DNA from: Streptomyces tanashiensis
GTDB lineage: Bacteria; Actinomycetota; Actinomycetes; Streptomycetales; Streptomycetaceae
Length of the DNA stretch: 64,000 nucleotides
Assembly (NCBI RefSeq): GCF_014648895.1
Contig: NZ_BMRZ01000006.1
Span: forward strand, 248,001-312,000
Direction: 5' to 3'
Shown: positions 1 to 64,000 of the stretch, piece by piece
How positions within the stretch are numbered: position 1 is the first letter of the stretch
Layout of the letters: each line of letters begins with the position of its first letter
Position numbers and translations under genes: made by a program
The notes under the pieces: generated by a model
Database searches by the model: none
What the model was told of the DNA's origin: nothing
What the model saw: only the letters and a program-made list of their open reading frames with translations

Positions 1-300
1 CGAGACGAGCGCGGAGCTGGTGACCATGACACCGGCGGAGAGGTCGAACTCTCCGCCGATCATCAGCAGGCTGACCGGGACGGCCATGATGCCGATGGTG
101 GAGGCCGCGTAGAGGACGGTGCCGAGGCTGGAGGGCTTCAGGAAGCCGTCGGCGACCACCGCGAAGAACACGAAGACGGCGATCGCGCCGACGACCGAGC
201 CGAGCTCGGGGCGGGCGAGCAGCTTCTTCAGCGGGGTGGTGCGGAGCAGCCGTTCGTCGACGTGGTCGACACCGTCCGAGGACGGGGCGGTGGAGCTCAT
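1..300 (-). CDS. Sugar ABC transporter permease, RbsC-type (N-terminal part)
   Basis: Only the first 100 codons are present; the gene runs off the left edge. The translation begins MSSTAPSSDG, reads into a first hydrophobic segment at about residues 36-47, and continues to GGEFDLSAGVM, the conserved loop of the BPD_transp_2 (RbsC/XylH) permease family. It would form the membrane channel of a carbohydrate or polyol importer. Its ATG overlaps the TGA of the upstream binding-protein gene as ATGA, so the two are translationally coupled. The ATPase gene is presumably beyond the edge. The family is clear, but the substrate is not shown by this fragment. Confidence 0.88.
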   Translation of the reverse strand, partial: MSSTAPSSDGVDHVDERLLRTTPLKKLLARPELGSVVGAIAVFVFFAVVADGFLKPSSLGTVLYAASTIGIMAVPVSLLMIGGEFDLSAGVMVTSSALVS

Positions 301-1316
301 CGGGTGCCCCGATCCGCGTACTGCTTCAGCGCGGCGGCCTGGTCCTTGGTGATGATCTGGGGGCCGGTCAGGACCGGCTTCCCGCCGCCGAGGACGTCGG
401 CGTTGTAGCGGTAGAGCCAGAGCAGGTCGACGGCCTCGTAGCCCTGGAGGTAGGGCTGCTGGTCGACGGCGAAGCCGAGGGTGCCGGCCTCCAGGGCGGT
501 CGCGACCTTGGCGTTGAGGTCGAAGGTGTCGACCTCGGCCTTGCTGCCGGCGCTCTTCGCGGCCTGGACGGCGGTGTCGGCGAAGGGGGCGCCGAGGGTG
601 ACGACGGCGTCGACGTCCTTGTCGGACTGGAGCTTGGCCTCGATGGAGGCCTTGACGTCGGGCATGTTGGTGCCGTCGACGTACAGGTTCACGAGCTCGC
701 CGTCGAAGGTCTTCTTCACTCCCGCGCAGCGCTGCTCGTGGCCGACGTTGCCCTGCTCGTGCAGGACGCACAGGGCCTTCTTCTTCCCGCGCTTGTCGAG
801 CTCCTCGCCCACGGCCTCGCCGGCGACGGTCTCGTCCTGGCCGATGTGGGTGAGCGCCCCGTAGGCCTTGGACTGCTCGGCGCCCGAGTTCACGGTGATC
901 ACCGGGATGCCGGCCTTGACGGCCTTCTCGACGGCGGCCTTCATGGCGTCGGGCTTGGCGAGGGTGACGATCAGTCCGTCGACGCCCTTGGCGACGTACG
1001 AGTCGATCAGCTGCGCCTGCTGCTGCGCCTCGTCGCTGTGGGCGTAGAGGAAGTTGATGTTGTCCTTGGCGGCGGCCTGCTTGGCGCCCTTCTGGACGAT
1101 GTCCCAGAAGGTGTCCCCGTCACCCGAGTGGGTCACCATGGCGAAGGTCCACCGGGGGGTGTCGACGGCGGCCCTCCCCTGGGCCTCGGCGGCCTTGCGG
1201 GCATCCTCCGCCCGCTTTCCGCCGGTGCTGCTGCACCCGGCGAGCGCCGCGGTGAGTGCGAGGGCGAGCACGGCGCCGACTGCGGCGCGTACCCCTCCTG
1301 TCCGAAGCCTGGTCAC
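297..1316 (-). CDS. Sugar ABC transporter substrate-binding lipoprotein
   Basis: This is a 339-aa extracellular solute receptor of the ribose/galactose/inositol class (Peripla_BP_4). A basic N-terminus and hydrophobic stretch end in the lipobox LAGC, with the lipidated Cys at about residue 28, followed by a two-lobed periplasmic-binding-protein sequence. I chose the GTG at 1316 because AAAGGAGGG lies nine bases upstream; two in-frame ATGs further upstream (1367, 1352) have no ribosome-binding site. It is coupled to the permease gene by ATGA and sits 88 bp downstream of a gntR gene. The regulator and the Gfo/Idh/MocA enzyme across the promoter suggest an inositol-like or other sugar substrate, which is inference. 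Confidence 0.9.
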   Translation of the reverse strand: MTRLRTGGVRAAVGAVLALALTAALAGCSSTGGKRAEDARKAAEAQGRAAVDTPRWTFAMVTHSGDGDTFWDIVQKGAKQAAAKDNINFLYAHSDEAQQQAQLIDSYVAKGVDGLIVTLAKPDAMKAAVEKAVKAGIPVITVNSGAEQSKAYGALTHIGQDETVAGEAVGEELDKRGKKKALCVLHEQGNVGHEQRCAGVKKTFDGELVNLYVDGTNMPDVKASIEAKLQSDKDVDAVVTLGAPFADTAVQAAKSAGSKAEVDTFDLNAKVATALEAGTLGFAVDQQPYLQGYEAVDLLWLYRYNADVLGGGKPVLTGPQIITKDQAAALKQYADRGTR

Positions 1317-1404
1317 GAGGCCGTGCCCTCCTTTGTGTCCTTCTGCGTGCATTGCAGTATCGGTCATGCGGGTCGCGGCACTGGTGAGGGGCCCCCTCGA
1401 GTGG

Positions 1405-2163
1405 CTACGGACGGACCATCAGCTGGAACTCGAAGGAGTAGCGGGTGGCCCGGTAGAGGTGGGAGCCGTACTCGACGGCGCGTCCGGTGGCGTCGAAGGT
1501 GACGCGCTCCATGGTGAGCAGCGGGGCACCCACGGGCTCGTCGAGGAGCGCGGCCTCCTCGGCGGTCGCGGCGCGGGCGCCGACGACCTGCCGGGCGCTG
1601 TGCAGGGTGAGCGCGGCGGAGCGGAGCAGGCGGTAGAGGCCGGTGGTCTCCAGGAGTCCGGTGTCGGGGTCGGCGATCCCCGCGGGCAGGTGGTTGCGGA
1701 GGAGGGCCATGGGCTCGCCGTGCGCGGTGCGGATCCGTTCCAGGTAGCGGACCTCGGTGCCCTCGGGTACGCCGAGGGCGGCGGCGACGGGTCCCTCCGC
1801 GGGTTCGAGGCGGTTGGCCAGGACCCGGGTGGCGGGGCGCTGCCCGGCCGCGGCGAGGTCGTCGTAGAGGCTGCTGAGCTCCATCGGGCGCCGGACCCTG
1901 CTGTGCAGGACCTGGGTGCCGACACCCCGGCGGCGGACCAGCAGGCCCTTGTCGACGAGGGACTGGATGGCCTGGCGGACGGTGGGCCGGGAGAGGCCGA
2001 GGCGGGTGGCGAGGTCGATCTCGTTGCCGAGGAGGGTGCCCGGGGTCAGTGTCCCGTTCTCCACGGCGCTCTCCAGCTGCTGGGCGAGCTGGAAGTAGAG
2101 CGGGACCGGACTGGTGCGGTCCACGGAGAGCGGGGGCAGGGGGGAGCCGGACTGCTTGGGCAC
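1405..2163 (-). CDS. GntR/HutC-family transcriptional regulator
   Basis: The 252-aa protein has an N-terminal winged helix (residues about 15-75; VPLYFQLAQQLE, then SRPTVRQAIQSLVDKGL) and a C-terminal UTRA-type effector domain, the layout of the HutC subfamily. Such proteins repress catabolic operons until a sugar or sugar phosphate binds. The start is taken as the GTG of VPKQSGSPLPP at 2163. A longer frame to an ATG at 2235 would run through the palindromic operator and the promoter region shared with the divergent oxidoreductase. It likely controls itself, the downstream ABC importer and the dehydrogenase. Confidence 0.88.
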   Translation of the reverse strand: MPKQSGSPLPPLSVDRTSPVPLYFQLAQQLESAVENGTLTPGTLLGNEIDLATRLGLSRPTVRQAIQSLVDKGLLVRRRGVGTQVLHSRVRRPMELSSLYDDLAAAGQRPATRVLANRLEPAEGPVAAALGVPEGTEVRYLERIRTAHGEPMALLRNHLPAGIADPDTGLLETTGLYRLLRSAALTLHSARQVVGARAATAEEAALLDEPVGAPLLTMERVTFDATGRAVEYGSHLYRATRYSFEFQLMVRP

Positions 2164-2212
2164 GGGGGGAGCGTAGCCCGGGGCGCTGATGACGGGAAGT
2201 CGTGACGTCCGG

Positions 2213-2258
2213 TTGTCCTGACAAATCCTTGACACCCGGGGCCGCCCGGCTCCACGGT
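2213..2258 (+). promoter_or_regulatory. Candidate GntR operator and promoter of the Gfo/Idh/MocA gene
   Basis: TTGTCCTGACAA (2213-2224) is a perfect TTGTC-N2-GACAA inverted repeat, the kind of site HutC/GntR repressors bind. It lies in the gap between the divergent gntR and dehydrogenase genes. A consensus -35 box TTGACA follows at 2229-2234, with a weak -10-like CACGGT 18 bp further on. That would place the transcript start at or next to the dehydrogenase ATG. The palindrome is seen directly; its pairing with this regulator is inference. Confidence 0.6.
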
Positions 2259-2264
2259 GGGGCC

Positions 2265-3257
2265 ATGCGCATCGGACTGATCGGTACGGGACGGATCGGG
2301 AGCTTCCACGCGGGTGTGCTGGCCCGGCACCCGGAGGTCGAGTCGCTGGTCGTGGCCGACGCGGACGCCGTCCGGGCGGCCGGGGTCGCGGGGGCGCTCG
2401 GGGCGGAGGCGGCGCCGGACGTGGACGCGCTGCTCGGGCACGCCCTGGACGCCGTGGTGATCGCCTCGGCGACGGCCGCGCACGCGGAACTGATCGCCCG
2501 CGCCGCGGGGGCGGGGCTGCCGGCCTTCTGCGAGAAGCCGATCGCCCTGGACGTACCGGGGACGCTGGCCGCGCTGGACGCGGTGGCGGAGGCGGGCACG
2601 GTGCTCCAGCTGGGGTTCATGCGCCGCTTCGACGCGGGGTACCGGGCGGCGCGCGAGGCGGTGCGGTCGGGACGGCTCGGCCGGCTGCACACCGTGCGGG
2701 CGGTCACCTCCGACCCGGAGCCGCCGCCCGCCGCGTACCTGCCGCTCTCCGGCGGGCTCTTCCGCGACTGTCTCGTGCACGACTTCGACATCGTCCGCTG
2801 GGTGACCGGGCGGGAGGTCGTCGAGGTGTACGCGACGGGGTCGGACGCGGGCCCGGCGATGTTCCGCGAGGCCGGAGACGTGGACACGGCCGCGGCCGTG
2901 CTCACGCTGGACGACGGCACGCTGGCGACGGCGACCGCGACCCGGTGCAACGGCGCCGGGTACGACGTCCGGATGGAGCTGGCCGGCGAGCGGGACCAGA
3001 TCGTGGTGGGCCTGGACGACCGGACCCCGCTCACCTCCGTGGAGCCGCAGGGCCCGCCCGCCCCGGGCAAGCCCTGGCCCGGCTTCCTGGAGCGCTTCGC
3101 CCCCGCGTACGAGGCGGAGCTGGACGCCTTCGTGCGCCTGGTGCGCGGCGAGGCGCCCAACCCCTGCGACGGCCGGGAGGCCCTGGCGGCGCTCCGGATC
3201 GCCGAGGCGTGCGAGCGCTCGCGCCGGGAGCGGGTTCCGGTGCGGGTCGGGTCCTAG
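2265..3257 (+). CDS. Gfo/Idh/MocA-family NAD(P)-dependent oxidoreductase
   Basis: The 330-aa protein has an N-terminal Rossmann fold (MRIGLIGTGRIGSFHAG), the family lysine motif CEKPIALD at about residue 92, and the substrate loop LGFMRRFDAGY. These match inositol 2-dehydrogenase, scyllo-inositol dehydrogenase and MocA-like enzymes. They oxidise a ring hydroxyl of an inositol or sugar with NAD(P)+ in the cytosol. The ATG at 2265 starts the Rossmann strand directly; an upstream in-frame start at 2202 would read through the operator. Divergence from a GntR gene that leads a sugar ABC operon supports a shared catabolic role. The exact substrate cannot be read from the sequence. Confidence 0.88.
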   Translation: MRIGLIGTGRIGSFHAGVLARHPEVESLVVADADAVRAAGVAGALGAEAAPDVDALLGHALDAVVIASATAAHAELIARAAGAGLPAFCEKPIALDVPGTLAALDAVAEAGTVLQLGFMRRFDAGYRAAREAVRSGRLGRLHTVRAVTSDPEPPPAAYLPLSGGLFRDCLVHDFDIVRWVTGREVVEVYATGSDAGPAMFREAGDVDTAAAVLTLDDGTLATATATRCNGAGYDVRMELAGERDQIVVGLDDRTPLTSVEPQGPPAPGKPWPGFLERFAPAYEAELDAFVRLVRGEAPNPCDGREALAALRIAEACERSRRERVPVRVGS

Positions 3258-3262
3258 ACGGG

Positions 3263-3358
3263 CGGTGTCACCCCGCGAACCCGGCCCGGGACGGTCTCAC
3301 CCCGCGAACCCGGCTTGGGACGGTGTCGCCCCGCGCGCCCGGCCCGGGACGGGTGTCA
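3263..3358. repeat. Three tandem 29-bp intergenic repeats
   Basis: Three direct copies of a 29-bp unit occupy 3263-3291, 3292-3320 and 3321-3349; each begins CGGTGTCACC or a close variant and ends near CCCGGGA. A fourth partial copy (CGGGTGTCACC) runs into the stop codon of the P450 gene. The unit length is not a multiple of three and no start or ribosome-binding site goes with it, so it is non-coding. It fills the gap between two convergent genes. Confidence 0.85.
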
Positions 3359-4534
3359 CCAGCGGACCGGGAGGTGACGGACGCCGCGCATCAGGAGGCC
3401 CGGCAGCCATTCCCAGGGCGCGCCCTCGGGGTCGAGTTCGAGCCGGGGGAAGCGGTCCAGGAGTGTCCGGAGGGCGATCCTGCCCTCCAGACGGGCGAGC
3501 GGGGCGCCCAGGCAGTAGTGGATGCCGTGGCCGAAGGCGAGGTGGCCCCTGGTGTCGCGGCGGATGTCGAAGCGGTCCGGCTCGGGGAAGCGGGCCGGGT
3601 CCCGGTCGAGCGCGCCGATCCCCACGAGGACGCTCTGTCCGGCCGGGATGACGGTGTCGCCGATGGTGACGGGCTCCCCGGTGAAGCGGAAGGTGCCGGT
3701 CTCCACCGGCCCGTCGTACCGCAGGGACTCCTCGATCGCGCCGTCGAGGAGGTCCGGGTCGGCGCGCAGGGCGGCGAGCTGCTCGGGGTGGGTGAGCAGG
3801 TTGCGGACGGTGTTGGAGATCAGGTTGACGGTGGTCTCGTGGCCGGCGATGAGCAAGAGGTAGGCCATGGCCCGGAGTTCGGGTCCGGACAGCCGGTCGC
3901 CGTCCTCGGCGCGGGCGGCGATCAGGCCGGAGAGCAGGTCGTCGGCGGGGCCGGCGGCCCGCTTGTCCTCGATGAGCCCGTCGAGGTAGCCGCCGAAGCC
4001 CTCCAGGGCGTCGAGGATGCCCCGTTCGCCGGTCGGGGTGACGAGCTCGTTCGACCAGCCGCGGAAGGTCTCGCGGTCCTCGGCCGGGACGCCGAGCAGT
4101 TCGCAGATGACGGTGATCGGCAGCGGGAACGCGTAGGCGTCGACGAGGTCGGCGCGTCCGGCCGGTTCCATGGCGTCGGCGAGTTCGTGGGTGAGCCGCT
4201 CGATGCGGGGGCGCAGGCTCTCGACCCGGCGGCCGGTGAACTCCGCCGTGACCAGGCGGCGCAGCCGGGTGTGGTCGGGTGCGTCCGCCGCGAGGAGGTG
4301 GACGCCGATGATGTCCTCCTCCGGCGGCCGGACGCCGATGACGGACGGTGACTTGGCGAGCCGGGGATCGGCCAGCGCCGCGCGCCCTTCCTCGTGGCCG
4401 ACGACCAGCCAGAACTGGAAGCCGTCGGGCATCCGGACCTCGTGGACGGGACCTGCTTCACGGAGCTTCGCGTAGTAGGGGTACGGGTTCGCGGTGAAGT
4501 CCGCGCCGTACTCCCCCAGTTCGATGACGGACAT
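3356..4534 (-). CDS. Cytochrome P450 (bacterial class I)
   Basis: This 392-aa cytosolic haem monooxygenase has the expected landmarks: the I-helix oxygen-binding motif AGHETT, the K-helix EESLR, and the haem loop FGHGIHYCLG with the axial Cys. Length and order fit the CYP105/107-like actinobacterial P450s that hydroxylate small molecules with electrons from a ferredoxin. No ferredoxin or reductase gene is adjacent, and there is no biosynthetic cluster around it, so redox partners must act in trans. The start MSVIELGEYG is typical of the family. The substrate is unknown. The 3' end touches a tandem-repeat tract. Confidence 0.95.
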   Translation of the reverse strand: MSVIELGEYGADFTANPYPYYAKLREAGPVHEVRMPDGFQFWLVVGHEEGRAALADPRLAKSPSVIGVRPPEEDIIGVHLLAADAPDHTRLRRLVTAEFTGRRVESLRPRIERLTHELADAMEPAGRADLVDAYAFPLPITVICELLGVPAEDRETFRGWSNELVTPTGERGILDALEGFGGYLDGLIEDKRAAGPADDLLSGLIAARAEDGDRLSGPELRAMAYLLLIAGHETTVNLISNTVRNLLTHPEQLAALRADPDLLDGAIEESLRYDGPVETGTFRFTGEPVTIGDTVIPAGQSVLVGIGALDRDPARFPEPDRFDIRRDTRGHLAFGHGIHYCLGAPLARLEGRIALRTLLDRFPRLELDPEGAPWEWLPGLLMRGVRHLPVRW

Positions 4535-4551
4535 CGAAGCAGACTATCCGA

Positions 4552-5232
4552 CTAGTCGTTCTCGTCCGGGTCGACGAGGCCCGCGTCGTGGACGAGGAGC
4601 GCGATCTGGACACGGTTGTTGAGGCCGAGCTTGGCGAGGATCCGGGAGACGTGCGCCTTGACCGTGGGGACGCCCATGTACAGCTCGGCGGCGATCTCCG
4701 CGTTGGACCGGCCGTGGCCGACGGCGACGGCCACCTCCCGTTCGCGGTCGGCGAGTTCGGCGAGCCGGGCGGTGGCCGTGGCGCGCCGCGACCGCTCCGG
4801 CGGCTCCGGCCGCTCCGCGACGTGGGTCATGAGCTGGCGGGTGACGGCGGGCGAGAGGACGGGGTCGCCCGCGGCGACCCGGCGGACGGCGCCGACGATC
4901 TCGGCGGGCGGGGTGTCCTTGAGGACGAACCCGGCGGCGCCGGCCCGCAGGGCGCGCAGCACCTGTTCGTCGGCGTGGAAGGTGGTGAGGACGACGACCT
5001 CGGGGGCGCCGGGGTGGGCGCGGAGCCGCTCGGTGGCCGTGAGGCCGTCCACGTGGGGCATGCGGATGTCCATGAGGACGACGTCCGGGGCGTGCCGGGC
5101 GACGAGTTCGGGGACCTCGCGTCCGTCGGCGCCCTCTCCCACGATCTCGAGGTCCTCGGCGCCGCCGAGCATGAAGGTGAGGCCCGCGCGGACCAGGGGG
5201 TCGTCGTCGACGATGAGCAGCCGGATGGTCAT
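4552..5232 (-). CDS. NarL/FixJ-family response regulator
   Basis: The 226-aa protein has a receiver domain (acidic pocket at residues 9-11, phospho-acceptor D55 in VLMDIRMP, conserved T and K near residues 83 and 105) and a C-terminal LuxR helix-turn-helix (ADREREVAVAVGHGRSNAEI, then VKAHVSRILAKL). It is the DNA-binding output of the histidine kinase encoded just upstream, whose stop overlaps this ATG as ATGA. Targets are not known; a CGATAC-N4-GTATCG palindrome in front of the kinase gene is a candidate autoregulatory site. Confidence 0.93.
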   Translation of the reverse strand: MTIRLLIVDDDPLVRAGLTFMLGGAEDLEIVGEGADGREVPELVARHAPDVVLMDIRMPHVDGLTATERLRAHPGAPEVVVLTTFHADEQVLRALRAGAAGFVLKDTPPAEIVGAVRRVAAGDPVLSPAVTRQLMTHVAERPEPPERSRRATATARLAELADREREVAVAVGHGRSNAEIAAELYMGVPTVKAHVSRILAKLGLNNRVQIALLVHDAGLVDPDEND

Positions 5233-6440
5233 GGGGGCCACGGTAGCCAGGCGTGCAGGGCGAATCCGCCGTCGGGGGCCGGACCGTGTTCCATCCGGCC
5301 GCCGGCGAGGGCGGCGCGTTCGGTCAGGCCGATGAGCCCCTGGCCGGAGCCGGGGACGTGCGGGACGGGCCCCGCGGGGGCCGGGTTGTGGATGTCGACG
5401 GTGAGGCCTTCGCCGGGGCGGCCCCGGACGGTGACGGTGACCGTGGTGCCGGGGGCGTGCTTGCGGGCGTTGGTGAGGCCCTCCTGCGCGATGCGGTAGA
5501 CGGTGCGGCCGGTGGCGGCGGGCACGGCGGCCGGGTCGTCGACGGTGCTGTCGAGGACGACCTCCGTGCCGGCCTCGCGGGACTCGTCGACCAGCGCGTC
5601 GAGGGTGACGAGGGTGGGCTGGGGCCGGTCGCCGTCGCCGTTCTCGCCGGGGGCGCGCAGGACGCCGATGATCTCGCGGAGGTCCTGGAGGGCTTCGTGG
5701 GCGCTGTCGCGGATGACTCCGGCGGCGCGGGCGATCTGCTCGGGCGGGGCGTCCGGCCGGAACTCCAGGGCGCCGGCGTGCACGCTCAGCAGGGTGAGCC
5801 GGTGGGCGAGCACGTCGTGCATCTCGCGGGCGATGGCCTCGCGGGCGAGCCGCTGGGCCTGCGCGGCGCGCAGCTCGGCCTCGGCCTCGGCGCGGCGGGC
5901 CCGCTCCCTGAGGGCCTCGACGAGCTGGCGCCGGGAGCGGACGAGCATGCCCCAGGCGGTGACGAGCAGGATGAGGATGAAGCCGAGGCCGATGGAGAGC
6001 CCGACGTTGGTGGTGGGGTCGGGGCGGACGAAGACCTGGACGGTGGAGGTGGCGGCGGCGAACGCCACGATCCAGCCGACCTCGCGGAAGGGGCGGCGCA
6101 CGGCGACGCTGAAGAGGCTCGCGAGGAGGGCGCCCGCGGCGACCGGGGCGACGATGTTCACCACGGACAGGGCGACCGCGAGCCCGGCCGGCCAGCGGCG
6201 GCGCCCCCAGAGCGCGCAGCAGGCGGCGGCGCCGGCGAGCTGGTCGAAGAGGGTGACGGGCTCGCTGGTGTACTGCGCGCTGGCGTCGGCGGCGAGGAGG
6301 CCGACGAGGGCGGCGAGCAGGAACAGAGTGGTGTCCACGATCCAGTCGCGGACGGTACGGCGGGGCCGGGCGGCCCCGCTCCCGCCCGGCTCGACCAGGT
6401 GGGAGGGGAGCAGCCAGCGCTGCCGGTCCGTGCGAGTCAT
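5229..6440 (-). CDS. Sensor histidine kinase (HisKA_3, NarX/DesK type)
   Basis: The 403-aa membrane kinase has about four to five hydrophobic segments between residues 35 and 165, a short coiled coil (about 168-200), the dimerisation/phosphorylation motif REMHDVLAHRL with H208, and an HATPase_c domain with GSGQGLIGLTERA near the end. It would autophosphorylate on H208 and pass the phosphate to D55 of the partner regulator. The short extracellular loops suggest it senses the membrane or intramembrane cues, which is inference. It heads a two-gene operon. Confidence 0.92.
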   Translation of the reverse strand: MTRTDRQRWLLPSHLVEPGGSGAARPRRTVRDWIVDTTLFLLAALVGLLAADASAQYTSEPVTLFDQLAGAAACCALWGRRRWPAGLAVALSVVNIVAPVAAGALLASLFSVAVRRPFREVGWIVAFAAATSTVQVFVRPDPTTNVGLSIGLGFILILLVTAWGMLVRSRRQLVEALRERARRAEAEAELRAAQAQRLAREAIAREMHDVLAHRLTLLSVHAGALEFRPDAPPEQIARAAGVIRDSAHEALQDLREIIGVLRAPGENGDGDRPQPTLVTLDALVDESREAGTEVVLDSTVDDPAAVPAATGRTVYRIAQEGLTNARKHAPGTTVTVTVRGRPGEGLTVDIHNPAPAGPVPHVPGSGQGLIGLTERAALAGGRMEHGPAPDGGFALHAWLPWPP

Positions 6441-6513
6441 GTCGGCAAATGTACGCAGGCCGGGGGCGGTCCACCGGTCCCGCGGGCCGTCCCGCTACCG
6501 GAGTCGCGGAGGT

Positions 6514-6529
6514 CGATACTTTGGTATCG
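6514..6529. promoter_or_regulatory. Palindrome between kinase and small membrane gene
   Basis: CGATACTTTGGTATCG is a perfect six-base inverted repeat with a four-base centre, 74 bp upstream of the kinase start and 58 bp upstream of the divergent 73-aa gene. NarL-type regulators often bind such repeats in their own promoter, so this is a candidate site for the adjacent response regulator. Only the symmetry and position support this. Confidence 0.45.
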
Positions 6530-6586
6530 GCCGCCCGAGACGTCCGGCCGACGCGGCCGGCCGGCCCTCGCCTCCATGATCGGATC

Positions 6587-6808
6587 ATGAAGAAGTTCCT
6601 TGAGGGCCTCGGAGCACTCCTGCTCGTGGCCGGCGTGGCAGGAGTGATCCGCGAGATGACCGACGGCTGGTTCCACTTCCTGGGTCTGACCCGGTTCCTC
6701 ACGGAGAACGTGGGGTTCCTGGAGGGCCGGGAGCTGTTCGCGAACATCGTCGTCGCGGTCCTCGGCCTGGCCCTCGCGATAGGCGCGAGCCGCATGGCGG
6801 CGGACTGA
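6587..6808 (+). CDS. Small membrane protein, 73 aa
   Basis: MKKFLEGLGALLLVAGVAGV begins a short protein with two hydrophobic stretches (about residues 7-22 and 50-68) separated by a polar, aromatic loop. The ATG at 6587 is the natural start; a longer frame to 6449 reads through the promoter region. It diverges from the two-component operon and could be its target. I recognise it only as a typical Streptomyces small integral membrane protein; the function is unknown. Confidence 0.7.
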   Translation: MKKFLEGLGALLLVAGVAGVIREMTDGWFHFLGLTRFLTENVGFLEGRELFANIVVAVLGLALAIGASRMAAD

Positions 6809-6840
6809 GACGGGCGCTTCCGGCGTTCTTCCGGATGCGG

Positions 6841-7197
6841 TCAGGCGCTCGCCCGGTCGAGGCGGTTGACCTCGGCCAGGTGCTCGGCCATGCGGTGGGA
6901 GACGGCGCCGCTCGTGTAGAGGACGGCGCCGACGACGGCGAGGGGGACGGAGCCACCGAGGATCGCGAGCGTCCCGGGCCAGTCGCGGGAGGCGACGCAG
7001 TCCTTCTCGTGGACGTAGTCGCTGCTGAGGAGGGCGGGGCAGGGGCTGCCGCCGCCGTCCTCGTCCTCGTACGGGGTGAGGAGGAGGACGCCGAGCCAGA
7101 CCCAGAGCAGTCCGGCCACGGCGAGCAGCCCCAGGCCCCAGCCCTGCGTGCGCCGCGCGCGGGCGCGGAACGCGTTGTCGTACACCAGTGAACGCAT
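6841..7197 (-). CDS. Hypothetical membrane protein, 118 aa
   Basis: The protein starts MRSLVYDNAFRARARRTQGW and has two transmembrane segments (about 21-42 and 76-96) around an extracytoplasmic loop of about 35 residues. The loop contains two cysteines (in PCPALL and KDCVAS) that could form a disulfide. A cytosolic C-terminus ends NRLDRASA. It starts 11 bp downstream of the EamA transporter gene on the same strand and is probably co-transcribed with it. No family function is known to me. Confidence 0.72.
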   Translation of the reverse strand: MRSLVYDNAFRARARRTQGWGLGLLAVAGLLWVWLGVLLLTPYEDEDGGGSPCPALLSSDYVHEKDCVASRDWPGTLAILGGSVPLAVVGAVLYTSGAVSHRMAEHLAEVNRLDRASA

Positions 7198-7208
7198 GGT
7201 CGAAGAAC

Positions 7209-8135
7209 CTACCGGGCGTCGCCGTCGGCCGTGCGACGGCCCCAACTGGTGCCCGCGAGAACGAGGATCGCGCCCACGAGCCCGAGGACACCGGGGCGGT
7301 CGCCGGCGAGCGCGATGCCCGCGGCGGCGGCCCAGAGCGGCTCCGTGCCGAGGAGGAGGCTGACGCGGGAGGGCGAGGTGCGGCGGACGGCCCACATCTG
7401 CACGAAGAAGGCGAAAAGCGTGCAGAGGACGGAGAGGAAGAGGAGCCCCGCCCACTCGCGCGGGCCGAAGTCGAGGGCCACGGCCCAGGGCGAGGCGCCG
7501 GTGCCGGGGAAGGCGGCGATGACGGCGAACACGGCGACGGCGGAGCCGAGCTGGACGGTGGTGAGGGAGAGCGAGTCGGCCGACCGGACCGCCTTGATCC
7601 GGGACATGGCCAGGACGTGGACGGTACGGGCGAGGGCGGCGAGCAGCATGAGCAGATCGCCGAGGGAGGGGGCGGTGAAACCGCCGCCCTGGGTCAGCAG
7701 GACGACACCGGCGACGGAGAGCCCGGCGGCGGCGAGGAAGGCGCGGGGAGGCCGGACGCGGGTGACGGCGGCCTCGGCGAGCGGGGTGAAGATCATGGTG
7801 AGGCTGATGATCAGGCCCGCGTTGGTGGCGGAGGTGTGGACGACGCCGTACGTCTCCAGGAGGAAGATCCCGCTGAGGATCAGCCCGAGGGTCGCGGCGC
7901 CGCGCCACTGGGCCGCGCTCAGGGCGCGGAGCCTGCGCCGTCCGGCGGCGACGAGGACGGGCAGCACCACGGCGAACCGCAGCACGAGGACCGCGATGAC
8001 GGTGTGGCCGGTGGTGATGCCCTTGGCCGCGAGATAGCTGGCGCCCCAGACGACGGCGACGAGCAGGACGGGCAGGTCGGTGAGCCAGGCCCGGCGCGGG
8101 GCGCCGAGGGGCACGGGAGCGGCGATCGAGGACAT
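7209..8135 (-). CDS. EamA/DMT-superfamily transporter
   Basis: The 308-aa protein shows ten hydrophobic helices arranged as two five-helix EamA repeats, with typical motifs WGASYLAAK near the start of repeat one and SLLLGTEPLWAAAAG in repeat two. Members export amino acids or small metabolites, or import nucleotide sugars. I start it at MSSIAAPVPLG (8135), which places the first helix normally; an upstream ATG at 8201 adds an unlikely basic extension. It is followed closely by a small membrane-protein gene. The substrate is undetermined. Confidence 0.88.
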   Translation of the reverse strand: MSSIAAPVPLGAPRRAWLTDLPVLLVAVVWGASYLAAKGITTGHTVIAVLVLRFAVVLPVLVAAGRRRLRALSAAQWRGAATLGLILSGIFLLETYGVVHTSATNAGLIISLTMIFTPLAEAAVTRVRPPRAFLAAAGLSVAGVVLLTQGGGFTAPSLGDLLMLLAALARTVHVLAMSRIKAVRSADSLSLTTVQLGSAVAVFAVIAAFPGTGASPWAVALDFGPREWAGLLFLSVLCTLFAFFVQMWAVRRTSPSRVSLLLGTEPLWAAAAGIALAGDRPGVLGLVGAILVLAGTSWGRRTADGDAR

Positions 8136-8250
8136 CGCGGCCGATTCTCCAACTCTTCGGGCGGGGTGGAGACTTCGACGGCTCGCACTCGGAGCGATCA
8201 CCGTACCCGGACGGGCCCGTGGCGGCTACACCTTTCCCGCGGCCTCCGGC

Positions 8251-8859
8251 TCAGTAGCTGCCGTACGTGGGGCGGCCGGCCAGCTCGTAGGTGTGGAGGG
8301 CGACACCCGTGCTGCTGACGCGCGTGTCGGTGAGGCGGAAGGCCGTGGGGCGGACGCCTTCGCTGAACAGGCGGCGGCCGGTGCCCAGGACCACGGGGAA
8401 GACGTGCAGATGGAGGGTGTCGATGAGGTCGTGGTCGAGGAGGGTCCGGGCCAGGCCCGCGCTGCCGTGCATCTGGATCTCGCCGTCGATCCGCTCCTTG
8501 AGGGCGGCGACCTCCTCGACGACGTCACCGCGGAGCAGGGTGGTGTTCTCCCAGTCCGCCGAGGTGAGGGTGGTCGTGGCGACGTACTTGGGGAGGGCGT
8601 TGAGCTTGGAGGCGACGGGGTCGGTGGGGTCGGTGTGCTTCGGCCAGTAGCCCGCGAAGATGTCGTACGTGTGGCGGCCGAGGAGGAAGGCGGTCGGCCG
8701 GGCGAAGATCTCGGTGATGCGCTGCCCGAAGTCCTCGTCGCCGAACGGCACGGACCAGCCGCCGTGTTCGAAACCGCTGCTGCGGTCCTCGTCGGGACCT
8801 CCGGGCGCCTGGATGACGCCGTCGAGGGTGAGGAACTGGGTGAGGCTGAGCGTGGCCAT
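8251..8859 (-). CDS. Dihydrofolate reductase-family protein (RibD C-terminal-like)
   Basis: The 202-aa protein starts MATLSLTQFLTLDGV, the strand-loop typical of the DHFR/RibD_C superfamily, and carries LLGRHTYDIFAGYW and the NADPH-binding MHGSAGLARTLL. Such proteins are predicted NADPH-dependent reductases of unknown substrate; many Streptomyces have several. The ATG at 8859 is preceded by a GAAAGG-like site; a longer frame to 9048 would enter the divergent SDR promoter. It is divergent from the SDR gene, and the two may share control. Confidence 0.87.
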   Translation of the reverse strand: MATLSLTQFLTLDGVIQAPGGPDEDRSSGFEHGGWSVPFGDEDFGQRITEIFARPTAFLLGRHTYDIFAGYWPKHTDPTDPVASKLNALPKYVATTTLTSADWENTTLLRGDVVEEVAALKERIDGEIQMHGSAGLARTLLDHDLIDTLHLHVFPVVLGTGRRLFSEGVRPTAFRLTDTRVSSTGVALHTYELAGRPTYGSY

Positions 8860-9028
8860 GGCGGATGCCTTTCTCTTCTGCGGACCATCGTGTCCCACCC
8901 CTTTCGACTCCGCCGCCCGGCGGAAGTCATCGGTGATCGGGTCGGCGTCCGATTCCCGCCAGCTTCCGGGCGCCTCGCCGACTTTCATTGAACCCGCAAC
9001 CACTTGGTACTTCTCTCGGAGGTTTCGG

Positions 9029-9769
9029 ATGTCCACGATGAACGGCACGGCGGCCCTGGTGACGGGTGGCAGCCGGGGGATCGGCGCGGCGACGGCGGTG
9101 CGTCTGGCTCAGGAGGGCGCCGATGTGGCCTTCACCTACGTCCAGGACGAGGCGCGCGCCAAGGAGGTCACCGCACGGATCGAGGCGACCGGCCGCAAGG
9201 CGCTGCCCCTGCGGGCCGACGCGGCCGACGCCGGGGACGCGGCGGGCGCGGTGGAGTGGGCGGCGGACGCCCTCGGACGCCTCGACGTCCTGGTGAACAA
9301 CGTCGGCGCCGGCGTCCTCGGGCCGCTGGGCTCGCTCTCCCTCGCGGAGGTGGACCGGGTCCTGGCGGTGAACGTCCGGGCGGCCTTCCTCGCCTCGCAG
9401 GCGGCGGCCGCGCGCTTCGCCGAGGGCGGCCGGATCGTCACGATCGGCACCTGCATGACCCAGCGGGTACCGGGCCCCGGCGGGACGCTCTACACGATGA
9501 GCAAGGCGGCCCTTATCGGTATGACGAAGGCGCTCGCGCGGGAGCTGGGCGGGCTCGGCATCACGGCGAACATCGTCCACCCCGGTCCTGTCGACACCGA
9601 CATGAACCCGGCGGACGGGCCGTACGCGGAGGGGCAGGCCGCCATGACGGCGCTCGGCCGCTTCGGCACCCCGGACGAGGTGGCGGCGATGGTCGCCTTC
9701 CTCGCGGGACCCGGCGGGCGGTACGTGACGGGCGCCGAGTTCTCGGTGGACGGCGGGCACGCCGCGTAA
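9029..9769 (+). CDS. Short-chain dehydrogenase/reductase (SDR)
   Basis: The 246-aa classical SDR shows the cofactor motif TGGSRGIG (residues about 13-20), the NNVG motif, and the active-site Tyr and Lys in YTMSKAAL. The catalytic serine position is replaced or shifted: the stretch before it reads IVTIGTCMTQ. It ends with the usual GRYVTGAEFSVDGGHAA. The family resembles 3-oxoacyl-ACP reductases and NADPH-dependent carbonyl reductases. The ATG at 9029 follows CGGAGG by about seven bases. The substrate is unknown. A strong hairpin terminator lies downstream. Confidence 0.9.
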   Translation: MSTMNGTAALVTGGSRGIGAATAVRLAQEGADVAFTYVQDEARAKEVTARIEATGRKALPLRADAADAGDAAGAVEWAADALGRLDVLVNNVGAGVLGPLGSLSLAEVDRVLAVNVRAAFLASQAAAARFAEGGRIVTIGTCMTQRVPGPGGTLYTMSKAALIGMTKALARELGGLGITANIVHPGPVDTDMNPADGPYAEGQAAMTALGRFGTPDEVAAMVAFLAGPGGRYVTGAEFSVDGGHAA

Positions 9770-9867
9770 CCCCTGGCCGGAGCCCGGAGGGTGAGCCGAA
9801 GGTCGCCGCAGGGACGTGAGCCCGGCTCGGGGCGCCCGGAGGCGAACCGGGCCCGGAAAGAGGGGAG

Positions 9868-9909
9868 CGCGAGGGCGCACCGGTGCTGTCGGGTCGGTGC
9901 GCCCTCGCG
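9868..9909. terminator. Bidirectional hairpin terminator
   Basis: A perfect 14-bp stem (left arm CGCGAGGGCGCACC at 9868-9881, right arm at 9896-9909) with a 14-base loop lies between the convergent SDR and allantoicase genes, about 100 bp after the first and 45 bp after the second. Its position suits termination from both sides. There is no clear T-run, which is usual in Streptomyces. Confidence 0.8.
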
Positions 9910-9953
9910 GGCCGGGCGGGGTGTCGTGCCCGCCCAGTCGGTGGAGGAGCCGG

Positions 9954-11069
9954 CTAGCCGCCGAGCTCCTGGTGGCGGGCGGTCAGCCGCGCCGTACCGG
10001 CCTCCGTGAGGGAGCCGAAGAGACGGAGGCGGGAGATGCCGCCGTCCGGGTAGATGTCGATCCGGACGCGGGAGCCGACCGCCGGGGTGTCGAGCACGAA
10101 CCGGTGGTTGGTGTCGGGCTGGAGGCGGGTCCGGGGCAGGATCTCGGTCCACTCCTCCGAGCCCTCGGCCGCGACGGAGAGGGCGACCCAGCCCGCGCTG
10201 TTGCCCTTGAGGTAGGCGGTGTCGATCTCGACGGCGCGGATCTCGGACTCGGCGACCAGGCCGTAGCGGATCCAGTCGTTGCCCTTGTCGCGGCGGCGGC
10301 GGGTCTCCCAGCCGTCGTCCATCTTGCGGGAGCGGCCCGGCTGGATGGTGTTGGTGGCCGGGGAGTAGAAGCGGTCGGAGGCGTCCTCGACCTGGCCGCC
10401 GTTCTCCAGGGCCGCGAGGTCGAAGGTGCCGAGGACGCCGAGCCACGCCGGGTCCGGGGCGACCTCGCCGTAGACGCGGAGGCGGGCGATGCCGCCGTCC
10501 GGGTGCTGGTTGACGCGCAGGTGGGTGAAGCGCTGCTCGACGTCGACGGCGAAGCCGTTGGCGGCGTGGCCGCCGACCGCGGTGCGCGGGACGAGCGTCG
10601 TCCACTTCACGTCGTCGGCGAGGAGCTCCTCGGGCGAGGGCGAGCCGGCCACGGAGGTCGCCTCGACGGAGACGGCCTGCGGGTAGTTGCCGCGGAAGTG
10701 GGCGGTGTCGAGGACGATGCCGCGGACGACGCCGGGCGCGCCGAGGCGTACGAGGGCCCAGTCGTGGTCGTCCTCGGTGGGGTGCGGCTGCTGGGCCGAG
10801 ACGCCGCGGCGGCGGCGGGTCTCCCAGCCGTCCATGATCTTGCCCTTGTGGCCGAAGTGCTCGGGGTCGAACTCGGCGGCCTCGGGCTTCAGCAGGTTCT
10901 CGCGCTCGGCGAAGAACTCGTCGTTGGCCGCGATGACGCCGGCGCCCAGACGCCGGTCCGCGAGGTCCGCGTACTGGGTGAAGGGGAAGTCGGCCGTCCG
11001 GTAGTCGGCGTACGGGTCGCCGCCGCCGTAGGGGCTGGCGTCACCGGTGAAGCTGGGTATGGACGACAC
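9954..11069 (-). CDS. alc: Allantoicase
   Basis: The 371-aa enzyme hydrolyses allantoate to ureidoglycolate and urea. It contains the two tandem allantoicase repeats: GKIMDGWETRRRRG and RKMDDGWETRRRRD mark equivalent positions in repeats one and two, each followed by a jelly-roll-like domain ending in LRVNQHPDGGIARLRVYG and RIDIYPDGGISRLRLFG. The start is the GTG of VSSIPSFTG at 11069, one base after the allantoinase TGA, which indicates tight coupling. It is the second gene of the allantoinase-allantoicase operon controlled from 12406-12742. Confidence 0.96.
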   Translation of the reverse strand: MSSIPSFTGDASPYGGGDPYADYRTADFPFTQYADLADRRLGAGVIAANDEFFAERENLLKPEAAEFDPEHFGHKGKIMDGWETRRRRGVSAQQPHPTEDDHDWALVRLGAPGVVRGIVLDTAHFRGNYPQAVSVEATSVAGSPSPEELLADDVKWTTLVPRTAVGGHAANGFAVDVEQRFTHLRVNQHPDGGIARLRVYGEVAPDPAWLGVLGTFDLAALENGGQVEDASDRFYSPATNTIQPGRSRKMDDGWETRRRRDKGNDWIRYGLVAESEIRAVEIDTAYLKGNSAGWVALSVAAEGSEEWTEILPRTRLQPDTNHRFVLDTPAVGSRVRIDIYPDGGISRLRLFGSLTEAGTARLTARHQELGG

Positions 11070-11070
11070 G

Positions 11071-12405
11071 TCAGTTGTTCCTTTCGAGGAGGCGGCCGGA
11101 GGGCTCGGCGAGGGTGCCGTGGTCGGCGATCCGCTCGCCGCGCAGCCAGGTGGAGGTGACGACGCCGCTGAGGGTCCTGCCCGCGTAGGCGGTGATCCGG
11201 TTGCGGTGCTGGAGCTCGGCCGGGTCGACGGTGAACGTGGCGTCGGGGGCCAGGACGGCGAAGTCGGCGTCCCGGCCGGCCTCGATCGCACCCTTGCGGG
11301 TGAGTCCGGCCAGCCGCGCCGGGCCCTCGGACATCCAGCGGACCACGTCCTCCAGGGTGTGGCCGCGGCGGCGGGCCTCGGTCCAGATCGCGGGCAGCCC
11401 CAGCTGCAGCGAGGAGATCCCGCCCCACGCGGAGGCGAAGTCCGGGGTCTTCAGATCGGCCGTGGACGGCGAGTGGTCGGAGACGATGCAGTCGATCGTG
11501 CCGTCCGCAAGGCCCTGCCACAGCGCGTCCTGGTTGACCGCCTCACGGATCGGCGGACAGCACTTGAACTCCGTCGCGCCGTCCGGGATCTCCTCCGCGG
11601 TGAGCGTGAGGAAGTGCGGACACGACTCCACCGTGATCTTGACCCCCTCGGCCCTGGCCGCCGCGATCGGCGCCAGCGCGTCCGAGGACGACAGGTGCAG
11701 GACGTGGACGCGGGCGTCCAGCCGGCGGGCCTGGTTGATCAGGTTCTCGATCGCCGTGTTCTCCGCGTCCCGGGGACGCGAGGCCAGGAAGTCGGCATAC
11801 GCGCCGCCCGACCGCTGCGGCGCCGCCGCCAGATGATGCGGGTCCTCGGCGTGCACGATCATCAGACCGCCGAAGCCGGAGATCTCCGCCAGCGAGGTCG
11901 CCAGCTGCTCCTGGTCCAGCTCCGGGAACTCCTCCACGCCCGAGGGCGACAGGAAGCACTTGAAACCGAAGACACCGGCGTCGTGCAGGGGACGCAGGTC
12001 CTTGACGTTGTCCGGCAGCGCGCCGCCCCAGAAACCGACGTCGACGTGCGCCTTGCTCCGCGCCACCTCCTGCTTGACCCGCAGGTTGTCCACGGTGGTG
12101 GTCGGCGGCAGCGAGTTCAGCGGCATGTCGAGCAGGGTGGTGATGCCACCGGCGGCCGCCGCGCGGGTGGCCGTCCAGAAGCCCTCCCACTCCGTCCGGC
12201 CCGGATCGTTCACATGCACGTGCGTGTCGACCAGACCGGGCAGGACCACGTCGTCACCGACGTCCTCCAGCCGGGCACCGGCCGGCACCTCCGCGTCGTA
12301 CGCCAGCACGGCCGCGATCGTCCCACCGGAGACGGCGATCGACGCCGGGCGCGTCCCCTCGGGGGTGATGACACGCGTCGAACGCAGGACCAGGTTGACG
12401 TCCAC
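11071..12405 (-). CDS. allB: Allantoinase (cyclic amidohydrolase)
   Basis: The 444-aa zinc amidohydrolase opens allantoin to allantoate. It shows the metal-binding [10 protein letters not shown], the carbamylated-lysine segment GFKCFLS, histidine motifs IVHAEDP and [10 protein letters not shown], and the aspartate of IVSDHSPS, all in family order. The GTG at 12405 ([12 protein letters not shown]) is preceded by AGGGG; longer frames would enter the regulatory region. It heads a two-gene operon with allantoicase and is divergent from the IclR repressor. Both element classes described in the regulatory features (TTCAAC-N5-GTTGAA and the 15-bp pair) lie upstream. Confidence 0.96.
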
Positions 12406-12447
12406 CCGTACCCCTATCTTCAAGCGATCCGCAGAGGGAGCGAGAAA

Positions 12448-12464
12448 TTCAACGAACTGTTGAA
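12448..12464 (-). promoter_or_regulatory. TTCAAC-N5-GTTGAA element of the allantoinase promoter
   Basis: TTCAACGAACTGTTGAA is a perfect six-base inverted repeat. Read toward allantoinase it is TTTTCAACAGTTCGTTGAAT, resembling the elements in front of the uricase operon and catalase. Its TTGAAT could act as a -35 box about 43-50 bp before the GTG start. A good -10 is not evident. Confidence 0.55.
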
Positions 12465-12543
12465 AAGGAGTCTTCACTTCCGGGCGACAGGTCGTCAAGG
12501 GCACACTTCCAGCATCGGCCGTCGGCGAACCCGACTTAGAGGT

Positions 12544-12579
12544 TTCCACAAAGTGGAATGGAAATTCCGTACAGTAGAA
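12544..12579. promoter_or_regulatory. Tandem AllR-type operators upstream of allantoinase/allR
   Basis: TTCCACAAAGTGGAA (12544-12558) is a perfect six-base palindrome. A second, weaker match TTCCGTACAGTAGAA begins at 12565, exactly 21 bp after the first begins. The same paired arrangement occurs upstream of malate synthase, hydroxypyruvate isomerase and glyoxylate carboligase. Two helical turns of spacing fit an IclR-family repressor binding as a dimer of dimers. The divergent IclR gene is the obvious ligand. Confidence 0.75.
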
Positions 12580-12742
12580 CGTAGCTCCGCACATGCGGGC
12601 CAGACCCGGATCGCTCCGGGCCGTCACCGACACCGGACAAACACCCCCTGACCGGCGCTGACGCCGGGACCGGGACCGTGTGCCCCGGCCGGCGGCCCGG
12701 TAGGCTGCTGCCTTGCCCGCCTGCCCCGAAAGGACCGTTGAC

Positions 12743-13549
12743 GTGCCGACGTCCAGCGCCAGCACCACCGACGCCGCCAAGCCCGCCGCGAGCGGAGGCG
12801 TCCAGTCCCTCGAGCGCGCCTTCGACCTCCTGGAGCGGATGGCCGACGCCGGGGGCGAGGTCGGGCTGAGCGAGCTCTCCGCCAGCAGCGGACTCCCGCT
12901 CCCCACCATCCACCGCCTCATGCGCACCCTCGTGGCCTGCGGCTACGTGCGCCAGCAGCCCAACCGGCGGTACGCGCTCGGCCCCCGGCTCATCCGGCTC
13001 GGCGAGTCCGCCTCCCGCCTCCTCGGCACTTGGGCCCGCCCCTACCTGGCGCGCCTCGTCGAGGAGACCGGCGAGACGGCGAACATGGCGCTGCTCGACG
13101 GGGACGAGATCGTGTACGTCGCGCAGGTGCCGTCCAAGCACTCGATGCGCATGTTCACCGAGGTCGGCCGCCGGGTCCTGCCCCACTCCACCGGCGTCGG
13201 CAAGGCGCTCCTCGCGCACACGCCGGCGGAGGAGGTACGGGCGCTGCTCGCCCGCACCGGCATGCCGGCCGCGACCGAGAAGACCATCACCACGCCGGAC
13301 GGCTTCCTCGACGCGCTCGTCGCGGTCCGCGAGACCGGGTACGCGGTCGACGACAACGAGCAGGAGATAGGAGTCCGCTGCCTCGCGGTCTCCGTACCGG
13401 ACTCCCCCACGGCGGCGGCCATCTCCATCTCGGGCCCGGCGGGCCGGGTCACCGAGGCGGCCACGGAGAAGATCGTCCCGATCCTCCAGGAAGTCGCCCG
13501 CGAACTGTCGGCGGCCCTCGCGAACACCACGGGCAACGGCCAGGGCTGA
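12743..13549 (+). CDS. allR: IclR-family repressor of the allantoin/glyoxylate pathway (AllR-like)
   Basis: The 268-aa regulator has an N-terminal IclR winged helix ([17 protein letters not shown], recognition helix around [11 protein letters not shown]) and a C-terminal effector domain with GKALLAH and the cysteine of [10 protein letters not shown]. In Streptomyces coelicolor the AllR protein, encoded beside allantoinase, represses allantoin-pathway genes; position and sequence type agree. The GTG at 12743 is preceded by GAAAGGA at a normal distance; an upstream ATG at 12713 would overlap that site. Glyoxylate or an allantoin-derived ligand would relieve repression, by analogy with E. coli AllR. 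Its probable operators are the 15-bp pairs at four promoters in this window. Confidence 0.9.
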
Positions 13550-13556
13550 GACCCCC

Positions 13557-14156
13557 GTGGGAGCCGACATCGACGGGGTCGTCGAGGTGCGCGAGCGCGA
13601 CGGCCGATGGCGGTTCGCGCTCGGCCTCCCGGAGTCCGCGCTCGTACGCGACCGGCACGCCAGGGAGGTCCTCTTCGGCTACGGCGGGGCCCTCCAGGTG
13701 GAGCGGCCCCTGTTCGACCGGCGGGGATGCCCGGACGACGTCTCGGACGTGGTCCCCAGCACCTGCGAGGAGCTCCACCACAGCCACTCGTACGCCACCT
13801 GGGCCGAGATCGCGGCGGTCGACTGGGACGGGCCGCTCTGCGACGGCCCCGACGGGAACCACATCGGCGCATGGCGGCCGGGGCCCGACGGTTCGCTCGT
13901 CCTCCACGACGTGCCCTGGACGCCGGTCGAGGTCCTCGACGCGGCGGAGGAGCTCTTCGGCGAGGACCTGATGCCACCGGAGTGGCCGGCGGGCGGCGAG
14001 GTCCACTGGAACGGCGCCGTGTACCGCCCCGTGACCTGGACGCCCCGCATGTTCGTCCCGCCGGACGGCGACTGGGGCCCGGTGTGGACCGTGATGCGGG
14101 AACTCGCGACCGCCCACGGGGACGAGAACGTCCGCCTGGTCGTCTGGTTCTGCTGA
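13557..14156 (+). CDS. Hypothetical protein, 199 aa
   Basis: A GTG start lies eight bases after the allR stop, so the gene is probably read through from allR. The soluble acidic protein has no signal peptide or membrane segment. It is rich in Trp and Asp and contains CEELHHSHSYATW, followed by two short Trp-Pro repeats (VPWTPVEVLDAAEELFG and VTWTPRMFVPPDGDW). I recognise only that such proteins recur in Streptomyces; I see no catalytic motif. It ends RLVVWFC, with the last codon before TGA a cysteine. Confidence 0.7.
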   Translation: MGADIDGVVEVRERDGRWRFALGLPESALVRDRHAREVLFGYGGALQVERPLFDRRGCPDDVSDVVPSTCEELHHSHSYATWAEIAAVDWDGPLCDGPDGNHIGAWRPGPDGSLVLHDVPWTPVEVLDAAEELFGEDLMPPEWPAGGEVHWNGAVYRPVTWTPRMFVPPDGDWGPVWTVMRELATAHGDENVRLVVWFC

Positions 14157-14293
14157 CACCACGACCGACCGGTCCGCCGGGCCCTGCGCCCCCGGACCGA
14201 AGGCTCAGGGCCCGGTCCGCCGGATCGGCCCCCGCCCCGTTCCGCCCCGGCCCGGTCCCGGTCGTCTCCGGTCGGGCGGGGGGCAGGGCGGAG

Positions 14294-14320
14294 GGGGACG
14301 CCCGGCCCCGGGGCGTCCCC
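14294..14320. terminator. Hairpin terminator between convergent genes
   Basis: GGGGACGCCC (14294-14303) pairs perfectly with GGGCGTCCCC (14311-14320) around a seven-base loop. It lies in the GC-rich 190-bp gap between the convergent hypothetical gene (ends 14156) and the ABC ATPase gene (ends 14347). Confidence 0.7.
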
Positions 14321-14346
14321 GGGCGGTGTCGCCCGGCCCCCCGGGC

Positions 14347-15027
14347 TCAGGCCCGTACGGAATCCGTCAGCCGCCCGTCCTGGACCGTCACCGTGCGGTC
14401 GGTACGGGCCAGATGGGTGCGGTCGTGGGTGACCAGGACCGTCGCCGTGCCCCGCTCGGCCGTCAGCGTGGCCAGGAGGTCCATGACCGCCGCCCCCCGC
14501 TCGTGGTCCAGGGCGCTCGTCGGCTCGTCCACCAGGAGCACGGACGGCTCGTTCATCAGCGCCCGCGCGATGTTCACGCGCTGCCGCTGCCCGCCCGACA
14601 GCTGGTGCGGCCTCCGGTGCGCCTGGTCCGCGAGGCCCACCGCGTCGAGGAGGTCCCCGGCCCGGCCGCGGAAGGACTTCGGCGCCCGGCCCGACAGATG
14701 GGCCATCACCTGGAGCTGCTCCAGCGCGCTGAGCGACGGCAGCAGATTCGGCTGCTGGAAGACGATCCCGATGTGCTCGCGGCGCAGCTCCGCCTTGGCG
14801 GCGGCGGTGAGCACCCCCGTGTCCGTACCCGCGACGGCGACCCGGCCCGAGTCCGGGGTCACCAGGGTGGCGGCGACCGCGAGGAGGCTGGACTTGCCGG
14901 AGCCGGAGGGGCCGACGACGGCCGTGAGCGTACCGGCGGGGACGGTGAGGGAGACGGCGTCGAGGGCGGTGAGCCGGCCTTCGCCGTCGGGGTAGGTGAG
15001 GGTGACGTCGTCGAGGACGAGGCTCAT
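14347..15027 (-). CDS. ABC transporter ATP-binding protein (LolD/MacB/FtsE type)
   Basis: The 226-aa ATPase has Walker A GPSGSGKSSLL, the Q-loop in IVFQQPNLLPSL, signature LSGGQRQRVNIARAL, Walker B VLLVDEPTSALD and the H-loop in TVLVTHD. This subfamily pairs with FtsX-like permeases (MacB, LolCDE, BceA) in lipoprotein, peptide or antibiotic extrusion. The permease gene lies upstream and its stop overlaps this ATG as ATGA. Divergent from the pair is a two-component system, a common arrangement for envelope-stress exporters. Confidence 0.95.
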   Translation of the reverse strand: MSLVLDDVTLTYPDGEGRLTALDAVSLTVPAGTLTAVVGPSGSGKSSLLAVAATLVTPDSGRVAVAGTDTGVLTAAAKAELRREHIGIVFQQPNLLPSLSALEQLQVMAHLSGRAPKSFRGRAGDLLDAVGLADQAHRRPHQLSGGQRQRVNIARALMNEPSVLLVDEPTSALDHERGAAVMDLLATLTAERGTATVLVTHDRTHLARTDRTVTVQDGRLTDSVRA

Positions 15028-16100
15028 CGGGCGCTCCCGAGGGCGGTGAGGGGGTCGACGGCGGTGATCCGCCGGATGGACAGGGCGGCGCCGAGGACAC
15101 CGAGGACGACGATCACGGCGGCGGGCCCCAGGACGGTCAGCGGCTCCAGGACGAAGGGCACGTTCCCGCCGCTGACGAGGGCGCCGATGCCGACCGCGAG
15201 CGCGGTGCCGAGCAGGGTGCCGCCGGTGAGCATGAGGACGGCCTGTCCGAGGGCGTCCTTGAGGAGGTACGGGGTGGAGGCGCCGAGCGCCTTGAGGACG
15301 GCGACGTCACCGCTGCGCTGGATGGTCCAGACGGTGAAGAAGGCTCCTATGACCAGCGCGGAGATGGCGAAGAGGAAGCCGCGCATCAGCTGCAGCGAAC
15401 CGTTCTCGGCCTGGTAGGACCCTATGGCGGTGAGGGCGCCGTCGGGGGTGCGGGCCTCGGTGCCGGCGGCCTTGTCGCCGGCCGCCCAGTCGACGCCGTC
15501 GCCACTCAGCGCGATGACGGTGGCCTGGTCCTGCGGGGTGGTGCCGCTGTGGCCGAGCTTCTGCCAGTCGTCGAGCGAGGTCCACACCACGGGCGTGTGG
15601 CTGTACGAGGCGTCGCCGGACACCGCGGAGACGGTGACCTCCAGCGGGCCGAGGCGGACGATGTCGCCGGCGCGCACGTCCAGCTCCTCCGCCGCCGACT
15701 CGGACAGGACCGCCCTGCCCGCGCCGACGGAACCGGGGGCCAGGCCCGCGTCCGGCTCCGAACCGAAGGCGGAGACGGCCGCGGTGCGGTCACCGGCGGC
15801 GGCGTTGAGGGTACGGATCCCGAGGGGATCGGCCTCCGTCACCCCGGGCCGCTCCGCCCAGCCGCGCCACTGCTCCTCCGTCACCGTCGAATTGGTGAAG
15901 GAGACCGACTGCCCGGACGGCGGTGCCGCGAAGGCCAGCCGGTCGGCGGGCAGACCGGTGATCGCGGAGATGTTCTCTCGCGCGAGTCCGGCCGTCAGCC
16001 CGGACAGCAACCCCACGAGCAGGGTGATCAGCACGATCACCGTGCCCATGAGGGTGAACCGCCCCTTGGCGAATCTCAGGTCTCTCCATGCCACGAACAT
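15024..16100 (-). CDS. FtsX-like ABC transporter permease
   Basis: The 358-aa membrane protein starts MFVAWRDLRFAKGRFTLMG, with a first transmembrane helix at about 18-38. A large extracytoplasmic MacB-like domain (about 40-230) follows, then three helices (about 245-345), the FtsX/MacB topology. The C-terminus SIRRITAVDPLTALGSAR is typical. With the ATPase it forms an exporter or mechanotransmission complex rather than an importer. I start at 16100; the longer frame to 16163 lacks a plausible N-terminus. It diverges from the sensor kinase gene at 16213. Confidence 0.92.
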   Translation of the reverse strand: MFVAWRDLRFAKGRFTLMGTVIVLITLLVGLLSGLTAGLARENISAITGLPADRLAFAAPPSGQSVSFTNSTVTEEQWRGWAERPGVTEADPLGIRTLNAAAGDRTAAVSAFGSEPDAGLAPGSVGAGRAVLSESAAEELDVRAGDIVRLGPLEVTVSAVSGDASYSHTPVVWTSLDDWQKLGHSGTTPQDQATVIALSGDGVDWAAGDKAAGTEARTPDGALTAIGSYQAENGSLQLMRGFLFAISALVIGAFFTVWTIQRSGDVAVLKALGASTPYLLKDALGQAVLMLTGGTLLGTALAVGIGALVSGGNVPFVLEPLTVLGPAAVIVVLGVLGAALSIRRITAVDPLTALGSAR

Positions 16101-16212
16101 GCTGACCAGAGTGGTCCCGGAGGCCCCCGGCGGGCATCGCGCCACGGATGGCTCCGCAATCAAACTTTCGGTTGAGTCCGGATTGTCGCCCGGTGTCTAC
16201 GCTGGAGAAACC

Positions 16213-17391
16213 ATGGACCCCCGCTCACTCACCCCCGCCCTGCGCGCCCTGCGCGTCTGCCTGCACCTCCTCATGGCGGGCCTGCTCGTCCTGGCGGCGG
16301 TACGGGCGGACTCGGCCGCCGGGACGGTCATGGCGGCGGTGACGGGCGCGGTCTACGCGGCCGGCTCGTACCTGCCGTCCGTGCGGAGCTCCCAGCGGGC
16401 CGCCGCCGTCTGGCTCGCGGTCCTCGGGGCGTCCTGGCTGGCGCTGCTCTGGCTGACGCCGGAGGCGCTCTGGCTGGCCTTCCCCCTGTACTTCCTCCAG
16501 CTGCACCTGCTGCCCACCCGCTGGTCGCTGCCGGCCGTGACGCTCACGGCGGGCGCGGCGATCCTCTCGTACGTGGGCCACGGCGCCGCGCTCAACCCGG
16601 GTGTCTTCATCGGGCCGCTGCTCGGTGCGGCGGTCGCGGTGGCGACGGTCCTCGGCTATCAGGCCCTGTACCGGGAGAGCGAGCGGCGGCGCCGGCTCAT
16701 CGAGGAACTGATCGAGACGCGGGCGGAGCTCGCGGCCGCGGAGCGGCACGCGGGGACGCTCGCCGAGCGGGAGCGGCTCGCCCGGGAGATCCACGACACG
16801 CTCGCGCAGGGCCTGTCCTCGATCCAGCTGCTGCTTCGGGCGGCCGAGCGGGTGCTCCCGCCGGACTCCCCCGCCGCGGGCCACATCGGCCGGGCCCGCG
16901 AGGCGGCGCAGGACAACCTGGCGGAGGCGCGGCGCTTCGTCCGGGCGCTGTCGCCGCCGGACCTGGAGCGCGGCTCGCTCGCGGCGGCCCTGGAGCGCCT
17001 GTGCGAGCCGGTCACCGGGGTGACTCCGGGACCCGGGCCGCGGGTGCGGTTCTCGGCGAGCGGCACACCGGTCGAGCTGCCGACCCCGTACGAGGTGGCG
17101 CTGCTGCGGATCGCGCAGTCGGCGCTCGCGAACACGGTGCGGCACGCCTCGGCCTCGCGGGCGGAGATCACCTTGTCGTTCATGGACGCGTCGGTGACCC
17201 TGGACGTCGTCGACGACGGCAACGGCTTCGACCCCGCTTCCGTACGCCCCTCCTCCGACGGCGGCTTCGGGCTTCCGGCGATGCGCTCGCGGGCGGAGTC
17301 GCTGGGCGGCACGTTCACCGTCGAGTCGGCGCCCGGCCAGGGCACCGCCGTCGCCGTCTCCCTCCCCCTCCCCGCTGGAGCCACCGCATGA
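16213..17391 (+). CDS. Sensor histidine kinase (HisKA_3 type)
   Basis: The 392-aa kinase starts MDPRSLTPALRALRVC with GGAG upstream and has five to six hydrophobic segments in residues 12-150. A linker helix leads to the phosphorylation motif REIHDTLAQGLSSIQ with H194, and the protein ends with an HATPase_c domain (DDGNGFDP and GGFGLPAMRSRAESLGG). It overlaps the response-regulator ATG as ATGA. It is divergent from the FtsX/LolD exporter, which is the likely regulated target. Confidence 0.93.
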   Translation: MDPRSLTPALRALRVCLHLLMAGLLVLAAVRADSAAGTVMAAVTGAVYAAGSYLPSVRSSQRAAAVWLAVLGASWLALLWLTPEALWLAFPLYFLQLHLLPTRWSLPAVTLTAGAAILSYVGHGAALNPGVFIGPLLGAAVAVATVLGYQALYRESERRRRLIEELIETRAELAAAERHAGTLAERERLAREIHDTLAQGLSSIQLLLRAAERVLPPDSPAAGHIGRAREAAQDNLAEARRFVRALSPPDLERGSLAAALERLCEPVTGVTPGPGPRVRFSASGTPVELPTPYEVALLRIAQSALANTVRHASASRAEITLSFMDASVTLDVVDDGNGFDPASVRPSSDGGFGLPAMRSRAESLGGTFTVESAPGQGTAVAVSLPLPAGATA

Positions 17392-18014
17392 CCATCCGAC
17401 TCCTCCTCGCCGACGACCACCCGGTGGTACGGGCGGGCCTGCGCGCGGTCCTCGACACCGAGCCGGACTTCGCGGTGGTCGCGGAGGCGGCCACGGCCGA
17501 GCGCGCGGTGGAGCTCGCCGCCGCCGGGGACGTGGACGTGGTCCTGATGGACCTGCAGTTCGGCCCGGGCATGCACGGCTCCGAGGCGACGGCGGCGATC
17601 ACCGGCGTGCCGGGCGGGCCGAAGGTGCTGGTCCTGACGACGTACGACACGGACGCGGACATCCTGGCGGCGGTGGAGGCGGGTGCCTCCGGCTACCTCC
17701 TGAAGGACGCGCCGCCCGAGGAACTGGCGGCGGCGGTCCGGACGGCGGCGGCCGGGCAGTCGGCCCTCGCGCCGGCGGTGGCGCACCGGCTGATGGACCG
17801 GATGCGGACACCGGCGGAGGCCCTGACCAAGCGCGAGCTGGAGGTCCTCCAGCTGGTCGGCGAGGGCCTGTCGAACCAGCAGATCAGCAAGGCGCTGTTC
17901 CTGAGCCAGGCGACGGTGAAGTCCCACCTGGTGCACATCTTCGCGAAGCTGGGCGTGGACTCGCGCACGGCGGCGGTCGCGACGGCGACCGCGCGGCGGC
18001 TGATCAGGCGGTGA
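17388..18014 (+). CDS. NarL-family response regulator
   Basis: The 208-aa protein has a receiver domain with ADDHPVVRAG, phospho-acceptor D55 in VLMDLQFG, and LTTYDTDADI and GASGYLLKDAPPEEL as switch segments. A LuxR HTH follows (LTKRELEVLQLVGEGLSNQQI, then VKSHLVHIFAKLGV). It is the partner of the kinase at 16213 and starts inside that gene's stop. Its last 11 bases overlap the 3' end of a convergent small gene. Confidence 0.94.
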   Translation: MTIRLLLADDHPVVRAGLRAVLDTEPDFAVVAEAATAERAVELAAAGDVDVVLMDLQFGPGMHGSEATAAITGVPGGPKVLVLTTYDTDADILAAVEAGASGYLLKDAPPEELAAAVRTAAAGQSALAPAVAHRLMDRMRTPAEALTKRELEVLQLVGEGLSNQQISKALFLSQATVKSHLVHIFAKLGVDSRTAAVATATARRLIRR

Positions 18015-18228
18015 GGCCGTCCGCCCGGCCCTCGGCCGACGAGGCGGCCCTGGCTCCCATCAGGTCCTGGAGGGACCGCATGCACGGCAGACAGTGCCGG
18101 TCCGTCGGCTCTCCGTCCGCGCGGCGGTCGACGGTCTGACCGCAGAGGCTGCTGACCGCCTCCTTGGCGATCACGTGCCAGACCAGAAGTCCGCTGGAGT
18201 GGTCGGGCGCGATGTGCATCTCGTACAT
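18004..18228 (-). CDS. Small hypothetical protein with CxxC, 74 aa
   Basis: MYEMHIAPDHSSGLLVWHVI begins a 74-aa soluble protein with a single cysteine in SLCGQTV and a HCLPCM pair, which together could bind a metal. Similar small proteins are common in Streptomyces. The ATG at 18228 is chosen over 18303 because the extension contains no ribosome-binding site and is basic and unlike family members. Its 3' end overlaps the convergent response-regulator gene by 11 bases. Function is unknown. Confidence 0.65.
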   Translation of the reverse strand: MYEMHIAPDHSSGLLVWHVIAKEAVSSLCGQTVDRRADGEPTDRHCLPCMRSLQDLMGARAASSAEGRADGLTA

Positions 18229-18346
18229 GGCAGGTTCCGTTCTCCGGGGGTCCGTGTCCCACCCAACTCGTGCCTGGCGGCACCGGCACGGCGGCCAGGT
18301 CAACCGGGTGAAACAGAAGCACTCGGACCCCCGGGGATCCCCGGGC

Positions 18347-18835
18347 TCACCCGGACTTGGCGGGCGAGGCGGACTTCCGGCCCCGGGCGGGGGGCGCGGA
18401 CGGCCCGGGCTTGGCCTTCTTGGCCGCGGGCTTCTTGGGTGCGGGCTTCGTGGGTGCGGGCTTGTTCGGTGCGGGCTTCTTGGCCGCGGGCTTCTTCGGT
18501 GCGGGCTTCTTCGGTGCGGGCTTCTTGGGCGCGGGCTTCCTGGGCTCCGCCTTCTTCACCTCCGCCTTCTTCGGCGCGGGTGCCTTGGTCCCGGAAGCCT
18601 TGGCCTCGTCGTCCATCCGCCACTTCAGCTCGATCTCCAGCTCGATCTCGCCGTCCTCGACCTCGAACTCCACCTCGGCGCGGAGCGTGTCGGGGATCTT
18701 CAGGCTCAGCACGCCGGGCCCCCACCGGAGCTCGGCGTCCTCACCCTCCCTGAGTGCGCGAGCGAGCGACTCGAGCTGCTCCGCGGCCTCGGCACGGGAC
18801 AGGGAGCTCTTCTGCTCGAACTTCAGGTCGCTCAC
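18347..18835 (-). CDS. Amphi-Trp domain protein with long Lys/Pro/Ala tail
   Basis: The 162-aa protein starts VSDLKFEQKSSLSRAEAAEQ and carries an amphi-Trp domain (about residues 1-72) ending ELEIELKWRMDD. A low-complexity tail of about 90 residues follows, built of KPAPKKPA-type repeats as in histone H1-like and AlgP-like proteins. The GTG overlaps the stop of the upstream DUF7144 gene as GTGA. The tail is strongly basic and probably binds DNA or other polyanions, which is inference. The amphi-Trp domain has no established biochemical role. Confidence 0.85.
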   Translation of the reverse strand: MSDLKFEQKSSLSRAEAAEQLESLARALREGEDAELRWGPGVLSLKIPDTLRAEVEFEVEDGEIELEIELKWRMDDEAKASGTKAPAPKKAEVKKAEPRKPAPKKPAPKKPAPKKPAAKKPAPNKPAPTKPAPKKPAAKKAKPGPSAPPARGRKSASPAKSG

Positions 18836-19272
18836 GACTGCCTCCCGGTGGCCGAGCCGCCCATGTCGTCCCCGCGGTCGACGCACAGGGCCCAGATGAT
18901 GAACCCGGACATCGCGATCATGATGACGGACCACCACGGGTAGTACGGCAGCGACAGGAAGTTCGCGATGATGACCAGCGCGGCGATGCCCACGCCGGTG
19001 TACCGCGCCCAGGCGGCCGCCTGGAAGAGCCCGAAGCTGACGAGCAGGGCGACGATGCCGAGGCAGAGATGGATCCATCCCCAGCCGGTGAGGTCGAACC
19101 GGAAGACGTAGTTGGGCGTGCTGACGAAGATGTCGTCCTCGGCGATCGCCATGATCCCTCGGAAGATGCCGAGCAGCCCTGCCAGAGCGAGCATGACGCC
19201 GGCGAACATCCGGAGGCCTCCGGCCCACGCGTGCTTCGCCGATGACACCTGGGCGCTGTGCGCGGTGGTCAT
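18832..19272 (-). CDS. DUF7144-type membrane protein
   Basis: The 146-aa protein has four transmembrane helices (about 18-42, 62-84, 87-110 and 114-132). Conserved elements such as GIFRGIMAIAEDDIFV and YVFRFDLTGWGWIHL match the DUF7144 family. It is translationally coupled to the amphi-Trp gene. Its role is unknown; in this cluster it may belong to a cell-envelope stress response. Confidence 0.82.
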   Translation of the reverse strand: MTTAHSAQVSSAKHAWAGGLRMFAGVMLALAGLLGIFRGIMAIAEDDIFVSTPNYVFRFDLTGWGWIHLCLGIVALLVSFGLFQAAAWARYTGVGIAALVIIANFLSLPYYPWWSVIMIAMSGFIIWALCVDRGDDMGGSATGRQS

Positions 19273-19303
19273 CTCGGTCCCCTTTCCTTTCCCCGGGCCC
19301 GTC

Positions 19304-19789
19304 TCAAGGACTCGGGGTGGTGGTGCCGGTGCCCGTGTCGGCGCCGGTGCCGGCGGGCGTGGACGGCCGGTCGTCGCTCAGGACGAGCTCCTTGGCCCTG
19401 CGGAACTCCTCCTCGCTGATGTCGCCGCGGGTGCGGAGCTCGGAGAGCCGGGAGAGTTCGTCCGCGTGGCTGGGACGGGCGCCGCCGCCGGCGGTCTGGC
19501 GGACGTAGGAGTCGAACGCCTCCTGCTTCTTGATGGCGTGCTCGACCTCCCGCTGCCCCATCTGCTTGCCCCGGGCGATGACGTAGACCAGCACGCCGAG
19601 GAAGGGCAGCAGGATGACGAACGCCAGCCATCCGGCCTTGCCCCAGCCACCCATGCTGTCGTCCCGGAAGATGTCCCAGATGATCCGGAAGAGCAGGATG
19701 AACCACAGGATCCACAGGAAGAACCACAGCATGGTCCAGAAGGCACTCAGCAGTGGGTAGTCGTAGGCGAGGTAGGTCGGTGTGTCCAT
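19304..19789 (-). CDS. SHOCT-domain membrane protein with PLDc_N-like region
   Basis: The 161-aa protein has two N-terminal helices (about 14-36 and 53-72) with RIIWDIFRDDSMGGWGKAGW, the phospholipase-D N-terminal-like membrane module. A linker leads to a SHOCT motif (about 108-138, LSRLSELRTRGDISEEEFRRAK) and a Thr/Gly-rich tail. SHOCT domains mediate oligomerisation. It lies 31 bp upstream of the DUF7144 gene on the same strand and is probably in one operon with it. Confidence 0.85.
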   Translation of the reverse strand: MDTPTYLAYDYPLLSAFWTMLWFFLWILWFILLFRIIWDIFRDDSMGGWGKAGWLAFVILLPFLGVLVYVIARGKQMGQREVEHAIKKQEAFDSYVRQTAGGGARPSHADELSRLSELRTRGDISEEEFRRAKELVLSDDRPSTPAGTGADTGTGTTTPSP

Positions 19790-19835
19790 GTCCGCGCTCC
19801 GTTCCGGGTCCTTCTCGTGTCGGGGTCCGCCGCGG

Positions 19836-20033
19836 TCACTCCGGCAGCCGCCGCAGTTCCACCACGTGCAGTCCGAGCGACTGGAAGCGGGCCAGCAGGC
19901 CGTACAGGTGAGCCTCGTCCACGAGCGGGCCGTACAGCAGCGTCTGGCCGGAGATCATCACGTGCTCCAACTCGGGGAAGGATCCGATCAGCGTCTCCGA
20001 CATGTGCCCGTCGACGCGGATCTCGTACTGCAT
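19836..20033 (-). CDS. Small protein of unknown function, 65 aa
   Basis: MQYEIRVDGHMSETLIGSFP starts a compact alpha/beta protein with four short strands and two helices, ending RLPE. Paralogues of this size occur near LuxR and MFS genes in Streptomyces and may be small ligand-binding or ACT-like proteins, which is inference. The ATG at 20033 is followed closely by family-like sequence. A TCACCC-N5-GGGTGA palindrome lies 83 bp upstream. Confidence 0.7.
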   Translation of the reverse strand: MQYEIRVDGHMSETLIGSFPELEHVMISGQTLLYGPLVDEAHLYGLLARFQSLGLHVVELRRLPE

Positions 20034-20115
20034 GGCGTGCCCCCTCTCGGGGTGGCGGTCACCTGGCCGGTCGTGCCCTTGGCTTCGATGGTCCGCCTCC
20101 GTGTGTCCGCCTGCC

Positions 20116-20132
20116 TCACCCCGCACGGGTGA
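20116..20132. promoter_or_regulatory. TCACCC-N5-GGGTGA palindrome, copy 1
   Basis: TCACCCCGCACGGGTGA is a perfect six-base inverted repeat with a five-base centre, located upstream of the 65-aa gene and directly after the exporter stop. An almost identical element (with a shared GCC prefix) precedes the exporter at 21886. The LAL regulator encoded upstream is the nearest candidate to bind both. Confidence 0.6.
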
Positions 20133-20133
20133 A

Positions 20134-21795
20134 TCACGGGCCGGCGGGGCCGGGCTCCGGCGGCTCGGGGTCCGTGGCGTCCGGCTCGCGGCGCTCGCCG
20201 CCGGTCCCGCCACCGGTCCCGCCGGCGCCGGGCAGACCGCGCGTCACGAAGAAGCTCGCCAGGGTGATGCCCCCGGTCGCGAGGACGGCTGCCTTGAGGC
20301 CGTCGAGCTGGGCCGAGGCGTACGCGTCGGTGACGGCGTCCACCTCGTGCGGCGGAAGCCCCGCGCTCTCCGCCGCCGAGCGGACCTGGTCGGTGGGGAC
20401 GAAGTTGATCCCGGCCTCCAGGGCGACGCTCGTCTGCTGCCGGGCCGCGTCCGAGAGCCGCGGGTCCTCTTCGACCTGGGTCGTGAAGGCCTGGGCCAGG
20501 GCTCCGATCAGCAGGGAGCCGATGAGGGCCGTGCCCAGTGCGGACCCCAGGTTCTGGGCGGTGAACTGCAGGCCGCCGACCTCGCTGCGCTCCTCCTCCC
20601 CCACGCTCGACTGGACGACGTTGCCGAGCTGCGAGGCGAGCAGCCCGACGCCCAGGCCGAGGAGCGCCATGGCCCAGAAGAACTGGGCGTCGTCGAGCTC
20701 GGGGTCGATGGTGGCGACGAGCCAGCCGATGGCGACGAGCAGCACCGCCAGGGCCAGGCGCACGATCCGCCGCGGGCCGGCCCTGCGCCCGAGCCGCGCG
20801 CCGCCCAGGGAGGCCACGAGCATGGTGACGGAGACCGGCAGGAGCCTCAGTCCGGTCTCGAAGGCGTCCAGGCCCTGCACCACCTGCAGGTACAGCGGGA
20901 TCGTGAAGAACAGCCCCAGCAGGATGAGGTTCTGGCTCAGCAGGCTCATCAGCCCCGAGCTCAGAGCGGGTCTGCGGAACAGGGCCAGATGGACCAGGGG
21001 GTCGGCACCGCGGGCCTCCCGCCTCTCCTCCCACACGCGGAAGAAGTACAGGACCACGACGCCGGCCCCGACCACGAACAGCGTGGGGGCGAAGCCGAAG
21101 ACCGTGAAGGGAGGGTTCCGCGGCTGCACCCATCCCCAGCTGCTGCTCTGGAGCACACCGAGCACACCGAGCCCCAGACCGGCCGCCGACAGCACGGCGC
21201 CGACGACGTCCATGCCGGGACGGCGGCCCGCCGGGGGCCGCTTCGGGATCGCCCCCTGGAACAGGAGCACGGCCAGCACCACCACGACCTCGCCCGCGAA
21301 GACGAGGCGCCAGGTGAGGTACGTCGTCACCCAGCCGCCGAGCAGCGGACCCACCGCGATGCCGGCCCCGGCCAGGCCGCCGATCACGCCGTACGCGACG
21401 GAGCGGTCGCGGCCCCGGTAGGACTCGGCGACGAGGGCCGCCATGGACGGCAGCACCAGTGCGGCGCCGAGCCCCTCGATGACCGACCAGCCCAGGGCCA
21501 GGACCCACAGGGTGGGCGCGACGGAGGTCAGGGCCGATCCGACGCCGTAGACCGCCATGCCGATCAGGAAGACGCGGCGCCGGCCCAGGATGTCCCCGAA
21601 CCTGCCCCCGATGAGCATGAAGGCGGCCATGACCAGGGCGTACAGGGTGATGACGGCCTGGATCGCGGTCACCTCGGTGTCGAAGTCCTCGACCAGCTGG
21701 CTGATGGAGACGTTCATGACGGAGGTGTCCAGCACCATCAGGAACTGGGCCGCCCCCAGCACGATCAGAGCACGCCAACGTCTCACGGTCGCCAC
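20134..21795 (-). CDS. DHA2-family MFS drug transporter
   Basis: The 553-aa protein has 14 hydrophobic helices, the DHA2 motif LDTSVMNVSISQL in helix 1, motif A GGRFGDILGRRR after helix 2, and motif C GPLLGGWVTTYLTWRLVF in helix 5. It would export drugs or toxic amphiphiles by proton antiport. A periplasmic loop of about 90 residues before the last helix and a Gly/Pro-rich tail are present. It lies between a LAL regulator and small stress-type genes, with a palindrome 91 bp upstream of the ATG. Confidence 0.94.
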   Translation of the reverse strand: MATVRRWRALIVLGAAQFLMVLDTSVMNVSISQLVEDFDTEVTAIQAVITLYALVMAAFMLIGGRFGDILGRRRVFLIGMAVYGVGSALTSVAPTLWVLALGWSVIEGLGAALVLPSMAALVAESYRGRDRSVAYGVIGGLAGAGIAVGPLLGGWVTTYLTWRLVFAGEVVVVLAVLLFQGAIPKRPPAGRRPGMDVVGAVLSAAGLGLGVLGVLQSSSWGWVQPRNPPFTVFGFAPTLFVVGAGVVVLYFFRVWEERREARGADPLVHLALFRRPALSSGLMSLLSQNLILLGLFFTIPLYLQVVQGLDAFETGLRLLPVSVTMLVASLGGARLGRRAGPRRIVRLALAVLLVAIGWLVATIDPELDDAQFFWAMALLGLGVGLLASQLGNVVQSSVGEEERSEVGGLQFTAQNLGSALGTALIGSLLIGALAQAFTTQVEEDPRLSDAARQQTSVALEAGINFVPTDQVRSAAESAGLPPHEVDAVTDAYASAQLDGLKAAVLATGGITLASFFVTRGLPGAGGTGGGTGGERREPDATDPEPPEPGPAGP

Positions 21796-21885
21796 CTCGC
21801 CGGACCCTGACTGCCGGTACCGCCGGCAGCGGAGAAGGTGAGCACACCCTCGTCGCCATCACACCGGAAACGGCCGGCGGCCGCC

Positions 21886-21902
21886 TCACCCGCTGCGGGT
21901 GA
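21886..21902. promoter_or_regulatory. TCACCC-N5-GGGTGA palindrome, copy 2
   Basis: TCACCCGCTGCGGGTGA lies between the LAL regulator stop (21947) and the exporter ATG (21795). It matches the copy at 20116 in both arms and spacing and differs only in the five-base centre. It is likely the operator of the exporter gene. Confidence 0.6.
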
Positions 21903-21946
21903 CGCCCGGCGTCGGGGCGCCCGCCCCGTCGCCGCCGGGCGTCCGG

Positions 21947-24619
21947 TCACAGCAGCCCCAGCTCACGGGCGCGGCGGACGGCGTCGTTGCGCCGGTGCAC
22001 GGACAGCTTCCGGTAGACGCTCTTGAGGTGGGTCTTCACCGTGTTCACCGACACGTACAGGTCGGCGGCGATGTCCTCGGTCGACATCGCCCGGGCCAGC
22101 CGCTCCAGGACGTCGCGCTCCCGCTCGCTGAGCTCCTCCACCGGCATACCCGGCCCGGGGCCGCCCGGGGCCGGGCCGTCCGGCGCCTCCGGGTCGGGAA
22201 CGAGCCATCCGAGCGCCGACGCCCGCAGCGACGGCTCCGCCAGGAACGCGTCGATCCAGGGCCCGGCGCTGCGGAAGGGGCGTCTGAGCTCCTCGCGGCG
22301 GCCCTCGGCGAGGGCCTGCGCGAGGAGTCGGCGCACGGTGGCGGTGTCTCCCTCCAGCGCCGCCGCCTGGGCCCGTACCAGCGCGGCGGGCACCGCCACC
22401 CCCGGTCCCGACCGCCCGTGGGCCTCCAGACCGTCGAGCAGGCGGAGGGCCGTACGGGGGTCCCCGGCGGCGAGATACGCCCGCGCCAGGCCGACGGTGC
22501 ACAGCGGCTGGTCCCCGGCGACCTGCCGGAGGGCCTCGACGGCCGCGTCCGGACGGCCCTCGGCCAGGAGGGCCTCCGAGACGACCAGGGCGGCGGTGCC
22601 CTGCGCCCAGGGTGAGTCGTCGGCGGCCGGAACGGGCCGGGCCGCGACGGCCAGCGCGGCGCCCGTCCGGCCCCGGGCCAGCAGCACACCGGCGGTGACG
22701 GCGCGGCCGGCCGCCGCCGGCACCGGGTCCGCCGACCGCGGACCGGGCGCGTCGGCGAGGAGGGCCTCGGCATGGTCCACGTCGTCCCGGCCGAGTGCCA
22801 CCGCGGCCAGGACCACCTGCCCGAGTCCGGAACCCCACGGCTGGGCCAGGCCGTACCGCTCGGCCTCGGCCGTCATGGCGGAGACCTTGCGTTCCGCCGC
22901 GCCCGGCCGCCCGTCGAGGTGGTCGACGAGCGCCAGGTGTTCGAGTGCCTCCATCCGCGGGAGCGCGGTGGACGCCGTACGGGGACCGCGGGCCACCGCG
23001 GTGAGGTCGGTCCGGGCGTCTTCGTAGCGTCCGGCCCAGAGCGCGGACGAGCCTCTGTGGGTGAGCAGCAGGGCGTCGAGTTCCGGGTGTCCTTCCAGCA
23101 GCCGGGAGGGCATCCGGGGCATCAGCTGCCGGGCCGACCGGGTGGCCCGTTCGGCGCGTCCCGCCGAGCCGGCCAGGCGCCCGGCCAGTGCCTCCAGGAC
23201 GGCCCAGCTCAGCCGGGCGGCCGGGAAGTCCCGGCCGTCGGACGCCAGCTGTTCCTCGGCGCGGCGCAGGTGCGCCAGGCCCCGGTCGAGATCGGACCGG
23301 GACAGCTCGCAGGCGGCGCGGACGAGGTTCGTGGCCGGGTCGGGCGTCTCGCCCTCCATCCCGGCGAACCAGTCGACGGGCTCCCCCGAGCCCGGGCCGG
23401 TGATGAGCCGCCCGATCTCCAGATCCTCGACCAGGACCCGGGCCATGTACGTCCAGTCCCTGGCGGCGGCGCCGTGGGCCAGCATCTCGGGCAGGGTTCC
23501 GGAGCGCCGCAGCCAGTGCGCGGCGCGCCGGTGCAGCTCCGTCTCCAGGCCGGGGGCGCGCCGCCGCAGATGGACCAGGAGGATCTCCCGGAAGAGCGGA
23601 TGGAGCCGGTACCAGCCGTGCCCGAAGTCCTCGACGAAGGCGTTCGCACGGTGGAGTTCCGCCAGGATCGTCGCGGCGTCGCGCCGCTGGGTCAGCGCGT
23701 CCGCCAGGCCGGGGCAGAAGCGGTCCAGGACGCTGATCCGCAGCAGCAGGGCCTGGGTCTCGGGGGTCTGCCGTTCCAGCACCTCGGCGAGGAGGAAGTC
23801 GGCGATCGTGCCCTGTCCCGCCTCGAACTGCTTCAGGTAGAGCTCGGGGTCCGGGCTCGACCGCGCCGCCAGGGCGCTCAGCCGGAGGCCGGCCGCCCAT
23901 CCCCGGGTGCGCTCCACCAGGGCTCCGGCCACCGGAACGGCCAGCGACAGCCCGTGCAGCTCCAGGAGCTCGACCGCCTCCTCCGTGGTGAAGGCCAGAT
24001 CGGCGTCACGGATCTCGGTCATCTCGCCGGCGAGGCGGTAGCGGTGGAGCGGGAGGAGGGGTTCGGTACGGCTGACGAGGACGAGGCGGAGCCCCGGCCG
24101 CGCGTGCCGCAGGACGAACTCCAGCTGCCGTGCGACCTCGGGGTCGGTCATCCGCTCGAACTCGTCGATCACCACGGTGACGGGCCGGTCGTGCCCGGCG
24201 AGTTCCCAGGCGAGCCGGCTCAGGAGCGTGTGGTGGACCCGGGTCGCGTCGGCGGGGAAGTCGATGGCGGTGGGTACCGGTACTCCGCAGGCGTTGAGGG
24301 ACTGGAGCAGCTGCGCCCAGAACATTCCGGGGCCCTCGACCGCCGCGTCGAGCGTGAGCCAGGCGACCGGCCGCCCGAGGTGTGCGGCCCAGTCGGCGAC
24401 CAGGAGGGACTTGCCGGCCCCGGCGGAGCCGTTGACCACGGTCAGCGGGGTCAGCAGGGCCTGCCCGAGGTGCTCGACCAGGCGGTCGCGGCGCAGGAAC
24501 GTGCCGGGGCGCCCCGGCAGGGCGAACCGGGTCCGTAGGAAGGGGTCGCCGAGGGGGTCGGCGCCGCCGGGTACGGGGGCGCCCCGCGGGACCTCGCGAT
24601 CCGTGGCCGCCACGTCCAC
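21947..24619 (-). CDS. Large ATP-binding LuxR (LAL/MalT-type) transcriptional activator
   Basis: The roughly 890-aa STAND-type regulator has Walker A GSAGAGKSLLV (about residues 54-64), Walker B-like VTVVIDEFERM and the arm motif RTRGWAAGLRLSALA. A long helical-repeat region (about 350-790) is followed by a C-terminal LuxR HTH (LSERERDVLERLARAMSTEDI, then VKTHLKSVYRKLSV). It would activate genes when a ligand and ATP are bound. I place the start at a GTG pair around 24619, after GGAAGG; the exact codon is uncertain. It probably controls the DHA2 exporter and neighbouring small genes. Confidence 0.9.
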   Translation of the reverse strand: MDVAATDREVPRGAPVPGGADPLGDPFLRTRFALPGRPGTFLRRDRLVEHLGQALLTPLTVVNGSAGAGKSLLVADWAAHLGRPVAWLTLDAAVEGPGMFWAQLLQSLNACGVPVPTAIDFPADATRVHHTLLSRLAWELAGHDRPVTVVIDEFERMTDPEVARQLEFVLRHARPGLRLVLVSRTEPLLPLHRYRLAGEMTEIRDADLAFTTEEAVELLELHGLSLAVPVAGALVERTRGWAAGLRLSALAARSSPDPELYLKQFEAGQGTIADFLLAEVLERQTPETQALLLRISVLDRFCPGLADALTQRRDAATILAELHRANAFVEDFGHGWYRLHPLFREILLVHLRRRAPGLETELHRRAAHWLRRSGTLPEMLAHGAAARDWTYMARVLVEDLEIGRLITGPGSGEPVDWFAGMEGETPDPATNLVRAACELSRSDLDRGLAHLRRAEEQLASDGRDFPAARLSWAVLEALAGRLAGSAGRAERATRSARQLMPRMPSRLLEGHPELDALLLTHRGSSALWAGRYEDARTDLTAVARGPRTASTALPRMEALEHLALVDHLDGRPGAAERKVSAMTAEAERYGLAQPWGSGLGQVVLAAVALGRDDVDHAEALLADAPGPRSADPVPAAAGRAVTAGVLLARGRTGAALAVAARPVPAADDSPWAQGTAALVVSEALLAEGRPDAAVEALRQVAGDQPLCTVGLARAYLAAGDPRTALRLLDGLEAHGRSGPGVAVPAALVRAQAAALEGDTATVRRLLAQALAEGRREELRRPFRSAGPWIDAFLAEPSLRASALGWLVPDPEAPDGPAPGGPGPGMPVEELSERERDVLERLARAMSTEDIAADLYVSVNTVKTHLKSVYRKLSVHRRNDAVRRARELGLL

Positions 24620-24803
24620 CACCGCCTTCCGGCCGGCCCGCCGAGGGCGGAGTCTCCCCTCCAGGATGGAAGTGTTCTCCCGGAATCGGCCACCGGACAG
24701 GGCCCCGCAAACCCCTCGCGGGTACCCGAAGGTCCCGCACCGGAGGGACCTTCCGGGGAACCGCCCGGGCCGGGAGGTGCGCCCGGCCCGGCCGCGGGGC
24801 CTC

Positions 24804-25121
24804 CTACTGTCCGGGCTGCGGGGGCCCGAAGAGCTCGACGGCACGCCGGACCCCCGCGAGGCCCTCGGCGAGCGCGCTGACGGAGCCGACGGAGCCCGCG
24901 ACGATCAGCAGGGAGCGGCGCAGCCGCCGTACCTCGGGGTCGCCGCTGAGCGCCATGGCGTCCAGCGCGGCGAGCTCGTCCTCGGCGATCCCCCGGTCGG
25001 CGAACTCGACCCGGTGTGCGGCCAGTTCACGCCGGAGCCGGGACACGGCGGACCGCAGTTCGGCCACCCTGGGGTCCACACCCTCGCCGGTCACTCGCCT
25101 CTGCCCCACGCTTCGCAACAT
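24804..25121 (-). CDS. DUF5955-family protein, 105 aa
   Basis: The sequence VDPRVAELRSAVSRLRRELA continues into an acidic helical region and a hydrophobic C-terminal part (RSLLIVAGSVGSVSALAEGL), matching the DUF5955 family of Streptomyces. I use the ATG of MLRSVGQRR at 25121; the GTG of VTGEGVDP, nine codons later, is an alternative. It is upstream of the LAL gene on the same strand with a gap of about 185 bp. Function is unknown. Confidence 0.75.
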   Translation of the reverse strand: MLRSVGQRRVTGEGVDPRVAELRSAVSRLRRELAAHRVEFADRGIAEDELAALDAMALSGDPEVRRLRRSLLIVAGSVGSVSALAEGLAGVRRAVELFGPPQPGQ

Positions 25122-25317
25122 GGTTCTCCCCCTCGCACGACACTGTGCGCAGAACTCCGTACGACGAACACTCCGGACACTCCGAGCCGACCCCCCGGAC
25201 GGCGGTCGGGCGCCGTGAGTGGGGGTCAGTTAACTCCTTCGCCACCCCGGCGCGCCACCCTTGGTGGACGGAATTCAGGCGACCGTGTGATTCCGCCTCA
25301 TGGGGTATGCAGGTGGC

Positions 25318-25932
25318 ATGACAGCTGCAGAAGATCGAACCCCCGTCGTCGCCGGACTGCTGCTCGCCGCCGGGGGCGGGAGGCGGCTCGGGGGGCGGCC
25401 CAAGGCGCTGCTCCCGCACCGGGGGCGGCCGCTGGTGGAACACGCCGTGGGGGTGCTGCGCGAGGCCGGGTGCGAGGTGGTGCACGTGGTGCTGGGCGCG
25501 TCGGTGGAGCTCGTACGGGAGCGGGCGGAGCTGCCCGGGTGTGTGCTCGTGGACAACCCGGAGTGGGCGGAGGGCATGGGTTCCTCGCTGCGGGCCGGGC
25601 TCGCCTCGCTGGCCGCCGATCCGTGCGGCGTGGACGCGGCGCTCGTCCTGCTGGTGGACCAGCCGGGGATCGGGGCGGAGGCCGTGGCCCGGGTCCGGGC
25701 GGCGTACGGCTCACGGGATTCCCTGGCGGCCGCCTCGTACGACGGGGAGCGGGGCCATCCGGTGCTGTTCGGCGCCGGGCACTGGGCGGGCATCGCGGAG
25801 ACGGCGGTGGGCGACCGGGGTGCACGGGACTATCTGGCGGCGCACCGGGATGCGATCACCCCGGTGGACTGCTCGGATGTGGCCGAGCCCTACGACATCG
25901 ACACCGAGGCGGACCTGGCGCACCTGGAGTGA
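25318..25932 (+). CDS. MobA/MocA-like nucleotidyltransferase
   Basis: The 204-aa protein begins with the NTP-transferase signature LLLAAGGGRRLGGRPKALLP (residues about 15-34) and has LLVDQPGI for metal and nucleotide binding and GERGHPVLFG. These features match the MocA-type CTP:molybdopterin cytidylyltransferases that mature xanthine dehydrogenase-family enzymes. The ATG at 25318 fits; an ATG at 25300 is an alternative. It sits 226 bp before malate synthase. With purine catabolism in the same window, a role in xanthine dehydrogenase cofactor supply is plausible, though no dehydrogenase is present here. Confidence 0.82.
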   Translation: MTAAEDRTPVVAGLLLAAGGGRRLGGRPKALLPHRGRPLVEHAVGVLREAGCEVVHVVLGASVELVRERAELPGCVLVDNPEWAEGMGSSLRAGLASLAADPCGVDAALVLLVDQPGIGAEAVARVRAAYGSRDSLAAASYDGERGHPVLFGAGHWAGIAETAVGDRGARDYLAAHRDAITPVDCSDVAEPYDIDTEADLAHLE

Positions 25933-25981
25933 ACGGGCTGGCACCGAGCGCCATGTTCTGTCGATCCGGAGAATCTCGACA

Positions 25982-26034
25982 TCAACAAACCATTGAACTT
26001 CCACCATGAGGAAACTAGTATCCACTGTTCAGAA
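25982..26034 (+). promoter_or_regulatory. Malate synthase promoter with paired AllR-type operators
   Basis: A good vegetative promoter is visible: TTGAAC (25993-25998), 17-bp spacer, TAGTAT (26016-26021). TTCCACCATGAGGAA (25999-26013) fills the spacer, and a second match ATCCACTGTTCAGAA begins at 26020, exactly 21 bp after the first. The preceding ATCAACAAACCATTGAAC overlaps the -35 and resembles the TTTTCAACA-type element of the uricase and catalase promoters. A repressor bound here would exclude RNA polymerase. Confidence 0.75.
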
Positions 26035-26158
26035 GCGCCTGCTCGTTCAGAAGGCGCTCGCGGCCGTATCTCGGCGCCTGCGGCACTCCGTGCCGATCCG
26101 CGACGCCCGGCGGCCGCCTGGCACCGCCCGTGAAGTCCGCTGAAGGAAGTGACAGTTC

Positions 26159-27790
26159 ATGTCCGCACCAGCGCCGTCCCCCCTGGCCGTCGTCGATGCC
26201 GAGCCCCTCCCGCGTCAGGAGGAGGTGCTCACCGAGGCCGCCCTGGCCTTCGTCGCCGAACTGCACCGGCGGTTCACCCCGCGCCGGGACGAGCTCCTCG
26301 CCCGCCGAGCGGAGCGTCGCGCCGAGATCGCCCGTACGTCCACCCTGGACTTCCTTCCGGAGACCGCCGCGATCCGCGCCGACGACTCCTGGAAGGTCGC
26401 GCCGGCCCCGGCGGCCCTGAACGACCGCCGTGTCGAGATCACCGGCCCGACCGACCGCAAGATGACGATCAACGCCCTCAACTCCGGCGCGAAGGTCTGG
26501 CTCGCCGACTTCGAGGACGCCTCGGCGCCGACCTGGGAGAACGTCGTCCTCGGCCAGGTCAACCTGATCGACGCCTACACCCGGAAGATCGACTTCACGG
26601 ACCCGAGGTCGGGCAAGTCGTACGCGCTCAAGCCGGCCGGTGAGCTCGCCACCGTCGTCATGCGGCCGCGCGGCTGGCACCTGGAGGAGCGTCACCTCAC
26701 CTTCGACGGACGGCCGGTGCCCGGCGCGCTCGTCGACTTCGGCCTGTACTTCTTCCACAACGCCCAGCGTCTGATCGACCTCGGCAAGGGCCCGTACTTC
26801 TACCTCCCGAAGACGGAGTCGCACCTGGAGGCCCGCCTCTGGAACGACATCTTCGTCTTCGCGCAGGACTACGTCGGCATCCCGCAGGGCACCGTCCGCG
26901 CCACGGTCCTCATCGAGACCATCACGGCCGCGTACGAGATGGAGGAGATCCTCTACGAGCTCCGCGACCACGCCGCCGGCCTGAACGCGGGCCGCTGGGA
27001 CTACCTCTTCTCCATCGTCAAGAACTTCCGTGACGGCGGGGCCAAGTTCGTCCTTCCGGACCGCAACGCGGTCACGATGACCGCCCCGTTCATGCGCGCG
27101 TACACCGAACTCCTCGTGCGCACCTGCCACAAGCGCGGCGCGCACGCGATCGGCGGCATGGCGGCGTTCATCCCGTCCCGCAAGGACGCCGAGGTCAACA
27201 AGGTCGCATTCGAGAAGGTCAAGGCCGACAAGGACCGCGAGGCCGGCGACGGCTTCGACGGCTCCTGGGTCGCCCACCCCGACCTGGTCCCGATCGCGAT
27301 GGCCTCCTTCGACGCGGTCCTCGGCGACAGGCCGAACCAGAAGGACCGTCTCCGCGAGGACGTCTCCGTCGCGCCCGGCGACCTCATCGCCATCGACTCG
27401 CTCGACGCCAAGCCCACCTACGGCGGCCTCGTCAGCGCCGTCCAGGTCGGCATCCGCTACATCGAGGCGTGGCTGCGCGGCCTCGGCGCCGTCGCCATCT
27501 TCAACCTGATGGAGGACGCGGCCACCGCCGAGATCTCCCGCTCCCAGATCTGGCAGTGGATCAACGCGGGTGTCGAGTTCGAGCACGCCGGGAAGACCGT
27601 GACCGCCACCCCCGAGCTCGCCCGCAAGGTCGCCGCCGAGGAGCTGGCCGCGATCCGCGCCGAGATCGGCGAGGAGGCCTTCGCGGCCGGCAGGTGGCAG
27701 CAGGCCCACGACCTGCTCCTGCACGTCTCCCTCGACGCGGACTACGCGGACTTCCTGACCCTTCCCGCGTACGAGCAGCTGGTCGGCTGA
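26159..27790 (+). CDS. aceB: Malate synthase A
   Basis: The 543-aa enzyme condenses glyoxylate with acetyl-CoA to give malate. It has the MS-A order: SLNSGAKVW-like [20 protein letters not shown], the glyoxylate/Mg arginine in [34 protein letters not shown], and the catalytic aspartate region [19 protein letters not shown]. The ATG at 26159 follows GAAGGAAG. Length is normal for the A isoform (about 530-540). No isocitrate lyase gene is near. The promoter carries AllR-type operators, so this copy probably serves glyoxylate from allantoin rather than only the glyoxylate shunt. Confidence 0.97.
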
Positions 27791-28043
27791 CCCGACCCGT
27801 ACGGCTGACTCGGCTGCCCGCACAGCCGCCGACAGCAACCTGAGCAGGGCTTCGTCACCGGTGTCGCACAGCACCGGAGGCGGGGCCCTGTTCCCGTTCC
27901 TGTGACCTCACAGGCGACGTGACGGAACCGAGATATGCAGCTACCTAGCGGTAACAAGCCACGCCGTGCGAGATTCCGCCATGCCACCGGCCGGCGGCTG
28001 TCCCCCACGTCACTGCGTCACCGCATACCGCAGGAGCACAGCC

Positions 28044-29189
28044 ATGCCTTCGACCCCCCACCGTGCGCTGCGCGCACTCCTGGCACTGTGTACCGCCGCC
28101 GGGCTCGCCTCCGTCGCCGCCCCCACGGCCACCGCCGCCCCCGGCACCGGCCCCACCGCCGTCGTCGCCATGGGCGACAGCTACATCTCCGGCGAGGCCG
28201 GCCGCTGGCAGGGCAACAGCCTCACCAACTCCGGCAGCCGCAACGGCACCGACCGCGCCTGGACGGGCAGCGCCTACGACCCCTCCCGGGTGTACGGCTC
28301 CACCGCCGGCGGCTGTCACCGCTCGGACACCTCCGAGGTGCGGAGCGCCGGTCCGATCGCGAGCTCCCTGATCAACCTCGCCTGCTCCGGGGCGACGACG
28401 AAGAACGTCTTCCGCGCCTCCCAGGGCGGCCAGGCCTACAAGGGCGAGGCGCCCCAGGCCGACCAGCTGGCGGCCGTCGCCGCCGCGAACGACGTCGAGC
28501 TGATCGCGCTGTCCATCGGCGGCAACGACCTCGGCTTCGCCGACATCATCACCACCTGCGCCACCGACTACATCGTCTGGTACTCCTACTGCCACGACGA
28601 CCAGCAGGCCGAGGTCGACGCGCGGATCGACGGCGTGATGGCCGACGTCGGCAAGTCCGTCGACGAGATCCGGGCGGTCATGACCGCCGCCGGATACGCC
28701 GCCTCCGACTACCGGATCGTCCTCCAGTCGTACCCGTCCCCCATCCCCCGCGCCGCCGACAACCGGTACGGGGAGAGCGGCTGGGCCCGCACCAACACCG
28801 GCGGCTGCCCCTTCTGGAACGCCGACTCGGACTGGGCCCGCGACTCCCTGGTCCCCCAGCTCGCCTCCCGCCTCAAGGGCGTCGCCACGGCCAAGGGCGT
28901 GCAGTTCCTGGACCTGCGGGACGCGCTCCAGGGCCGTGAGGTCTGCGCGAAGGCCGCCAAGCAGGTGACGGCGACCGTGCCCCCGTCGGGGACGACCAGC
29001 GAGTGGGCGCGGTGGATCGACAGCCAGAGCACACAGGGTCTCGTCCAGGAGTCGATGCACCCCAACGCCTACGGCCAGCAGGCCCTCGGCCGCTGCCTGG
29101 CCCTGATCAGCGCCCGCCCGACGGGGAACCAGAGCTGCCGGAACACGGCGGGGTCGGGGCCGTCGGGGATGTACCTCACGGCGGGGTGA
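28044..29189 (+). CDS. Secreted SGNH/GDSL hydrolase
   Basis: The 381-aa protein starts MPSTPHRALRALLALCTAAG, with a Sec signal peptide cleaved near AAPTATAAPG (about residue 34). It shows SGNH block I MGDSYISGEAGRW, the oxyanion Gly and Asn of SIGGNDLGF, and the catalytic Asp/His of ESMHPNAYGQ. Six or more cysteines suggest disulfides, as in Streptomyces extracellular lipases/esterases. The ATG at 28044 follows CAGGAG. It would act outside the cell on an ester or lipid substrate that is not identifiable from the sequence. Confidence 0.92.
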   Translation: MPSTPHRALRALLALCTAAGLASVAAPTATAAPGTGPTAVVAMGDSYISGEAGRWQGNSLTNSGSRNGTDRAWTGSAYDPSRVYGSTAGGCHRSDTSEVRSAGPIASSLINLACSGATTKNVFRASQGGQAYKGEAPQADQLAAVAAANDVELIALSIGGNDLGFADIITTCATDYIVWYSYCHDDQQAEVDARIDGVMADVGKSVDEIRAVMTAAGYAASDYRIVLQSYPSPIPRAADNRYGESGWARTNTGGCPFWNADSDWARDSLVPQLASRLKGVATAKGVQFLDLRDALQGREVCAKAAKQVTATVPPSGTTSEWARWIDSQSTQGLVQESMHPNAYGQQALGRCLALISARPTGNQSCRNTAGSGPSGMYLTAG

Positions 29190-29201
29190 CGTCCGCCGCG
29201 C

Positions 29202-30989
29202 TCACGGGAGGGTGATGCCGAGCGGGCGGAGGACCCGCTCGGTCTCGTGCCGGTCCGCCGCGGCCATCGCGCGGACCAGGGCCGCGGAACCGCCCGGCCA
29301 GGCGGCCGCCGCGGTGTCGAAGGCGGCGCGGCGGGACTCCAGGGGGCCCTTCTTCCCGGGCAGCGCGTCGAGGACGTGCAGGGCCCGGGCGGAGGTCCGG
29401 ACCTGGATCGGGTCCGCCGGCTCGCCCCGGTCGCGCAGGGCGTCCAGGACGTACGCGCCGACGACGGGGTCGCGCAGGGCACCGCGCAGGGCCTCGGGCG
29501 GGGCACCGGCCGTGTCCAGGACGGCGAAGAGGCCGCGGGTGGCGGCCGCGTCGGAGGTGCCGGAGTGGACGGTGCCGAGGGCGGCGAGCAGCTGGGACCA
29601 GGCGTCGGAGGTGTCCCCGCGCGCGTGGAGCCAGTCGGCGAGCACGCGCGCGGCGACGGACGCGGACCAGCCGCCGGCGGCGGCGACCACGTCCGGCGCG
29701 GCCCAGGCGAGGGCCTCGGCGGCGTCGGGCGCGACGACCCCGCGCACTCCGAGCAGATAGCGCACGACGCCCGCGCCGCGCGGGGTGAGCCCGAAGGCGT
29801 CGCCGGTGCGGAAGACCAGGCCGGTGGCGGCGAGGCGGTCGAGGACCGTGGCGAGGTCGCGGGCCGGTCCTTCGAGCCGCGCCCGGTCGGCCTCGTTCGG
29901 CTCCGCCGTGCCGAGGAGCCGTACGAGCTCCGGCAGGGGCGGGACGGTGTACGCGTCAGGTGCCGCGTCCGGCACGGTGACGGGCAGGTCCTCCAGGGCC
30001 GGGTCGACGGGCCAGTCCTCGTACTCGGCTGCCTTGCGGGCGACGGACTCGGCGGAGCAGCCGCGCTGGTAGACCGCGTACAGCAGGTGCGGTGCCTCGC
30101 CCCCGTAGGGCTCGAACTCCTCCTCCGCGAGCTCCTCGACGGCGGCGATGAGGGTGTCCGCGTCCTCCTCCACGGGCCCGGCCTCGATCGCGGGCGGCGG
30201 GGGTGCGGGGGCGGCGGGGTCCCCGTAGTAGTCGAGGTGTTCGTCGAGGAGGGCGTCGGCGAGGACGAGGTGGGGGAAGGCGTCGGGTCCCGGCGCGAAC
30301 CGCGCGTACGGGCCGGCGAGCTGCTCGGCGAGTCCGGCGGCGGTCCACCGGTCCTGGAGCGCGGCGGCGAGCTGCCCGATGCCGGCCGCGACGGCGTGGT
30401 CGGTGAGCAGCGGACCGGCGGCCGGGGGCGCCTCGGCGTCCCGCACGTACGCGCGCGTGAGCGCCTCGGCGAGCAGCACGTCGGCGAGGGCGGTCCGGCC
30501 CATGAGGTGGGCGCGGCGCACCCCGTCGGGCAGCGGCGCGCCGTCGAGGGCGGAGAGCCGGCGCCGTACGTCCTCGGGGTCGGCGAGGTCGGCACCGCAG
30601 GTGCGCAGGAGCGAGGCGTACCAGCGGTGCCAGGTGAGGTTGCCGGGGTCGGTCATGGCGCGCTCGAAGTCGGGCGCGGAATCGGCGACGACCACGGCGA
30701 TCTTCTCGCGCCGTCCGCCGTCGAACCGTGCGGCGAGGGCCCCGAGGACGGCCGGGTAGGCGGCGAGCTCGCCGGGCGGCGCGTACACGAAGGCCGGCAG
30801 GTCCTCCACGAGGAGCTGCCGCACGAGTCCGGGCGTCGGCTCGGGCAGCCCCGTCGCGCGGTCGGCGCCGCGCAGGGCGAGCAGTCCCAGTACCGCTTCG
30901 GCGGCCCGCGCGAAGGCGGGGTCATGACGCTCGGGCGCTCCGTCGAGGAAGCCGTCGAGCCCGGTGTTGGTGAGAACGGTCCCGGCCAC
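29202..30989 (-). CDS. Large hypothetical protein, 595 aa
   Basis: The protein starts MAGTVLTNTGLDGFLDGAPE and is soluble, acidic and almost entirely helical, with repeated Ala/Leu-rich helices. It has an EEDADTLIAAVEELAEEEFE acidic stretch near residue 280, a winged-helix-like segment around residues 380-425 (DLATVLDRLAATGLVFRTGD, then LTPRGAGVVRYLL), and no signal or membrane segment. The C-terminal part may be a HEAT-like array. I recognise it as a Streptomyces-type conserved protein without a known role. Its stop lies 12 bp from the convergent SGNH gene. Confidence 0.75.
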   Translation of the reverse strand: MAGTVLTNTGLDGFLDGAPERHDPAFARAAEAVLGLLALRGADRATGLPEPTPGLVRQLLVEDLPAFVYAPPGELAAYPAVLGALAARFDGGRREKIAVVVADSAPDFERAMTDPGNLTWHRWYASLLRTCGADLADPEDVRRRLSALDGAPLPDGVRRAHLMGRTALADVLLAEALTRAYVRDAEAPPAAGPLLTDHAVAAGIGQLAAALQDRWTAAGLAEQLAGPYARFAPGPDAFPHLVLADALLDEHLDYYGDPAAPAPPPPAIEAGPVEEDADTLIAAVEELAEEEFEPYGGEAPHLLYAVYQRGCSAESVARKAAEYEDWPVDPALEDLPVTVPDAAPDAYTVPPLPELVRLLGTAEPNEADRARLEGPARDLATVLDRLAATGLVFRTGDAFGLTPRGAGVVRYLLGVRGVVAPDAAEALAWAAPDVVAAAGGWSASVAARVLADWLHARGDTSDAWSQLLAALGTVHSGTSDAAATRGLFAVLDTAGAPPEALRGALRDPVVGAYVLDALRDRGEPADPIQVRTSARALHVLDALPGKKGPLESRRAAFDTAAAAWPGGSAALVRAMAAADRHETERVLRPLGITLP

Positions 30990-31040
30990 GCTTCCCAGGG
31001 TAGTTCGGGGGAGCCGGTTCCGGCGGGCAAGGGCCGGGGG

Positions 31041-32225
31041 TCAGGAGTGTCGCCGCAGGGTGCGGACGACGTGGGTGAGGTGCTGGATGTGGCCGTGGCC
31101 GATCCAGAAGTCGGGGTGGCCGGTGCCGGGGAGGTCCCGGCCGTCCGCGCAGGCGCGGAGCCAGCGCTCGCCCTCGCTGTACTCCGCTCCCCTGAAGTCG
31201 GGGCCGTCGACGATCTCGCGGGCCAGGGCGCGGACCGTCAGGTGGTGGTGGGACTCGGCGGGCACCTCGCCGATGAGGAAGGTGTGCGCGGTGGTGTAGC
31301 GCAGCGCGCCCCGGAAGGGGTCGTCGCCGGTGTCGGAGACCCGGTCGGCGCTCGCCGCGTCGTGCGCCCCGTAGTCGCCGTATGCGGGTCGGGGACCCTG
31401 TCCGCCGGCGGCGTGGCGGAGCAGTTCGGGGAGGTGACGGTCGGTCCGGTACGTCTCGGCCAGGGGTGCCCCGTACCCCTCGGGGTGGGTGCGGGGGAAG
31501 GCGCCGGCGAGGAGTACGACGGTGCGCCAGGGGTGGAGGGTGCCGAGGTGGTCGAGGAGGTCGAGGGTGTGGAGCGCCGTGCGTTCGGCGCCCGGGTCCT
31601 CGTCGACGGCGCCCAGGTCGACGAGGAGGTCCAGCGGGCAGCGTGCGAACGCGATCCGGTCCAGGAGGCGGCAGAGTGCCTCCGCCGTGGAGTCGACGGC
31701 GTCCGGGCGTATCCGGATGCCGAGGCCGGTGCCACCGGCACGGGCCGCCTCGGCGCAGGCCACCTGCTGGGCGGCGGCGCGGTCGATGCCGGTCACTGGC
31801 CTCAGCGGGGTGCGGCCGGAGCCGATGCCGGGGAATCCCGGCTCGCGCTCGATGTGGCGGGTGTCGACCCAGGCGGGGCGACCGCGCTGGGCCCGTCCGA
31901 TGAGGTCCAGGGTGTCGCGGGCGTGGCGGGCGAGTGCGGCGGGGTCGGGGTCGAGGGGGTGGGACGGCCCGCGGCCGGGGGTGCGCTCGCGGCCGACGCG
32001 CGGCGGGACGGTCCAGAGCGGCACGAGGGCGGCCCTGATGTCCGGCGTCAGCAGGTGGTAGGCGCCGAGCGCGCTCGGCCGGGCGGGCAGGGCGGGTACG
32101 TAGATCGGCTCGGACGACGGCTCGGACGACCGTTCTGACGACGGCTCCGACGGCGGCTCGGACATCGCCTCGGACATCGGCTCGGACATCGGCTCTGGCA
32201 TCGGCTCGGACATCGGCTCTGGCAT
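31041..32225 (-). CDS. Beta-family protein with N-terminal MSEP repeats
   Basis: From PIYVPALPARPSALGAYHLL onward the sequence matches the actinobacterial beta family (related to the T4-type Beta protein, PF14350), with LTPDIRAALVPLWTVPP and a long helical body ending TLRRHS. In front is a stretch of tetrapeptides (MPEP/MSEP/SSEP) encoded by a 12-bp tandem repeat. That leaves the start uncertain, since several ATGs occur within the repeat; I use the first repeat Met at 32225. The biochemical role is unknown; genes of this family are often near mobile or defence loci, but no such context is visible here. Confidence 0.75.
   Translation of the reverse strand: MPEPMSEPMPEPMSEPMSEAMSEPPSEPSSERSSEPSSEPIYVPALPARPSALGAYHLLTPDIRAALVPLWTVPPRVGRERTPGRGPSHPLDPDPAALARHARDTLDLIGRAQRGRPAWVDTRHIEREPGFPGIGSGRTPLRPVTGIDRAAAQQVACAEAARAGGTGLGIRIRPDAVDSTAEALCRLLDRIAFARCPLDLLVDLGAVDEDPGAERTALHTLDLLDHLGTLHPWRTVVLLAGAFPRTHPEGYGAPLAETYRTDRHLPELLRHAAGGQGPRPAYGDYGAHDAASADRVSDTGDDPFRGALRYTTAHTFLIGEVPAESHHHLTVRALAREIVDGPDFRGAEYSEGERWLRACADGRDLPGTGHPDFWIGHGHIQHLTHVVRTLRRHS
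32106..32225 (-). repeat. 12-bp in-frame tandem repeat coding for (M/S)-(S/P)-E-P
   Basis: About ten units of a 12-bp sequence like GGCTCGGACATC encode MPEP, MSEP, MSEA, PSEP, SSER and SSEP in a row at the N-terminus of the beta-family protein. The unit preserves the reading frame, and units nearest the start are most alike, as expected from recent slippage. Confidence 0.85.
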
Positions 32226-32321
32226 CGGCGCCCCCCAGCGGCCCGTCGCATCCCCTGGTCGCAGGGTGAGGGGCGTCGGTTCTCGGCGAAAGGGTGCGAT
32301 TCCGGCCAAGGGCCCTGGAGT

Positions 32322-33293
32322 TCAGCGCACGACCACGGTCCTCGGTGCCGAGAAGTCGCCCCAGGTGCCGTCCGGGAGCTGGGCGCGCAGGGTGACCGTG
32401 TAGCGGGTGCCCGGCGGGTCCTGGACCGGGAAGGTGTACGTCGCGCGGCCGGGGGGCGGGGTGGTGCCCCAGACGATGGTGGTGGCGAACCGGCCGTCGA
32501 GGTGGAGTTCGTGGTGGGTGACGGGGGCGCCCGTCCTCGGCGGTGTCCAGGTGAGGGTGATCTCGCCCTTGCGGGCCGTGGCGGTGAGGTCTCGGGGGGC
32601 GGTGTTCGGCGGGGCGCCCGGGGAGGGGGCGGTGGTGAGGTCGGCCGGCGCGCTGTCCGGGGACGAGTTCTCGGCGGCGTCGCGGGCGCGGACGGTGAAC
32701 GCGTAGGCGGTGCCGGGGCGCAGGCCCGTCAGGTGGGCGGTGGTCGCGGTGCCGGGGACGGTGTGGATGCGGGTGTCGGCCTGGTAGACGTCGTACGCGG
32801 TGACCCGGGTGTCGTCACGGGCCGGGGACCAGCGGAGGGTGGCGGCGCGGCTGCCGTCGGCGGTGACGCGGAGGGCGGTCGGGGTGGTGGGAGGCCTGCG
32901 GTCCTCGGCGGCGGCGCGGAGGGTGGTGGCGGTGACGGTGGCGCTGGGGGGCGAGACGTTGCCGGCGGCGTCGCGGGCGCGGACGCTGAAGCGGTGGGGG
33001 GTCGCGGGGGCGAGGCCCACGACGTCGGTCATCAGCGTGGTGGCGGGGAGGTCCTTGACCTTGCGGCCCTCGCGGTAGACGGCGTATCCGGTGACGGCGC
33101 GGTCGTCGGTGGCCGCGCTCCACATGACGTGGACGGTGCTCGCGCTGCCGGCGGTGGCGGTGACTCCGCTGGGGACGGTGGGTGCCCGGGTGTCCTTCGG
33201 CGCGGGGGCGGCGGCGCCGGCGCAGGCGGTGAGGGAGAACGTCATCGTGAGCGCGAGTGCGGTCAACAGGCTTGCGGCGAGCGGGCGTTGCAC
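32322..33293 (-). CDS. Fibronectin type III-repeat lipoprotein
   Basis: The 323-aa protein has a signal sequence ending in LTAC (lipidated Cys at about residue 24) and three Fn3 domains at about 38-125, 135-222 and 228-322. Each opens with a PT(V/T)P or APRDL-type strand and has the conserved Trp and Tyr of the fold (HVMWSAATDD, TLRWSPARDD, TLTWTPP). There is no catalytic domain. It is probably a surface adhesive or spacer protein, like the Fn3 parts of Streptomyces secreted hydrolases. It diverges from the gene at 33425. Confidence 0.9.
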   Translation of the reverse strand: MQRPLAASLLTALALTMTFSLTACAGAAAPAPKDTRAPTVPSGVTATAGSASTVHVMWSAATDDRAVTGYAVYREGRKVKDLPATTLMTDVVGLAPATPHRFSVRARDAAGNVSPPSATVTATTLRAAAEDRRPPTTPTALRVTADGSRAATLRWSPARDDTRVTAYDVYQADTRIHTVPGTATTAHLTGLRPGTAYAFTVRARDAAENSSPDSAPADLTTAPSPGAPPNTAPRDLTATARKGEITLTWTPPRTGAPVTHHELHLDGRFATTIVWGTTPPPGRATYTFPVQDPPGTRYTVTLRAQLPDGTWGDFSAPRTVVVR

Positions 33294-33424
33294 GGGCCGG
33301 CCTCCGTCCGTCGGAAAGGTCCAGACCTATATCGCACAGTCGGCGTCGACTCGGCAAGGGGGCGTTGTCAGTGGGGTGCGCTTCACTGGAATCGTCACGC
33401 TGAGTAGTCGACGAGGGGGGAATC

Positions 33425-34048
33425 ATGACGGACCGTACGACCTATGTGTCGCTCGCCGGGGTGCGGGGGCGCGGCTGGACCGACGCGATGGTGCAGGATC
33501 TGCTCGGCACGCCCGATGTACAGGGGCGCGATCCGCGCCGCTGGTCCCTCGCGCCGGTGCGGCTCTACCTCCTGGCCCGGGTGGAGACGGTGGAGCGGAC
33601 GCCCGAGTTCGCCGAGACGGCCGCGCTCTGCAGGGCGCGGGCCTCGGCCTCCGGGGTCCACGCCGAGCGGCGGCGGGCCGCCGTCCTGAGCGCGATCCGA
33701 GCGGAACCGATCGAGGTGCCCCGGCTCCCCCGGCCCGAACTGGAGCGGCGGGCCGTGCGGCACCGGCATCTGCTGGGAGCCCGAAGTCCCGGGCCGCGGC
33801 GCGAGGGGGCACCGCCCGGTGCACCCGCACCCGCGCCCGCGCCGGCCGGGGCGCTGGTGCGCTGGCAGGTGAGCTATCTGCGGCACGCCCTGTCGCGGTA
33901 CGAGGCGCTGCTCGACGGGCTGTACGGGGAGAGCGGGCGGGGCGAGGCCGAACGGCTGCTGAGGCAGCGGCTGTACGAGGCGATCGCCGCCGCCTACCCC
34001 GCGCTGGCCCGGGAGTGCCGTCGCCGGATCGCGGTGGAGGAGCGGTGA
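33425..34048 (+). CDS. Hypothetical protein, 207 aa
   Basis: The protein starts MTDRTTYVSLAGVRGRGWTD after a GAGGGGGG ribosome-binding site. The first 45 residues (MVQDLLGTPDVQGRDPRRWS, then PVRLYLLARVE) look like a small DNA-binding or helical module found at the N-terminus of several Streptomyces hypothetical proteins. A Pro/Ala-rich hinge near residue 130 separates it from a helical C-terminal part rich in Arg. No enzyme motif is visible. Confidence 0.7.
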   Translation: MTDRTTYVSLAGVRGRGWTDAMVQDLLGTPDVQGRDPRRWSLAPVRLYLLARVETVERTPEFAETAALCRARASASGVHAERRRAAVLSAIRAEPIEVPRLPRPELERRAVRHRHLLGARSPGPRREGAPPGAPAPAPAPAGALVRWQVSYLRHALSRYEALLDGLYGESGRGEAERLLRQRLYEAIAAAYPALARECRRRIAVEER

Positions 34049-34085
34049 GCGCCGCCGTGCCGCCGCGCCGGGCCGGTGAGTGCCG

Positions 34086-34928
34086 TCATCGGACGGTCGG
34101 TCCGCCGGTCCGGCGGTCCGTCAGCAGCCGGGTGATCGCGCGGCAGGCCGCCGGGATCGGGGCGACGACCCGGACCGCGCAGCGGGCGTGGAGTGCCTCG
34201 GCCGCCTCGCCCAGCGGGCCGCCGCCGATGACGACGGCGCGGGCCCCGTCGCGTTCGGCGCAGGCGCGGACGGCGCGCTCCAGCCGGTCGAGGAGGAGCT
34301 CCGGGTCGGCGGAGAGGCGTTCGGGGGCGCCCGCGGTGAGCCGCAGGCCGGTGTACCGGTCGGCGAGGCCGAGGGCGTTCACGCGGGCGTGGATGGCGTC
34401 GGCGAGGAGCGGGGTGGTGGTGGCGATGCCGAAGGGCGTGCCGCCGGCGGCGGCTTCGAGCAGCGCCGCCTCGCCGATGCCGACGACGGGGATGCCGGAC
34501 GTGGGGGCGCCGGACGTGAGGGTGCCGGACGTGAGGGTGCCGGACGTGAGGGTGCCGGACGTGGGGATGCCGACCTCCCGGATGCCGGACGCGGGGGTGC
34601 CCGTCGCCCCGTACGCTCCGCTCGCCCCGGCCAACCCGTGCACCCCGCTCGCACCGGCTCCCGTCGTGGCCGCGCGGAGGGCTGTGAGGCCCGGGTCTCC
34701 GAAGGCGGCGACGAGGAGGGCGGCGCAGTCGCCCCCGGCCGTGGCCCGGAGGCCGGCGGCGAGGACCTCGGGGGCGGCGGCCCGCAGGGCCTCCGGATCG
34801 GTGAGCATGCGCGGCCCCCGGGCGACGGTCACGCCCCGGACGGGAAGGGCGGGCCCCAGGGTGCGCCGGGCGATGGCGGTCATCATCGCGGTCGTGGCGG
34901 TGGAGGAGTTGGGGTTGATCAGCACCAC
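34086..34928 (-). CDS. Asp/Glu/hydantoin racemase-family protein with repeat insertion
   Basis: The protein of about 280 aa starts VVLINPNSSTATT, the family N-terminus, and has the catalytic-region AFGDPGL and the VVIGGGPLGE segment near the second catalytic site. The usual cysteine before FGDPG is absent here: the sequence reads VAAFGDPGL, and the second site reads VIGGGPLG rather than LGCAG. An insertion of about 55 residues with TSGTL repeats interrupts the fold before IPVVGIGEAALL. The GTG at 34928 is chosen as the first start before the motif. It follows the nucleobase permease on the same strand. It may act on allantoin or hydantoin enantiomers, but missing cysteines make activity doubtful. 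Confidence 0.75.
   Translation of the reverse strand: MVLINPNSSTATTAMMTAIARRTLGPALPVRGVTVARGPRMLTDPEALRAAAPEVLAAGLRATAGGDCAALLVAAFGDPGLTALRAATTGAGASGVHGLAGASGAYGATGTPASGIREVGIPTSGTLTSGTLTSGTLTSGAPTSGIPVVGIGEAALLEAAAGGTPFGIATTTPLLADAIHARVNALGLADRYTGLRLTAGAPERLSADPELLLDRLERAVRACAERDGARAVVIGGGPLGEAAEALHARCAVRVVAPIPAACRAITRLLTDRRTGGPTVR
34494..34568 (-). repeat. 15-bp tandem repeat inside the racemase-like gene
   Basis: Five consecutive 15-bp units fill 34494-34568: the middle three are identical (GCCGGACGTGAGGGT) and the two flanking ones each differ at two positions or fewer. On the minus strand they encode TSGTL pentapeptides (and TSGAP, IPTSG). The unit keeps the frame. Confidence 0.9.
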
Positions 34929-34987
34929 GGCCCCGGGCCCCGCGGCGTGCGCGGGGACCAGGGCGGTCGGTGGGACGAGGAGCGGGC

Positions 34988-36436
34988 TCAGTGGACGTGC
35001 GCCGCCTTCGCCGAGGCGCTGCCGGAGATCTCCTCGCCGGGCTCCATGGGCGCGGTGACCTCGTCGGCGTCGCGGCCGCGGCCCAGGTGGTTGAAGACCA
35101 CGTTGAGCAGGACGGCGGCGACGCAGCCGGTCGAGATGCCGGAGTCCAGGATGATCTGCGCGGTCTCCGGGAAGGCGTGGTAGAAGTCCGGCTTGGTGAT
35201 CGGGATGATGCCGACGGCCAGCGAGACGGCCACGATCAGCACGTTGTTGTCCTTCTCCAGGCCGGCCTTGACCAGGGTCTGGATGCCGCTGGCGGCGACC
35301 GAGCCGAAGAGGACGACGCCCGCGCCGCCGAGGACCGGCCGGGGCACGACCGAGATGAGCGAGGCGGCGACCGGCGAGAGGCCCATGAGGACCAGGAAGC
35401 CACCACCGGCGGCGACGACGAAGCGGCTGCGGATCCTGGTCATGGCGACCAGACCGATGTTCTGCGCGAAGGCGCTGCACATGAAGCCGTTGAAGAGCGG
35501 GCTGATCGCGGAGCCGAGGGTGTCGGCACGCAGTCCGGCGGCGATGGTCTTCTCGTCGGCGGGCCGCTCGACGATCTCGCCGAGCGCCAGCATGTCGGCG
35601 GTCGACTCGGTCATGGAGACCAGCATGACCACACACATGGAGATGATCGCGGCGAGGGCGAACTGCGGGGCGCCGAAGTGGAAGGGGGACGGGAAACCGA
35701 CGATGTCGGCCTCCTGCACCGGGCTGAAGTCGGTGACCCCGAACGGTATGGCGATGAGCGTGCCGATGACGAGGCCGACCAGGACCGCGACCTGCTTGAG
35801 GAAGCCGCGGGTGAAGCGGCGGAGCAGCAGGACCACGACGAGCGTGATGCCGGCGAGCGAGAGGTGCGTGGTCGAACCGTAGTCCTTGGCCGTGGGGTTG
35901 GGCCCCTGGGCCCAGCCGAACGCGACCGGGAGGAGGGAGACGCCGATGAGGGTGATCACGGTGCCGGTGACGACGGGCGGGAAGAACCGCACGAGCCGGG
36001 AGAAGAAGGGTGCCGCGGCGAAGCCGAGGAGACCGGCGACGATGATCGCCCCGAAGATCACGGGGAGCGCGTCGGCCTTGTTCTCGGTGGTGTCGACGAT
36101 CGCCAGCATGGGCGCGACGCCGGCGAAGGTGACGCCGTTGACGAACGGCAGCTTGGCGCCGATCTTCCAGACGCCGAGGGTCTGGAGGAAGGTGGCGAGG
36201 CCGGCGGTGAAGAGGCTGGCGCCGGTGAGGAAGGTGAGCTCGGTGCCGGAGAGGCCGACGGCCGCTCCGACGATCAGGGGCGGGGCGACGACGCCCGCGT
36301 ACATGGCGGCGACGTGCTGGAGGCCGCTGGTGAGCATCTTGAGTGGGGGCAGCGTCTCGTCGACCGGATGCTTCTCTCGGTCTTCGGGGGCGGAGCCTGC
36401 TTCTGGTGCATTGCGAACCTGGGGCTTGGCGGCCAC
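34988..36436 (-). CDS. Nucleobase:cation symporter-2 (xanthine/uric acid permease)
   Basis: The 482-aa NCS2/NAT-family transporter starts MAAKPQVRNAPEAGSAPEDR and has 12-14 hydrophobic helices. Family signatures include PVDETLPPLKMLTSGLQHVA at the first helix, the helix-8 segment SMTESTADMLALGEI and the NAT-like FAQNIGLVAMTRIRSRFV. It would import purines by proton symport. The TESTADMLAL glutamate and GLVAMTRIRSR stretch favour a uric acid or xanthine specificity over uracil, as inference. It is followed by the racemase-like gene and preceded by a triple hairpin, so it probably has its own promoter. Confidence 0.92.
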   Translation of the reverse strand: MAAKPQVRNAPEAGSAPEDREKHPVDETLPPLKMLTSGLQHVAAMYAGVVAPPLIVGAAVGLSGTELTFLTGASLFTAGLATFLQTLGVWKIGAKLPFVNGVTFAGVAPMLAIVDTTENKADALPVIFGAIIVAGLLGFAAAPFFSRLVRFFPPVVTGTVITLIGVSLLPVAFGWAQGPNPTAKDYGSTTHLSLAGITLVVVLLLRRFTRGFLKQVAVLVGLVIGTLIAIPFGVTDFSPVQEADIVGFPSPFHFGAPQFALAAIISMCVVMLVSMTESTADMLALGEIVERPADEKTIAAGLRADTLGSAISPLFNGFMCSAFAQNIGLVAMTRIRSRFVVAAGGGFLVLMGLSPVAASLISVVPRPVLGGAGVVLFGSVAASGIQTLVKAGLEKDNNVLIVAVSLAVGIIPITKPDFYHAFPETAQIILDSGISTGCVAAVLLNVVFNHLGRGRDADEVTAPMEPGEEISGSASAKAAHVH

Positions 36437-36738
36437 GGGGTTCCTCCGGTCGGTTACACGTCGGCGGTGACGCGGGGTTCATGGAGGTGGTGCGAAGCGG
36501 TGCGAAGTGCAGGAGGTGCGGCTCGGTGCGGGGTGAAGAGGGTGGAGCGGGGTGCGCGCGGAGGGGTGCGACGCGGGGACGGGTGCCCGGTGTGGGGGTG
36601 CGGGCGTACTTCACCGTCCCGGGTGGTGCCGTAGGTCTTCTGCGTACGGCACCACCCGGTCGGGCTGCCGCGGACCCCGCTCGGGTCCGCGGCGACCGAC
36701 CGAGGGCCGTCCCCCTCGGTCGGACTCCATGGGGAGGG
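36437..36738. other. Intergenic region with repeats and three hairpins
   Basis: This 302-bp gap separates the deaminase-like gene from the downstream permease on the same strand. The part near the deaminase holds three adjacent perfect hairpins (annotated separately). The permease-proximal half (36437-36600) is G-rich on the plus strand, with loose direct repeats of GGTGCGAAG/GGTGCG type. I see no ORF with a ribosome-binding site and no clear promoter. Confidence 0.6.
36619..36723 (-). terminator. Triple hairpin terminator
   Basis: Reading out of the deaminase-like gene, three perfect stems follow in a row. The first is 11 bp (36696-36706 with 36713-36723), the second 10 bp (36668-36677 with 36683-36692) and the third 15 bp (36619-36633 with 36645-36659). 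The first begins only 15 bases after the stop. Such a block should end nearly all transcription, separating the uricase-permease-deaminase operon from the second permease. Confidence 0.8.
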
Positions 36739-38127
36739 TCAGCTCTGGGCCGTGATCCGGGCCAGGCGCTGCGCCTCCGCTCGCGCGTCACGCGCGATCT
36801 GCTCCTCGTCGGCGAACAGGAGTCGGTTGTTCTCGACGATCTGCTTGCCGTTGACGAAGGAGGCGGTGACCGGGGCCGCCGCGCCGAAGACGATGGCGGT
36901 GACCGGGTCGGCGATCGAGGAGTGGCCGAGGCCGTCGATCTTCCAGAGGACGAAGTCCGCGAGCTTGCCGGCCTCGAGGGAGCCGATGTTGTCGGCGCGG
37001 CCGAGGACCTGGGCGCCGCCGTAGGTGCCGAGGCGCAGGGCCTGGCGGGCGTTGAGCGCGGCCTCGCGGTGGGCGCCGAGCCGGTTGATGAGGAGCGCGT
37101 TGCGCAGCTCGGTGTGGAGCTCGCCGGACTCGTTGGAGGCGGTGCCGTCGACGCCGAGGCCGACGGGGACGCCCGCCTTGAGCATGTCCGGTACGCGGGC
37201 GATGCCGGCGGCGAGGCGCGCGTTGGAGGAGGGACAGTGCGCCACACCGGTCTTGGTGCGGGCGAAGGCCTCGATGTCGGAGTCGTTCATGTGGACGCAG
37301 TGCGCCATCCACACGTCCTCGCCGAGGAAGCCGGTGGACTCGAAGTAGTCCGTCGGGCCCATGCCGAAGAGCTCGTGGCAGAACTTCTCCTCCTCCACGG
37401 TCTCCGAGCCGTGGGTGTGCATGCGCACGCCGAGGCGGCGGCCGAGCGCGGCGCCCTCGCGGAGCAGCTCGGTGGAGATGGAGAAGGGCGAGCAGGGGGC
37501 GACGGCGACCTGGGTCATCGCGTCGAAGGAGGCGTCGTGGTACTTCCGCACCGTCTCCTCGGTCGCGGCGAGCGCGCCCTCGGTGGTCTCGACGGCGAAG
37601 TCCGGCGGCAGGCCGCCGTCCTTCTCGCTGCGGTCCATGGAGCCGCGGGCCAGGGTGAAGCGGACACCCATGTCGGCGGCCGCGCCGATGATGGCGCCGG
37701 AGAGGTCGCCGGAGCCCTGCGGGTAGACGTAGTGGTGGTCCATGGCCGTGGTGACACCGCCGCGGGCCATCATCGCCAGGGAGCCCTGGGCGGCGACGCG
37801 GACCATCGACTCGTCGATGCGGGACCACGTCGGGTAGAGCGCGACCAGCCAGTTGAAGAGGTTGTGGTCGGTGGCCAGACCTCGGGTGATCCACTGGTAG
37901 AAGTGGTGGTGGGTGTTGACCAGGCCGGGCGTCACCAGATGACCGGTGGCGTCGATCCGGCGGACCACGTTCTCCAGGCCCTCGGGCGCCTTGCCGGCGC
38001 CGATGGACTCGATCCTGTTGTCGGCGACGACGAGGTGGCCGGAGGCGTACTCGGTGTCGTTCGCGTCGACGGTCGCGATCGCCGCGTTCTCGATGACGAT
38101 GCGCTGGGCTGCCGAAGGTGCTGCCAT
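36739..38127 (-). CDS. 8-Oxoguanine deaminase-like amidohydrolase
   Basis: The 462-aa zinc-dependent deaminase of the AtzA/TrzN/guanine-deaminase class has the metal motif NTHHHFYQW, the histidine of HTHGSETVEEE, AHCVHMND, and the aspartate of GLGVDGTASNESGEL. These features fit the group annotated as 8-oxoguanine deaminase, giving urate from 8-oxoguanine. That suits a gene read with a nucleobase permease and uricase. The start is MAAPSAAQRIVIENA at 38127, preceded by GAAGGAAG; the longer frame to 38166 is less likely. Guanine, isoxanthopterin or another purine analogue could also be the substrate. Confidence 0.87.
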   Translation of the reverse strand: MAAPSAAQRIVIENAAIATVDANDTEYASGHLVVADNRIESIGAGKAPEGLENVVRRIDATGHLVTPGLVNTHHHFYQWITRGLATDHNLFNWLVALYPTWSRIDESMVRVAAQGSLAMMARGGVTTAMDHHYVYPQGSGDLSGAIIGAAADMGVRFTLARGSMDRSEKDGGLPPDFAVETTEGALAATEETVRKYHDASFDAMTQVAVAPCSPFSISTELLREGAALGRRLGVRMHTHGSETVEEEKFCHELFGMGPTDYFESTGFLGEDVWMAHCVHMNDSDIEAFARTKTGVAHCPSSNARLAAGIARVPDMLKAGVPVGLGVDGTASNESGELHTELRNALLINRLGAHREAALNARQALRLGTYGGAQVLGRADNIGSLEAGKLADFVLWKIDGLGHSSIADPVTAIVFGAAAPVTASFVNGKQIVENNRLLFADEEQIARDARAEAQRLARITAQS

Positions 38128-38175
38128 GGCGGTGCTTCCTTCATTCCTCGGGGGTGGTGTGGGCACGGCAGGACC

Positions 38176-39594
38176 CTAGGAGGATTTGAGTGCCGGAGCC
38201 GTGTGACGGCTCCGGGTGCCGAGATGGTGGAAGAACAGGTTGAGCAGGACCGCGACGAGCGCGCCCGCGCTGATGCCGGAGCCGAGCACGGTCTGCGCCC
38301 AGGCGGGGAAGCCGGCGTAGAAGGTGGGCGCGGCGAGCGGGATGATGCCCGCTCCGAGCGCGACGGCCACCAGGATGATGTTGGAGCTGTCGTCGAGTCC
38401 GGCCTCGGACAGGGTACGGATGCCGCTGACCGCGATGGAGCCGAAGAGGACGATGCCGGCGCCGCCGAGGACGGGCATGGGGACCATGGAGACGACCGCG
38501 CCGAGGACGGGGAAGGCGCCGAGGACGAGCAGGGCTCCGCCGGCGACGGCGACCACGTACCGGGAGCGGACCCGGGTCAGCGAGACGACGCCGACGTTCT
38601 GGGCGAAGGCGGAGGTCGGGAAGCCGCCGAAGACCGGGCCGAGCAGGGTGGCGATGCCGTCGGTGCGCAGGCCGCGGGTGATGGTCCTGCCGTCGCTGCG
38701 GCGCTCGCAGATCTCGCCGAGGGCGAGCATGCCGGCGCTGGACTCGGTCATGAGGACCAGCATCACGATGCACAGGGAGAGGATCGCGGCGGGCTGGAAC
38801 TCGGGGGCGCCGAAGGCGAAGGGCGCGGGGAGGGCGGCGACGGGCGCCTCACGCAGGGCGCTGAAGTCGGCCATCCCGAAGGGGATCGCGGCGAGGGTGC
38901 CGATGAGCAGGCCGAGCAGCAGGGCGATCTGCTTGACGAAGCCCTTGCCGAAGCGCTGGAAGAGCAGGATGACGACGAGGGTGAAGCCGGCGAGTGCCAG
39001 GTACTTCATGGCGCCGAAGTCGGCGGCGGTCTTGTCGCCGCCCTGGGCCCAGCCGACGGGCACGGGCATCAGGGTGACCCCGATGAGGGTGATGACGACG
39101 CCGGTGACGAGCGGCGGGAAGAAGCGCAGGAGCCTGCCGAAGAAGGGTCCGACGGCGAGGCAGAAGACTCCGGCGACCATCACCGCGCCGTAGATGGCGG
39201 GGAGTTGGTGTCCGGGGGCGCTCGTCTCGGCGATGGCGAGCATCGGGGCGATGCCCGCGGACGAGGCGGCGTTGACGAACGGGAGCCGGTTGCCGGCGAA
39301 GCGTCCGAGGCCGAGGGTCTGCAGGATCGTCGCGCACCCGGCGATGAGCAGGCTGGCCGCGATGAGCCGCGTCATTCCGGCGGCGTCCAGGCCGACGGCC
39401 TGGCCGATGATGAGCGGAGGGGTGACGACGCCGGCGTACATGGCGGCGATGTGCTGGAGCGCCGCGGGGACGAGCCGCGAGGCGGGGAGCTTCTCGTCCA
39501 CCGGGTGGCACGCGGCCGGGGCCGGGGCGGTGGTGGACGGCGGAGTGGAACACGGGCCTTCGGCGTGCGCCGGCCCCTTTGCGGGCTGTGCCAT
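38176..39594 (-). CDS. Nucleobase:cation symporter-2 (purine/uric acid permease)
   Basis: The 472-aa NCS2 transporter has PVDEKLPASRLVPAALQHIA at helix 1, VLMTESSAGMLALGEI at the substrate-site helix and TSAFAQNVGVVSLTRVRSRY. It resembles the permease at 34988 (both have the TES-A-GML/DML core) and is probably a paralogue. It lies between uricase and the deaminase-like gene; a stable hairpin precedes it and may reduce read-through from uricase. It likely imports xanthine, urate or related purines by proton symport. Confidence 0.92.
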   Translation of the reverse strand: MAQPAKGPAHAEGPCSTPPSTTAPAPAACHPVDEKLPASRLVPAALQHIAAMYAGVVTPPLIIGQAVGLDAAGMTRLIAASLLIAGCATILQTLGLGRFAGNRLPFVNAASSAGIAPMLAIAETSAPGHQLPAIYGAVMVAGVFCLAVGPFFGRLLRFFPPLVTGVVITLIGVTLMPVPVGWAQGGDKTAADFGAMKYLALAGFTLVVILLFQRFGKGFVKQIALLLGLLIGTLAAIPFGMADFSALREAPVAALPAPFAFGAPEFQPAAILSLCIVMLVLMTESSAGMLALGEICERRSDGRTITRGLRTDGIATLLGPVFGGFPTSAFAQNVGVVSLTRVRSRYVVAVAGGALLVLGAFPVLGAVVSMVPMPVLGGAGIVLFGSIAVSGIRTLSEAGLDDSSNIILVAVALGAGIIPLAAPTFYAGFPAWAQTVLGSGISAGALVAVLLNLFFHHLGTRSRHTAPALKSS

Positions 39595-39617
39595 GGAAAT
39601 GCCTCCGCTCTGGTGCG

Positions 39618-39647
39618 GGCCCCGCCCGACTGCGGGCGGGCGGGGCC
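39618..39647 (-). terminator. Hairpin between uricase and permease
   Basis: GGCCCCGCCCG (39618-39628) pairs perfectly with CGGGCGGGGCC (39637-39647) around an eight-base loop, in the 69-bp gap between the uricase stop and the permease ATG. Its place inside the presumed operon suggests partial termination or mRNA 3'-end protection. Confidence 0.65.
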
Positions 39648-39663
39648 GTCACTCAGATGCCGC

Positions 39664-40587
39664 TTAGAGGTTGGTCATGTCGACCGGGATCAGCGCCGTG
39701 GCTCCGTCGCGGAGGACGGTGGCCTCGATGAGGCCGTACATGCGGTCGGCGGCGTAGTAGACCTCGTTGTCGTTCTTCAGGCCGAAGGGCTCGAGGTCCA
39801 CCAGGAAGTGGTGCTTGTTCGGGAGCGAGAAGCGGACTTCGTCGATCTCCGAGCGGTGGTTGATGATGCGCGTGGCCATCTGGTACAGCGTCTGCTGGAG
39901 GGAGTACGAGTACGTCTCCGAGAAGGCCTCGAGCATGTGCTTCCGGGTCTGCTCGTAGGACCGCTCCCAGTTGGGCATGCGCTGGTCGTCGTCGGTCCAG
40001 TTGAACCGCCAGCGGGCGGACACCTGGGTCGCCAGGATGCGGTCGTACGCCTCCTGGAGGGTGGTGTACTGGTCCTTGATGTAGCCCCAGAACTCCGAGT
40101 TGGTGGAGTTCATGACGACGAGGTCCTTGAGGCCGGAGATGACCTCCCACTTCTCGCCGTCGTAGGTGATCTGGGTGACGCGGGTCTCCTGGCCCTTGCG
40201 GGCGAAGGAGTGGTTCACCTCGTCGGAGCCGATGAACTTGGAGTTGGCGTCGGAGGAGGCGATGCGCTCCCAGGCGTACTCCTCGATCCGGATGCGCGCC
40301 CTCTTGATCGGCTCCTGGCTCGTCACGAAGTGGCGGGCGAGGTGGATGCCGAACTGCTCGGCGGACTCGATGCCGTGCTCCTTGGCGAACGCGAAGATGG
40401 TGTTCTTCGTCGTGTCGGTGGGGAGGCAGTGGGCGTTGGAGCCGGTGAGGTGGACGTCGTCGAGGTCGCCGGAGAGGGCGACGGAGACGTTCAGGTCCTT
40501 GATGTGGTGGGTGGCGCCGTCCCGCGTGATCTTGACGACGCGGTTCTCTGCTTTGCCGTACTGGTTCTGGCCGAGAATCGTGGGCAT
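39664..40587 (-). CDS. uox: Urate oxidase (uricase)
   Basis: The 307-aa cofactor-free enzyme oxidises urate to 5-hydroxyisourate with release of H2O2. Two T-fold halves are visible: MPTILGQNQYGKAENRVVKI with the catalytic lysine region, the TDTTKNTIFAFAKEHG segment with the catalytic Thr, and LVVMNSTNSEFWG with the Phe/Gln-type substrate region. The ATG at 40587 is five bases after the HIU hydrolase TAG. It is the third gene of the OHCU decarboxylase-HIU hydrolase-uricase operon. H2O2 production explains a co-regulated catalase nearby. Confidence 0.96.
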   Translation of the reverse strand: MPTILGQNQYGKAENRVVKITRDGATHHIKDLNVSVALSGDLDDVHLTGSNAHCLPTDTTKNTIFAFAKEHGIESAEQFGIHLARHFVTSQEPIKRARIRIEEYAWERIASSDANSKFIGSDEVNHSFARKGQETRVTQITYDGEKWEVISGLKDLVVMNSTNSEFWGYIKDQYTTLQEAYDRILATQVSARWRFNWTDDDQRMPNWERSYEQTRKHMLEAFSETYSYSLQQTLYQMATRIINHRSEIDEVRFSLPNKHHFLVDLEPFGLKNDNEVYYAADRMYGLIEATVLRDGATALIPVDMTNL

Positions 40588-40592
40588 GTCTG

Positions 40593-40982
40593 CTAGCTCC
40601 CTCGGTAAACGGAGTAGCCGAACGGGTTGAGCAGCAGCGGTACGTGGTAGTGCTCGCCCGGCTTGACGGCGAACGTGATCGCCACCTCCGGGAAGAACGC
40701 ACCGCTGTCCCTTACGCGGGGGGCGTCCTGCTGCGCCTCGGCTTGCTTCTTGGCGAAGTACGTCTCGGTCTCGAAGTCGAGACGCACGTGGGTGGTTTCT
40801 TCCGGCAGCGCCGGCAGGTCCTTGCAGCGCCCGTCCGCGTCGGTGGCGGAGCCGCCGAGCGTGACCCACTCCGCGTCGGAGCCGCTGCGGGCCGCGAGCG
40901 TGATGGCCACGCCCTCGGCCGGCCGGCCGATGCTGGTGTCCAGGATGTGTGTGGACACCGAGGCGGTGGTGTCGGTGCTCAT
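40593..40982 (-). CDS. hiuH: 5-Hydroxyisourate hydrolase (transthyretin-like)
   Basis: The 129-aa protein has STHILDTSIGRPAEGVAITL at the N-terminus (catalytic His in THILD), the conserved Arg in HVRLDFETETYF, and the hallmark C-terminus HVPLLLNPFGYSVYRGS. The YRGS tetrapeptide distinguishes true HIU hydrolases from transthyretin. It hydrolyses 5-hydroxyisourate to OHCU. Its ATG overlaps the stop of OHCU decarboxylase as ATGA and uricase follows directly, so the three enzymes are made together. Confidence 0.97.
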   Translation of the reverse strand: MSTDTTASVSTHILDTSIGRPAEGVAITLAARSGSDAEWVTLGGSATDADGRCKDLPALPEETTHVRLDFETETYFAKKQAEAQQDAPRVRDSGAFFPEVAITFAVKPGEHYHVPLLLNPFGYSVYRGS

Positions 40983-41512
40983 CGGGAGCTCTCTTCCTCG
41001 GGGGTCTCGGGAGTCTCCACGAGACGGGTCAGCCGGATGCGGTTGATCTTGCCCAGTTCGGTGCGGACGATCTCCCGCTCCCGCTCGGGCGAGTTCGAGA
41101 TCCGCTCCCGGACCGCGTCGCGCATCTGCTCGCCGGTCCTGCCGGTGGCGCAGATGAGGAAGACATGACCGAACTTGTCCTGGTAGGCCAGGTTGAGTTC
41201 GAGCATCTCGGCCTTGAGCTCCGCGGAGGCGCCGGCCATCCCGCTCTGTTCGCGGGAGGAGGTCGGGTCCCCGGCCTTCGGACGACCGATCGGCGGGTGC
41301 CCCGCCATCGCCTCGGCCAGGTCCTCGGCGGTCAGCTCGGCCATGGCGGCGTCACTGGCGAGGAAGAGGGCTTCGGCGGTGGTGTACGGGCGCTGGGCGA
41401 GAATCCTGCTCCCCCACGCCGAACTGGAACACACCTCGTGGAGCGTGGCGACGGCCTCGCTGTCCGAGGAGGTGTTGAACCGGGTGAGGCCCGGTGTCGT
41501 ACCTGAAGTCAC
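40979..41512 (-). CDS. uraD: OHCU decarboxylase
   Basis: The 177-aa helical enzyme decarboxylates OHCU to (S)-allantoin. It shows LHEVCSSSAWGSRIL, the catalytic His in AMAGHPPIGRPK, SREQSGM and YQDKFGHVFLICATGRTGEQM, in family order and length. It is the first gene of the uraD-hiuH-uox operon, with a strong candidate promoter at 41561-41601. Downstream steps (allantoinase, allantoicase) lie 29 kb away under a similar upstream element. Confidence 0.96.
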   Translation of the reverse strand: MTSGTTPGLTRFNTSSDSEAVATLHEVCSSSAWGSRILAQRPYTTAEALFLASDAAMAELTAEDLAEAMAGHPPIGRPKAGDPTSSREQSGMAGASAELKAEMLELNLAYQDKFGHVFLICATGRTGEQMRDAVRERISNSPEREREIVRTELGKINRIRLTRLVETPETPEEESSR

Positions 41513-41560
41513 GGGAAGCCTCCGTGGCTGTTTTTCGCTGTGCGTCGGACGGGCTGCGGA

Positions 41561-41601
41561 TAGCTAACGCCCTCCGCAACACAACGTCAACACTTTGTTG
41601 A
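41561..41601 (-). promoter_or_regulatory. Promoter and TTTTCAACA element of the uricase operon
   Basis: Read in the direction of uraD, the sequence is TTTTCAACAAAGTGTTGACG, containing the perfect repeat TCAACA-N3-TGTTGA (41587-41601). Its TTGACG (41590-41585) is a good -35 box, followed after 18 bp by TAGCTA (41566-41561). The whole 20-base element differs from the catalase element at one position. An unknown regulator bound here would control -35 access. Confidence 0.7.
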
Positions 41602-41667
41602 AAACTCGGCCACACAAAAGCCGTCGTCCCGACATCTGGACGACGGCTCATGGTCAAACATGATCAA

Positions 41668-42054
41668 CTACTCGCTCTTGGTGGCCTTTTCCCTGTTCAG
41701 GGCGGTCTCCCGGTTCAGGTAGTTGTACACGGTGAAACGACTGACACCGAGCGCGCCGGCCACCGTCTCCACTCCATGACGCACGGAGAAGGCACCGCGT
41801 GCCTCCAGGATCCGGACGACCTCCTGCTTCGCCTTGCGGTCCAGTTCGGCCAGCGGCATCCCGTGCCGCCGCTCCATCGCCGCGAGGATGTGGTCCAGGG
41901 AGTCCGAGAGCTGCGGCAGCCGCACGGCCAGCACGTCCTCCCCCTCCCAGGACAGGACGACGTCGTCCCCCTCCGCCTGCGCGGGGACCAGCAGCTCGGC
42001 GCCCATGGCGTCCACCAGCGGCTTCACGGCCGCGACCAAGGGGTGCTCGCTCAC
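41668..42054 (-). CDS. YheO/DauR-like HTH regulator, 128 aa
   Basis: The small protein starts MSEHPLVAAVKPLVDAMGAE and has a C-terminal helix-turn-helix (about residues 68-118, AKQEVVRILEARGAFSVRHG, then VSRFTVYNYLNRE) of the HTH_22/DauR type. The N-terminal PAS-like domain of full-length YheO is reduced to about 60 residues. Its start overlaps the preceding small gene as ATGA, and it lies 155 bp upstream of uraD on the same strand. It is a candidate regulator of the uricase operon and of the TTTTCAACA-type promoters. Confidence 0.82.
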   Translation of the reverse strand: MSEHPLVAAVKPLVDAMGAELLVPAQAEGDDVVLSWEGEDVLAVRLPQLSDSLDHILAAMERRHGMPLAELDRKAKQEVVRILEARGAFSVRHGVETVAGALGVSRFTVYNYLNRETALNREKATKSE

Positions 42055-42305
42055 TTCTCGCCCTCCCCGATCACATTGACCTGGAGCGAGACGCGCGTGG
42101 CGCCGGCCGCGAGCGACCTGCGCAGCAGGGCGTCGACGGCGGTGAGCACCGCGTCGGCGCCGCCTTCCGCCGTGTTGCCGAAGGGGCCGACGTCGACCGC
42201 GTCCAGCTCGGCCGACTGGATGACCTCACGAGCCACGACCGCGTGCGCCGGCGCCTCGTCGAGGTCGAACGGCTCGGTCGTGAACTCCACTCTCAAACGC
42301 TCCAT
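42051..42305 (-). CDS. Small protein resembling thiamine-binding/MTH1187 family, 84 aa
   Basis: MERLRVEFTTEPFDLDEAPA begins a compact alpha/beta protein that ends GATRVSLQVNVIGEGEK. The order of strands and the C-terminal GA-RV strand recall the MTH1187/YkoF-like thiamine-binding fold, but similarity is weak and only visual. It is coupled by ATGA to the HTH gene and may be its ligand-sensing partner, which is inference. Confidence 0.65.
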   Translation of the reverse strand: MERLRVEFTTEPFDLDEAPAHAVVAREVIQSAELDAVDVGPFGNTAEGGADAVLTAVDALLRRSLAAGATRVSLQVNVIGEGEK

Positions 42306-42362
42306 GGCCCCACGCTACGGCCCCACCTCGCGCTACGGGAGCCCCGGACCTGCGGGGACCTC

Positions 42363-42431
42363 TTGACAAGTGTGTCGCCCGCCTTGCAACATTCCGTCAG
42401 ACAGAAACTTACTTCCGCAATACGGAAGGAG
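42363..42431 (+). promoter_or_regulatory. hyi promoter with paired AllR-type operators
   Basis: TTGACA (42363-42368) and CAACAT (42387-42392, 18-bp spacer) form a plausible promoter. TTCCGTCAGACAGAA (42392-42406) and TTCCGCAATACGGAA (42413-42427) begin exactly 21 bp apart, just downstream of the -10. The second is a perfect five-base palindrome and its last bases overlap the ribosome-binding site GGAAGGAG (42424-42431), 11 bases before the ATG. The region also separates hyi from the divergent small-protein/HTH operon. Confidence 0.78.
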
Positions 42432-42442
42432 CGCCGCCCCTC

Positions 42443-43276
42443 ATGGGATACACGGACCAGCGCTTCGATGTGAACCTGTCGATCCTCTTCACGGAACTCC
42501 CGCTCCTGGAGCGCCCCGCGGCCGCCGCCGCGGCGGGCTTCACCGCGGTCGAGCTGTGGTGGCCCTGGATCGACACCGCCACCCCCGAGCAGAGCGAGCT
42601 CGACGCCCTCAAGAAGGCTCTTGAGGACGCCGGCACCCAGCTGGTGGGCCTGAACTTCTACGCCGGGCAGCTCCCCGGCCCGGACCGCGGAGCCCTCTCC
42701 GTGCCCGGGGAAGAGTCGGACCGCTTCCGCGCCAACATCGAGGTGGCCGCAGACTTCGCCGCCTCGGTCGGCTGCAAGGCGCTCAACGCGCTCTACGGCA
42801 ACCGCGTCGAGGGCGTGGACCCGCAGATCCAGGACACCCTCGCCCTGGAGAACCTGGTCCTGGCCGCCCGCGCGGCCGACCGCATCGGCGCGATCCTCCT
42901 CGTCGAGACCCTCAACAAGCCGGAGTCGCCGCTCTACCCGCTGGTGAGCGCCCCCTCCGCGATCGAGGTCGTCGACAAGGTCAACGCCGCCACCGGCCTC
43001 GGCAACGCCAAGTTCCTCCTCGACATCTACCACCTGTCGATGAACGGCGAGGACGTCAGCCAGGTCATCGCGGAGTACGCGGCCAAGACCGGCCACGTCC
43101 AGATCGCGGACAACCCGGGCCGCGGCGCGCCGGGCACCGGCGACCTGCCGCTCGAGCAGCTCCTCGACGAGCTCAGGAAGGCCGGTTACGACGGCTGGGT
43201 CGGCCTGGAGTACAAGGCCGCCGACGCCGCCGCGTCCTTCGCATGGCTGCCGGCCGAGGCCCGCGCCGCCCGCTGA
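42443..43276 (+). CDS. hyi: Hydroxypyruvate isomerase
   Basis: The 277-aa TIM-barrel enzyme of the xylose-isomerase superfamily interconverts hydroxypyruvate and tartronate semialdehyde. It shows RFDVNLSILFTELPLLERPA, GFTAVELWWPW, the metal-binding Glu in LLVETLNKPESPLYPL, LDIYHLSMNGEDV, HVQIADNPGRGAPGTG and WVGLEYKA. The gene lies between AllR-type operators and tartronate semialdehyde reductase, 47 bp upstream of that gene. The product links glyoxylate carboligase output with glycerate. Confidence 0.95.
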   Translation: MGYTDQRFDVNLSILFTELPLLERPAAAAAAGFTAVELWWPWIDTATPEQSELDALKKALEDAGTQLVGLNFYAGQLPGPDRGALSVPGEESDRFRANIEVAADFAASVGCKALNALYGNRVEGVDPQIQDTLALENLVLAARAADRIGAILLVETLNKPESPLYPLVSAPSAIEVVDKVNAATGLGNAKFLLDIYHLSMNGEDVSQVIAEYAAKTGHVQIADNPGRGAPGTGDLPLEQLLDELRKAGYDGWVGLEYKAADAAASFAWLPAEARAAR

Positions 43277-43323
43277 CGCAGGCTCCCTCCCCGTACCACC
43301 TTGTTTTGAGAGGCACCCTCACC

Positions 43324-44214
43324 ATGAGCACTCTTCCCAAGATCGCTTGGATCGGCCTCGGCATCATGGGCTCCCCCATGTCCGAGAACCTCCTGAAGGC
43401 CGGCTACTCGGTCACCGGCTTCACCCTGGAGCAGGACAAGCTGGACCGCCTGGCCAAGGCCGGCGGCTCCGTGGCCGGCTCGATCGCCGAGGCCGTCAAG
43501 GACGCCGACGTCATCATCACGATGGTGCCCGCCTCCCCGCAGGTCGAGGCCATCTCCTACGGCCCCGAGGGCATCCTGGAGAACGCGAAGCAGGGCGCGC
43601 TGATCGTCGACATGTCGTCGATCACCCCGCAGACCTCGGTCGACCTGGCGAAGAACGCGGCCGAGAAGGGCATCCGCGTCATCGACGCCCCGGTGTCCGG
43701 CGGCGAGGCCGGCGCGATCGAGGCCGTGCTCTCGATCATGGTCGGCGGCGGGCAGGCCGACTTCGACGAGGCCCTCCCGATCCTGGAGGCCCTCGGCAAG
43801 ACCATCGTGCTCTGCGGCCCGCACGGCTCCGGCCAGACGGTGAAGGCCGCCAACCAGCTGATCGTCGCGGTCAACATCCAGGCCTGCGCCGAGGCCGTCG
43901 TCTTCCTCGAGAAGTCCGGCGTGAACCTCCAGGCCGCCCTGGACGTCCTCAACGGCGGCCTGGCCGGCTCGACCGTGCTGACCCGCAAGAAGGACAACTT
44001 CCTGAACCGGGACTTCAAGCCCGGCTTCCGGATCGACCTGCACCACAAGGACATGGGCATCGTCACCGACGCCGCCCGCAACGTCGGTGCGGCCCTCCCG
44101 GTCGGCGCGGTCGTCGCCCAGCTCGTCGCCTCGCTGCGCGCGCAGGGTGACGGCGGCCTGGACCACTCGGCCCTGCTGCGCGCCGTCGAGCGCCTCTCCG
44201 GCCAGCAGGTCTGA
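43324..44214 (+). CDS. glxR: 2-Hydroxy-3-oxopropionate (tartronate semialdehyde) reductase
   Basis: The 296-aa beta-hydroxyacid dehydrogenase has the Rossmann motif IGLGIMGSPMSENLL, the substrate-binding DAPVSGGEAGAIEAVLSIM, the catalytic Lys in GSGQTVKAANQL, and FRIDLHHKDMGIV for cofactor closure. It reduces tartronate semialdehyde to D-glycerate with NAD(P)H. The ATG at 43324 follows GAGAGG. It is the second gene of an operon led by hyi; glyoxylate carboligase, which makes its substrate, lies 4.3 kb away. Confidence 0.95.
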   Translation: MSTLPKIAWIGLGIMGSPMSENLLKAGYSVTGFTLEQDKLDRLAKAGGSVAGSIAEAVKDADVIITMVPASPQVEAISYGPEGILENAKQGALIVDMSSITPQTSVDLAKNAAEKGIRVIDAPVSGGEAGAIEAVLSIMVGGGQADFDEALPILEALGKTIVLCGPHGSGQTVKAANQLIVAVNIQACAEAVVFLEKSGVNLQAALDVLNGGLAGSTVLTRKKDNFLNRDFKPGFRIDLHHKDMGIVTDAARNVGAALPVGAVVAQLVASLRAQGDGGLDHSALLRAVERLSGQQV

Positions 44215-44321
44215 CCCTCCGCCCCGTCACCGGGGCCCCTGATTTCCGGTCGGCGGCGGCGCTGACAACCTGTCCTGTCGCGCCCAGGCGTCGTCGCCGA
44301 CCGGAACACCACACTTCATTT

Positions 44322-44362
44322 TCAACAAACTGTTGACGTGCTGTTCGAGCCGAATTTACGCT
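44322..44362 (+). promoter_or_regulatory. Catalase promoter with TTTTCAACA element
   Basis: TCAACAAACTGTTGA (44322-44336) is a perfect six-base palindrome with a three-base centre, in the context TTTTCAACAAACTGTTGACG. TTGACG (44333-44338) and TACGCT (44357-44362, 18-bp spacer) form the likely promoter. The element differs at one of 20 positions from that of the uricase operon, in the same orientation. Confidence 0.72.
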
Positions 44363-44401
44363 CCTCGGACCGTCAGCAGAGCTCCCGTACGGAAGGTCAC
44401 G

Positions 44402-45859
44402 ATGTCGAAGCGCGTGCTTACGACCGAGTCCGGCGCCCCCGTCGCCGACAACCAGAACTCCGCCACCGCCGGCGTCGGTGGCCCTCTCCTCCTCCAGGAC
44501 CAGCACCTGCTGGAGAAGCTCGCGCGCTTCAACCGTGAGCGGATCCCGGAGCGCGTGGTGCACGCCCGCGGCTCCGGCGCGTACGGCTACTTCGAGGTGA
44601 CCGACGACGTCACCGCGTACACCAAGGCGGACTTCCTCGGTGAGGTCGGCAAGAAGACCGAGACCTTCCTCCGCTTCTCCACCGTGGCCGACTCGCTCGG
44701 CGGCGCGGACGCGGTGCGCGACCCCCGCGGCTTCGCCCTGAAGTTCTACACCGAAGAGGGCAACTACGACCTCGTCGGCAACAACACCCCGGTGTTCTTC
44801 ATCAAGGACCCGATCAAGTTCCCCGACTTCATCCACTCGCAGAAGCGCGACCCCTTCACGGGCAAGCAGGAGCCGGACAACGTCTGGGACTTCTGGGCGC
44901 ACGCCCCCGAGGCCACCCACCAGATCACCTGGCTCATGGGCGACCGCGGCATCCCGGCCTCGTACCGTCACATGAACGGCTACGGCTCGCACACCTACCA
45001 GTGGACCAACGCGGCGGGCGAGGCCTTCTTCGTCAAGTACCACTTCAAGACGAACCAGGGCATCCGCTCCCTCTCCGCCGAGCAGGCCGCCGAGCTCGTC
45101 GGCAAGGACGCCAACTCGCACCAGACCGACCTGCTCCAGGCCATCGAGCGCGGCGTGAACCCCTCGTGGACCCTGTACGTCCAGGTGATGCCGGCCGCCG
45201 AGGCCGCGGACTACCGCTTCAACCCGTTCGACCTCACCAAGGTGTGGCCGCACAGCGACTACCCGCTGCAGCGCGTGGGCCGCCTGGTCCTCGACCGCAA
45301 CCCGGACAACGTCTTCGCCGAGGTCGAGCAGGCCGCGTTCTCCCCGAACAACTTCGTGCCGGGCATCGGTCCCTCGCCGGACAAGATGCTCCAGGGCCGA
45401 CTCTTCGCCTACGCCGACGCCCACCGCTACCGCCTCGGTGTGAACCACACCCAGCTCCCGGTGAACGCCCCCAAGGCGACCGTGGCCGAGAACTACGGCC
45501 GCGACGGCGCCATGGCCACCCGCCAGGGCTCGCGCCACGACAAGAACTACGAGCCCAACTCGTACTCGGGCCCGGCCCAGACCGACGCCGCGCTCTCCGC
45601 GCCGCTCGCGATCCACGGCTGGACCGGCACCCACGAGGCGCCCGCGCACACCAAGGACGACGACTTCTTCCAGGCCGGTGAGCTCTACCGCCTGATGTCC
45701 GAGGACGAGAAGAAGCGCCTGATCGCCAACATCGCCGGCGGTCTCTCCCAGGTGTCCCGCGAGGACGTCATCGAGAAGAACCTCGCGCACTTCGCCGCCG
45801 CCGACGCGGACTACGGCAAGCGCGTCCGCGAGGCCGTCGAGGCCCTGCGCGAGGACTGA
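44402..45859 (+). CDS. katA: Monofunctional haem catalase (small-subunit type)
   Basis: The 485-aa enzyme disproportionates H2O2. It has the active-site His in [35 protein letters not shown], the catalytic Asn in [13 protein letters not shown], and the proximal haem Tyr in [14 protein letters not shown]. The length fits clade 3 small-subunit catalases. The ATG at 44402 follows GGAAGG. It directly follows glxR but has its own promoter with the element shared by the uricase operon, so its probable duty is removal of uricase-derived peroxide. The symbol is by similarity only. Confidence 0.95.
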
Positions 45860-45881
45860 CCGCACAGCAGCACCCAGACTG

Positions 45882-45915
45882 CGTACGGCACCTGACGGGA
45901 GGTCAGTGCCGTACG
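45882..45915 (+). terminator. Terminator of catalase
   Basis: The arms 45882-45896 and 45902-45915 pair over 14 bp with one bulged C (CGTACGGCAC plus TGAC, loop GGGAG), 22 bases after the catalase stop. A factor-independent terminator is likely. Confidence 0.8.
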
Positions 45916-46168
45916 TGGTCCGGATCGCCGGCCCGGATGAGGGGTGGTCGGCGAACCGGACAAGCGTGAGGACCGCGGCGGCTCCGAGCCAGTGCGGTGG
46001 TAAGGACGCCGGGCCCCCTTCCTGACCTGAAGGAAGGGGAACCGCCACGGCGCCCGTCGGCACCGCCGCGGTCCCAACGCCCCCCTTCCGAGGGGATCCC
46101 AAGACTCCGCCCGGCGACGCGAACGTCCTGTCGCGCCAGCCTCGTGCCGTCGGGCGGTCACAACGGGA

Positions 46169-46207
46169 GAGCGCGGAACCAGGTTTACGGTCCCTGGTTC
46201 CGCGCTC
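46169..46207. terminator. Strong terminator of the MFS gene side
   Basis: GAGCGCGGAACCAGG (46169-46183) pairs perfectly over 15 bp with 46193-46207 around a nine-base loop. On the plus strand it is followed by TTCTTCTTTG, so it can also stop any transcript that passes the catalase terminator. It lies 22 bases from the stop of the convergent MFS gene. Confidence 0.85.
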
Positions 46208-46228
46208 TTCTTCTTTGTACGGCCCCGC

Positions 46229-47461
46229 TCAGGCCGTTCGCCGGCGCTCCCCGCGAGGAGCCGGTCGTGCCGCGCCCGACGGCACTCCCCCGGGTTCCCC
46301 GGGCTCCCCGCCGCGCTCCGCCCGGGCCAGCAGGAACGTCACGGTGAGCGAGGCGAGGGCGAGCAGCACCATGCCCGTGCGCGGTGAGGTGTACTGGGCG
46401 AGGGTGCCGGCCAGCGCCGCGCTCACTCCCTGGAGCGCGAGCATCCCCGAGGTGTGCAGCCCGAGGGCGTGACCGCTCAGTTCCTCCGGCACCAGGGCCA
46501 TCAGCCGCTCCTGGTGCAGCAGGCTCGCCGCGTACCCGACCGCCGACACGGTCACGAGGACGAGCGCCAGGGGCAGTGCGGGATCGAGGGCGAACAGCAG
46601 GAACGGGGCCGCCAGCAGCGCCTGGAGCGGGAAGCGGATCCGGTCGCGCAGCCGCGCCGGGAGGAAGCGGCCGACGGTGGTGTCCCCGGCCAGCATCCCG
46701 AGCGCGCCGCAGGCGAAGAGGAGCCCGGCGCGCTCGGGGGCGTACGGCACGAAGAGCGACTCGCAGCCGACGACGAGGCCGTTCGGCACCCAGAGCGCGA
46801 GGTAGGCCCTGCGGCGGGCGGGCACGGCCCAGAGCCGTCCGTTGGTGCGCCAGGTCTCGGCGACCGAGGGCCGCCCGGCCACGCGGGGCGGCCGGGCCCC
46901 GAGACCGAGGCGGGCGGCCAGGGCGGCGGCGAGGTAGAGCCCCGCGCCGGCGAGGACCGTGCCGCGCGGCGAGAGCAGGGCGACGAGGAGTCCGCCGGTG
47001 GCGAAGCCGCCGATCTGGAAGGCGCCGGTGGACATGTTCATCACGGAGCGGCCGAGGAGGTACTCCTCGCGCGGAAGGATCTCGTTCAGGAGCCCGTGGC
47101 GCACCCCGCCGCCCAGTGAGGCCGCGAGCCCCTCGGCGAGCAGGATCAGGAAGACCGCCCAGGTCGGCAGGGCGGGGACCGCCAGGACGGCGGTGCCCAG
47201 GGCGAAGAAGAGGGCGATGCCGGAGATCGCGGCGCGCGGCGGCAGCCGGTCGGCGGCGGAGAGCAGGGTGGTCGCGCCGAGCAGCTGGGCGAGCGAGGGG
47301 CCGAAGAGGGCGAGGGCGGAGAGGAGGGGGGATCCGGTCGCGCGGAAGACGAGCGTGGCGAGACCGAGTCCGGCGACCGTCTGGGCGGCGGTGTGGGCGG
47401 AGCCGGTGACGAAGAGCGGGGTGAATTCGGGCGTGCGGAAGAGCGCGCGGTAGCGGGGCAT
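46229..47461 (-). CDS. MFS transporter, 12 helices
   Basis: The 410-aa protein starts MPRYRALFRTPEFTPLFVTG and has twelve hydrophobic segments with LFGPSLAQLLGATTLLSAAD after helix 2 in place of a strong motif A. It resembles the MFS_1/enterobactin exporter-like proteins of Streptomyces. It is divergent from an ArsR-like regulator that probably represses it. The substrate is unknown. The C-terminus is Arg/Gly-rich (PAPRGERRRTA). Confidence 0.87.
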   Translation of the reverse strand: MPRYRALFRTPEFTPLFVTGSAHTAAQTVAGLGLATLVFRATGSPLLSALALFGPSLAQLLGATTLLSAADRLPPRAAISGIALFFALGTAVLAVPALPTWAVFLILLAEGLAASLGGGVRHGLLNEILPREEYLLGRSVMNMSTGAFQIGGFATGGLLVALLSPRGTVLAGAGLYLAAALAARLGLGARPPRVAGRPSVAETWRTNGRLWAVPARRRAYLALWVPNGLVVGCESLFVPYAPERAGLLFACGALGMLAGDTTVGRFLPARLRDRIRFPLQALLAAPFLLFALDPALPLALVLVTVSAVGYAASLLHQERLMALVPEELSGHALGLHTSGMLALQGVSAALAGTLAQYTSPRTGMVLLALASLTVTFLLARAERGGEPGEPGGVPSGAARPAPRGERRRTA

Positions 47462-47500
47462 GGTGCGGAGTCTCGGAGCCCGCGCGGACCCGTCGGTATT

Positions 47501-47520
47501 GTTTCGCGGGGAGGCGAAAC
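47501..47520 (+). promoter_or_regulatory. Operator/hairpin with ribosome-binding site in the loop
   Basis: GTTTCGCGGGGAGGCGAAAC is a perfect seven-base inverted repeat (47501-47507 and 47514-47520) that ends immediately before the ATG of the ArsR-like gene. The loop GGGGAG is that gene's ribosome-binding site, and TATTGT at 47497-47502 is a possible -10. As DNA it suits a dimeric ArsR repressor; as RNA it would hide the ribosome-binding site. Confidence 0.65.
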
Positions 47521-48540
47521 ATGGGCTGGTGGCAGATCGGCACGGACACGCTGGCGGGGAGCTCGTTCGTGCTGTCGCCGCTCGCCGAGACGGTGGCCTC
47601 GCTCAAGGTCCTGCACGCGGCGTCGGCGGCGCACCCGGGTGAGCGTGCCTGGCTCGACCGGCACCTGTCCGCGTACCGGGAGCGGCTGGCGGCGGAGCCG
47701 CTCGACGCGTTGCTCGTGCGGGCGGCGATCGGCCCCAGCTGGAACGCGGACTTCCTCACCCCGACCCCGCTGGGCGACCGCGAGCGGAGCTTCGAGGAGG
47801 AGGTCGTGGCGGTGCGGGCGACCCGACCGGCCGACGCCGTGGACCAGTTGGCGGTGGCGATCGGCGGCCCGGTGCCGGAGCCGCTGCGTTCGGCGCGGGA
47901 TCTTCCGGACCGACTCGCGGGCGTGCTCGGGTGGGTGTGGCGGGAGACGGTGCGGCCGGAGTGGGCGCGCCGGCGGCGGATCCTGGAGGCCGACGTGGTG
48001 GCGCGGACGGCGATGCTGAGCCGGGGCGGCTGGGCGGCGGCGCTCGACGAGCTGTGCCCGGGGAAGATGCGCTGGCTCGGCGACGGCCGGCTCCAGGTCA
48101 ACACCCGTGACTATCCGCCGCGTTCGGTCGACCGGGGCCGGTTGCTGTTCGTGCCGGTGACACCGGCGAAGGGCTGGGTGTCGTGGGAGGGGACGGAGCG
48201 CTACGCGATCGTCTACCCCTGCGCGGGCGCTCTGGCGGACGCGGCCGGTCCGGCCGTGCCGCGGGCCCTGGGGGCCTTGCTCGGGACGGCCCGCGCCGGG
48301 GTGCTCGTACGGCTCGGGAGTCCACTGTCCACCAGCCAGTTGGTGGCGCTGACGGGGCAGGGGCTCGGGTCTGTGGGCCGGCATCTGAAGGTGCTGCTCG
48401 ACGCCGGGCTCGTCCGGCGGGGGCGGGCGGGCCGCTCGGTGCTGTACGAGTGGACGGAGGCGGGTGCCGTGCTGGTGACGGCACAGGGAGACCCCCGCCC
48501 CGGTGCTCCTCGGGGCGGGGGCCGTCTCACGGCTCCGTGA
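47521..48540 (+). CDS. ArsR-like winged-helix regulator, 339 aa
   Basis: The protein starts MGWWQIGTDTLAGSSFVLSP. Residues 1-240 form a long sensor-like region typical of Streptomyces ArsR-type regulators of MFS genes (LSPLAETVASLKVLH near the start). A winged helix occupies about residues 255-325 (GTARAGVLVRLGSPLSTSQL, then SVGRHLKVLLDAGLVRRGRA). It is divergent from the MFS transporter. Its last 15 codons encode a perfect hairpin that also terminates transcription toward gcl. Confidence 0.88.
   Translation: MGWWQIGTDTLAGSSFVLSPLAETVASLKVLHAASAAHPGERAWLDRHLSAYRERLAAEPLDALLVRAAIGPSWNADFLTPTPLGDRERSFEEEVVAVRATRPADAVDQLAVAIGGPVPEPLRSARDLPDRLAGVLGWVWRETVRPEWARRRRILEADVVARTAMLSRGGWAAALDELCPGKMRWLGDGRLQVNTRDYPPRSVDRGRLLFVPVTPAKGWVSWEGTERYAIVYPCAGALADAAGPAVPRALGALLGTARAGVLVRLGSPLSTSQLVALTGQGLGSVGRHLKVLLDAGLVRRGRAGRSVLYEWTEAGAVLVTAQGDPRPGAPRGGGRLTAP
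48492..48521. terminator. Hairpin inside the 3' end of the ArsR-like gene
   Basis: CCCCCGCCCC (48492-48501) pairs perfectly with GGGGCGGGGG (48512-48521) around a ten-base loop. It lies within the last codons of the ArsR-like gene and 20 bases beyond the gcl stop on the opposite strand. It is well placed to terminate the gcl transcript. Confidence 0.7.
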
Positions 48541-50328
<1,788 letters not shown>

Positions 50329-50396
50329 GGGAGTGCTCCTGCTTCGGCCGGGCGGATCCAGGCGGGCGCCCCGTCTCGGGAGGCCCGACCGCCTGT

Positions 50397-50464
50397 TTCC
50401 GTAATGCGGAAATACTGTTCTGCTATACGGAAGCAATGTAGGTCGGGCTGCGGAGAGCCGTCAA
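50397..50464 (-). promoter_or_regulatory. gcl promoter with paired AllR-type operators
   Basis: On the minus strand TTGACG (50464-50459) and TACATT (50440-50435, 18-bp spacer) form a good promoter. Immediately downstream lie two 15-bp sites whose starts are 21 bp apart: TTCTGCTATACGGAA (50418-50432) and TTCCGTAATGCGGAA (50397-50411, plus-strand reading). The second is a perfect five-base palindrome. A repressor would cover the transcript start. Confidence 0.8.
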
Positions 50465-50561
50465 GAGAAGTCCGTACGGCGGGATCACCGAAGTGGCCGA
50501 ACAGCCTCCCCCGGGGTGCCGGATGGGTGGACGATGGGGCGGAACGACAGGGGGTTGGGCT

Positions 50562-51767
50562 GTGGGCGAGTCGGTGCCGGTGAACTGTCCGGAGTGCCTG
50601 CGCACGCACGCGTACGCGGCACCCGCCCTCCCCTGCGTGTGCGGAAGCCCGGTCGCCCCACCGGTGGCGGCGGGCGCGGTCGCGCAGCCGATCACGCACC
50701 GGAACTGGACGGACGAGTGGGTCACCGTCCGCTGCGAGGCCTGCGGCCGCGAGAACGACTGGCCCCACCCGGAACTCGGCTGCCCGTGCGGGACCGTGCT
50801 GCGGGTACCGGTACGACCGGTGGAGCCGGGGCCGTGGCCGGCGGGCGGGACGGCTACGGAGGCCGGCGGCACCCCGCCCGGCACGGCGGGCGGTGTGGCC
50901 GGAACCGGTGGGGGCGCCGCACCGGCGCGGGACCCGGGTCCGTCCCCGTCGCCGCCGCGGACGGACCCCGGCTCACCGCTGCCGACGTCTGAGGGACGGG
51001 ACCTTGGTCCACGGCCGGGGACGGGCCGCCACGGAACCTCCGGCAGCGCGGCCGGCGGCACGACGGACGGCGCCCGCGGCGCCGGCGGCGGCCGGTCCGA
51101 CGGCGGACGGTCCGGCGGCGGCAGGCCCGGCGGCCCGGCCGGCGACGGCACTTCCGCCGGCGACAGCACTTCCGCCGGTGAAGGCACCTCCGCCGGTGAA
51201 GGTCCCGCCGACACCCCGGCCGTGCCCGGGTCCCCGTGGTTCGGGCCGGGGCCGGGCGCCCGGGGCGGGGCCGGTGCGGCCGGGCTCGGGGCGGACGGGC
51301 CCGGCCCGGCGGCGCCCCGCACCTTCGCCGAGCGGTACCCCGCGCACATCCCGCTGCCGGTCACGGCCCCGCGCCCGGCTCCGCTGCGCGGGGCCTTCCG
51401 GCCCGTGACGATCCGGACCTCGCGGGACGCGGTCGCGGCGGCGGCCGGGTACCTGCGCTGGCTCGGCTTCCGGGACGTCGTCCAGCCCGAGGAGCGCCCC
51501 GCGTCCGGCGTGGACCTGCGGGCGCCCGGTCTGGTCGCCCAGGTCGACCCGAGCACCCGGCCGACCGGGCTGCGGGCCGTCGAGTGCCTCTGGCTCAACG
51601 GCCTGAGCGCCTCCGCCGTGAGCGTGTTCTTCTCGCTCGCGGGCTACACCCCGGAAGCCCGCTCGCGCGCCGCCGAGCTCGGTCTCCCGCTCTTCGTCCT
51701 CGACCTGACGGGCACCCCGCAGCCGGTCAGCGACGCCGCGGAAGGCCTGGCGGCGGGCGGCGCCTGA
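50562..51767 (+). CDS. Zinc-ribbon protein with degenerate Mrr-like nuclease domain
   Basis: The protein of about 401 aa starts VGESVPVNCPECLRTHAYAA and has two CxxC/CxC zinc ribbons in residues 8-75 (CPECLRTH with CVCG; CEACGRENDW with CGC/PCG). A Gly/Ala/Ser-rich linker follows (about 90-265). The C-terminal domain (about 295-395) reads RTSRDAVAAAAGYLRWLGFR, GVDLRAPGLVAQVDP and FFSLAGYTPEARSRAAELGL, with the strand order of Mrr-type PD-(D/E)XK nucleases. The Asp of GVD is kept, but the lysine of the usual QVK is Asp (QVD), so catalysis is doubtful. The GTG at 50562 follows AGGGGG; an ATG at 50493 is an alternative. Confidence 0.75.
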   Translation: MGESVPVNCPECLRTHAYAAPALPCVCGSPVAPPVAAGAVAQPITHRNWTDEWVTVRCEACGRENDWPHPELGCPCGTVLRVPVRPVEPGPWPAGGTATEAGGTPPGTAGGVAGTGGGAAPARDPGPSPSPPRTDPGSPLPTSEGRDLGPRPGTGRHGTSGSAAGGTTDGARGAGGGRSDGGRSGGGRPGGPAGDGTSAGDSTSAGEGTSAGEGPADTPAVPGSPWFGPGPGARGGAGAAGLGADGPGPAAPRTFAERYPAHIPLPVTAPRPAPLRGAFRPVTIRTSRDAVAAAAGYLRWLGFRDVVQPEERPASGVDLRAPGLVAQVDPSTRPTGLRAVECLWLNGLSASAVSVFFSLAGYTPEARSRAAELGLPLFVLDLTGTPQPVSDAAEGLAAGGA

Positions 51768-51888
51768 GCACGGGAGGCGCCGGGCGGGCCGCCCCGGGGG
51801 CCCACACAACTCCTCGGCATCCGAAATCGGCCATTCACGCGTGACGATCACGCTCCCCCGGGCACAACACCCTCGGGGGGTGGGCGTC

Positions 51889-52716
51889 ATGCCGACGGGG
51901 ACATGGTGGTTCATCGGGGCGGCCTGGGGAGAGCTGCTGCTCGCCACCCTGCTGCTGACCGCGCGCGGAACCCGCAGCAGGGACAGCGGTACGGCGGACG
52001 GGGATGCCGTGCCCGCGCCGCAGGCCCTCGCGCTGCTGCGGGGCGGGCGGCGGGCGGCCGTCACGGTCGCCCTGGTGGCGCTGCACCAGCGCGGGGCGGT
52101 CGCGGCGGGCCGCAAACATACGATTCGGGCCAATGGCGGACCGGGCCGCACGCGCGACCCCGTCCAGCTCGGAGTCCACGGGGCCCTGCACCGGGCGCTC
52201 GCGCTGCGGGCCCTCGCGCTGCGCCCCGAGGCGCGGCGGGCGGTGGACACGCTGCGCGGCGAGCTGCGCGGGGCCGGGCTGCTGCGGCCGCTCACCCGGC
52301 TGTGGGCGGCCCGGGCTCTGCTGGGGTGCGTACCGCTGACCGTGCTGGCGGGGCCGTTCGCGACCGGGGCCTCCGGGACGGGCCTGGCCGGGGCGCTCAC
52401 GGCCGGGCTGCCGCCGGTCCTCGTGGCGGTGGCGCTGCTGCGCCTGCCGGCCACGACCAGGGCGGCGCGGCGGCTCCTCCACGGCCTGCGGGATCGGTAT
52501 CCGCTGCCGGCCCACCGGCGGGAGGTGACGGACGGACGGCTGGTCCAGCTGTACGTGGCGCTGTACGGCGATCCGGCGCTGGCCCTGTTCCTGCCCCGCT
52601 TCTCGCGCGACGGCGGCCTTCTCGACCGGCCCCGGGAGCACGAGGGCCCCCGGGGCGACGACCGGAACCGGCCGCCGGCGGACGGTGGTCCGGGCGCGGG
52701 CGGTCCGGTGCGCTGA
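51889..52716 (+). CDS. TIGR04222-domain membrane protein
   Basis: The 275-aa protein starts MPTGTWWFIGAAWGELLLAT with a first helix at about 6-24. It contains the TIGR04222 hallmark ALLRGGRRAAVTVALVALHQ, followed by RGAVAAGR, then two helices at about 145-185 and a Pro/Gly-rich tail. The family is frequent in actinobacteria and has no defined function. I choose the ATG at 51889 (GGGGGGTGG upstream); a GTG at 51841 is an alternative. Confidence 0.82.
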   Translation: MPTGTWWFIGAAWGELLLATLLLTARGTRSRDSGTADGDAVPAPQALALLRGGRRAAVTVALVALHQRGAVAAGRKHTIRANGGPGRTRDPVQLGVHGALHRALALRALALRPEARRAVDTLRGELRGAGLLRPLTRLWAARALLGCVPLTVLAGPFATGASGTGLAGALTAGLPPVLVAVALLRLPATTRAARRLLHGLRDRYPLPAHRREVTDGRLVQLYVALYGDPALALFLPRFSRDGGLLDRPREHEGPRGDDRNRPPADGGPGAGGPVR

Positions 52717-52735
52717 GGCCGCGCCATACTGTCGT

Positions 52736-53263
52736 ATGCGCATCAGAGCGGCCGCTCCGGCCGAACTCCCGCTGCTCCAGGACATCGAACGAGCGGCGGG
52801 CGAGCCGTTCCGCACTCTCGGCATGGCGGCGATCGCCGACGACGACCCGCTGCCCCTGGACGTCCTGGAGGCCTACCGCAGTGCGGGCCGGGCCTGGGTG
52901 GCGGTGGACGCCGCCGACCGCCCGGTGGCGTACCTGCTCACGGACACCGTGGACGGCGCGGCCCACATCGAGCAGGTGTCGGTGCACCCGGACGCCGCCC
53001 GCAGGGGCGTCGGCCGGGCGCTGATCGAGCACCTGGCGGCGGCCGCCAGGGAGCAGGGCCTGGCGGCCCTGACGCTGACGACCTTCACCGAGGTGCCGTG
53101 GAACGCGCCGTACTACACGCGGCTCGGCTTCCGCCCGCTCTCCGACGCCGACCCGGCGCTCACGGAGGGGCTGCGCGCCATCAGCCGGGCCGAGGCGGCC
53201 CACGGCCTGTCGGTCTGGCCCCGCGTCTGCATGCGGCGGGAGCTCGTCCGGGACCGGCCCTAG
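52736..53263 (+). CDS. GNAT-family N-acetyltransferase
   Basis: The 175-aa enzyme starts [20 protein letters not shown] and contains the acetyl-CoA pyrophosphate loop [17 protein letters not shown] (motif A, Q/RxxGxG/A), preceded by the beta-4 strand AHIEQVSV. Motif [15 protein letters not shown] contains the catalytic-type Tyr. The fold suits transfer of an acetyl group from acetyl-CoA to an amine. Its TAG stop shares the CTAG palindrome with the stop of the convergent acyl-CoA ligase gene. Confidence 0.92.
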
Positions 53264-54846
53264 GAGCCGTACGTCTGGCGCAGTTCCACCTTCCGCACCT
53301 TGCCGCTCACCGTCATCGGGAACTCGGTGAGGATCTCCACCCTGCGCGGGATCTTGTAGTGGGCGAGCCGGTCCCGGCAGAAGGCGGTGAGCTCCTCCAG
53401 GGTGGGCGGGGCGGCGGGGTCGCGGGGGATCACGCAGGCGAGGATCTCCTCGCCGTACCGCTCGTCGGGGACGCCGACGACCTGCACGTCCGCGATCTTG
53501 GGGTGGCCGTAGAGGAACTCCTCGATCTCGCGCGGGTACACGTTCTCCCCGCCCCGGATGATCATGTCCTTGATGCGGCCGACGATCTGCACGTATCCGT
53601 CGTCCCGCATGACCGCGAGGTCGCCGGTGTGCATCCAGCGGCCCGGGTCGATCGCCTCGGCGGTCTTCTCCGGCTCGTCCCAGTAGCCGAGCATCACGCT
53701 GTAGCCGCGGGTGCACAGCTCGCCCGCCGTGCCGCGCTCGGTGGTCAGTCCGGTCGCCGGGTCGACGACCTTCACCTCGACGTGCGGCATGACCCGGCCG
53801 ACCGTGCCGGTGCGGCGCTCCAGGTCGTCGTCACGGCGGGTCTGGGTGGAGACGGGCGAGGTCTCGGTCATGCCGTAGCAGATCGACACCTCCGCCATGT
53901 TCATCTCGGCGACGACCCGCTTCATCACCTCGACCGGGCACGGCGAGCCCGCCATGATGCCAGTGCGGAGCGTGGAGAGGTCGTACGCGGCGAAGTCGGG
54001 CAGGTTGAGCTCGGCGATGAACATCGTCGGCACCCCGTACAGCGAGGTGCAGCGCTCGTCCTGGACCGCCCGGAGGGTGGCGGCGGGGTCGAAGGAGGCG
54101 GCCGGGATCACGATGCAGGCGCCGTGCGAGGTGGCCGCGAGGTTCCCCATGACCATGCCGAAGCAGTGGTAGAAGGGCACCGGGACGCAGATGCGGTCCT
54201 GCTCGCTGTAGGCGATCATCTCGCCCACGAAGTAGCCGTTGTTGAGGATGTTGTGGTGGGAGAGGGTGGCGCCCTTCGGGAAGCCCGTCGTCCCCGAGGT
54301 GTACTGGATGTTGACGGGCTCGTCGCAGGAGAGCGGCTCCGGCCGCAGCTCCCCGGGCGTACGGGCGAGCAGTGCGTCCCAGGTGGGGTCGCCGAAGTAC
54401 ACGGCCTCGCGCAACTCGGGGCAGGTGTCGCGCACTTGCTCGACCAGGGCCCGGTAGTCGCTGGTCTTGTGGGCGAGGGAGGCGAAGAGCAGCGAGATGC
54501 CGGCCTGTTGGAGCACGTACTCCAACTCGTGGGCGCGGTAGGCCGGGTTGATGTTCACCATGATGGCGCCGATGCGGGCGGTGGCGTACTGGACGAGCAC
54601 CCACTCGGCGCAGTTCACCGCCCAGATGCCGACCCGGTCGCCCTTGGCGACCCCGCTGCCCAGCAGCGCGTCCGCCAGCCGGTCGACGTCGGCGCCGAAT
54701 GCGGCGTACGTCCAGCGGCGTCCGGTGGGGACGTCGACGAGGGCCTCCCGGTCGGGCCAGGCGGCGACGGCGCGGTCGAGGTTGGCGCCGATGGTGTCGC
54801 CGAGGAGCGGCGTGTCCGACACTCCGTGCGCGTACGAGAGGTTCAT
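53260..54846 (-). CDS. AMP-dependent acyl-CoA synthetase (fatty-acid type)
   Basis: The 528-aa adenylate-forming ligase starts [20 protein letters not shown] and shows the P-loop [16 protein letters not shown], the adenine motif [11 protein letters not shown], the ATP-ribose Asp in MHTGDLAVM, the hinge [16 protein letters not shown] and the catalytic Lys in [11 protein letters not shown]. It would activate a fatty or aromatic acid as acyl-AMP and then acyl-CoA. A second ligase gene lies upstream, joined through a 14-codon duplicated junction. A divergent GAF-like/LuxR gene lies upstream of both and may regulate the pair. Confidence 0.94.
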
Positions 54847-54887
54847 GCGAGGTCGCCTTCCACGTGCGAGAGGTTCACGGCGGTCAT
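54843..54887 (-). CDS. 14-codon minigene from a duplicated gene junction
   Basis: Between the two ligase genes the reading frame [14 protein letters not shown] occupies 54887-54843. Its ATG overlaps the upstream ligase's TGA (ATGA) and its own TGA overlaps the ATG of the downstream ligase (ATGA). Its end VEGDLA repeats the end AEGDLA of the upstream ligase, and MTAVNLSH recalls the start MNLSYAHG of the downstream one. It looks like a tandem duplication of the stop-start junction; translation of it would only relay coupling. Confidence 0.55.
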
Positions 54888-56569
54888 GCGAGGTCACCCT
54901 CCGCGTACTCCTTGCCGCCGCCCTCCGCGGTCAGCCGGCGCAGTTCGACACGCCGGATCTTGCCGGAGACGGTCTTCGGCAGGTCGGCGAACTCGATGCG
55001 GCGGACCCGCTTGTACGGGGCGAGCACCGCGCGCGAGTGGGCGAACAGGACCTTCGCGGTCTCCTCGTCCGGCTCCCAGCCCGCCGCCAGGACGACGTAC
55101 GCCTTGGGGACGGCGAGCCGCAGCGGGTCGGGGGCGGGGACGACGGCCGCCTCGGCGACGGCCTCGTGCTCCAGGAGGGCGCTCTCCAGCTCGAAGGGGC
55201 TGATCTTGTAGTCGGAGGCCTTGAAGACGTCGTCGGCGCGCCCGATGTAGGTGATGTAGCCGTCCGCGTCGCGGGAGCCGATGTCGCCGGTGCGGTAGTG
55301 GCCGCCCGCCATCGCCTCGGCCGTGCGCTCCGGGTCGCCGTGGTAGCCCGTCATCAGACCCACCGGGTTGGCGGCGAGGTCGAGACAGATCTCGCCCTCC
55401 TCGACGTCCGGCGTGCCGCTCACCGGGTCGACGAGGGTGACCCGGAAGCCGGGGCTCGGGCGCCCCATGGAGCCCTGCTTGAGCCGCTGGCCGGGGCTGT
55501 TGGACACCTGGACGGCGGTCTCCGTCTGGCCGAAGCCGTCCCGGATCGTGACGCCCCAGGCGCGCCGCACCGACTCGATGACCTCGGGGTTGAGCGGCTC
55601 GCCGGCGGCGACGACCTCGCGCGGCGGGGTCTTCAGCCGGGTCAGGTCGGACTGGATCAGCATGCGCCACACGGTCGGCGGGGCGCAGAAGCTGGTGACG
55701 CCGTTGCGCTCCATCTCGTCCATGAGGCGGGCCGGGTCGAAGCGGGTGTAGTTGTGGATGAAGACGGTCGCCTCGGCGTTCCACGGCGCGAAGAGGTTGG
55801 ACCAGGCGTGCTTCGCCCAGCCCGGCGAGGAGATGTTGAGGTGCACGTCGCCGGGCTTGAGCCCGATCCAGTACATCGTCGACAGGTGACCGACGGGGTA
55901 CGAGGTGTGGGTGTGCTCCACCAGCTTGGGGCGGGCGGTCGTGCCGGAGGTGAAGTACAGCATCAGGGTGTCGTCGGCGAGGGTCACTCCGTCGGGCTCG
56001 AACACGTCCGACGCCTGGGCGGCGTGCTCGTACCCCAGCCAGCTCACCCCGTCGCCGCCGACCGCGATCCGGGTGTACTCCCCGGGGACGTCGTCGAACT
56101 TGGCGGTGTCCTCGGCCCGCACGATCACGTGCCGGGCGCGGCCCCGGTCGACGCGGTCGCGCAGGTCGGCGGGGCCGAGGAGCGGGGTGGCGGGGATGAG
56201 GACGGCGCGCAGCTTCATGGCGGCGAGGACGGTCTCCCAGAGCTCGACCTGGTTGCCGAGCATCAGGATGATCCGGTCGCCGGCGCGCACGCCCTGGGCC
56301 CGGAGCCAGTTCGCGACCCTGTTCGAGCGGGCGGACATCTCGGCGAAGCTCACCCGCGTCTCGGAGCCGTCCTCCTCGACGATGTGCAGCGCGGTCCTGT
56401 CGTTGTCCCGCGCGATGACGTCGAACCATTCGAGCGCCCAGTTGAAACGGTCGGGCCGGGGCCAGGCGAAGCCCTCGTAGGCCGTCTCGTAGTCCTCGCG
56501 ATGCTGCAGCAGGAAGTCCCGGGCGGCCCGGAACCCCTCCGTCGCGCCGGTCGCGCTCGTGGGCGTCAT
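54884..56569 (-). CDS. AMP-dependent acyl-CoA synthetase (medium-chain/acetate-like)
   Basis: The 561-aa ligase starts [20 protein letters not shown] and carries [20 protein letters not shown] (P-loop), [26 protein letters not shown] and the hinge [20 protein letters not shown], ending with the catalytic Lys of [13 protein letters not shown]. The [13 protein letters not shown] hinge is typical of the medium-chain acyl-CoA synthetase subclass. It is the first gene of a two-ligase operon. Its upstream gap with a 16-bp palindrome is shared with a divergent regulator. Confidence 0.94.
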
Positions 56570-56630
56570 GTGTCCTCCTCATTGCGGGACCTGTCCCGGA
56601 CATCGTGTAATCGGTGACCCAGGTCTCACT

Positions 56631-56646
56631 ACCCCCGTTCGGGGGT
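56631..56646. promoter_or_regulatory. Palindrome between ligase operon and regulator
   Basis: ACCCCCGTTCGGGGGT is a perfect seven-base inverted repeat with a two-base centre, 15 bp before the GTG of the regulator and 62 bp before the divergent ligase ATG. It partly overlaps the regulator's ribosome-binding region. It is a candidate operator of the GAF-like/LuxR regulator. Confidence 0.5.
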
Positions 56647-56660
56647 GAAGGAGTGGTCCC

Positions 56661-57476
56661 GTGCCCGAGAAGACGGAAGCGGTGGAGTTGCGGACGGCGC
56701 TGCTGCGGCTCAGGCGCGCCAGCGGGCTGCCCGTCGTCTTCGGCGGACTGCTCCAGGAGGGCCGCACCCTGCGGATCGCCGAGCTGAGCGGGGCCGTGAC
56801 GCCGGCGCTGAGCGGGCTCGCGATCTCGGCCGGCTACGGCCTCGGCGGGAAGTGCCTGGCGCTGTCGCGGCCGTGCGCGGTCACGGACTACCCGTCCTCG
56901 CGGCACATCACCCACGAGTACGACGGGCCGGTCTCGGCGGAGGGCCTGCGCGCGGTGATCGCGGTCCCCGTCGTCGTGCGCCGCAAGGTGCGCGGTGTGC
57001 TCTACGGGGCGCTGCGCGAGTCCCTCCCGATCGGCGAACGCGTCTTCGACGCGGCGATGGCGGCGGCGCGTGACGTGGAGCAGGCCCTCGCGGTACGGGA
57101 CGAGGTACGGCAGCTGCTGGCGCCGCCGCCGCCCGGACCGTCCTGGGAGGAGGTCCGCCAGGCGTACGGGGAGCTGCGCGAACTGGCCCCGAAGGTCGTC
57201 GACCCCGCGCTCCGGGAGCGGCTCCTCGCCGTCTGCGGCCGCCTGGAGTCGGCCTCCGGCGGCGCGCCCGCCGCTCCCGGGGTCTCCCTGACCCCCCGCG
57301 AGACGGACGTCCTCGCGGCGGTCGCCTCCGGCGCGACGAACGCGACGGCGGCGGAGCGCCTGGGCCTGCGGCCGGAGACGGTGAAGGGCTACCTCCGCTC
57401 GGCGATGCGCAAGCTCGGCGCCCACACCCGCCTGGAGGCGGTGGTGGCGGCCCGGCGGGCGGGGGCGCTGCCGTAG
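56661..57476 (+). CDS. GAF-like/LuxR-type transcriptional regulator
   Basis: The 271-aa protein starts at GTG (VPEKTEAVELRTALLRLRRA) after GAAGGAG. Residues 10-150 look like a GAF-type sensor of the IclR/FdhR kind (LPVVFGGLLQEGRTLRIAEL, then VIAVPVVVRRKVRGVLYGAL). The C-terminus has a LuxR HTH (LTPRETDVLAAVASGATNAT, then VKGYLRSAMRKLGAHTRLEA). Divergence from two acyl-CoA ligases suggests it controls use of a carboxylic acid. The effector is not known. Confidence 0.87.
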   Translation: MPEKTEAVELRTALLRLRRASGLPVVFGGLLQEGRTLRIAELSGAVTPALSGLAISAGYGLGGKCLALSRPCAVTDYPSSRHITHEYDGPVSAEGLRAVIAVPVVVRRKVRGVLYGALRESLPIGERVFDAAMAAARDVEQALAVRDEVRQLLAPPPPGPSWEEVRQAYGELRELAPKVVDPALRERLLAVCGRLESASGGAPAAPGVSLTPRETDVLAAVASGATNATAAERLGLRPETVKGYLRSAMRKLGAHTRLEAVVAARRAGALP

Positions 57477-57494
57477 CGGGCCCCGGGCCCGCTG

Positions 57495-57956
57495 TCAGAC
57501 GAAATGGTGCCGCGCGTCCTCCAGGGGGCCGCGCAGCAGACGGCCGACGGCCTCGTAGGGGTCCGCTCCGAGGTAGGAGGGGCCGGTGTGGTGCAGGAGG
57601 AAGAAGCGCCCGGTCTCGTCGATGAGGACCATGGCCCCGTCGAAGGTCTCGTATCCGACGGGGAAGAGCCTCCTCCCCAGGTTCCGGGCGAGTTCGGCCA
57701 CGTCCTCGCCGCTCTCCTCGTAGATCCAGTGCGGGGTGAATCCGACGGAGTCCGGCGGCGTCCCGGGGATGACCAGACGCAGTCCGCCGAACTCCCGGAC
57801 GAAGTCCCCGGCCGCGGGGAACGCTTCGACGGGGTGGCCCTCCTCGGCGAACCGTTCGGTCACGAAGGCCAGCATCCCCGGGAGCCGCGCGCCGACGTCA
57901 CGCCCCGGGAACCAGCCCGCTTCCGTCAGGACGGCCTCGACCTCCTCCGGAGTCAC
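57495..57956 (-). CDS. SUKH-3 domain protein, 153 aa
   Basis: The protein starts VTPEEVEAVLTEAGWFPGRD and continues with AFPAAGDFVREFGGLRLVIP, FTPHWIYEESGEDVAELARN and LHHTGPSYLGADPYEAVGRL, which match the SUKH-3 immunity family (PF14433). Such proteins usually neutralise polymorphic toxins, but single copies without a toxin are common in Streptomyces and no toxin is adjacent here. The GTG overlaps the stop of the upstream AlkX-like gene as GTGA. Confidence 0.88.
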   Translation of the reverse strand: MTPEEVEAVLTEAGWFPGRDVGARLPGMLAFVTERFAEEGHPVEAFPAAGDFVREFGGLRLVIPGTPPDSVGFTPHWIYEESGEDVAELARNLGRRLFPVGYETFDGAMVLIDETGRFFLLHHTGPSYLGADPYEAVGRLLRGPLEDARHHFV

Positions 57957-59071
57957 CCGGCCACCTCCGCGGTGACGATGTCGTACGGGACGTCCGCCGG
58001 CGCCAGGAGGCGCAGGGTGCGCTCCGCCTCGGCCGTGAGCGCCGCGCGTTCCGCGCGCGTCACTCGTGCGAAGGGCTCGATGGTGAGCGTGGTGCGGTCC
58101 TTCGCCTCGTCGAGGCGCCAGAGCCCGGCGAGGAAGCCGTCGAGGAGGAAGACGCGGTGGGCCTGGTTGCCGGTCCAGGTGCGGGTGCGGTACTCGGCGG
58201 GGACGACACGGGTGCGGTCGGCGTGCGAGAGGAGCAGGTTGTCGAACTCGGGGAGGAAGCGGGGCGGGGCGGGGGTGTCCTCGTCGGGGCGGGGCGCGTC
58301 GGGGAGGTCGAAGAGCTCGGTGCCCTGCTCGTCCCGGAAGACGAGGAGCTCGGACCGCAGCCGCTCGAAGGCCGGGCGGAGGCGGGTGAGACCGCACCAG
58401 AGCTGCATGTCCTTGACGGAGGCGGGGCCGAAGGCGCCGAGGTAGCGCAGGACGGTCTCGTCCAGGTCGGCGGCTTCGTCCTCGGGCCCGTCGAACCAGG
58501 TCCGGACGGTGGTGAGCGCGACCTGCCCGCTGCGCCGCCAGAGGCCGCGCGGGGTGACCTGCACCATCAGGAGCAGACAGCGGGCGGCGATGGTGAGCGC
58601 CAGCGGGTCGGCGTCCGGCCACTCCTGGAGCAGGTGCTCCCGCAGGTCCTTGGGGGTGCGGGGCTGTTCCTCGACGTACGCGGTGGCCAGGGCGGTGAGC
58701 CGGTCGAGGTCGACGCCGTCGAGCCCCTTCCGGAACATCTTCAGCTCCCGGTCGATGGCCCCGGCCTGGACGAGCCGGCGCAGGCCGACGGCGTCGCGGG
58801 CGGTGTGGGTGTGGACGGTGGACCGGAGCGAGACGATACGGGCGACCCGCCGGGACTCCATCAGGGCGGACAGGTCCTCGGGCCGGAACCCGTCGAGGCG
58901 GGCGGCGAGCGCGTAGTACGGGGGCTTGGTGTTCTGGGCCTGGAGGCCGACGAGGTGGGCGACGGCCTCCTCGACGCCGAGCGGGGCGGGGCGCAGGAGC
59001 AGCTGCCGGTCGAGGGTGGCACGGTTCAGGGCGCGGGCACCGAGCACGGGGTGGGTCGTCTTGAGGGCCAT
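57953..59071 (-). CDS. Winged-helix DNA-binding (HTH_42/AlkX-like) protein
   Basis: The 372-aa protein contains HLVGLQAQNTKPPYYAL, with the catalytic-type QxQ motif of HTH_42 DNA glycosylases (AlkX/YcaQ), then RIVSLRSTVHTHTARD and winged-helix segments to DNLLLSHADRTRVVP near the end. AlkX-type enzymes unhook interstrand crosslinks; AZL-type relatives protect antibiotic producers against DNA alkylators. No biosynthetic genes are beside it. The SUKH-3 gene is translationally coupled downstream. Confidence 0.87.
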   Translation of the reverse strand: MALKTTHPVLGARALNRATLDRQLLLRPAPLGVEEAVAHLVGLQAQNTKPPYYALAARLDGFRPEDLSALMESRRVARIVSLRSTVHTHTARDAVGLRRLVQAGAIDRELKMFRKGLDGVDLDRLTALATAYVEEQPRTPKDLREHLLQEWPDADPLALTIAARCLLLMVQVTPRGLWRRSGQVALTTVRTWFDGPEDEAADLDETVLRYLGAFGPASVKDMQLWCGLTRLRPAFERLRSELLVFRDEQGTELFDLPDAPRPDEDTPAPPRFLPEFDNLLLSHADRTRVVPAEYRTRTWTGNQAHRVFLLDGFLAGLWRLDEAKDRTTLTIEPFARVTRAERAALTAEAERTLRLLAPADVPYDIVTAEVAG

Positions 59072-59147
59072 GATCCGTACGCTACCGAGAGTTGCGGACA
59101 GATTCCGTCCTCAAGGCGTATCGAAGGGGTCCGAGCGGGATCCCAGG

Positions 59148-59279
59148 AGGGGTGGGACGGGACCGGGGAGACCGGGACGGGACCGAGGGCAGGCCGGGTC
59201 GGAATCGAGGGAACACCGGGGCGGGACCGGGCGGAGGCCGGGTCGGGATCGAGGGGAGACGGGGACGGTATCCGGACGG
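59148..59279. repeat. 22-bp degenerate tandem repeats with G-quadruplex motif
   Basis: Six adjoining 22-bp units fill 59148-59279. Units at 59192-59213 and 59236-59257 (both starting GGCCGGGTCGG) are 20/22 identical, so the array has a 44-bp super-period. At 59149-59168 the plus strand reads GGGGTGGGACGGGACCGGGG, four G-runs with 1-, 2- and 3-base loops, a textbook G-quadruplex motif. The array lies 60-190 bp upstream of corA. Confidence 0.8.
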
Positions 59280-59339
59280 GAGTGATTCGCCCCATATATC
59301 CTGCTCTCGGTCCACCGACCGAGGAGGAGGTGCACGACG

Positions 59340-60446
59340 ATGTCCGACCGTCGCCCCCGCGCGGCCTGGCGCCGCCGGCCCGAACCGCCGCCCGCGGCCT
59401 CGTCCGCGCGGCCGCCCTCGGTACAGCCCAGCGTGGTGCAGTCGACGCTCTACCGCGACGGTCGCCGGGTCTCCTCCCCCCTCACCCTCGCGGACACCTT
59501 CCGCCAGCTGCGCGAGCACCCCGACGGCATGGCCTGGATCGGCCTCCAGCGCCCGACCGAGGAGGAACTCCACTCCCTGGCAGCCGAGTTCGACCTGCAC
59601 GAGCTGGCCGTCGAGGACGCGCTGGAGGCCCATCAGCGTCCCAAGCTGGAGCGGTACGGCGACACGCTCTTCGTCGTCCTGCGCGCCGCCCGCTACCTCG
59701 ACGCCCAGGAGGAGGTCGACTTCGGCGAGCTCCATGTCTTCGTGGGCCCGGACTTCCTCATCACGGTCCGGCACGGCGCCGCCCCGGACCTCACGGCCGT
59801 CCGCCGCCGCATGGAGCAGAACCCGGACCTGCTGGCCCTGGGACCCGAAGCGGTCCTGTACGCGATCCTCGACGCGGTGGTCGACGGCTACGCCCCGGTG
59901 GTGGCGGGCGTCCAGAACGACATCGACGAGATCGAGACGGAGGTCTTCGGCGGCGACCCGGCGGTCTCCCGCCGCATCTACGAACTCTCCCGCGAGATGG
60001 TCGAGTTCCAGCGCGCCACCCGCCCCCTGGTGGGCATGCTGCACGCCCTGATGGCCGGCTTCGCCAAGTACGGCACGGACGAGGAGCTCCAGCGCTACCT
60101 CCGCGACGTCGCCGACCACGTCACCCACACCAGCGAGCGCGTCGACGGCTTCCGCCAGGCCCTGGCGGACATCCTCACGGTCAACGCGACCCTGGTCACC
60201 CAGCAGCAGAACGCCGAGATGCGCGCCCTGGCGGAAGCCGGCTTCGAGCAGAACGAGGAGATCAAGAAGATCTCCGCGTGGGCCGCCATCCTCTTCGCGC
60301 CGACGCTGGTGGGAACGATCTACGGGATGAACTTCGACAACATGCCGGAGCTGCACTGGGCGGGCGGGTATCCGTTCGCGGTGGTGCTGATGGCGGTGGT
60401 GTGCGTGAGCCTGTACGTCGTCTTCAAGAAGAAGGACTGGCTGTAG
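59340..60446 (+). CDS. corA: CorA-family divalent-cation transporter
   Basis: The 368-aa protein has a long cytosolic N-terminal domain (residues 35-300, alpha/beta sandwich and stalk helix) and two C-terminal helices. The signature YGMNF follows the first helix (GTIYGMNFDNMPELHWAGGY), and the protein ends FKKKDWL. It forms a pentameric Mg2+ (or Co2+/Ni2+) channel. The ATG at 59340 follows GAGGAGG. A 22-bp repeat array occupies the upstream leader and could affect transcription, as inference. Confidence 0.94.
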   Translation: MSDRRPRAAWRRRPEPPPAASSARPPSVQPSVVQSTLYRDGRRVSSPLTLADTFRQLREHPDGMAWIGLQRPTEEELHSLAAEFDLHELAVEDALEAHQRPKLERYGDTLFVVLRAARYLDAQEEVDFGELHVFVGPDFLITVRHGAAPDLTAVRRRMEQNPDLLALGPEAVLYAILDAVVDGYAPVVAGVQNDIDEIETEVFGGDPAVSRRIYELSREMVEFQRATRPLVGMLHALMAGFAKYGTDEELQRYLRDVADHVTHTSERVDGFRQALADILTVNATLVTQQQNAEMRALAEAGFEQNEEIKKISAWAAILFAPTLVGTIYGMNFDNMPELHWAGGYPFAVVLMAVVCVSLYVVFKKKDWL

Positions 60447-60469
60447 AGGAAGGAAAGGAGCAGCGGGCC

Positions 60470-61075
60470 ATGGGTGACCTCCTCCTGATCCGCCACGGTG
60501 AGACCGAGTGGAGCGCCACCGGGCGGCACACCGGCCGTACCGATCTGCCGCTCACGCCCGACGGCGAGGCGGAGGCGCGTACGCTCGCGCCGTTCTTCAC
60601 GGGCCGTCCCTTCGCGTTCGTGCTCACCAGTCCGCTGCGGCGGGCCCGGCACACGGCCGAGCTGGCCGGTCTGCGGGGCGCCTCGGCGGACGAGGACCTG
60701 TGCGAGTGGGACTACGGCGGGTACGAGGGGCTGACCACGGCCCGCATCCACGAGTCCCGGCCCGACTGGTCGCTGTGGCGCGACGGTGTGCCCCCGCACC
60801 CCGACGGGCGGCCCGGTGAGACCGCCGAGGACGTGGGGCGGCGGGCGGACCGGGTCCTGGCGCGCGCCGCACCGCTGCTCGCGGGCTCCGGGGACGACGG
60901 TGTGGTGGTGGCGCACGCGCATCTGCTGCGCGTCCTCACCGCCCGGTATCTGGGCCTGCCCGCGCCCGAGGGGCGGCTGTTCCTCCTGACGACGGCGACG
61001 GTCGGCCGGCTGTCGACGGAGCACGGGCTGCCGGTGGTCGCGGGCTGGAACCAGCGCCCCCTTCCCCTCGCGTGA
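60470..61075 (+). CDS. Histidine phosphatase-superfamily protein
   Basis: The 201-aa enzyme starts MGDLLLIRHGETEWSATGRH with the RHG active-site motif, followed by RTDLPLTPDGEAEA, LTSPLRRARHTAELA and the second catalytic His in VVVAHAHLLRVL. It belongs to the phosphoglycerate-mutase-like phosphatases. The ATG at 60470 is 24 bp after corA and follows AAGGAG, so it is probably in one operon with corA. Its GTGA end couples it to the TDT transporter gene. The substrate is unknown. Confidence 0.92.
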   Translation: MGDLLLIRHGETEWSATGRHTGRTDLPLTPDGEAEARTLAPFFTGRPFAFVLTSPLRRARHTAELAGLRGASADEDLCEWDYGGYEGLTTARIHESRPDWSLWRDGVPPHPDGRPGETAEDVGRRADRVLARAAPLLAGSGDDGVVVAHAHLLRVLTARYLGLPAPEGRLFLLTTATVGRLSTEHGLPVVAGWNQRPLPLA

Positions 61076-62043
61076 CGCGGGCCCCGGCCGAGGTGGGCGG
61101 GAGCGGGGCGGGGCGTGCGTGGTGGGCGGAGCTGCCGCCGGCGGCCGGGGCCGCGGTGCTCGCCACCGGCATCCTGTCGGTCGGGCTCCACCTGACCGGT
61201 TTCGAAGGGGTCTCGGTGGTGGCGCTGTGCCTGGCCACCGCGCTGTGGCTGCTGCTCGCGTTCGACTTCTCGACCCTGCTCCTCGGGGACCGGCGCCGCT
61301 GGGCGGCGAACGCCGACACCCCGCCGGCGCTCACCGCCGTGGCCGCCACGACGGTGCTCGGCGCCCGGTTCGAGCTCCTCGGCCGCACTCCGGTGGCGGT
61401 GGCGTTCCTGGTCCTGGCCTCCGCGGTCTGGCCGGTGCTGCTGGCCACCGTGCTACGGCACCTGACCCGGCGGGCACCGGGCGCCGCGTTCCTGGTCTGT
61501 GTGGCCACCCAGGGGCTCGCGGTGCTGTCCGCGCTCCTCGCGCCGGAGACCGGTGACTGGCTCGCACGGGTGGCCCTCGTCCTCTTCCTGCTGGGTCTCG
61601 CGCTGTACGCCGACGCGCTGGCCCGCTTCGACGTCCGCCAGGTGGTGACGGGCGCGGGCGACCACTGGATCGCGGGCGGGGCGATGGCGATCTCGGCACT
61701 CGCCGGGTCGAAGCTCCTCACCTCGGGCGCCTGGTCGGGCGGGGCGGAGACGGCCCTGCGGAGGACGACGTTCGTCCTGCTCGCCCTCGACCTGACCTGG
61801 TACGCGGTCCTGCTCTGCGGCGAGCTCGCCCACCGGCGTCTCCGCTACGACGTCCTCCGCTGGGCGACGGTCTTCCCGCTCGGCATGACGGCGGTGGCGT
61901 CCCTGTCGACCGCGGCGGCGACGGGAGTGGACTGGCTGGGGACGCTGGGCCGGGTCCTGCTGTGGATCGCGGTCGCCGCCTGGCTCCTGACCGCGTACGG
62001 CCTGATCCGCACCTTCACGGGGCGGCCCGCCGGCACCCCCTAG
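61072..62043 (+). CDS. TDT-family (tellurite/C4-dicarboxylate) transporter
   Basis: The 323-aa membrane protein starts MTRAPAEVGGSGAGRAWWAE (from GTG) and has nine to ten helices. PPAAGAAVLATGILSVGLHL in helix 1 and ALTAVAATTVLGARFELLGR and WIAGGAMAISALAGSKLLTS inside match the TehA/SLAC1-like family (PF03595). It may move chloride-like anions or C4-dicarboxylates. The GTG overlaps the phosphatase TGA. Confidence 0.87.
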   Translation: MTRAPAEVGGSGAGRAWWAELPPAAGAAVLATGILSVGLHLTGFEGVSVVALCLATALWLLLAFDFSTLLLGDRRRWAANADTPPALTAVAATTVLGARFELLGRTPVAVAFLVLASAVWPVLLATVLRHLTRRAPGAAFLVCVATQGLAVLSALLAPETGDWLARVALVLFLLGLALYADALARFDVRQVVTGAGDHWIAGGAMAISALAGSKLLTSGAWSGGAETALRRTTFVLLALDLTWYAVLLCGELAHRRLRYDVLRWATVFPLGMTAVASLSTAAATGVDWLGTLGRVLLWIAVAAWLLTAYGLIRTFTGRPAGTP

Positions 62044-62113
62044 GCCGGCGGAGGGCTCCTCGGGCGAGGCGGTGGGCGGCCGTGGGGCGGAGCCCGGACG
62101 GTTCGCCGCTCCG

Positions 62114-63466
62114 CTACCGCGACGCCCCGGCCGGCCGCTCCACCCGGCCGAACGCGAGGTCGAGGATCCGCCGCCATCGCACGGGCGGCACGGGTGCGGG
62201 GACGCCGGGCCGGTCGCGCGGCACCAGGACCCGCAGGGCGCCCGGGCGCAGGGTGCACACGACCGGGGTGGGCATCCGCAGCGCCTCGCCGTCCACCGCC
62301 ACGGGGATCTCCTCCGTATCGGCGGTCACCTCGACGCGGTGTGCGGTCAGGACCGTGAGGGCCGTGGACTGGGAGCCCCGGACGGCCAGGTCGGCGGCCT
62401 GCGCCGCGTCCTCCACCCGGATCCCGAGCACCCCCAGCTCGCCGTCGTCCAGGCTGGGGCGGCGGCCGCCGCCGCTGAACTCGTCGGGCGAGACGTACGG
62501 GTTGTTGCTGACGAGCAGGGCCTGCTGGGACGAGAGCACCGTGCCGTCGATCCGCGCGTCCAGCCGCCGCACGCCCTCGCCGAGCAGCAGGTCCGGCATG
62601 ACGGTGAGGATCGTGCCCGCCTTGGCGTCGCGGTACTCGGGGCGTTGCACGACGTCGGCGTACACCCCGAAGGACACGGTGTTGACGAAGGCCCGGCCGG
62701 CGACGTCGCCGAGGTCGATCCGGAGCTCCTCGCCGTCGGTCAGCGCGTCGAGGCAGCGGGACGGGTCGGTGCGGTCGAGGCCCAGGTCCATGGCGAAGTG
62801 GTTGCGGGTTCCGGCGGAGACCACGAGGAACGGCAGGTCGTGCTCGGCGGCCACCGCCGCGACCAGCGCCTGGGTGCCGTCGCCGCCCGCGACGCCGAGC
62901 AGGTCCGCGCCGTCGGCCACGGCCCCGCGGGCCAGCTCGGCGACGTCGGCGGGGGCGGAGGGGTCGAGCAGGATCACCCGCGCTCCGAGCTCCTCCGCCC
63001 GCTCGACGAGCCCGAAGCGGCCGACCTTCCCGCCTCCGGACTTCGGGTTCATGATCAGGACCGCTCGCTCCGGGCGGGGCGCCGCGACCGCGCGCGTCGA
63101 CCGCTCCGGACTCGATCTGCGCAGCGCCGCCCGCGCGCAGGCCAGGGCCACGCCCCAGCACAGGACCAGCAGCAGCGCCGTCAGCCACAGGCCGTCGTAC
63201 GCGTAGAGGACCACGACGCCGACGGGCGCGGCGACCGCGAGCAGCGCCCCCAGGAGGCGTACCGCGCCGCGGTGCGCCACGAACCACCAGAGGCCGACGG
63301 CGCAGAGGACGATGCCGAGGAGCCCGGCCAGGACCACTTCGAGGCCGCCGTCGCCGAGCGCGAGCAGGAGCACCACCAGCGAACCGACCGCCGCGAGCAC
63401 CGCCAGCCGCGCGAGCAGTCGCGCGGCCCCGTCCACGCCGGGGTCCGTTCCACGCGTCCTGCCCAT
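62114..63466 (-). CDS. Diacylglycerol/lipid kinase-family protein with membrane N-terminus
   Basis: The 450-aa protein starts MGRTRGTDPGVDGAARLLAR and has about four helices in residues 15-105, then a DAGK_cat domain with NPKSGGGKVGRFGLVERAEE, the GGDGT nucleotide motif (LLGVAGGDGTQALVAAVAAE) and SAGTRNHFAMDLGL. A NAD-kinase/YegS-like C-terminal lobe follows. It would phosphorylate a membrane lipid. The ATG at 63466 follows AGGGGG; longer frames run into the repeat tract upstream. Confidence 0.9.
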   Translation of the reverse strand: MGRTRGTDPGVDGAARLLARLAVLAAVGSLVVLLLALGDGGLEVVLAGLLGIVLCAVGLWWFVAHRGAVRLLGALLAVAAPVGVVVLYAYDGLWLTALLLVLCWGVALACARAALRRSSPERSTRAVAAPRPERAVLIMNPKSGGGKVGRFGLVERAEELGARVILLDPSAPADVAELARGAVADGADLLGVAGGDGTQALVAAVAAEHDLPFLVVSAGTRNHFAMDLGLDRTDPSRCLDALTDGEELRIDLGDVAGRAFVNTVSFGVYADVVQRPEYRDAKAGTILTVMPDLLLGEGVRRLDARIDGTVLSSQQALLVSNNPYVSPDEFSGGGRRPSLDDGELGVLGIRVEDAAQAADLAVRGSQSTALTVLTAHRVEVTADTEEIPVAVDGEALRMPTPVVCTLRPGALRVLVPRDRPGVPAPVPPVRWRRILDLAFGRVERPAGASR

Positions 63467-63560
63467 GGTGTCCCCCTTCGTGGTGTCCCGCCGCGAGCAC
63501 GGTCCGGGGCACCAGCCTGCACGCGGCGGGGCGGGAAGGCATCCCGGCCGGGCCGTGCGG

Positions 63561-63650
63561 ATGAAGGGGCGGGAGCGGGTGCGTGAAGCGACCGGGCCGG
63601 GCGCGTGAAGGGGCAGGACCGAGCGCGTGAAGCGACCCGGGCCGGGCCGC
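63561..63650. repeat. Four 22-bp tandem repeats with alternating unit types
   Basis: Units at 63561-63582, 63583-63604, 63605-63626 and 63627-63650 each begin (A/G)TGAAG. Units 1 and 3 share TGAAGGGGC and units 2 and 4 share GTGAAGCGACC, giving a 44-bp super-period as in the array at 59148. The unit is not a multiple of three, so it is non-coding; it lies between the lipid-kinase gene and gdhA, which are on the same strand. Confidence 0.8.
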
Positions 63651-63714
63651 GTCCGTCGGCCGGGCCTGGCCCCGTGACGTGCCGGGCCCGGCCGCCGCTC
63701 CCTCCCCGCCGGTG

Positions 63715-64000
<286 letters not shown>

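Follow-up and report, generated by a model that had tools for sequence, protein, structure and literature searches.

Introduction

The AllR regulon of Streptomyces coelicolor was reportedly described by Navone et al. in 2015, and AllR is said to be an IclR-family repressor with allantoate and glyoxylate as effectors. A title cited in PMC12772271 and PMC11438217 presents S. coelicolor AllR as controlling the genes of the allantoin pathway. According to the passages of PMC11323563 on these regulators, Escherichia coli AllR represses the allantoin and glyoxylate operons and binds to the gcl promoter, with its DNA binding lowered by glyoxylate, and IclR is reported to act as a tetramer.

Here, we analyzed a stretch of 64,000 nucleotides, referred to as the window, from Streptomyces tanashiensis (contig C6 of the 9.0-Mb genome; window G+C content, 73%). 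The original prediction for this DNA held that the malate synthase promoter combines two operator-like elements, referred to here as A and B, and that malate synthase is an outlet for glyoxylate derived from allantoin. Our analyses suggest, with a probability that we place at roughly 0.7, that the malate synthase promoter is a two-input control point, and that this enzyme is the malate synthase of purine breakdown rather than that of the acetate shunt.

Results

Layout of the malate synthase promoter

The malate synthase A gene aceB (26159 to 27790, plus strand) was identified using TIGR01344 (834.5 bits; cut-off, 594.5) as well as the Pfam malate synthase domains, and the closest matches of its product, among the matches listed, were from Streptomyces. 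Based on its neighborhood, which includes allR, allB, and alc, we take aceB to be probably of the S. coelicolor SCO6243 type. Its predicted promoter consists of a −35 hexamer, TTGAAC (25993 to 25998), and a −10 hexamer, TAGTAT (26016 to 26021), on the plus strand, separated by a 17-bp spacer (25999 to 26015), and the transcript is expected to start near 26028. The coordinates, spacing, and overlaps originally given for this promoter were correct, while its description as clean was too strong, because 8 of the 12 bases match the sigma-70 consensus, and a scan for promoter and terminator consensus sequences, which asks for 9 of 12, called nothing here.

Four elements follow each other in the 5′ to 3′ direction, i.e., GAGAATCTCGA, ATCAACAAACCATTGAA (element B), TTCCACCATGAGGAA (element A1), and ATCCACTGTTCAGAA (element A2). 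Element B (25981 to 25997), which was recognized by its pattern and matrix score and is kept in register in relatives, is a palindrome of the type TTCAAC-N5-GTTGAA, and its right arm is the −35 hexamer; thus, as anticipated, the −35 hexamer is part of a B-like element. A1 (25999 to 26013), the probable AllR operator, lies wholly inside the promoter spacer, and A2 (26020 to 26034), a weaker second operator located 21 bp after A1, overlaps the end of the −10 hexamer and the predicted start; both placements had been foreseen. The GAGAATCTCGA block (25969 to 25979) was conserved across 77 distinct aligned aceB promoters and has one match in the window, which is no more than expected by chance. It falls outside the two-input model and may represent a third input. 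Folding of the aceB leader RNA gave a z score of −0.05 and no evidence of an attenuator.

Conservation of the promoter and expectation by chance

For comparison, we used the window together with the best 80 of at least 574 confirmed malate synthase loci, a set that is biased to close relatives, so that the counts below are of sequences and not of independent events. The block comprising A and B was kept in the 80 related loci with few losses; it hardly varies, and the predicted aceB leader ranges from 52 to 204 nt in length. A1 was present in all 81 sequences, with no mismatch to TTCCACNATGAGGAA in 70, one in 9, two in 1, and three in 1. For A2, the left arm ATCC was found in 81/81 and the right arm AGAA in 77/81 sequences, the latter being changed in the other 4. 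The −35 hexamer read TTGAAC in 64 and TTGAAG in 17 sequences and, thus, conformed to TTGAA[C/G] in all 81, and the −10 hexamer conformed to TANTAT in 79 of 81 (TAGTAT, 41; TACTAT, 32; TAATAT, 5; TATTAT, 1), with TAGCAT in 2. Variation that is almost wholly confined to the third base is the behavior of a −10 element and supports the predicted promoter. The conserved −35 hexamer is indistinguishable from the arm of B and could be kept only as such.

To score the aceB sites independently, we built matrices free of aceB, the A matrix from the allR, hyi, and gcl sites and the B matrix from the allB, uraD, and catalase sites. With these, aceB A1 scored 16.7 bits and aceB B scored 20.6 bits. Scores this high were reached 81 times for A and 12 times for B in 12.8 Mb of random sequence with intergenic composition, or ~0.0015 and ~0.0002 times per 230 bp, respectively. 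The random sequence had no A match within 60 bp of a B match and none with an A2 at +21; this pairing test is weak, because the hits were so few that none would be expected. At 7.6 bits, A2 is above chance at its given position (P of about 4e-4) and too weak to appear among the 14 best A matches in the window.

These data bear on the possibility that only A is functional and that the B-like sequence in the aceB promoter is simply a conserved −35 region. In most genomes, the aceB copy of B has two mismatches to the symmetric palindrome, and −35 function by itself would keep TTGAA. However, the left arm of B, TCAAC, which is outside any −35 element, was kept in 78 of 81 sequences, B was in register in 79 of 81 (L057 and L100 have a 1-bp deletion), and its score was obtained with a matrix made without it. 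We, therefore, regard this reading as very unlikely, noting that a conserved sequence is not by itself proof of a B factor, because a neighboring block without a known site is conserved too. The two-input reading is followed below.

Two gene sets marked by A and B

The seven best matches to A in the window are three pairs, each with a spacing of 21 bp, plus aceB A1. The first pair (TTCCACAAAGTGGAA at 12544 to 12558 and its partner at 12565 to 12579) is upstream of allR (12743 to 13549, plus strand). The second (42392 to 42427, with sites at 42392 to 42406 and 42413 to 42427) precedes the gene for hydroxypyruvate isomerase hyi (42443 to 43276, plus strand), which has an AP_endonuc_2 domain and whose best match, TIGR03234, scored 308.5 bits and, thus, below the cut-off of 353.45. 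The third (50397 to 50432, with sites at 50418 to 50432 and 50397 to 50411) precedes the glyoxylate carboligase gene gcl (48541 to 50328, minus strand; TIGR01504, 1145 bits; cut-off, 711.2).

The four best matches to B are at allB, catalase, malate synthase, and uraD, and the next match scored far lower. The allB site (TTCAACGAACTGTTGAA, 12448 to 12464) lies upstream of the allantoinase gene (11071 to 12405, minus strand; TIGR03178, 626.7 bits; cut-off, 357.85), with the allantoicase gene alc (9954 to 11291, minus strand; TIGR02961, 413.4 bits; cut-off, 277.9) close by. The site at 41586 to 41602 precedes the OHCU decarboxylase gene uraD (40979 to 41512, minus strand; PF09349 over cut-off) and the downstream uricase gene (39664 to 40869, minus strand; TIGR03383, 348.9 bits; cut-off, 168.4), and the site at 44321 to 44337 precedes the catalase gene (44402 to 45859, plus strand; PF00199, 635 bits). 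In the uricase, allantoinase, and catalase promoters, as well as the urease promoter of some species, B covers a −35-like TTGA(A/C).

Next, matrices made solely from the malate synthase, allR, and allB sites were applied to the other promoters of 30 Streptomyces genomes, in which we counted 30 uraD, 29 hyi, 28 gcl, 28 ureA, and 23 catalase loci. Left out were catalase rows L259 to L265 (distant catalases or a second copy), ureA rows L144 and L145, and, in the lack of a close ortholog, hyi row L205 and gcl rows L234 and L235; one further genome had no match for catalase and one had none for ureA. The 21-bp A pair was found at 29/29 hyi and 28/28 gcl promoters, where B exceeded its threshold in 0/29 and 0/28 cases, respectively. 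Conversely, B was found at 30/30 uraD, 23/23 catalase, and 11/28 ureA promoters, and A, at a threshold of 15 bits, was found at 0/30, 3/23, and 0/28 of these. Among coding controls, 0 of 138 stretches passed for A or B.

allR and allB were both found in 66 of the 80 loci, and the 65 with complete starts were used together with the window. Upstream of allR, the A1 arms were kept in 66/66 and the A2 arms in 62/66 sequences; at allB, B was present in 66/66 with 0 or 1 mismatch. In the window, A and B at allantoinase are 79 bp apart from edge to edge, in line with the predicted distance of about 80 bp. An A-like site, however, abuts B at allantoinase in 28/66 sequences, so that malate synthase is not the only gene in the genus with a core combining A and B; the claim that malate synthase has the sole shared core stands for the window and fails across the genus.

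As judged from these scans, the A pair with its 21-bp spacing marks the glyoxylate branch (allR, gcl, and hyi), while the upstream branch, comprising uraD-uricase, allantoinase, and catalase along with urease in certain species, is marked by B. Malate synthase has the same 21-bp A pair as the former set, with a weak second site, and fits the latter set by the position of its B right arm on the −35 hexamer, by its register, and by its score. On sequence grounds, malate synthase, thus, carries both elements and is where two nearly disjoint gene sets meet, which departs from the original treatment of A and B as one allantoin control.

Several features of individual promoters are recorded here. 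An A-like site of at least 11 bits begins 40 to 56 bp past the start of B in 8 of the 23 catalase promoters (L249 and L251 to L257), and the catalase promoter in L250 has two tandem copies of B. At the ureA loci (L116 to L143), the presence of B in a minority of relatives suggests that urease was gained by or lost from the gene set within the genus. The urease B site of the S. tanashiensis genome is on contig C7 (L017), and its gene, recognized from the protein sequence and not by a family search, presumably encodes the urease gamma subunit. Several of the B loci followed in the same genome, among the matches listed, are within coding sequence.

The same data can be read as one regulator, AllR, recognizing A and B as a single kind of operator, in which case malate synthase would have three AllR sites. 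Both palindromes can be written as TTCnAC...GTnGAA, and allR lies beside allB, the promoter of which has B in every sequence and, in 28/66, an A-like site directly next to it. Against this, A is 15 bp and B is 17 bp long, the fourth base differs, and the forms are discrete; A is paired at 21 bp, whereas B is usually a single site whose right arm falls on the −35 hexamer; and the two elements avoid each other at hyi, gcl, uraD, and ureA, as counted above. We consider a single regulator unlikely and favor separate factors acting on A and B.

AllR and element A

The allR product scored over the cut-off for HTH_IclR (PF09339, 65.6 bits) and IclR_C (PF01614, 148.9 bits) and, thus, belongs to the IclR family. 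Its best NCBIfam match was the BhcR model NF045644 (203.6 bits; cut-off, 350), and it scored 131.1 bits with the E. coli AllR model NF007548 (cut-off, 406). Because it is under both equivalog cut-offs, it is a family member that may work alike and is not filed as an equivalog of E. coli AllR or BhcR. Element A is probably the operator of AllR, an assignment made because of the autoregulatory position of the A pair, the IclR family membership, and the role described in print for AllR of S. coelicolor. The A pair upstream of allR is placed as would be that of an autoregulated repressor, and two dimers sitting on the same face of the DNA would fit sites that are two helical turns apart.

Elsewhere in the S. 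tanashiensis genome, a perfect A-type palindrome, TTCCACTGAGTGGAA, was found directly upstream of another IclR-family gene (L023:1501-1515; C2:283892-283906), of which it is probably the own operator.

A candidate regulator for element B

A gene for an HTH_22 protein (41668 to 42054, minus strand; PF13309 over cut-off) is adjacent to uraD, on its upstream side, and has a 4-bp overlap with an open reading frame for a thiamine-binding-protein-like product (42051 to 42305, minus strand; PF01910, 22.8 bits, just below the cut-off of 24.9). This pair is beside uraD in 29 of 30 relatives and could possibly represent a split sensor and regulator. HTH_22 was matched in 10 of the 118 genomes sampled from the class, and in 8 of these 10, a strong B site was located within the 3-kb best-match locus; in the remaining two, B was about 13 kb away (G131) or the only HTH_22 match was distant (G085). 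Three weaker second HTH_22 matches (L279 to L281) had no B. The exact B core was found in 8/8 genomes of the genus, with 31 matches versus 2 for the reversed control, and in 32/110 other genomes, with 48 matches versus 17 for the reversed control; 21 of these 32 had a single match. Judged by its neighborhood, the HTH_22 protein is the best candidate for the B factor.

In an S. coelicolor table in PMC6629963, SCO6209, SCO6247, and SCO6248, which are at or presumably behind a B-marked promoter, rise together (3.11, 2.92, and 2.43, respectively). SCO6243 and a catalase are absent from that table and are not named in the main text of PMC6629963, which counts against the two-input model.

The top score among the fetched B loci was that of a B-type palindrome, TTCAACATATTGTTGAA, in the S. 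tanashiensis genome (L009:1501-1517; C11:187060-187076), located just upstream of a cyclophilin-like gene (PF04126); the same core is also present in genome G087. This palindrome was set aside as a member of the same gene set, the adjoining gene being unrelated by annotation.

Distribution of A and B beyond the genus

Among the 118 genomes of the class sample, 55 had a malate synthase match; 30 of these loci were fetched, 22 of which were from outside the genus, several from the same families. With at least 14 of the 16 arm bases required, 10 of the 22 non-genus malate synthase promoters had an A-like pair, at a spacing of 21 bp in 6 and 20 bp in 4; other spacings in the range of 16 to 30 yielded no such pair, and the other 12 promoters had no A pair. 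B reached its threshold in 0 of the 22 (best score, 11.0 bits). Because the A pair recurs at malate synthase outside the genus and no B reaches threshold at these promoters, it looks as though A became paired with malate synthase early and the B input was added later. In G078, which is from another family, B followed by an A pair is located upstream of uricase and next to an HTH_22 relative, and allR and malate synthase are divergently oriented and flank an A site.

Source of the glyoxylate

allR was inside the fetched malate synthase locus in 67 of 80 relatives. Isocitrate lyase is not beside aceB in the window, which, thus, lacks the aceA-aceB arrangement of a glyoxylate shunt operon. The S. 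tanashiensis genome has a second malate synthase gene directly after an isocitrate lyase gene on contig C12, with a gene for a regulator of the ScfRs type (short-chain acyl-CoA regulator type) opposite to this pair. In 10 kb around the second malate synthase gene, no A or B was near threshold (best scores, 8.5 and 11.5 bits, respectively), and this lends support to reading the window gene as an outlet for glyoxylate from allantoin. That part of the original prediction is also supported by the operator pair shared with the glyoxylate branch, the linkage to allR, and the separate copy linked to isocitrate lyase; the accompanying argument that the combined core is unique to this gene was not upheld.

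The window malate synthase could nevertheless serve mainly for growth on acetate or fatty acids via the glyoxylate shunt, with the purine-type sites being secondary. Malate synthase is a classical shunt enzyme, and in the class sample, only one malate synthase was detected at an E value of 1e-150 in 5 of the 8 genus genomes, including that of S. tanashiensis; either some genomes have a single copy, or a second one is missed at this cut-off. Arguing against such a role are the separate isocitrate lyase-malate synthase pair with its ScfRs-type regulator gene in the same genome and the situation in Streptomyces lividans, which, as described in the relevant part of PMC3017869, is without SCO0982/SCO0983 (isocitrate lyase and malate synthase) and keeps the isoform SCO6243. 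This retention fits the expectation for a gene that serves another source of glyoxylate. We, therefore, judge a primary role in the shunt to be highly improbable; the evidence fits window aceB serving to drain glyoxylate from sources other than the acetate shunt. In S. lividans proteomics, as reported in PMC8981147, this malate synthase rises under phosphate limitation, which the two-input model does not predict.

A locus titled Microtetraspora glauca (L039) has a malate synthase (97%) and a promoter nearly identical to those of Streptomyces, and its strain name may be wrong.

Discussion

Our favored reading is that the aceB promoter integrates two inputs. AllR, probably as two dimers side by side, would bind the A1-A2 pair over the spacer, the −10 hexamer, and the start, and would release the promoter when allantoate or glyoxylate accumulates. 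A second factor would bind B and cover the −35 hexamer. With separate factors on A and B, full malate synthase expression would be expected only when the glyoxylate branch and the earlier purine steps are both switched on. The sites and their conservation, the two gene sets, and the additional malate synthase next to isocitrate lyase are what the data show; AllR as the protein on A, repression by both factors, and the logic of both conditions are inferred.

A broader and more tentative proposal, to which we give somewhat less than even odds, is that purine breakdown is under two regulators, i.e., AllR at the glyoxylate end and an undescribed factor, possibly the HTH_22 protein, with malate synthase as a gate for both signals. 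If true, the second factor would run urate oxidation, the opening of allantoin, peroxide removal, and the release of urea. The two-input reading separates two gene sets that would otherwise be lumped under a single allantoin-repressor picture, with sites named base by base, and implies a missing regulator shared by the uricase, allantoinase, and catalase genes and, in certain species, by that for urease. It also offers a reason for the two malate synthases in some Streptomyces, one beside isocitrate lyase and one wired to purine breakdown, and makes the aceB promoter a single place where both inputs can be tested together.

Among known systems, E. coli AllR and IclR resemble the window system in controlling genes for making or using glyoxylate, in palindromes of the TTCC/GGAA type, and in the tetramer described for IclR, as far as the parts of PMC8222616 and PMC11323563 on these proteins go. 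The arms of the E. coli motifs KTTGGAAWAWTWTTCCAAC and TGGAAATNATTTCCA, as given in the motif data of PMC8222616, face the opposite way compared to those of A in the window. BhcR of Paracoccus denitrificans is likewise a glyoxylate-responsive IclR-family protein but differs in activating its own cluster, and the passages on BhcR in PMC11323563 mention no second, B-like element. On the B side, hpxQ-hpxT-hpxO of S. coelicolor (SCO6209 to SCO6211) correspond in kind to the B-marked uraD-uricase genes. PMC4991794, in its section on these genes, associates them with the redox system HbpS-SenS-SenR; its predicted SenR site differs from B, and B was set aside as a SenR site.

The AllR half of the proposed control is known in kind, and searches of open-licence papers by gene, pathway, and regulator name, rather than by motif letters, found no account of the B half in print. 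The closest counterpart is the S. coelicolor AllR regulon, in which the gene for an IclR-family repressor likewise adjoins the allantoinase and allantoicase genes and the same pathway genes are involved. Compared to that regulon, the fixed 21-bp operator pair and its overlap with a second element are what the present analysis found.
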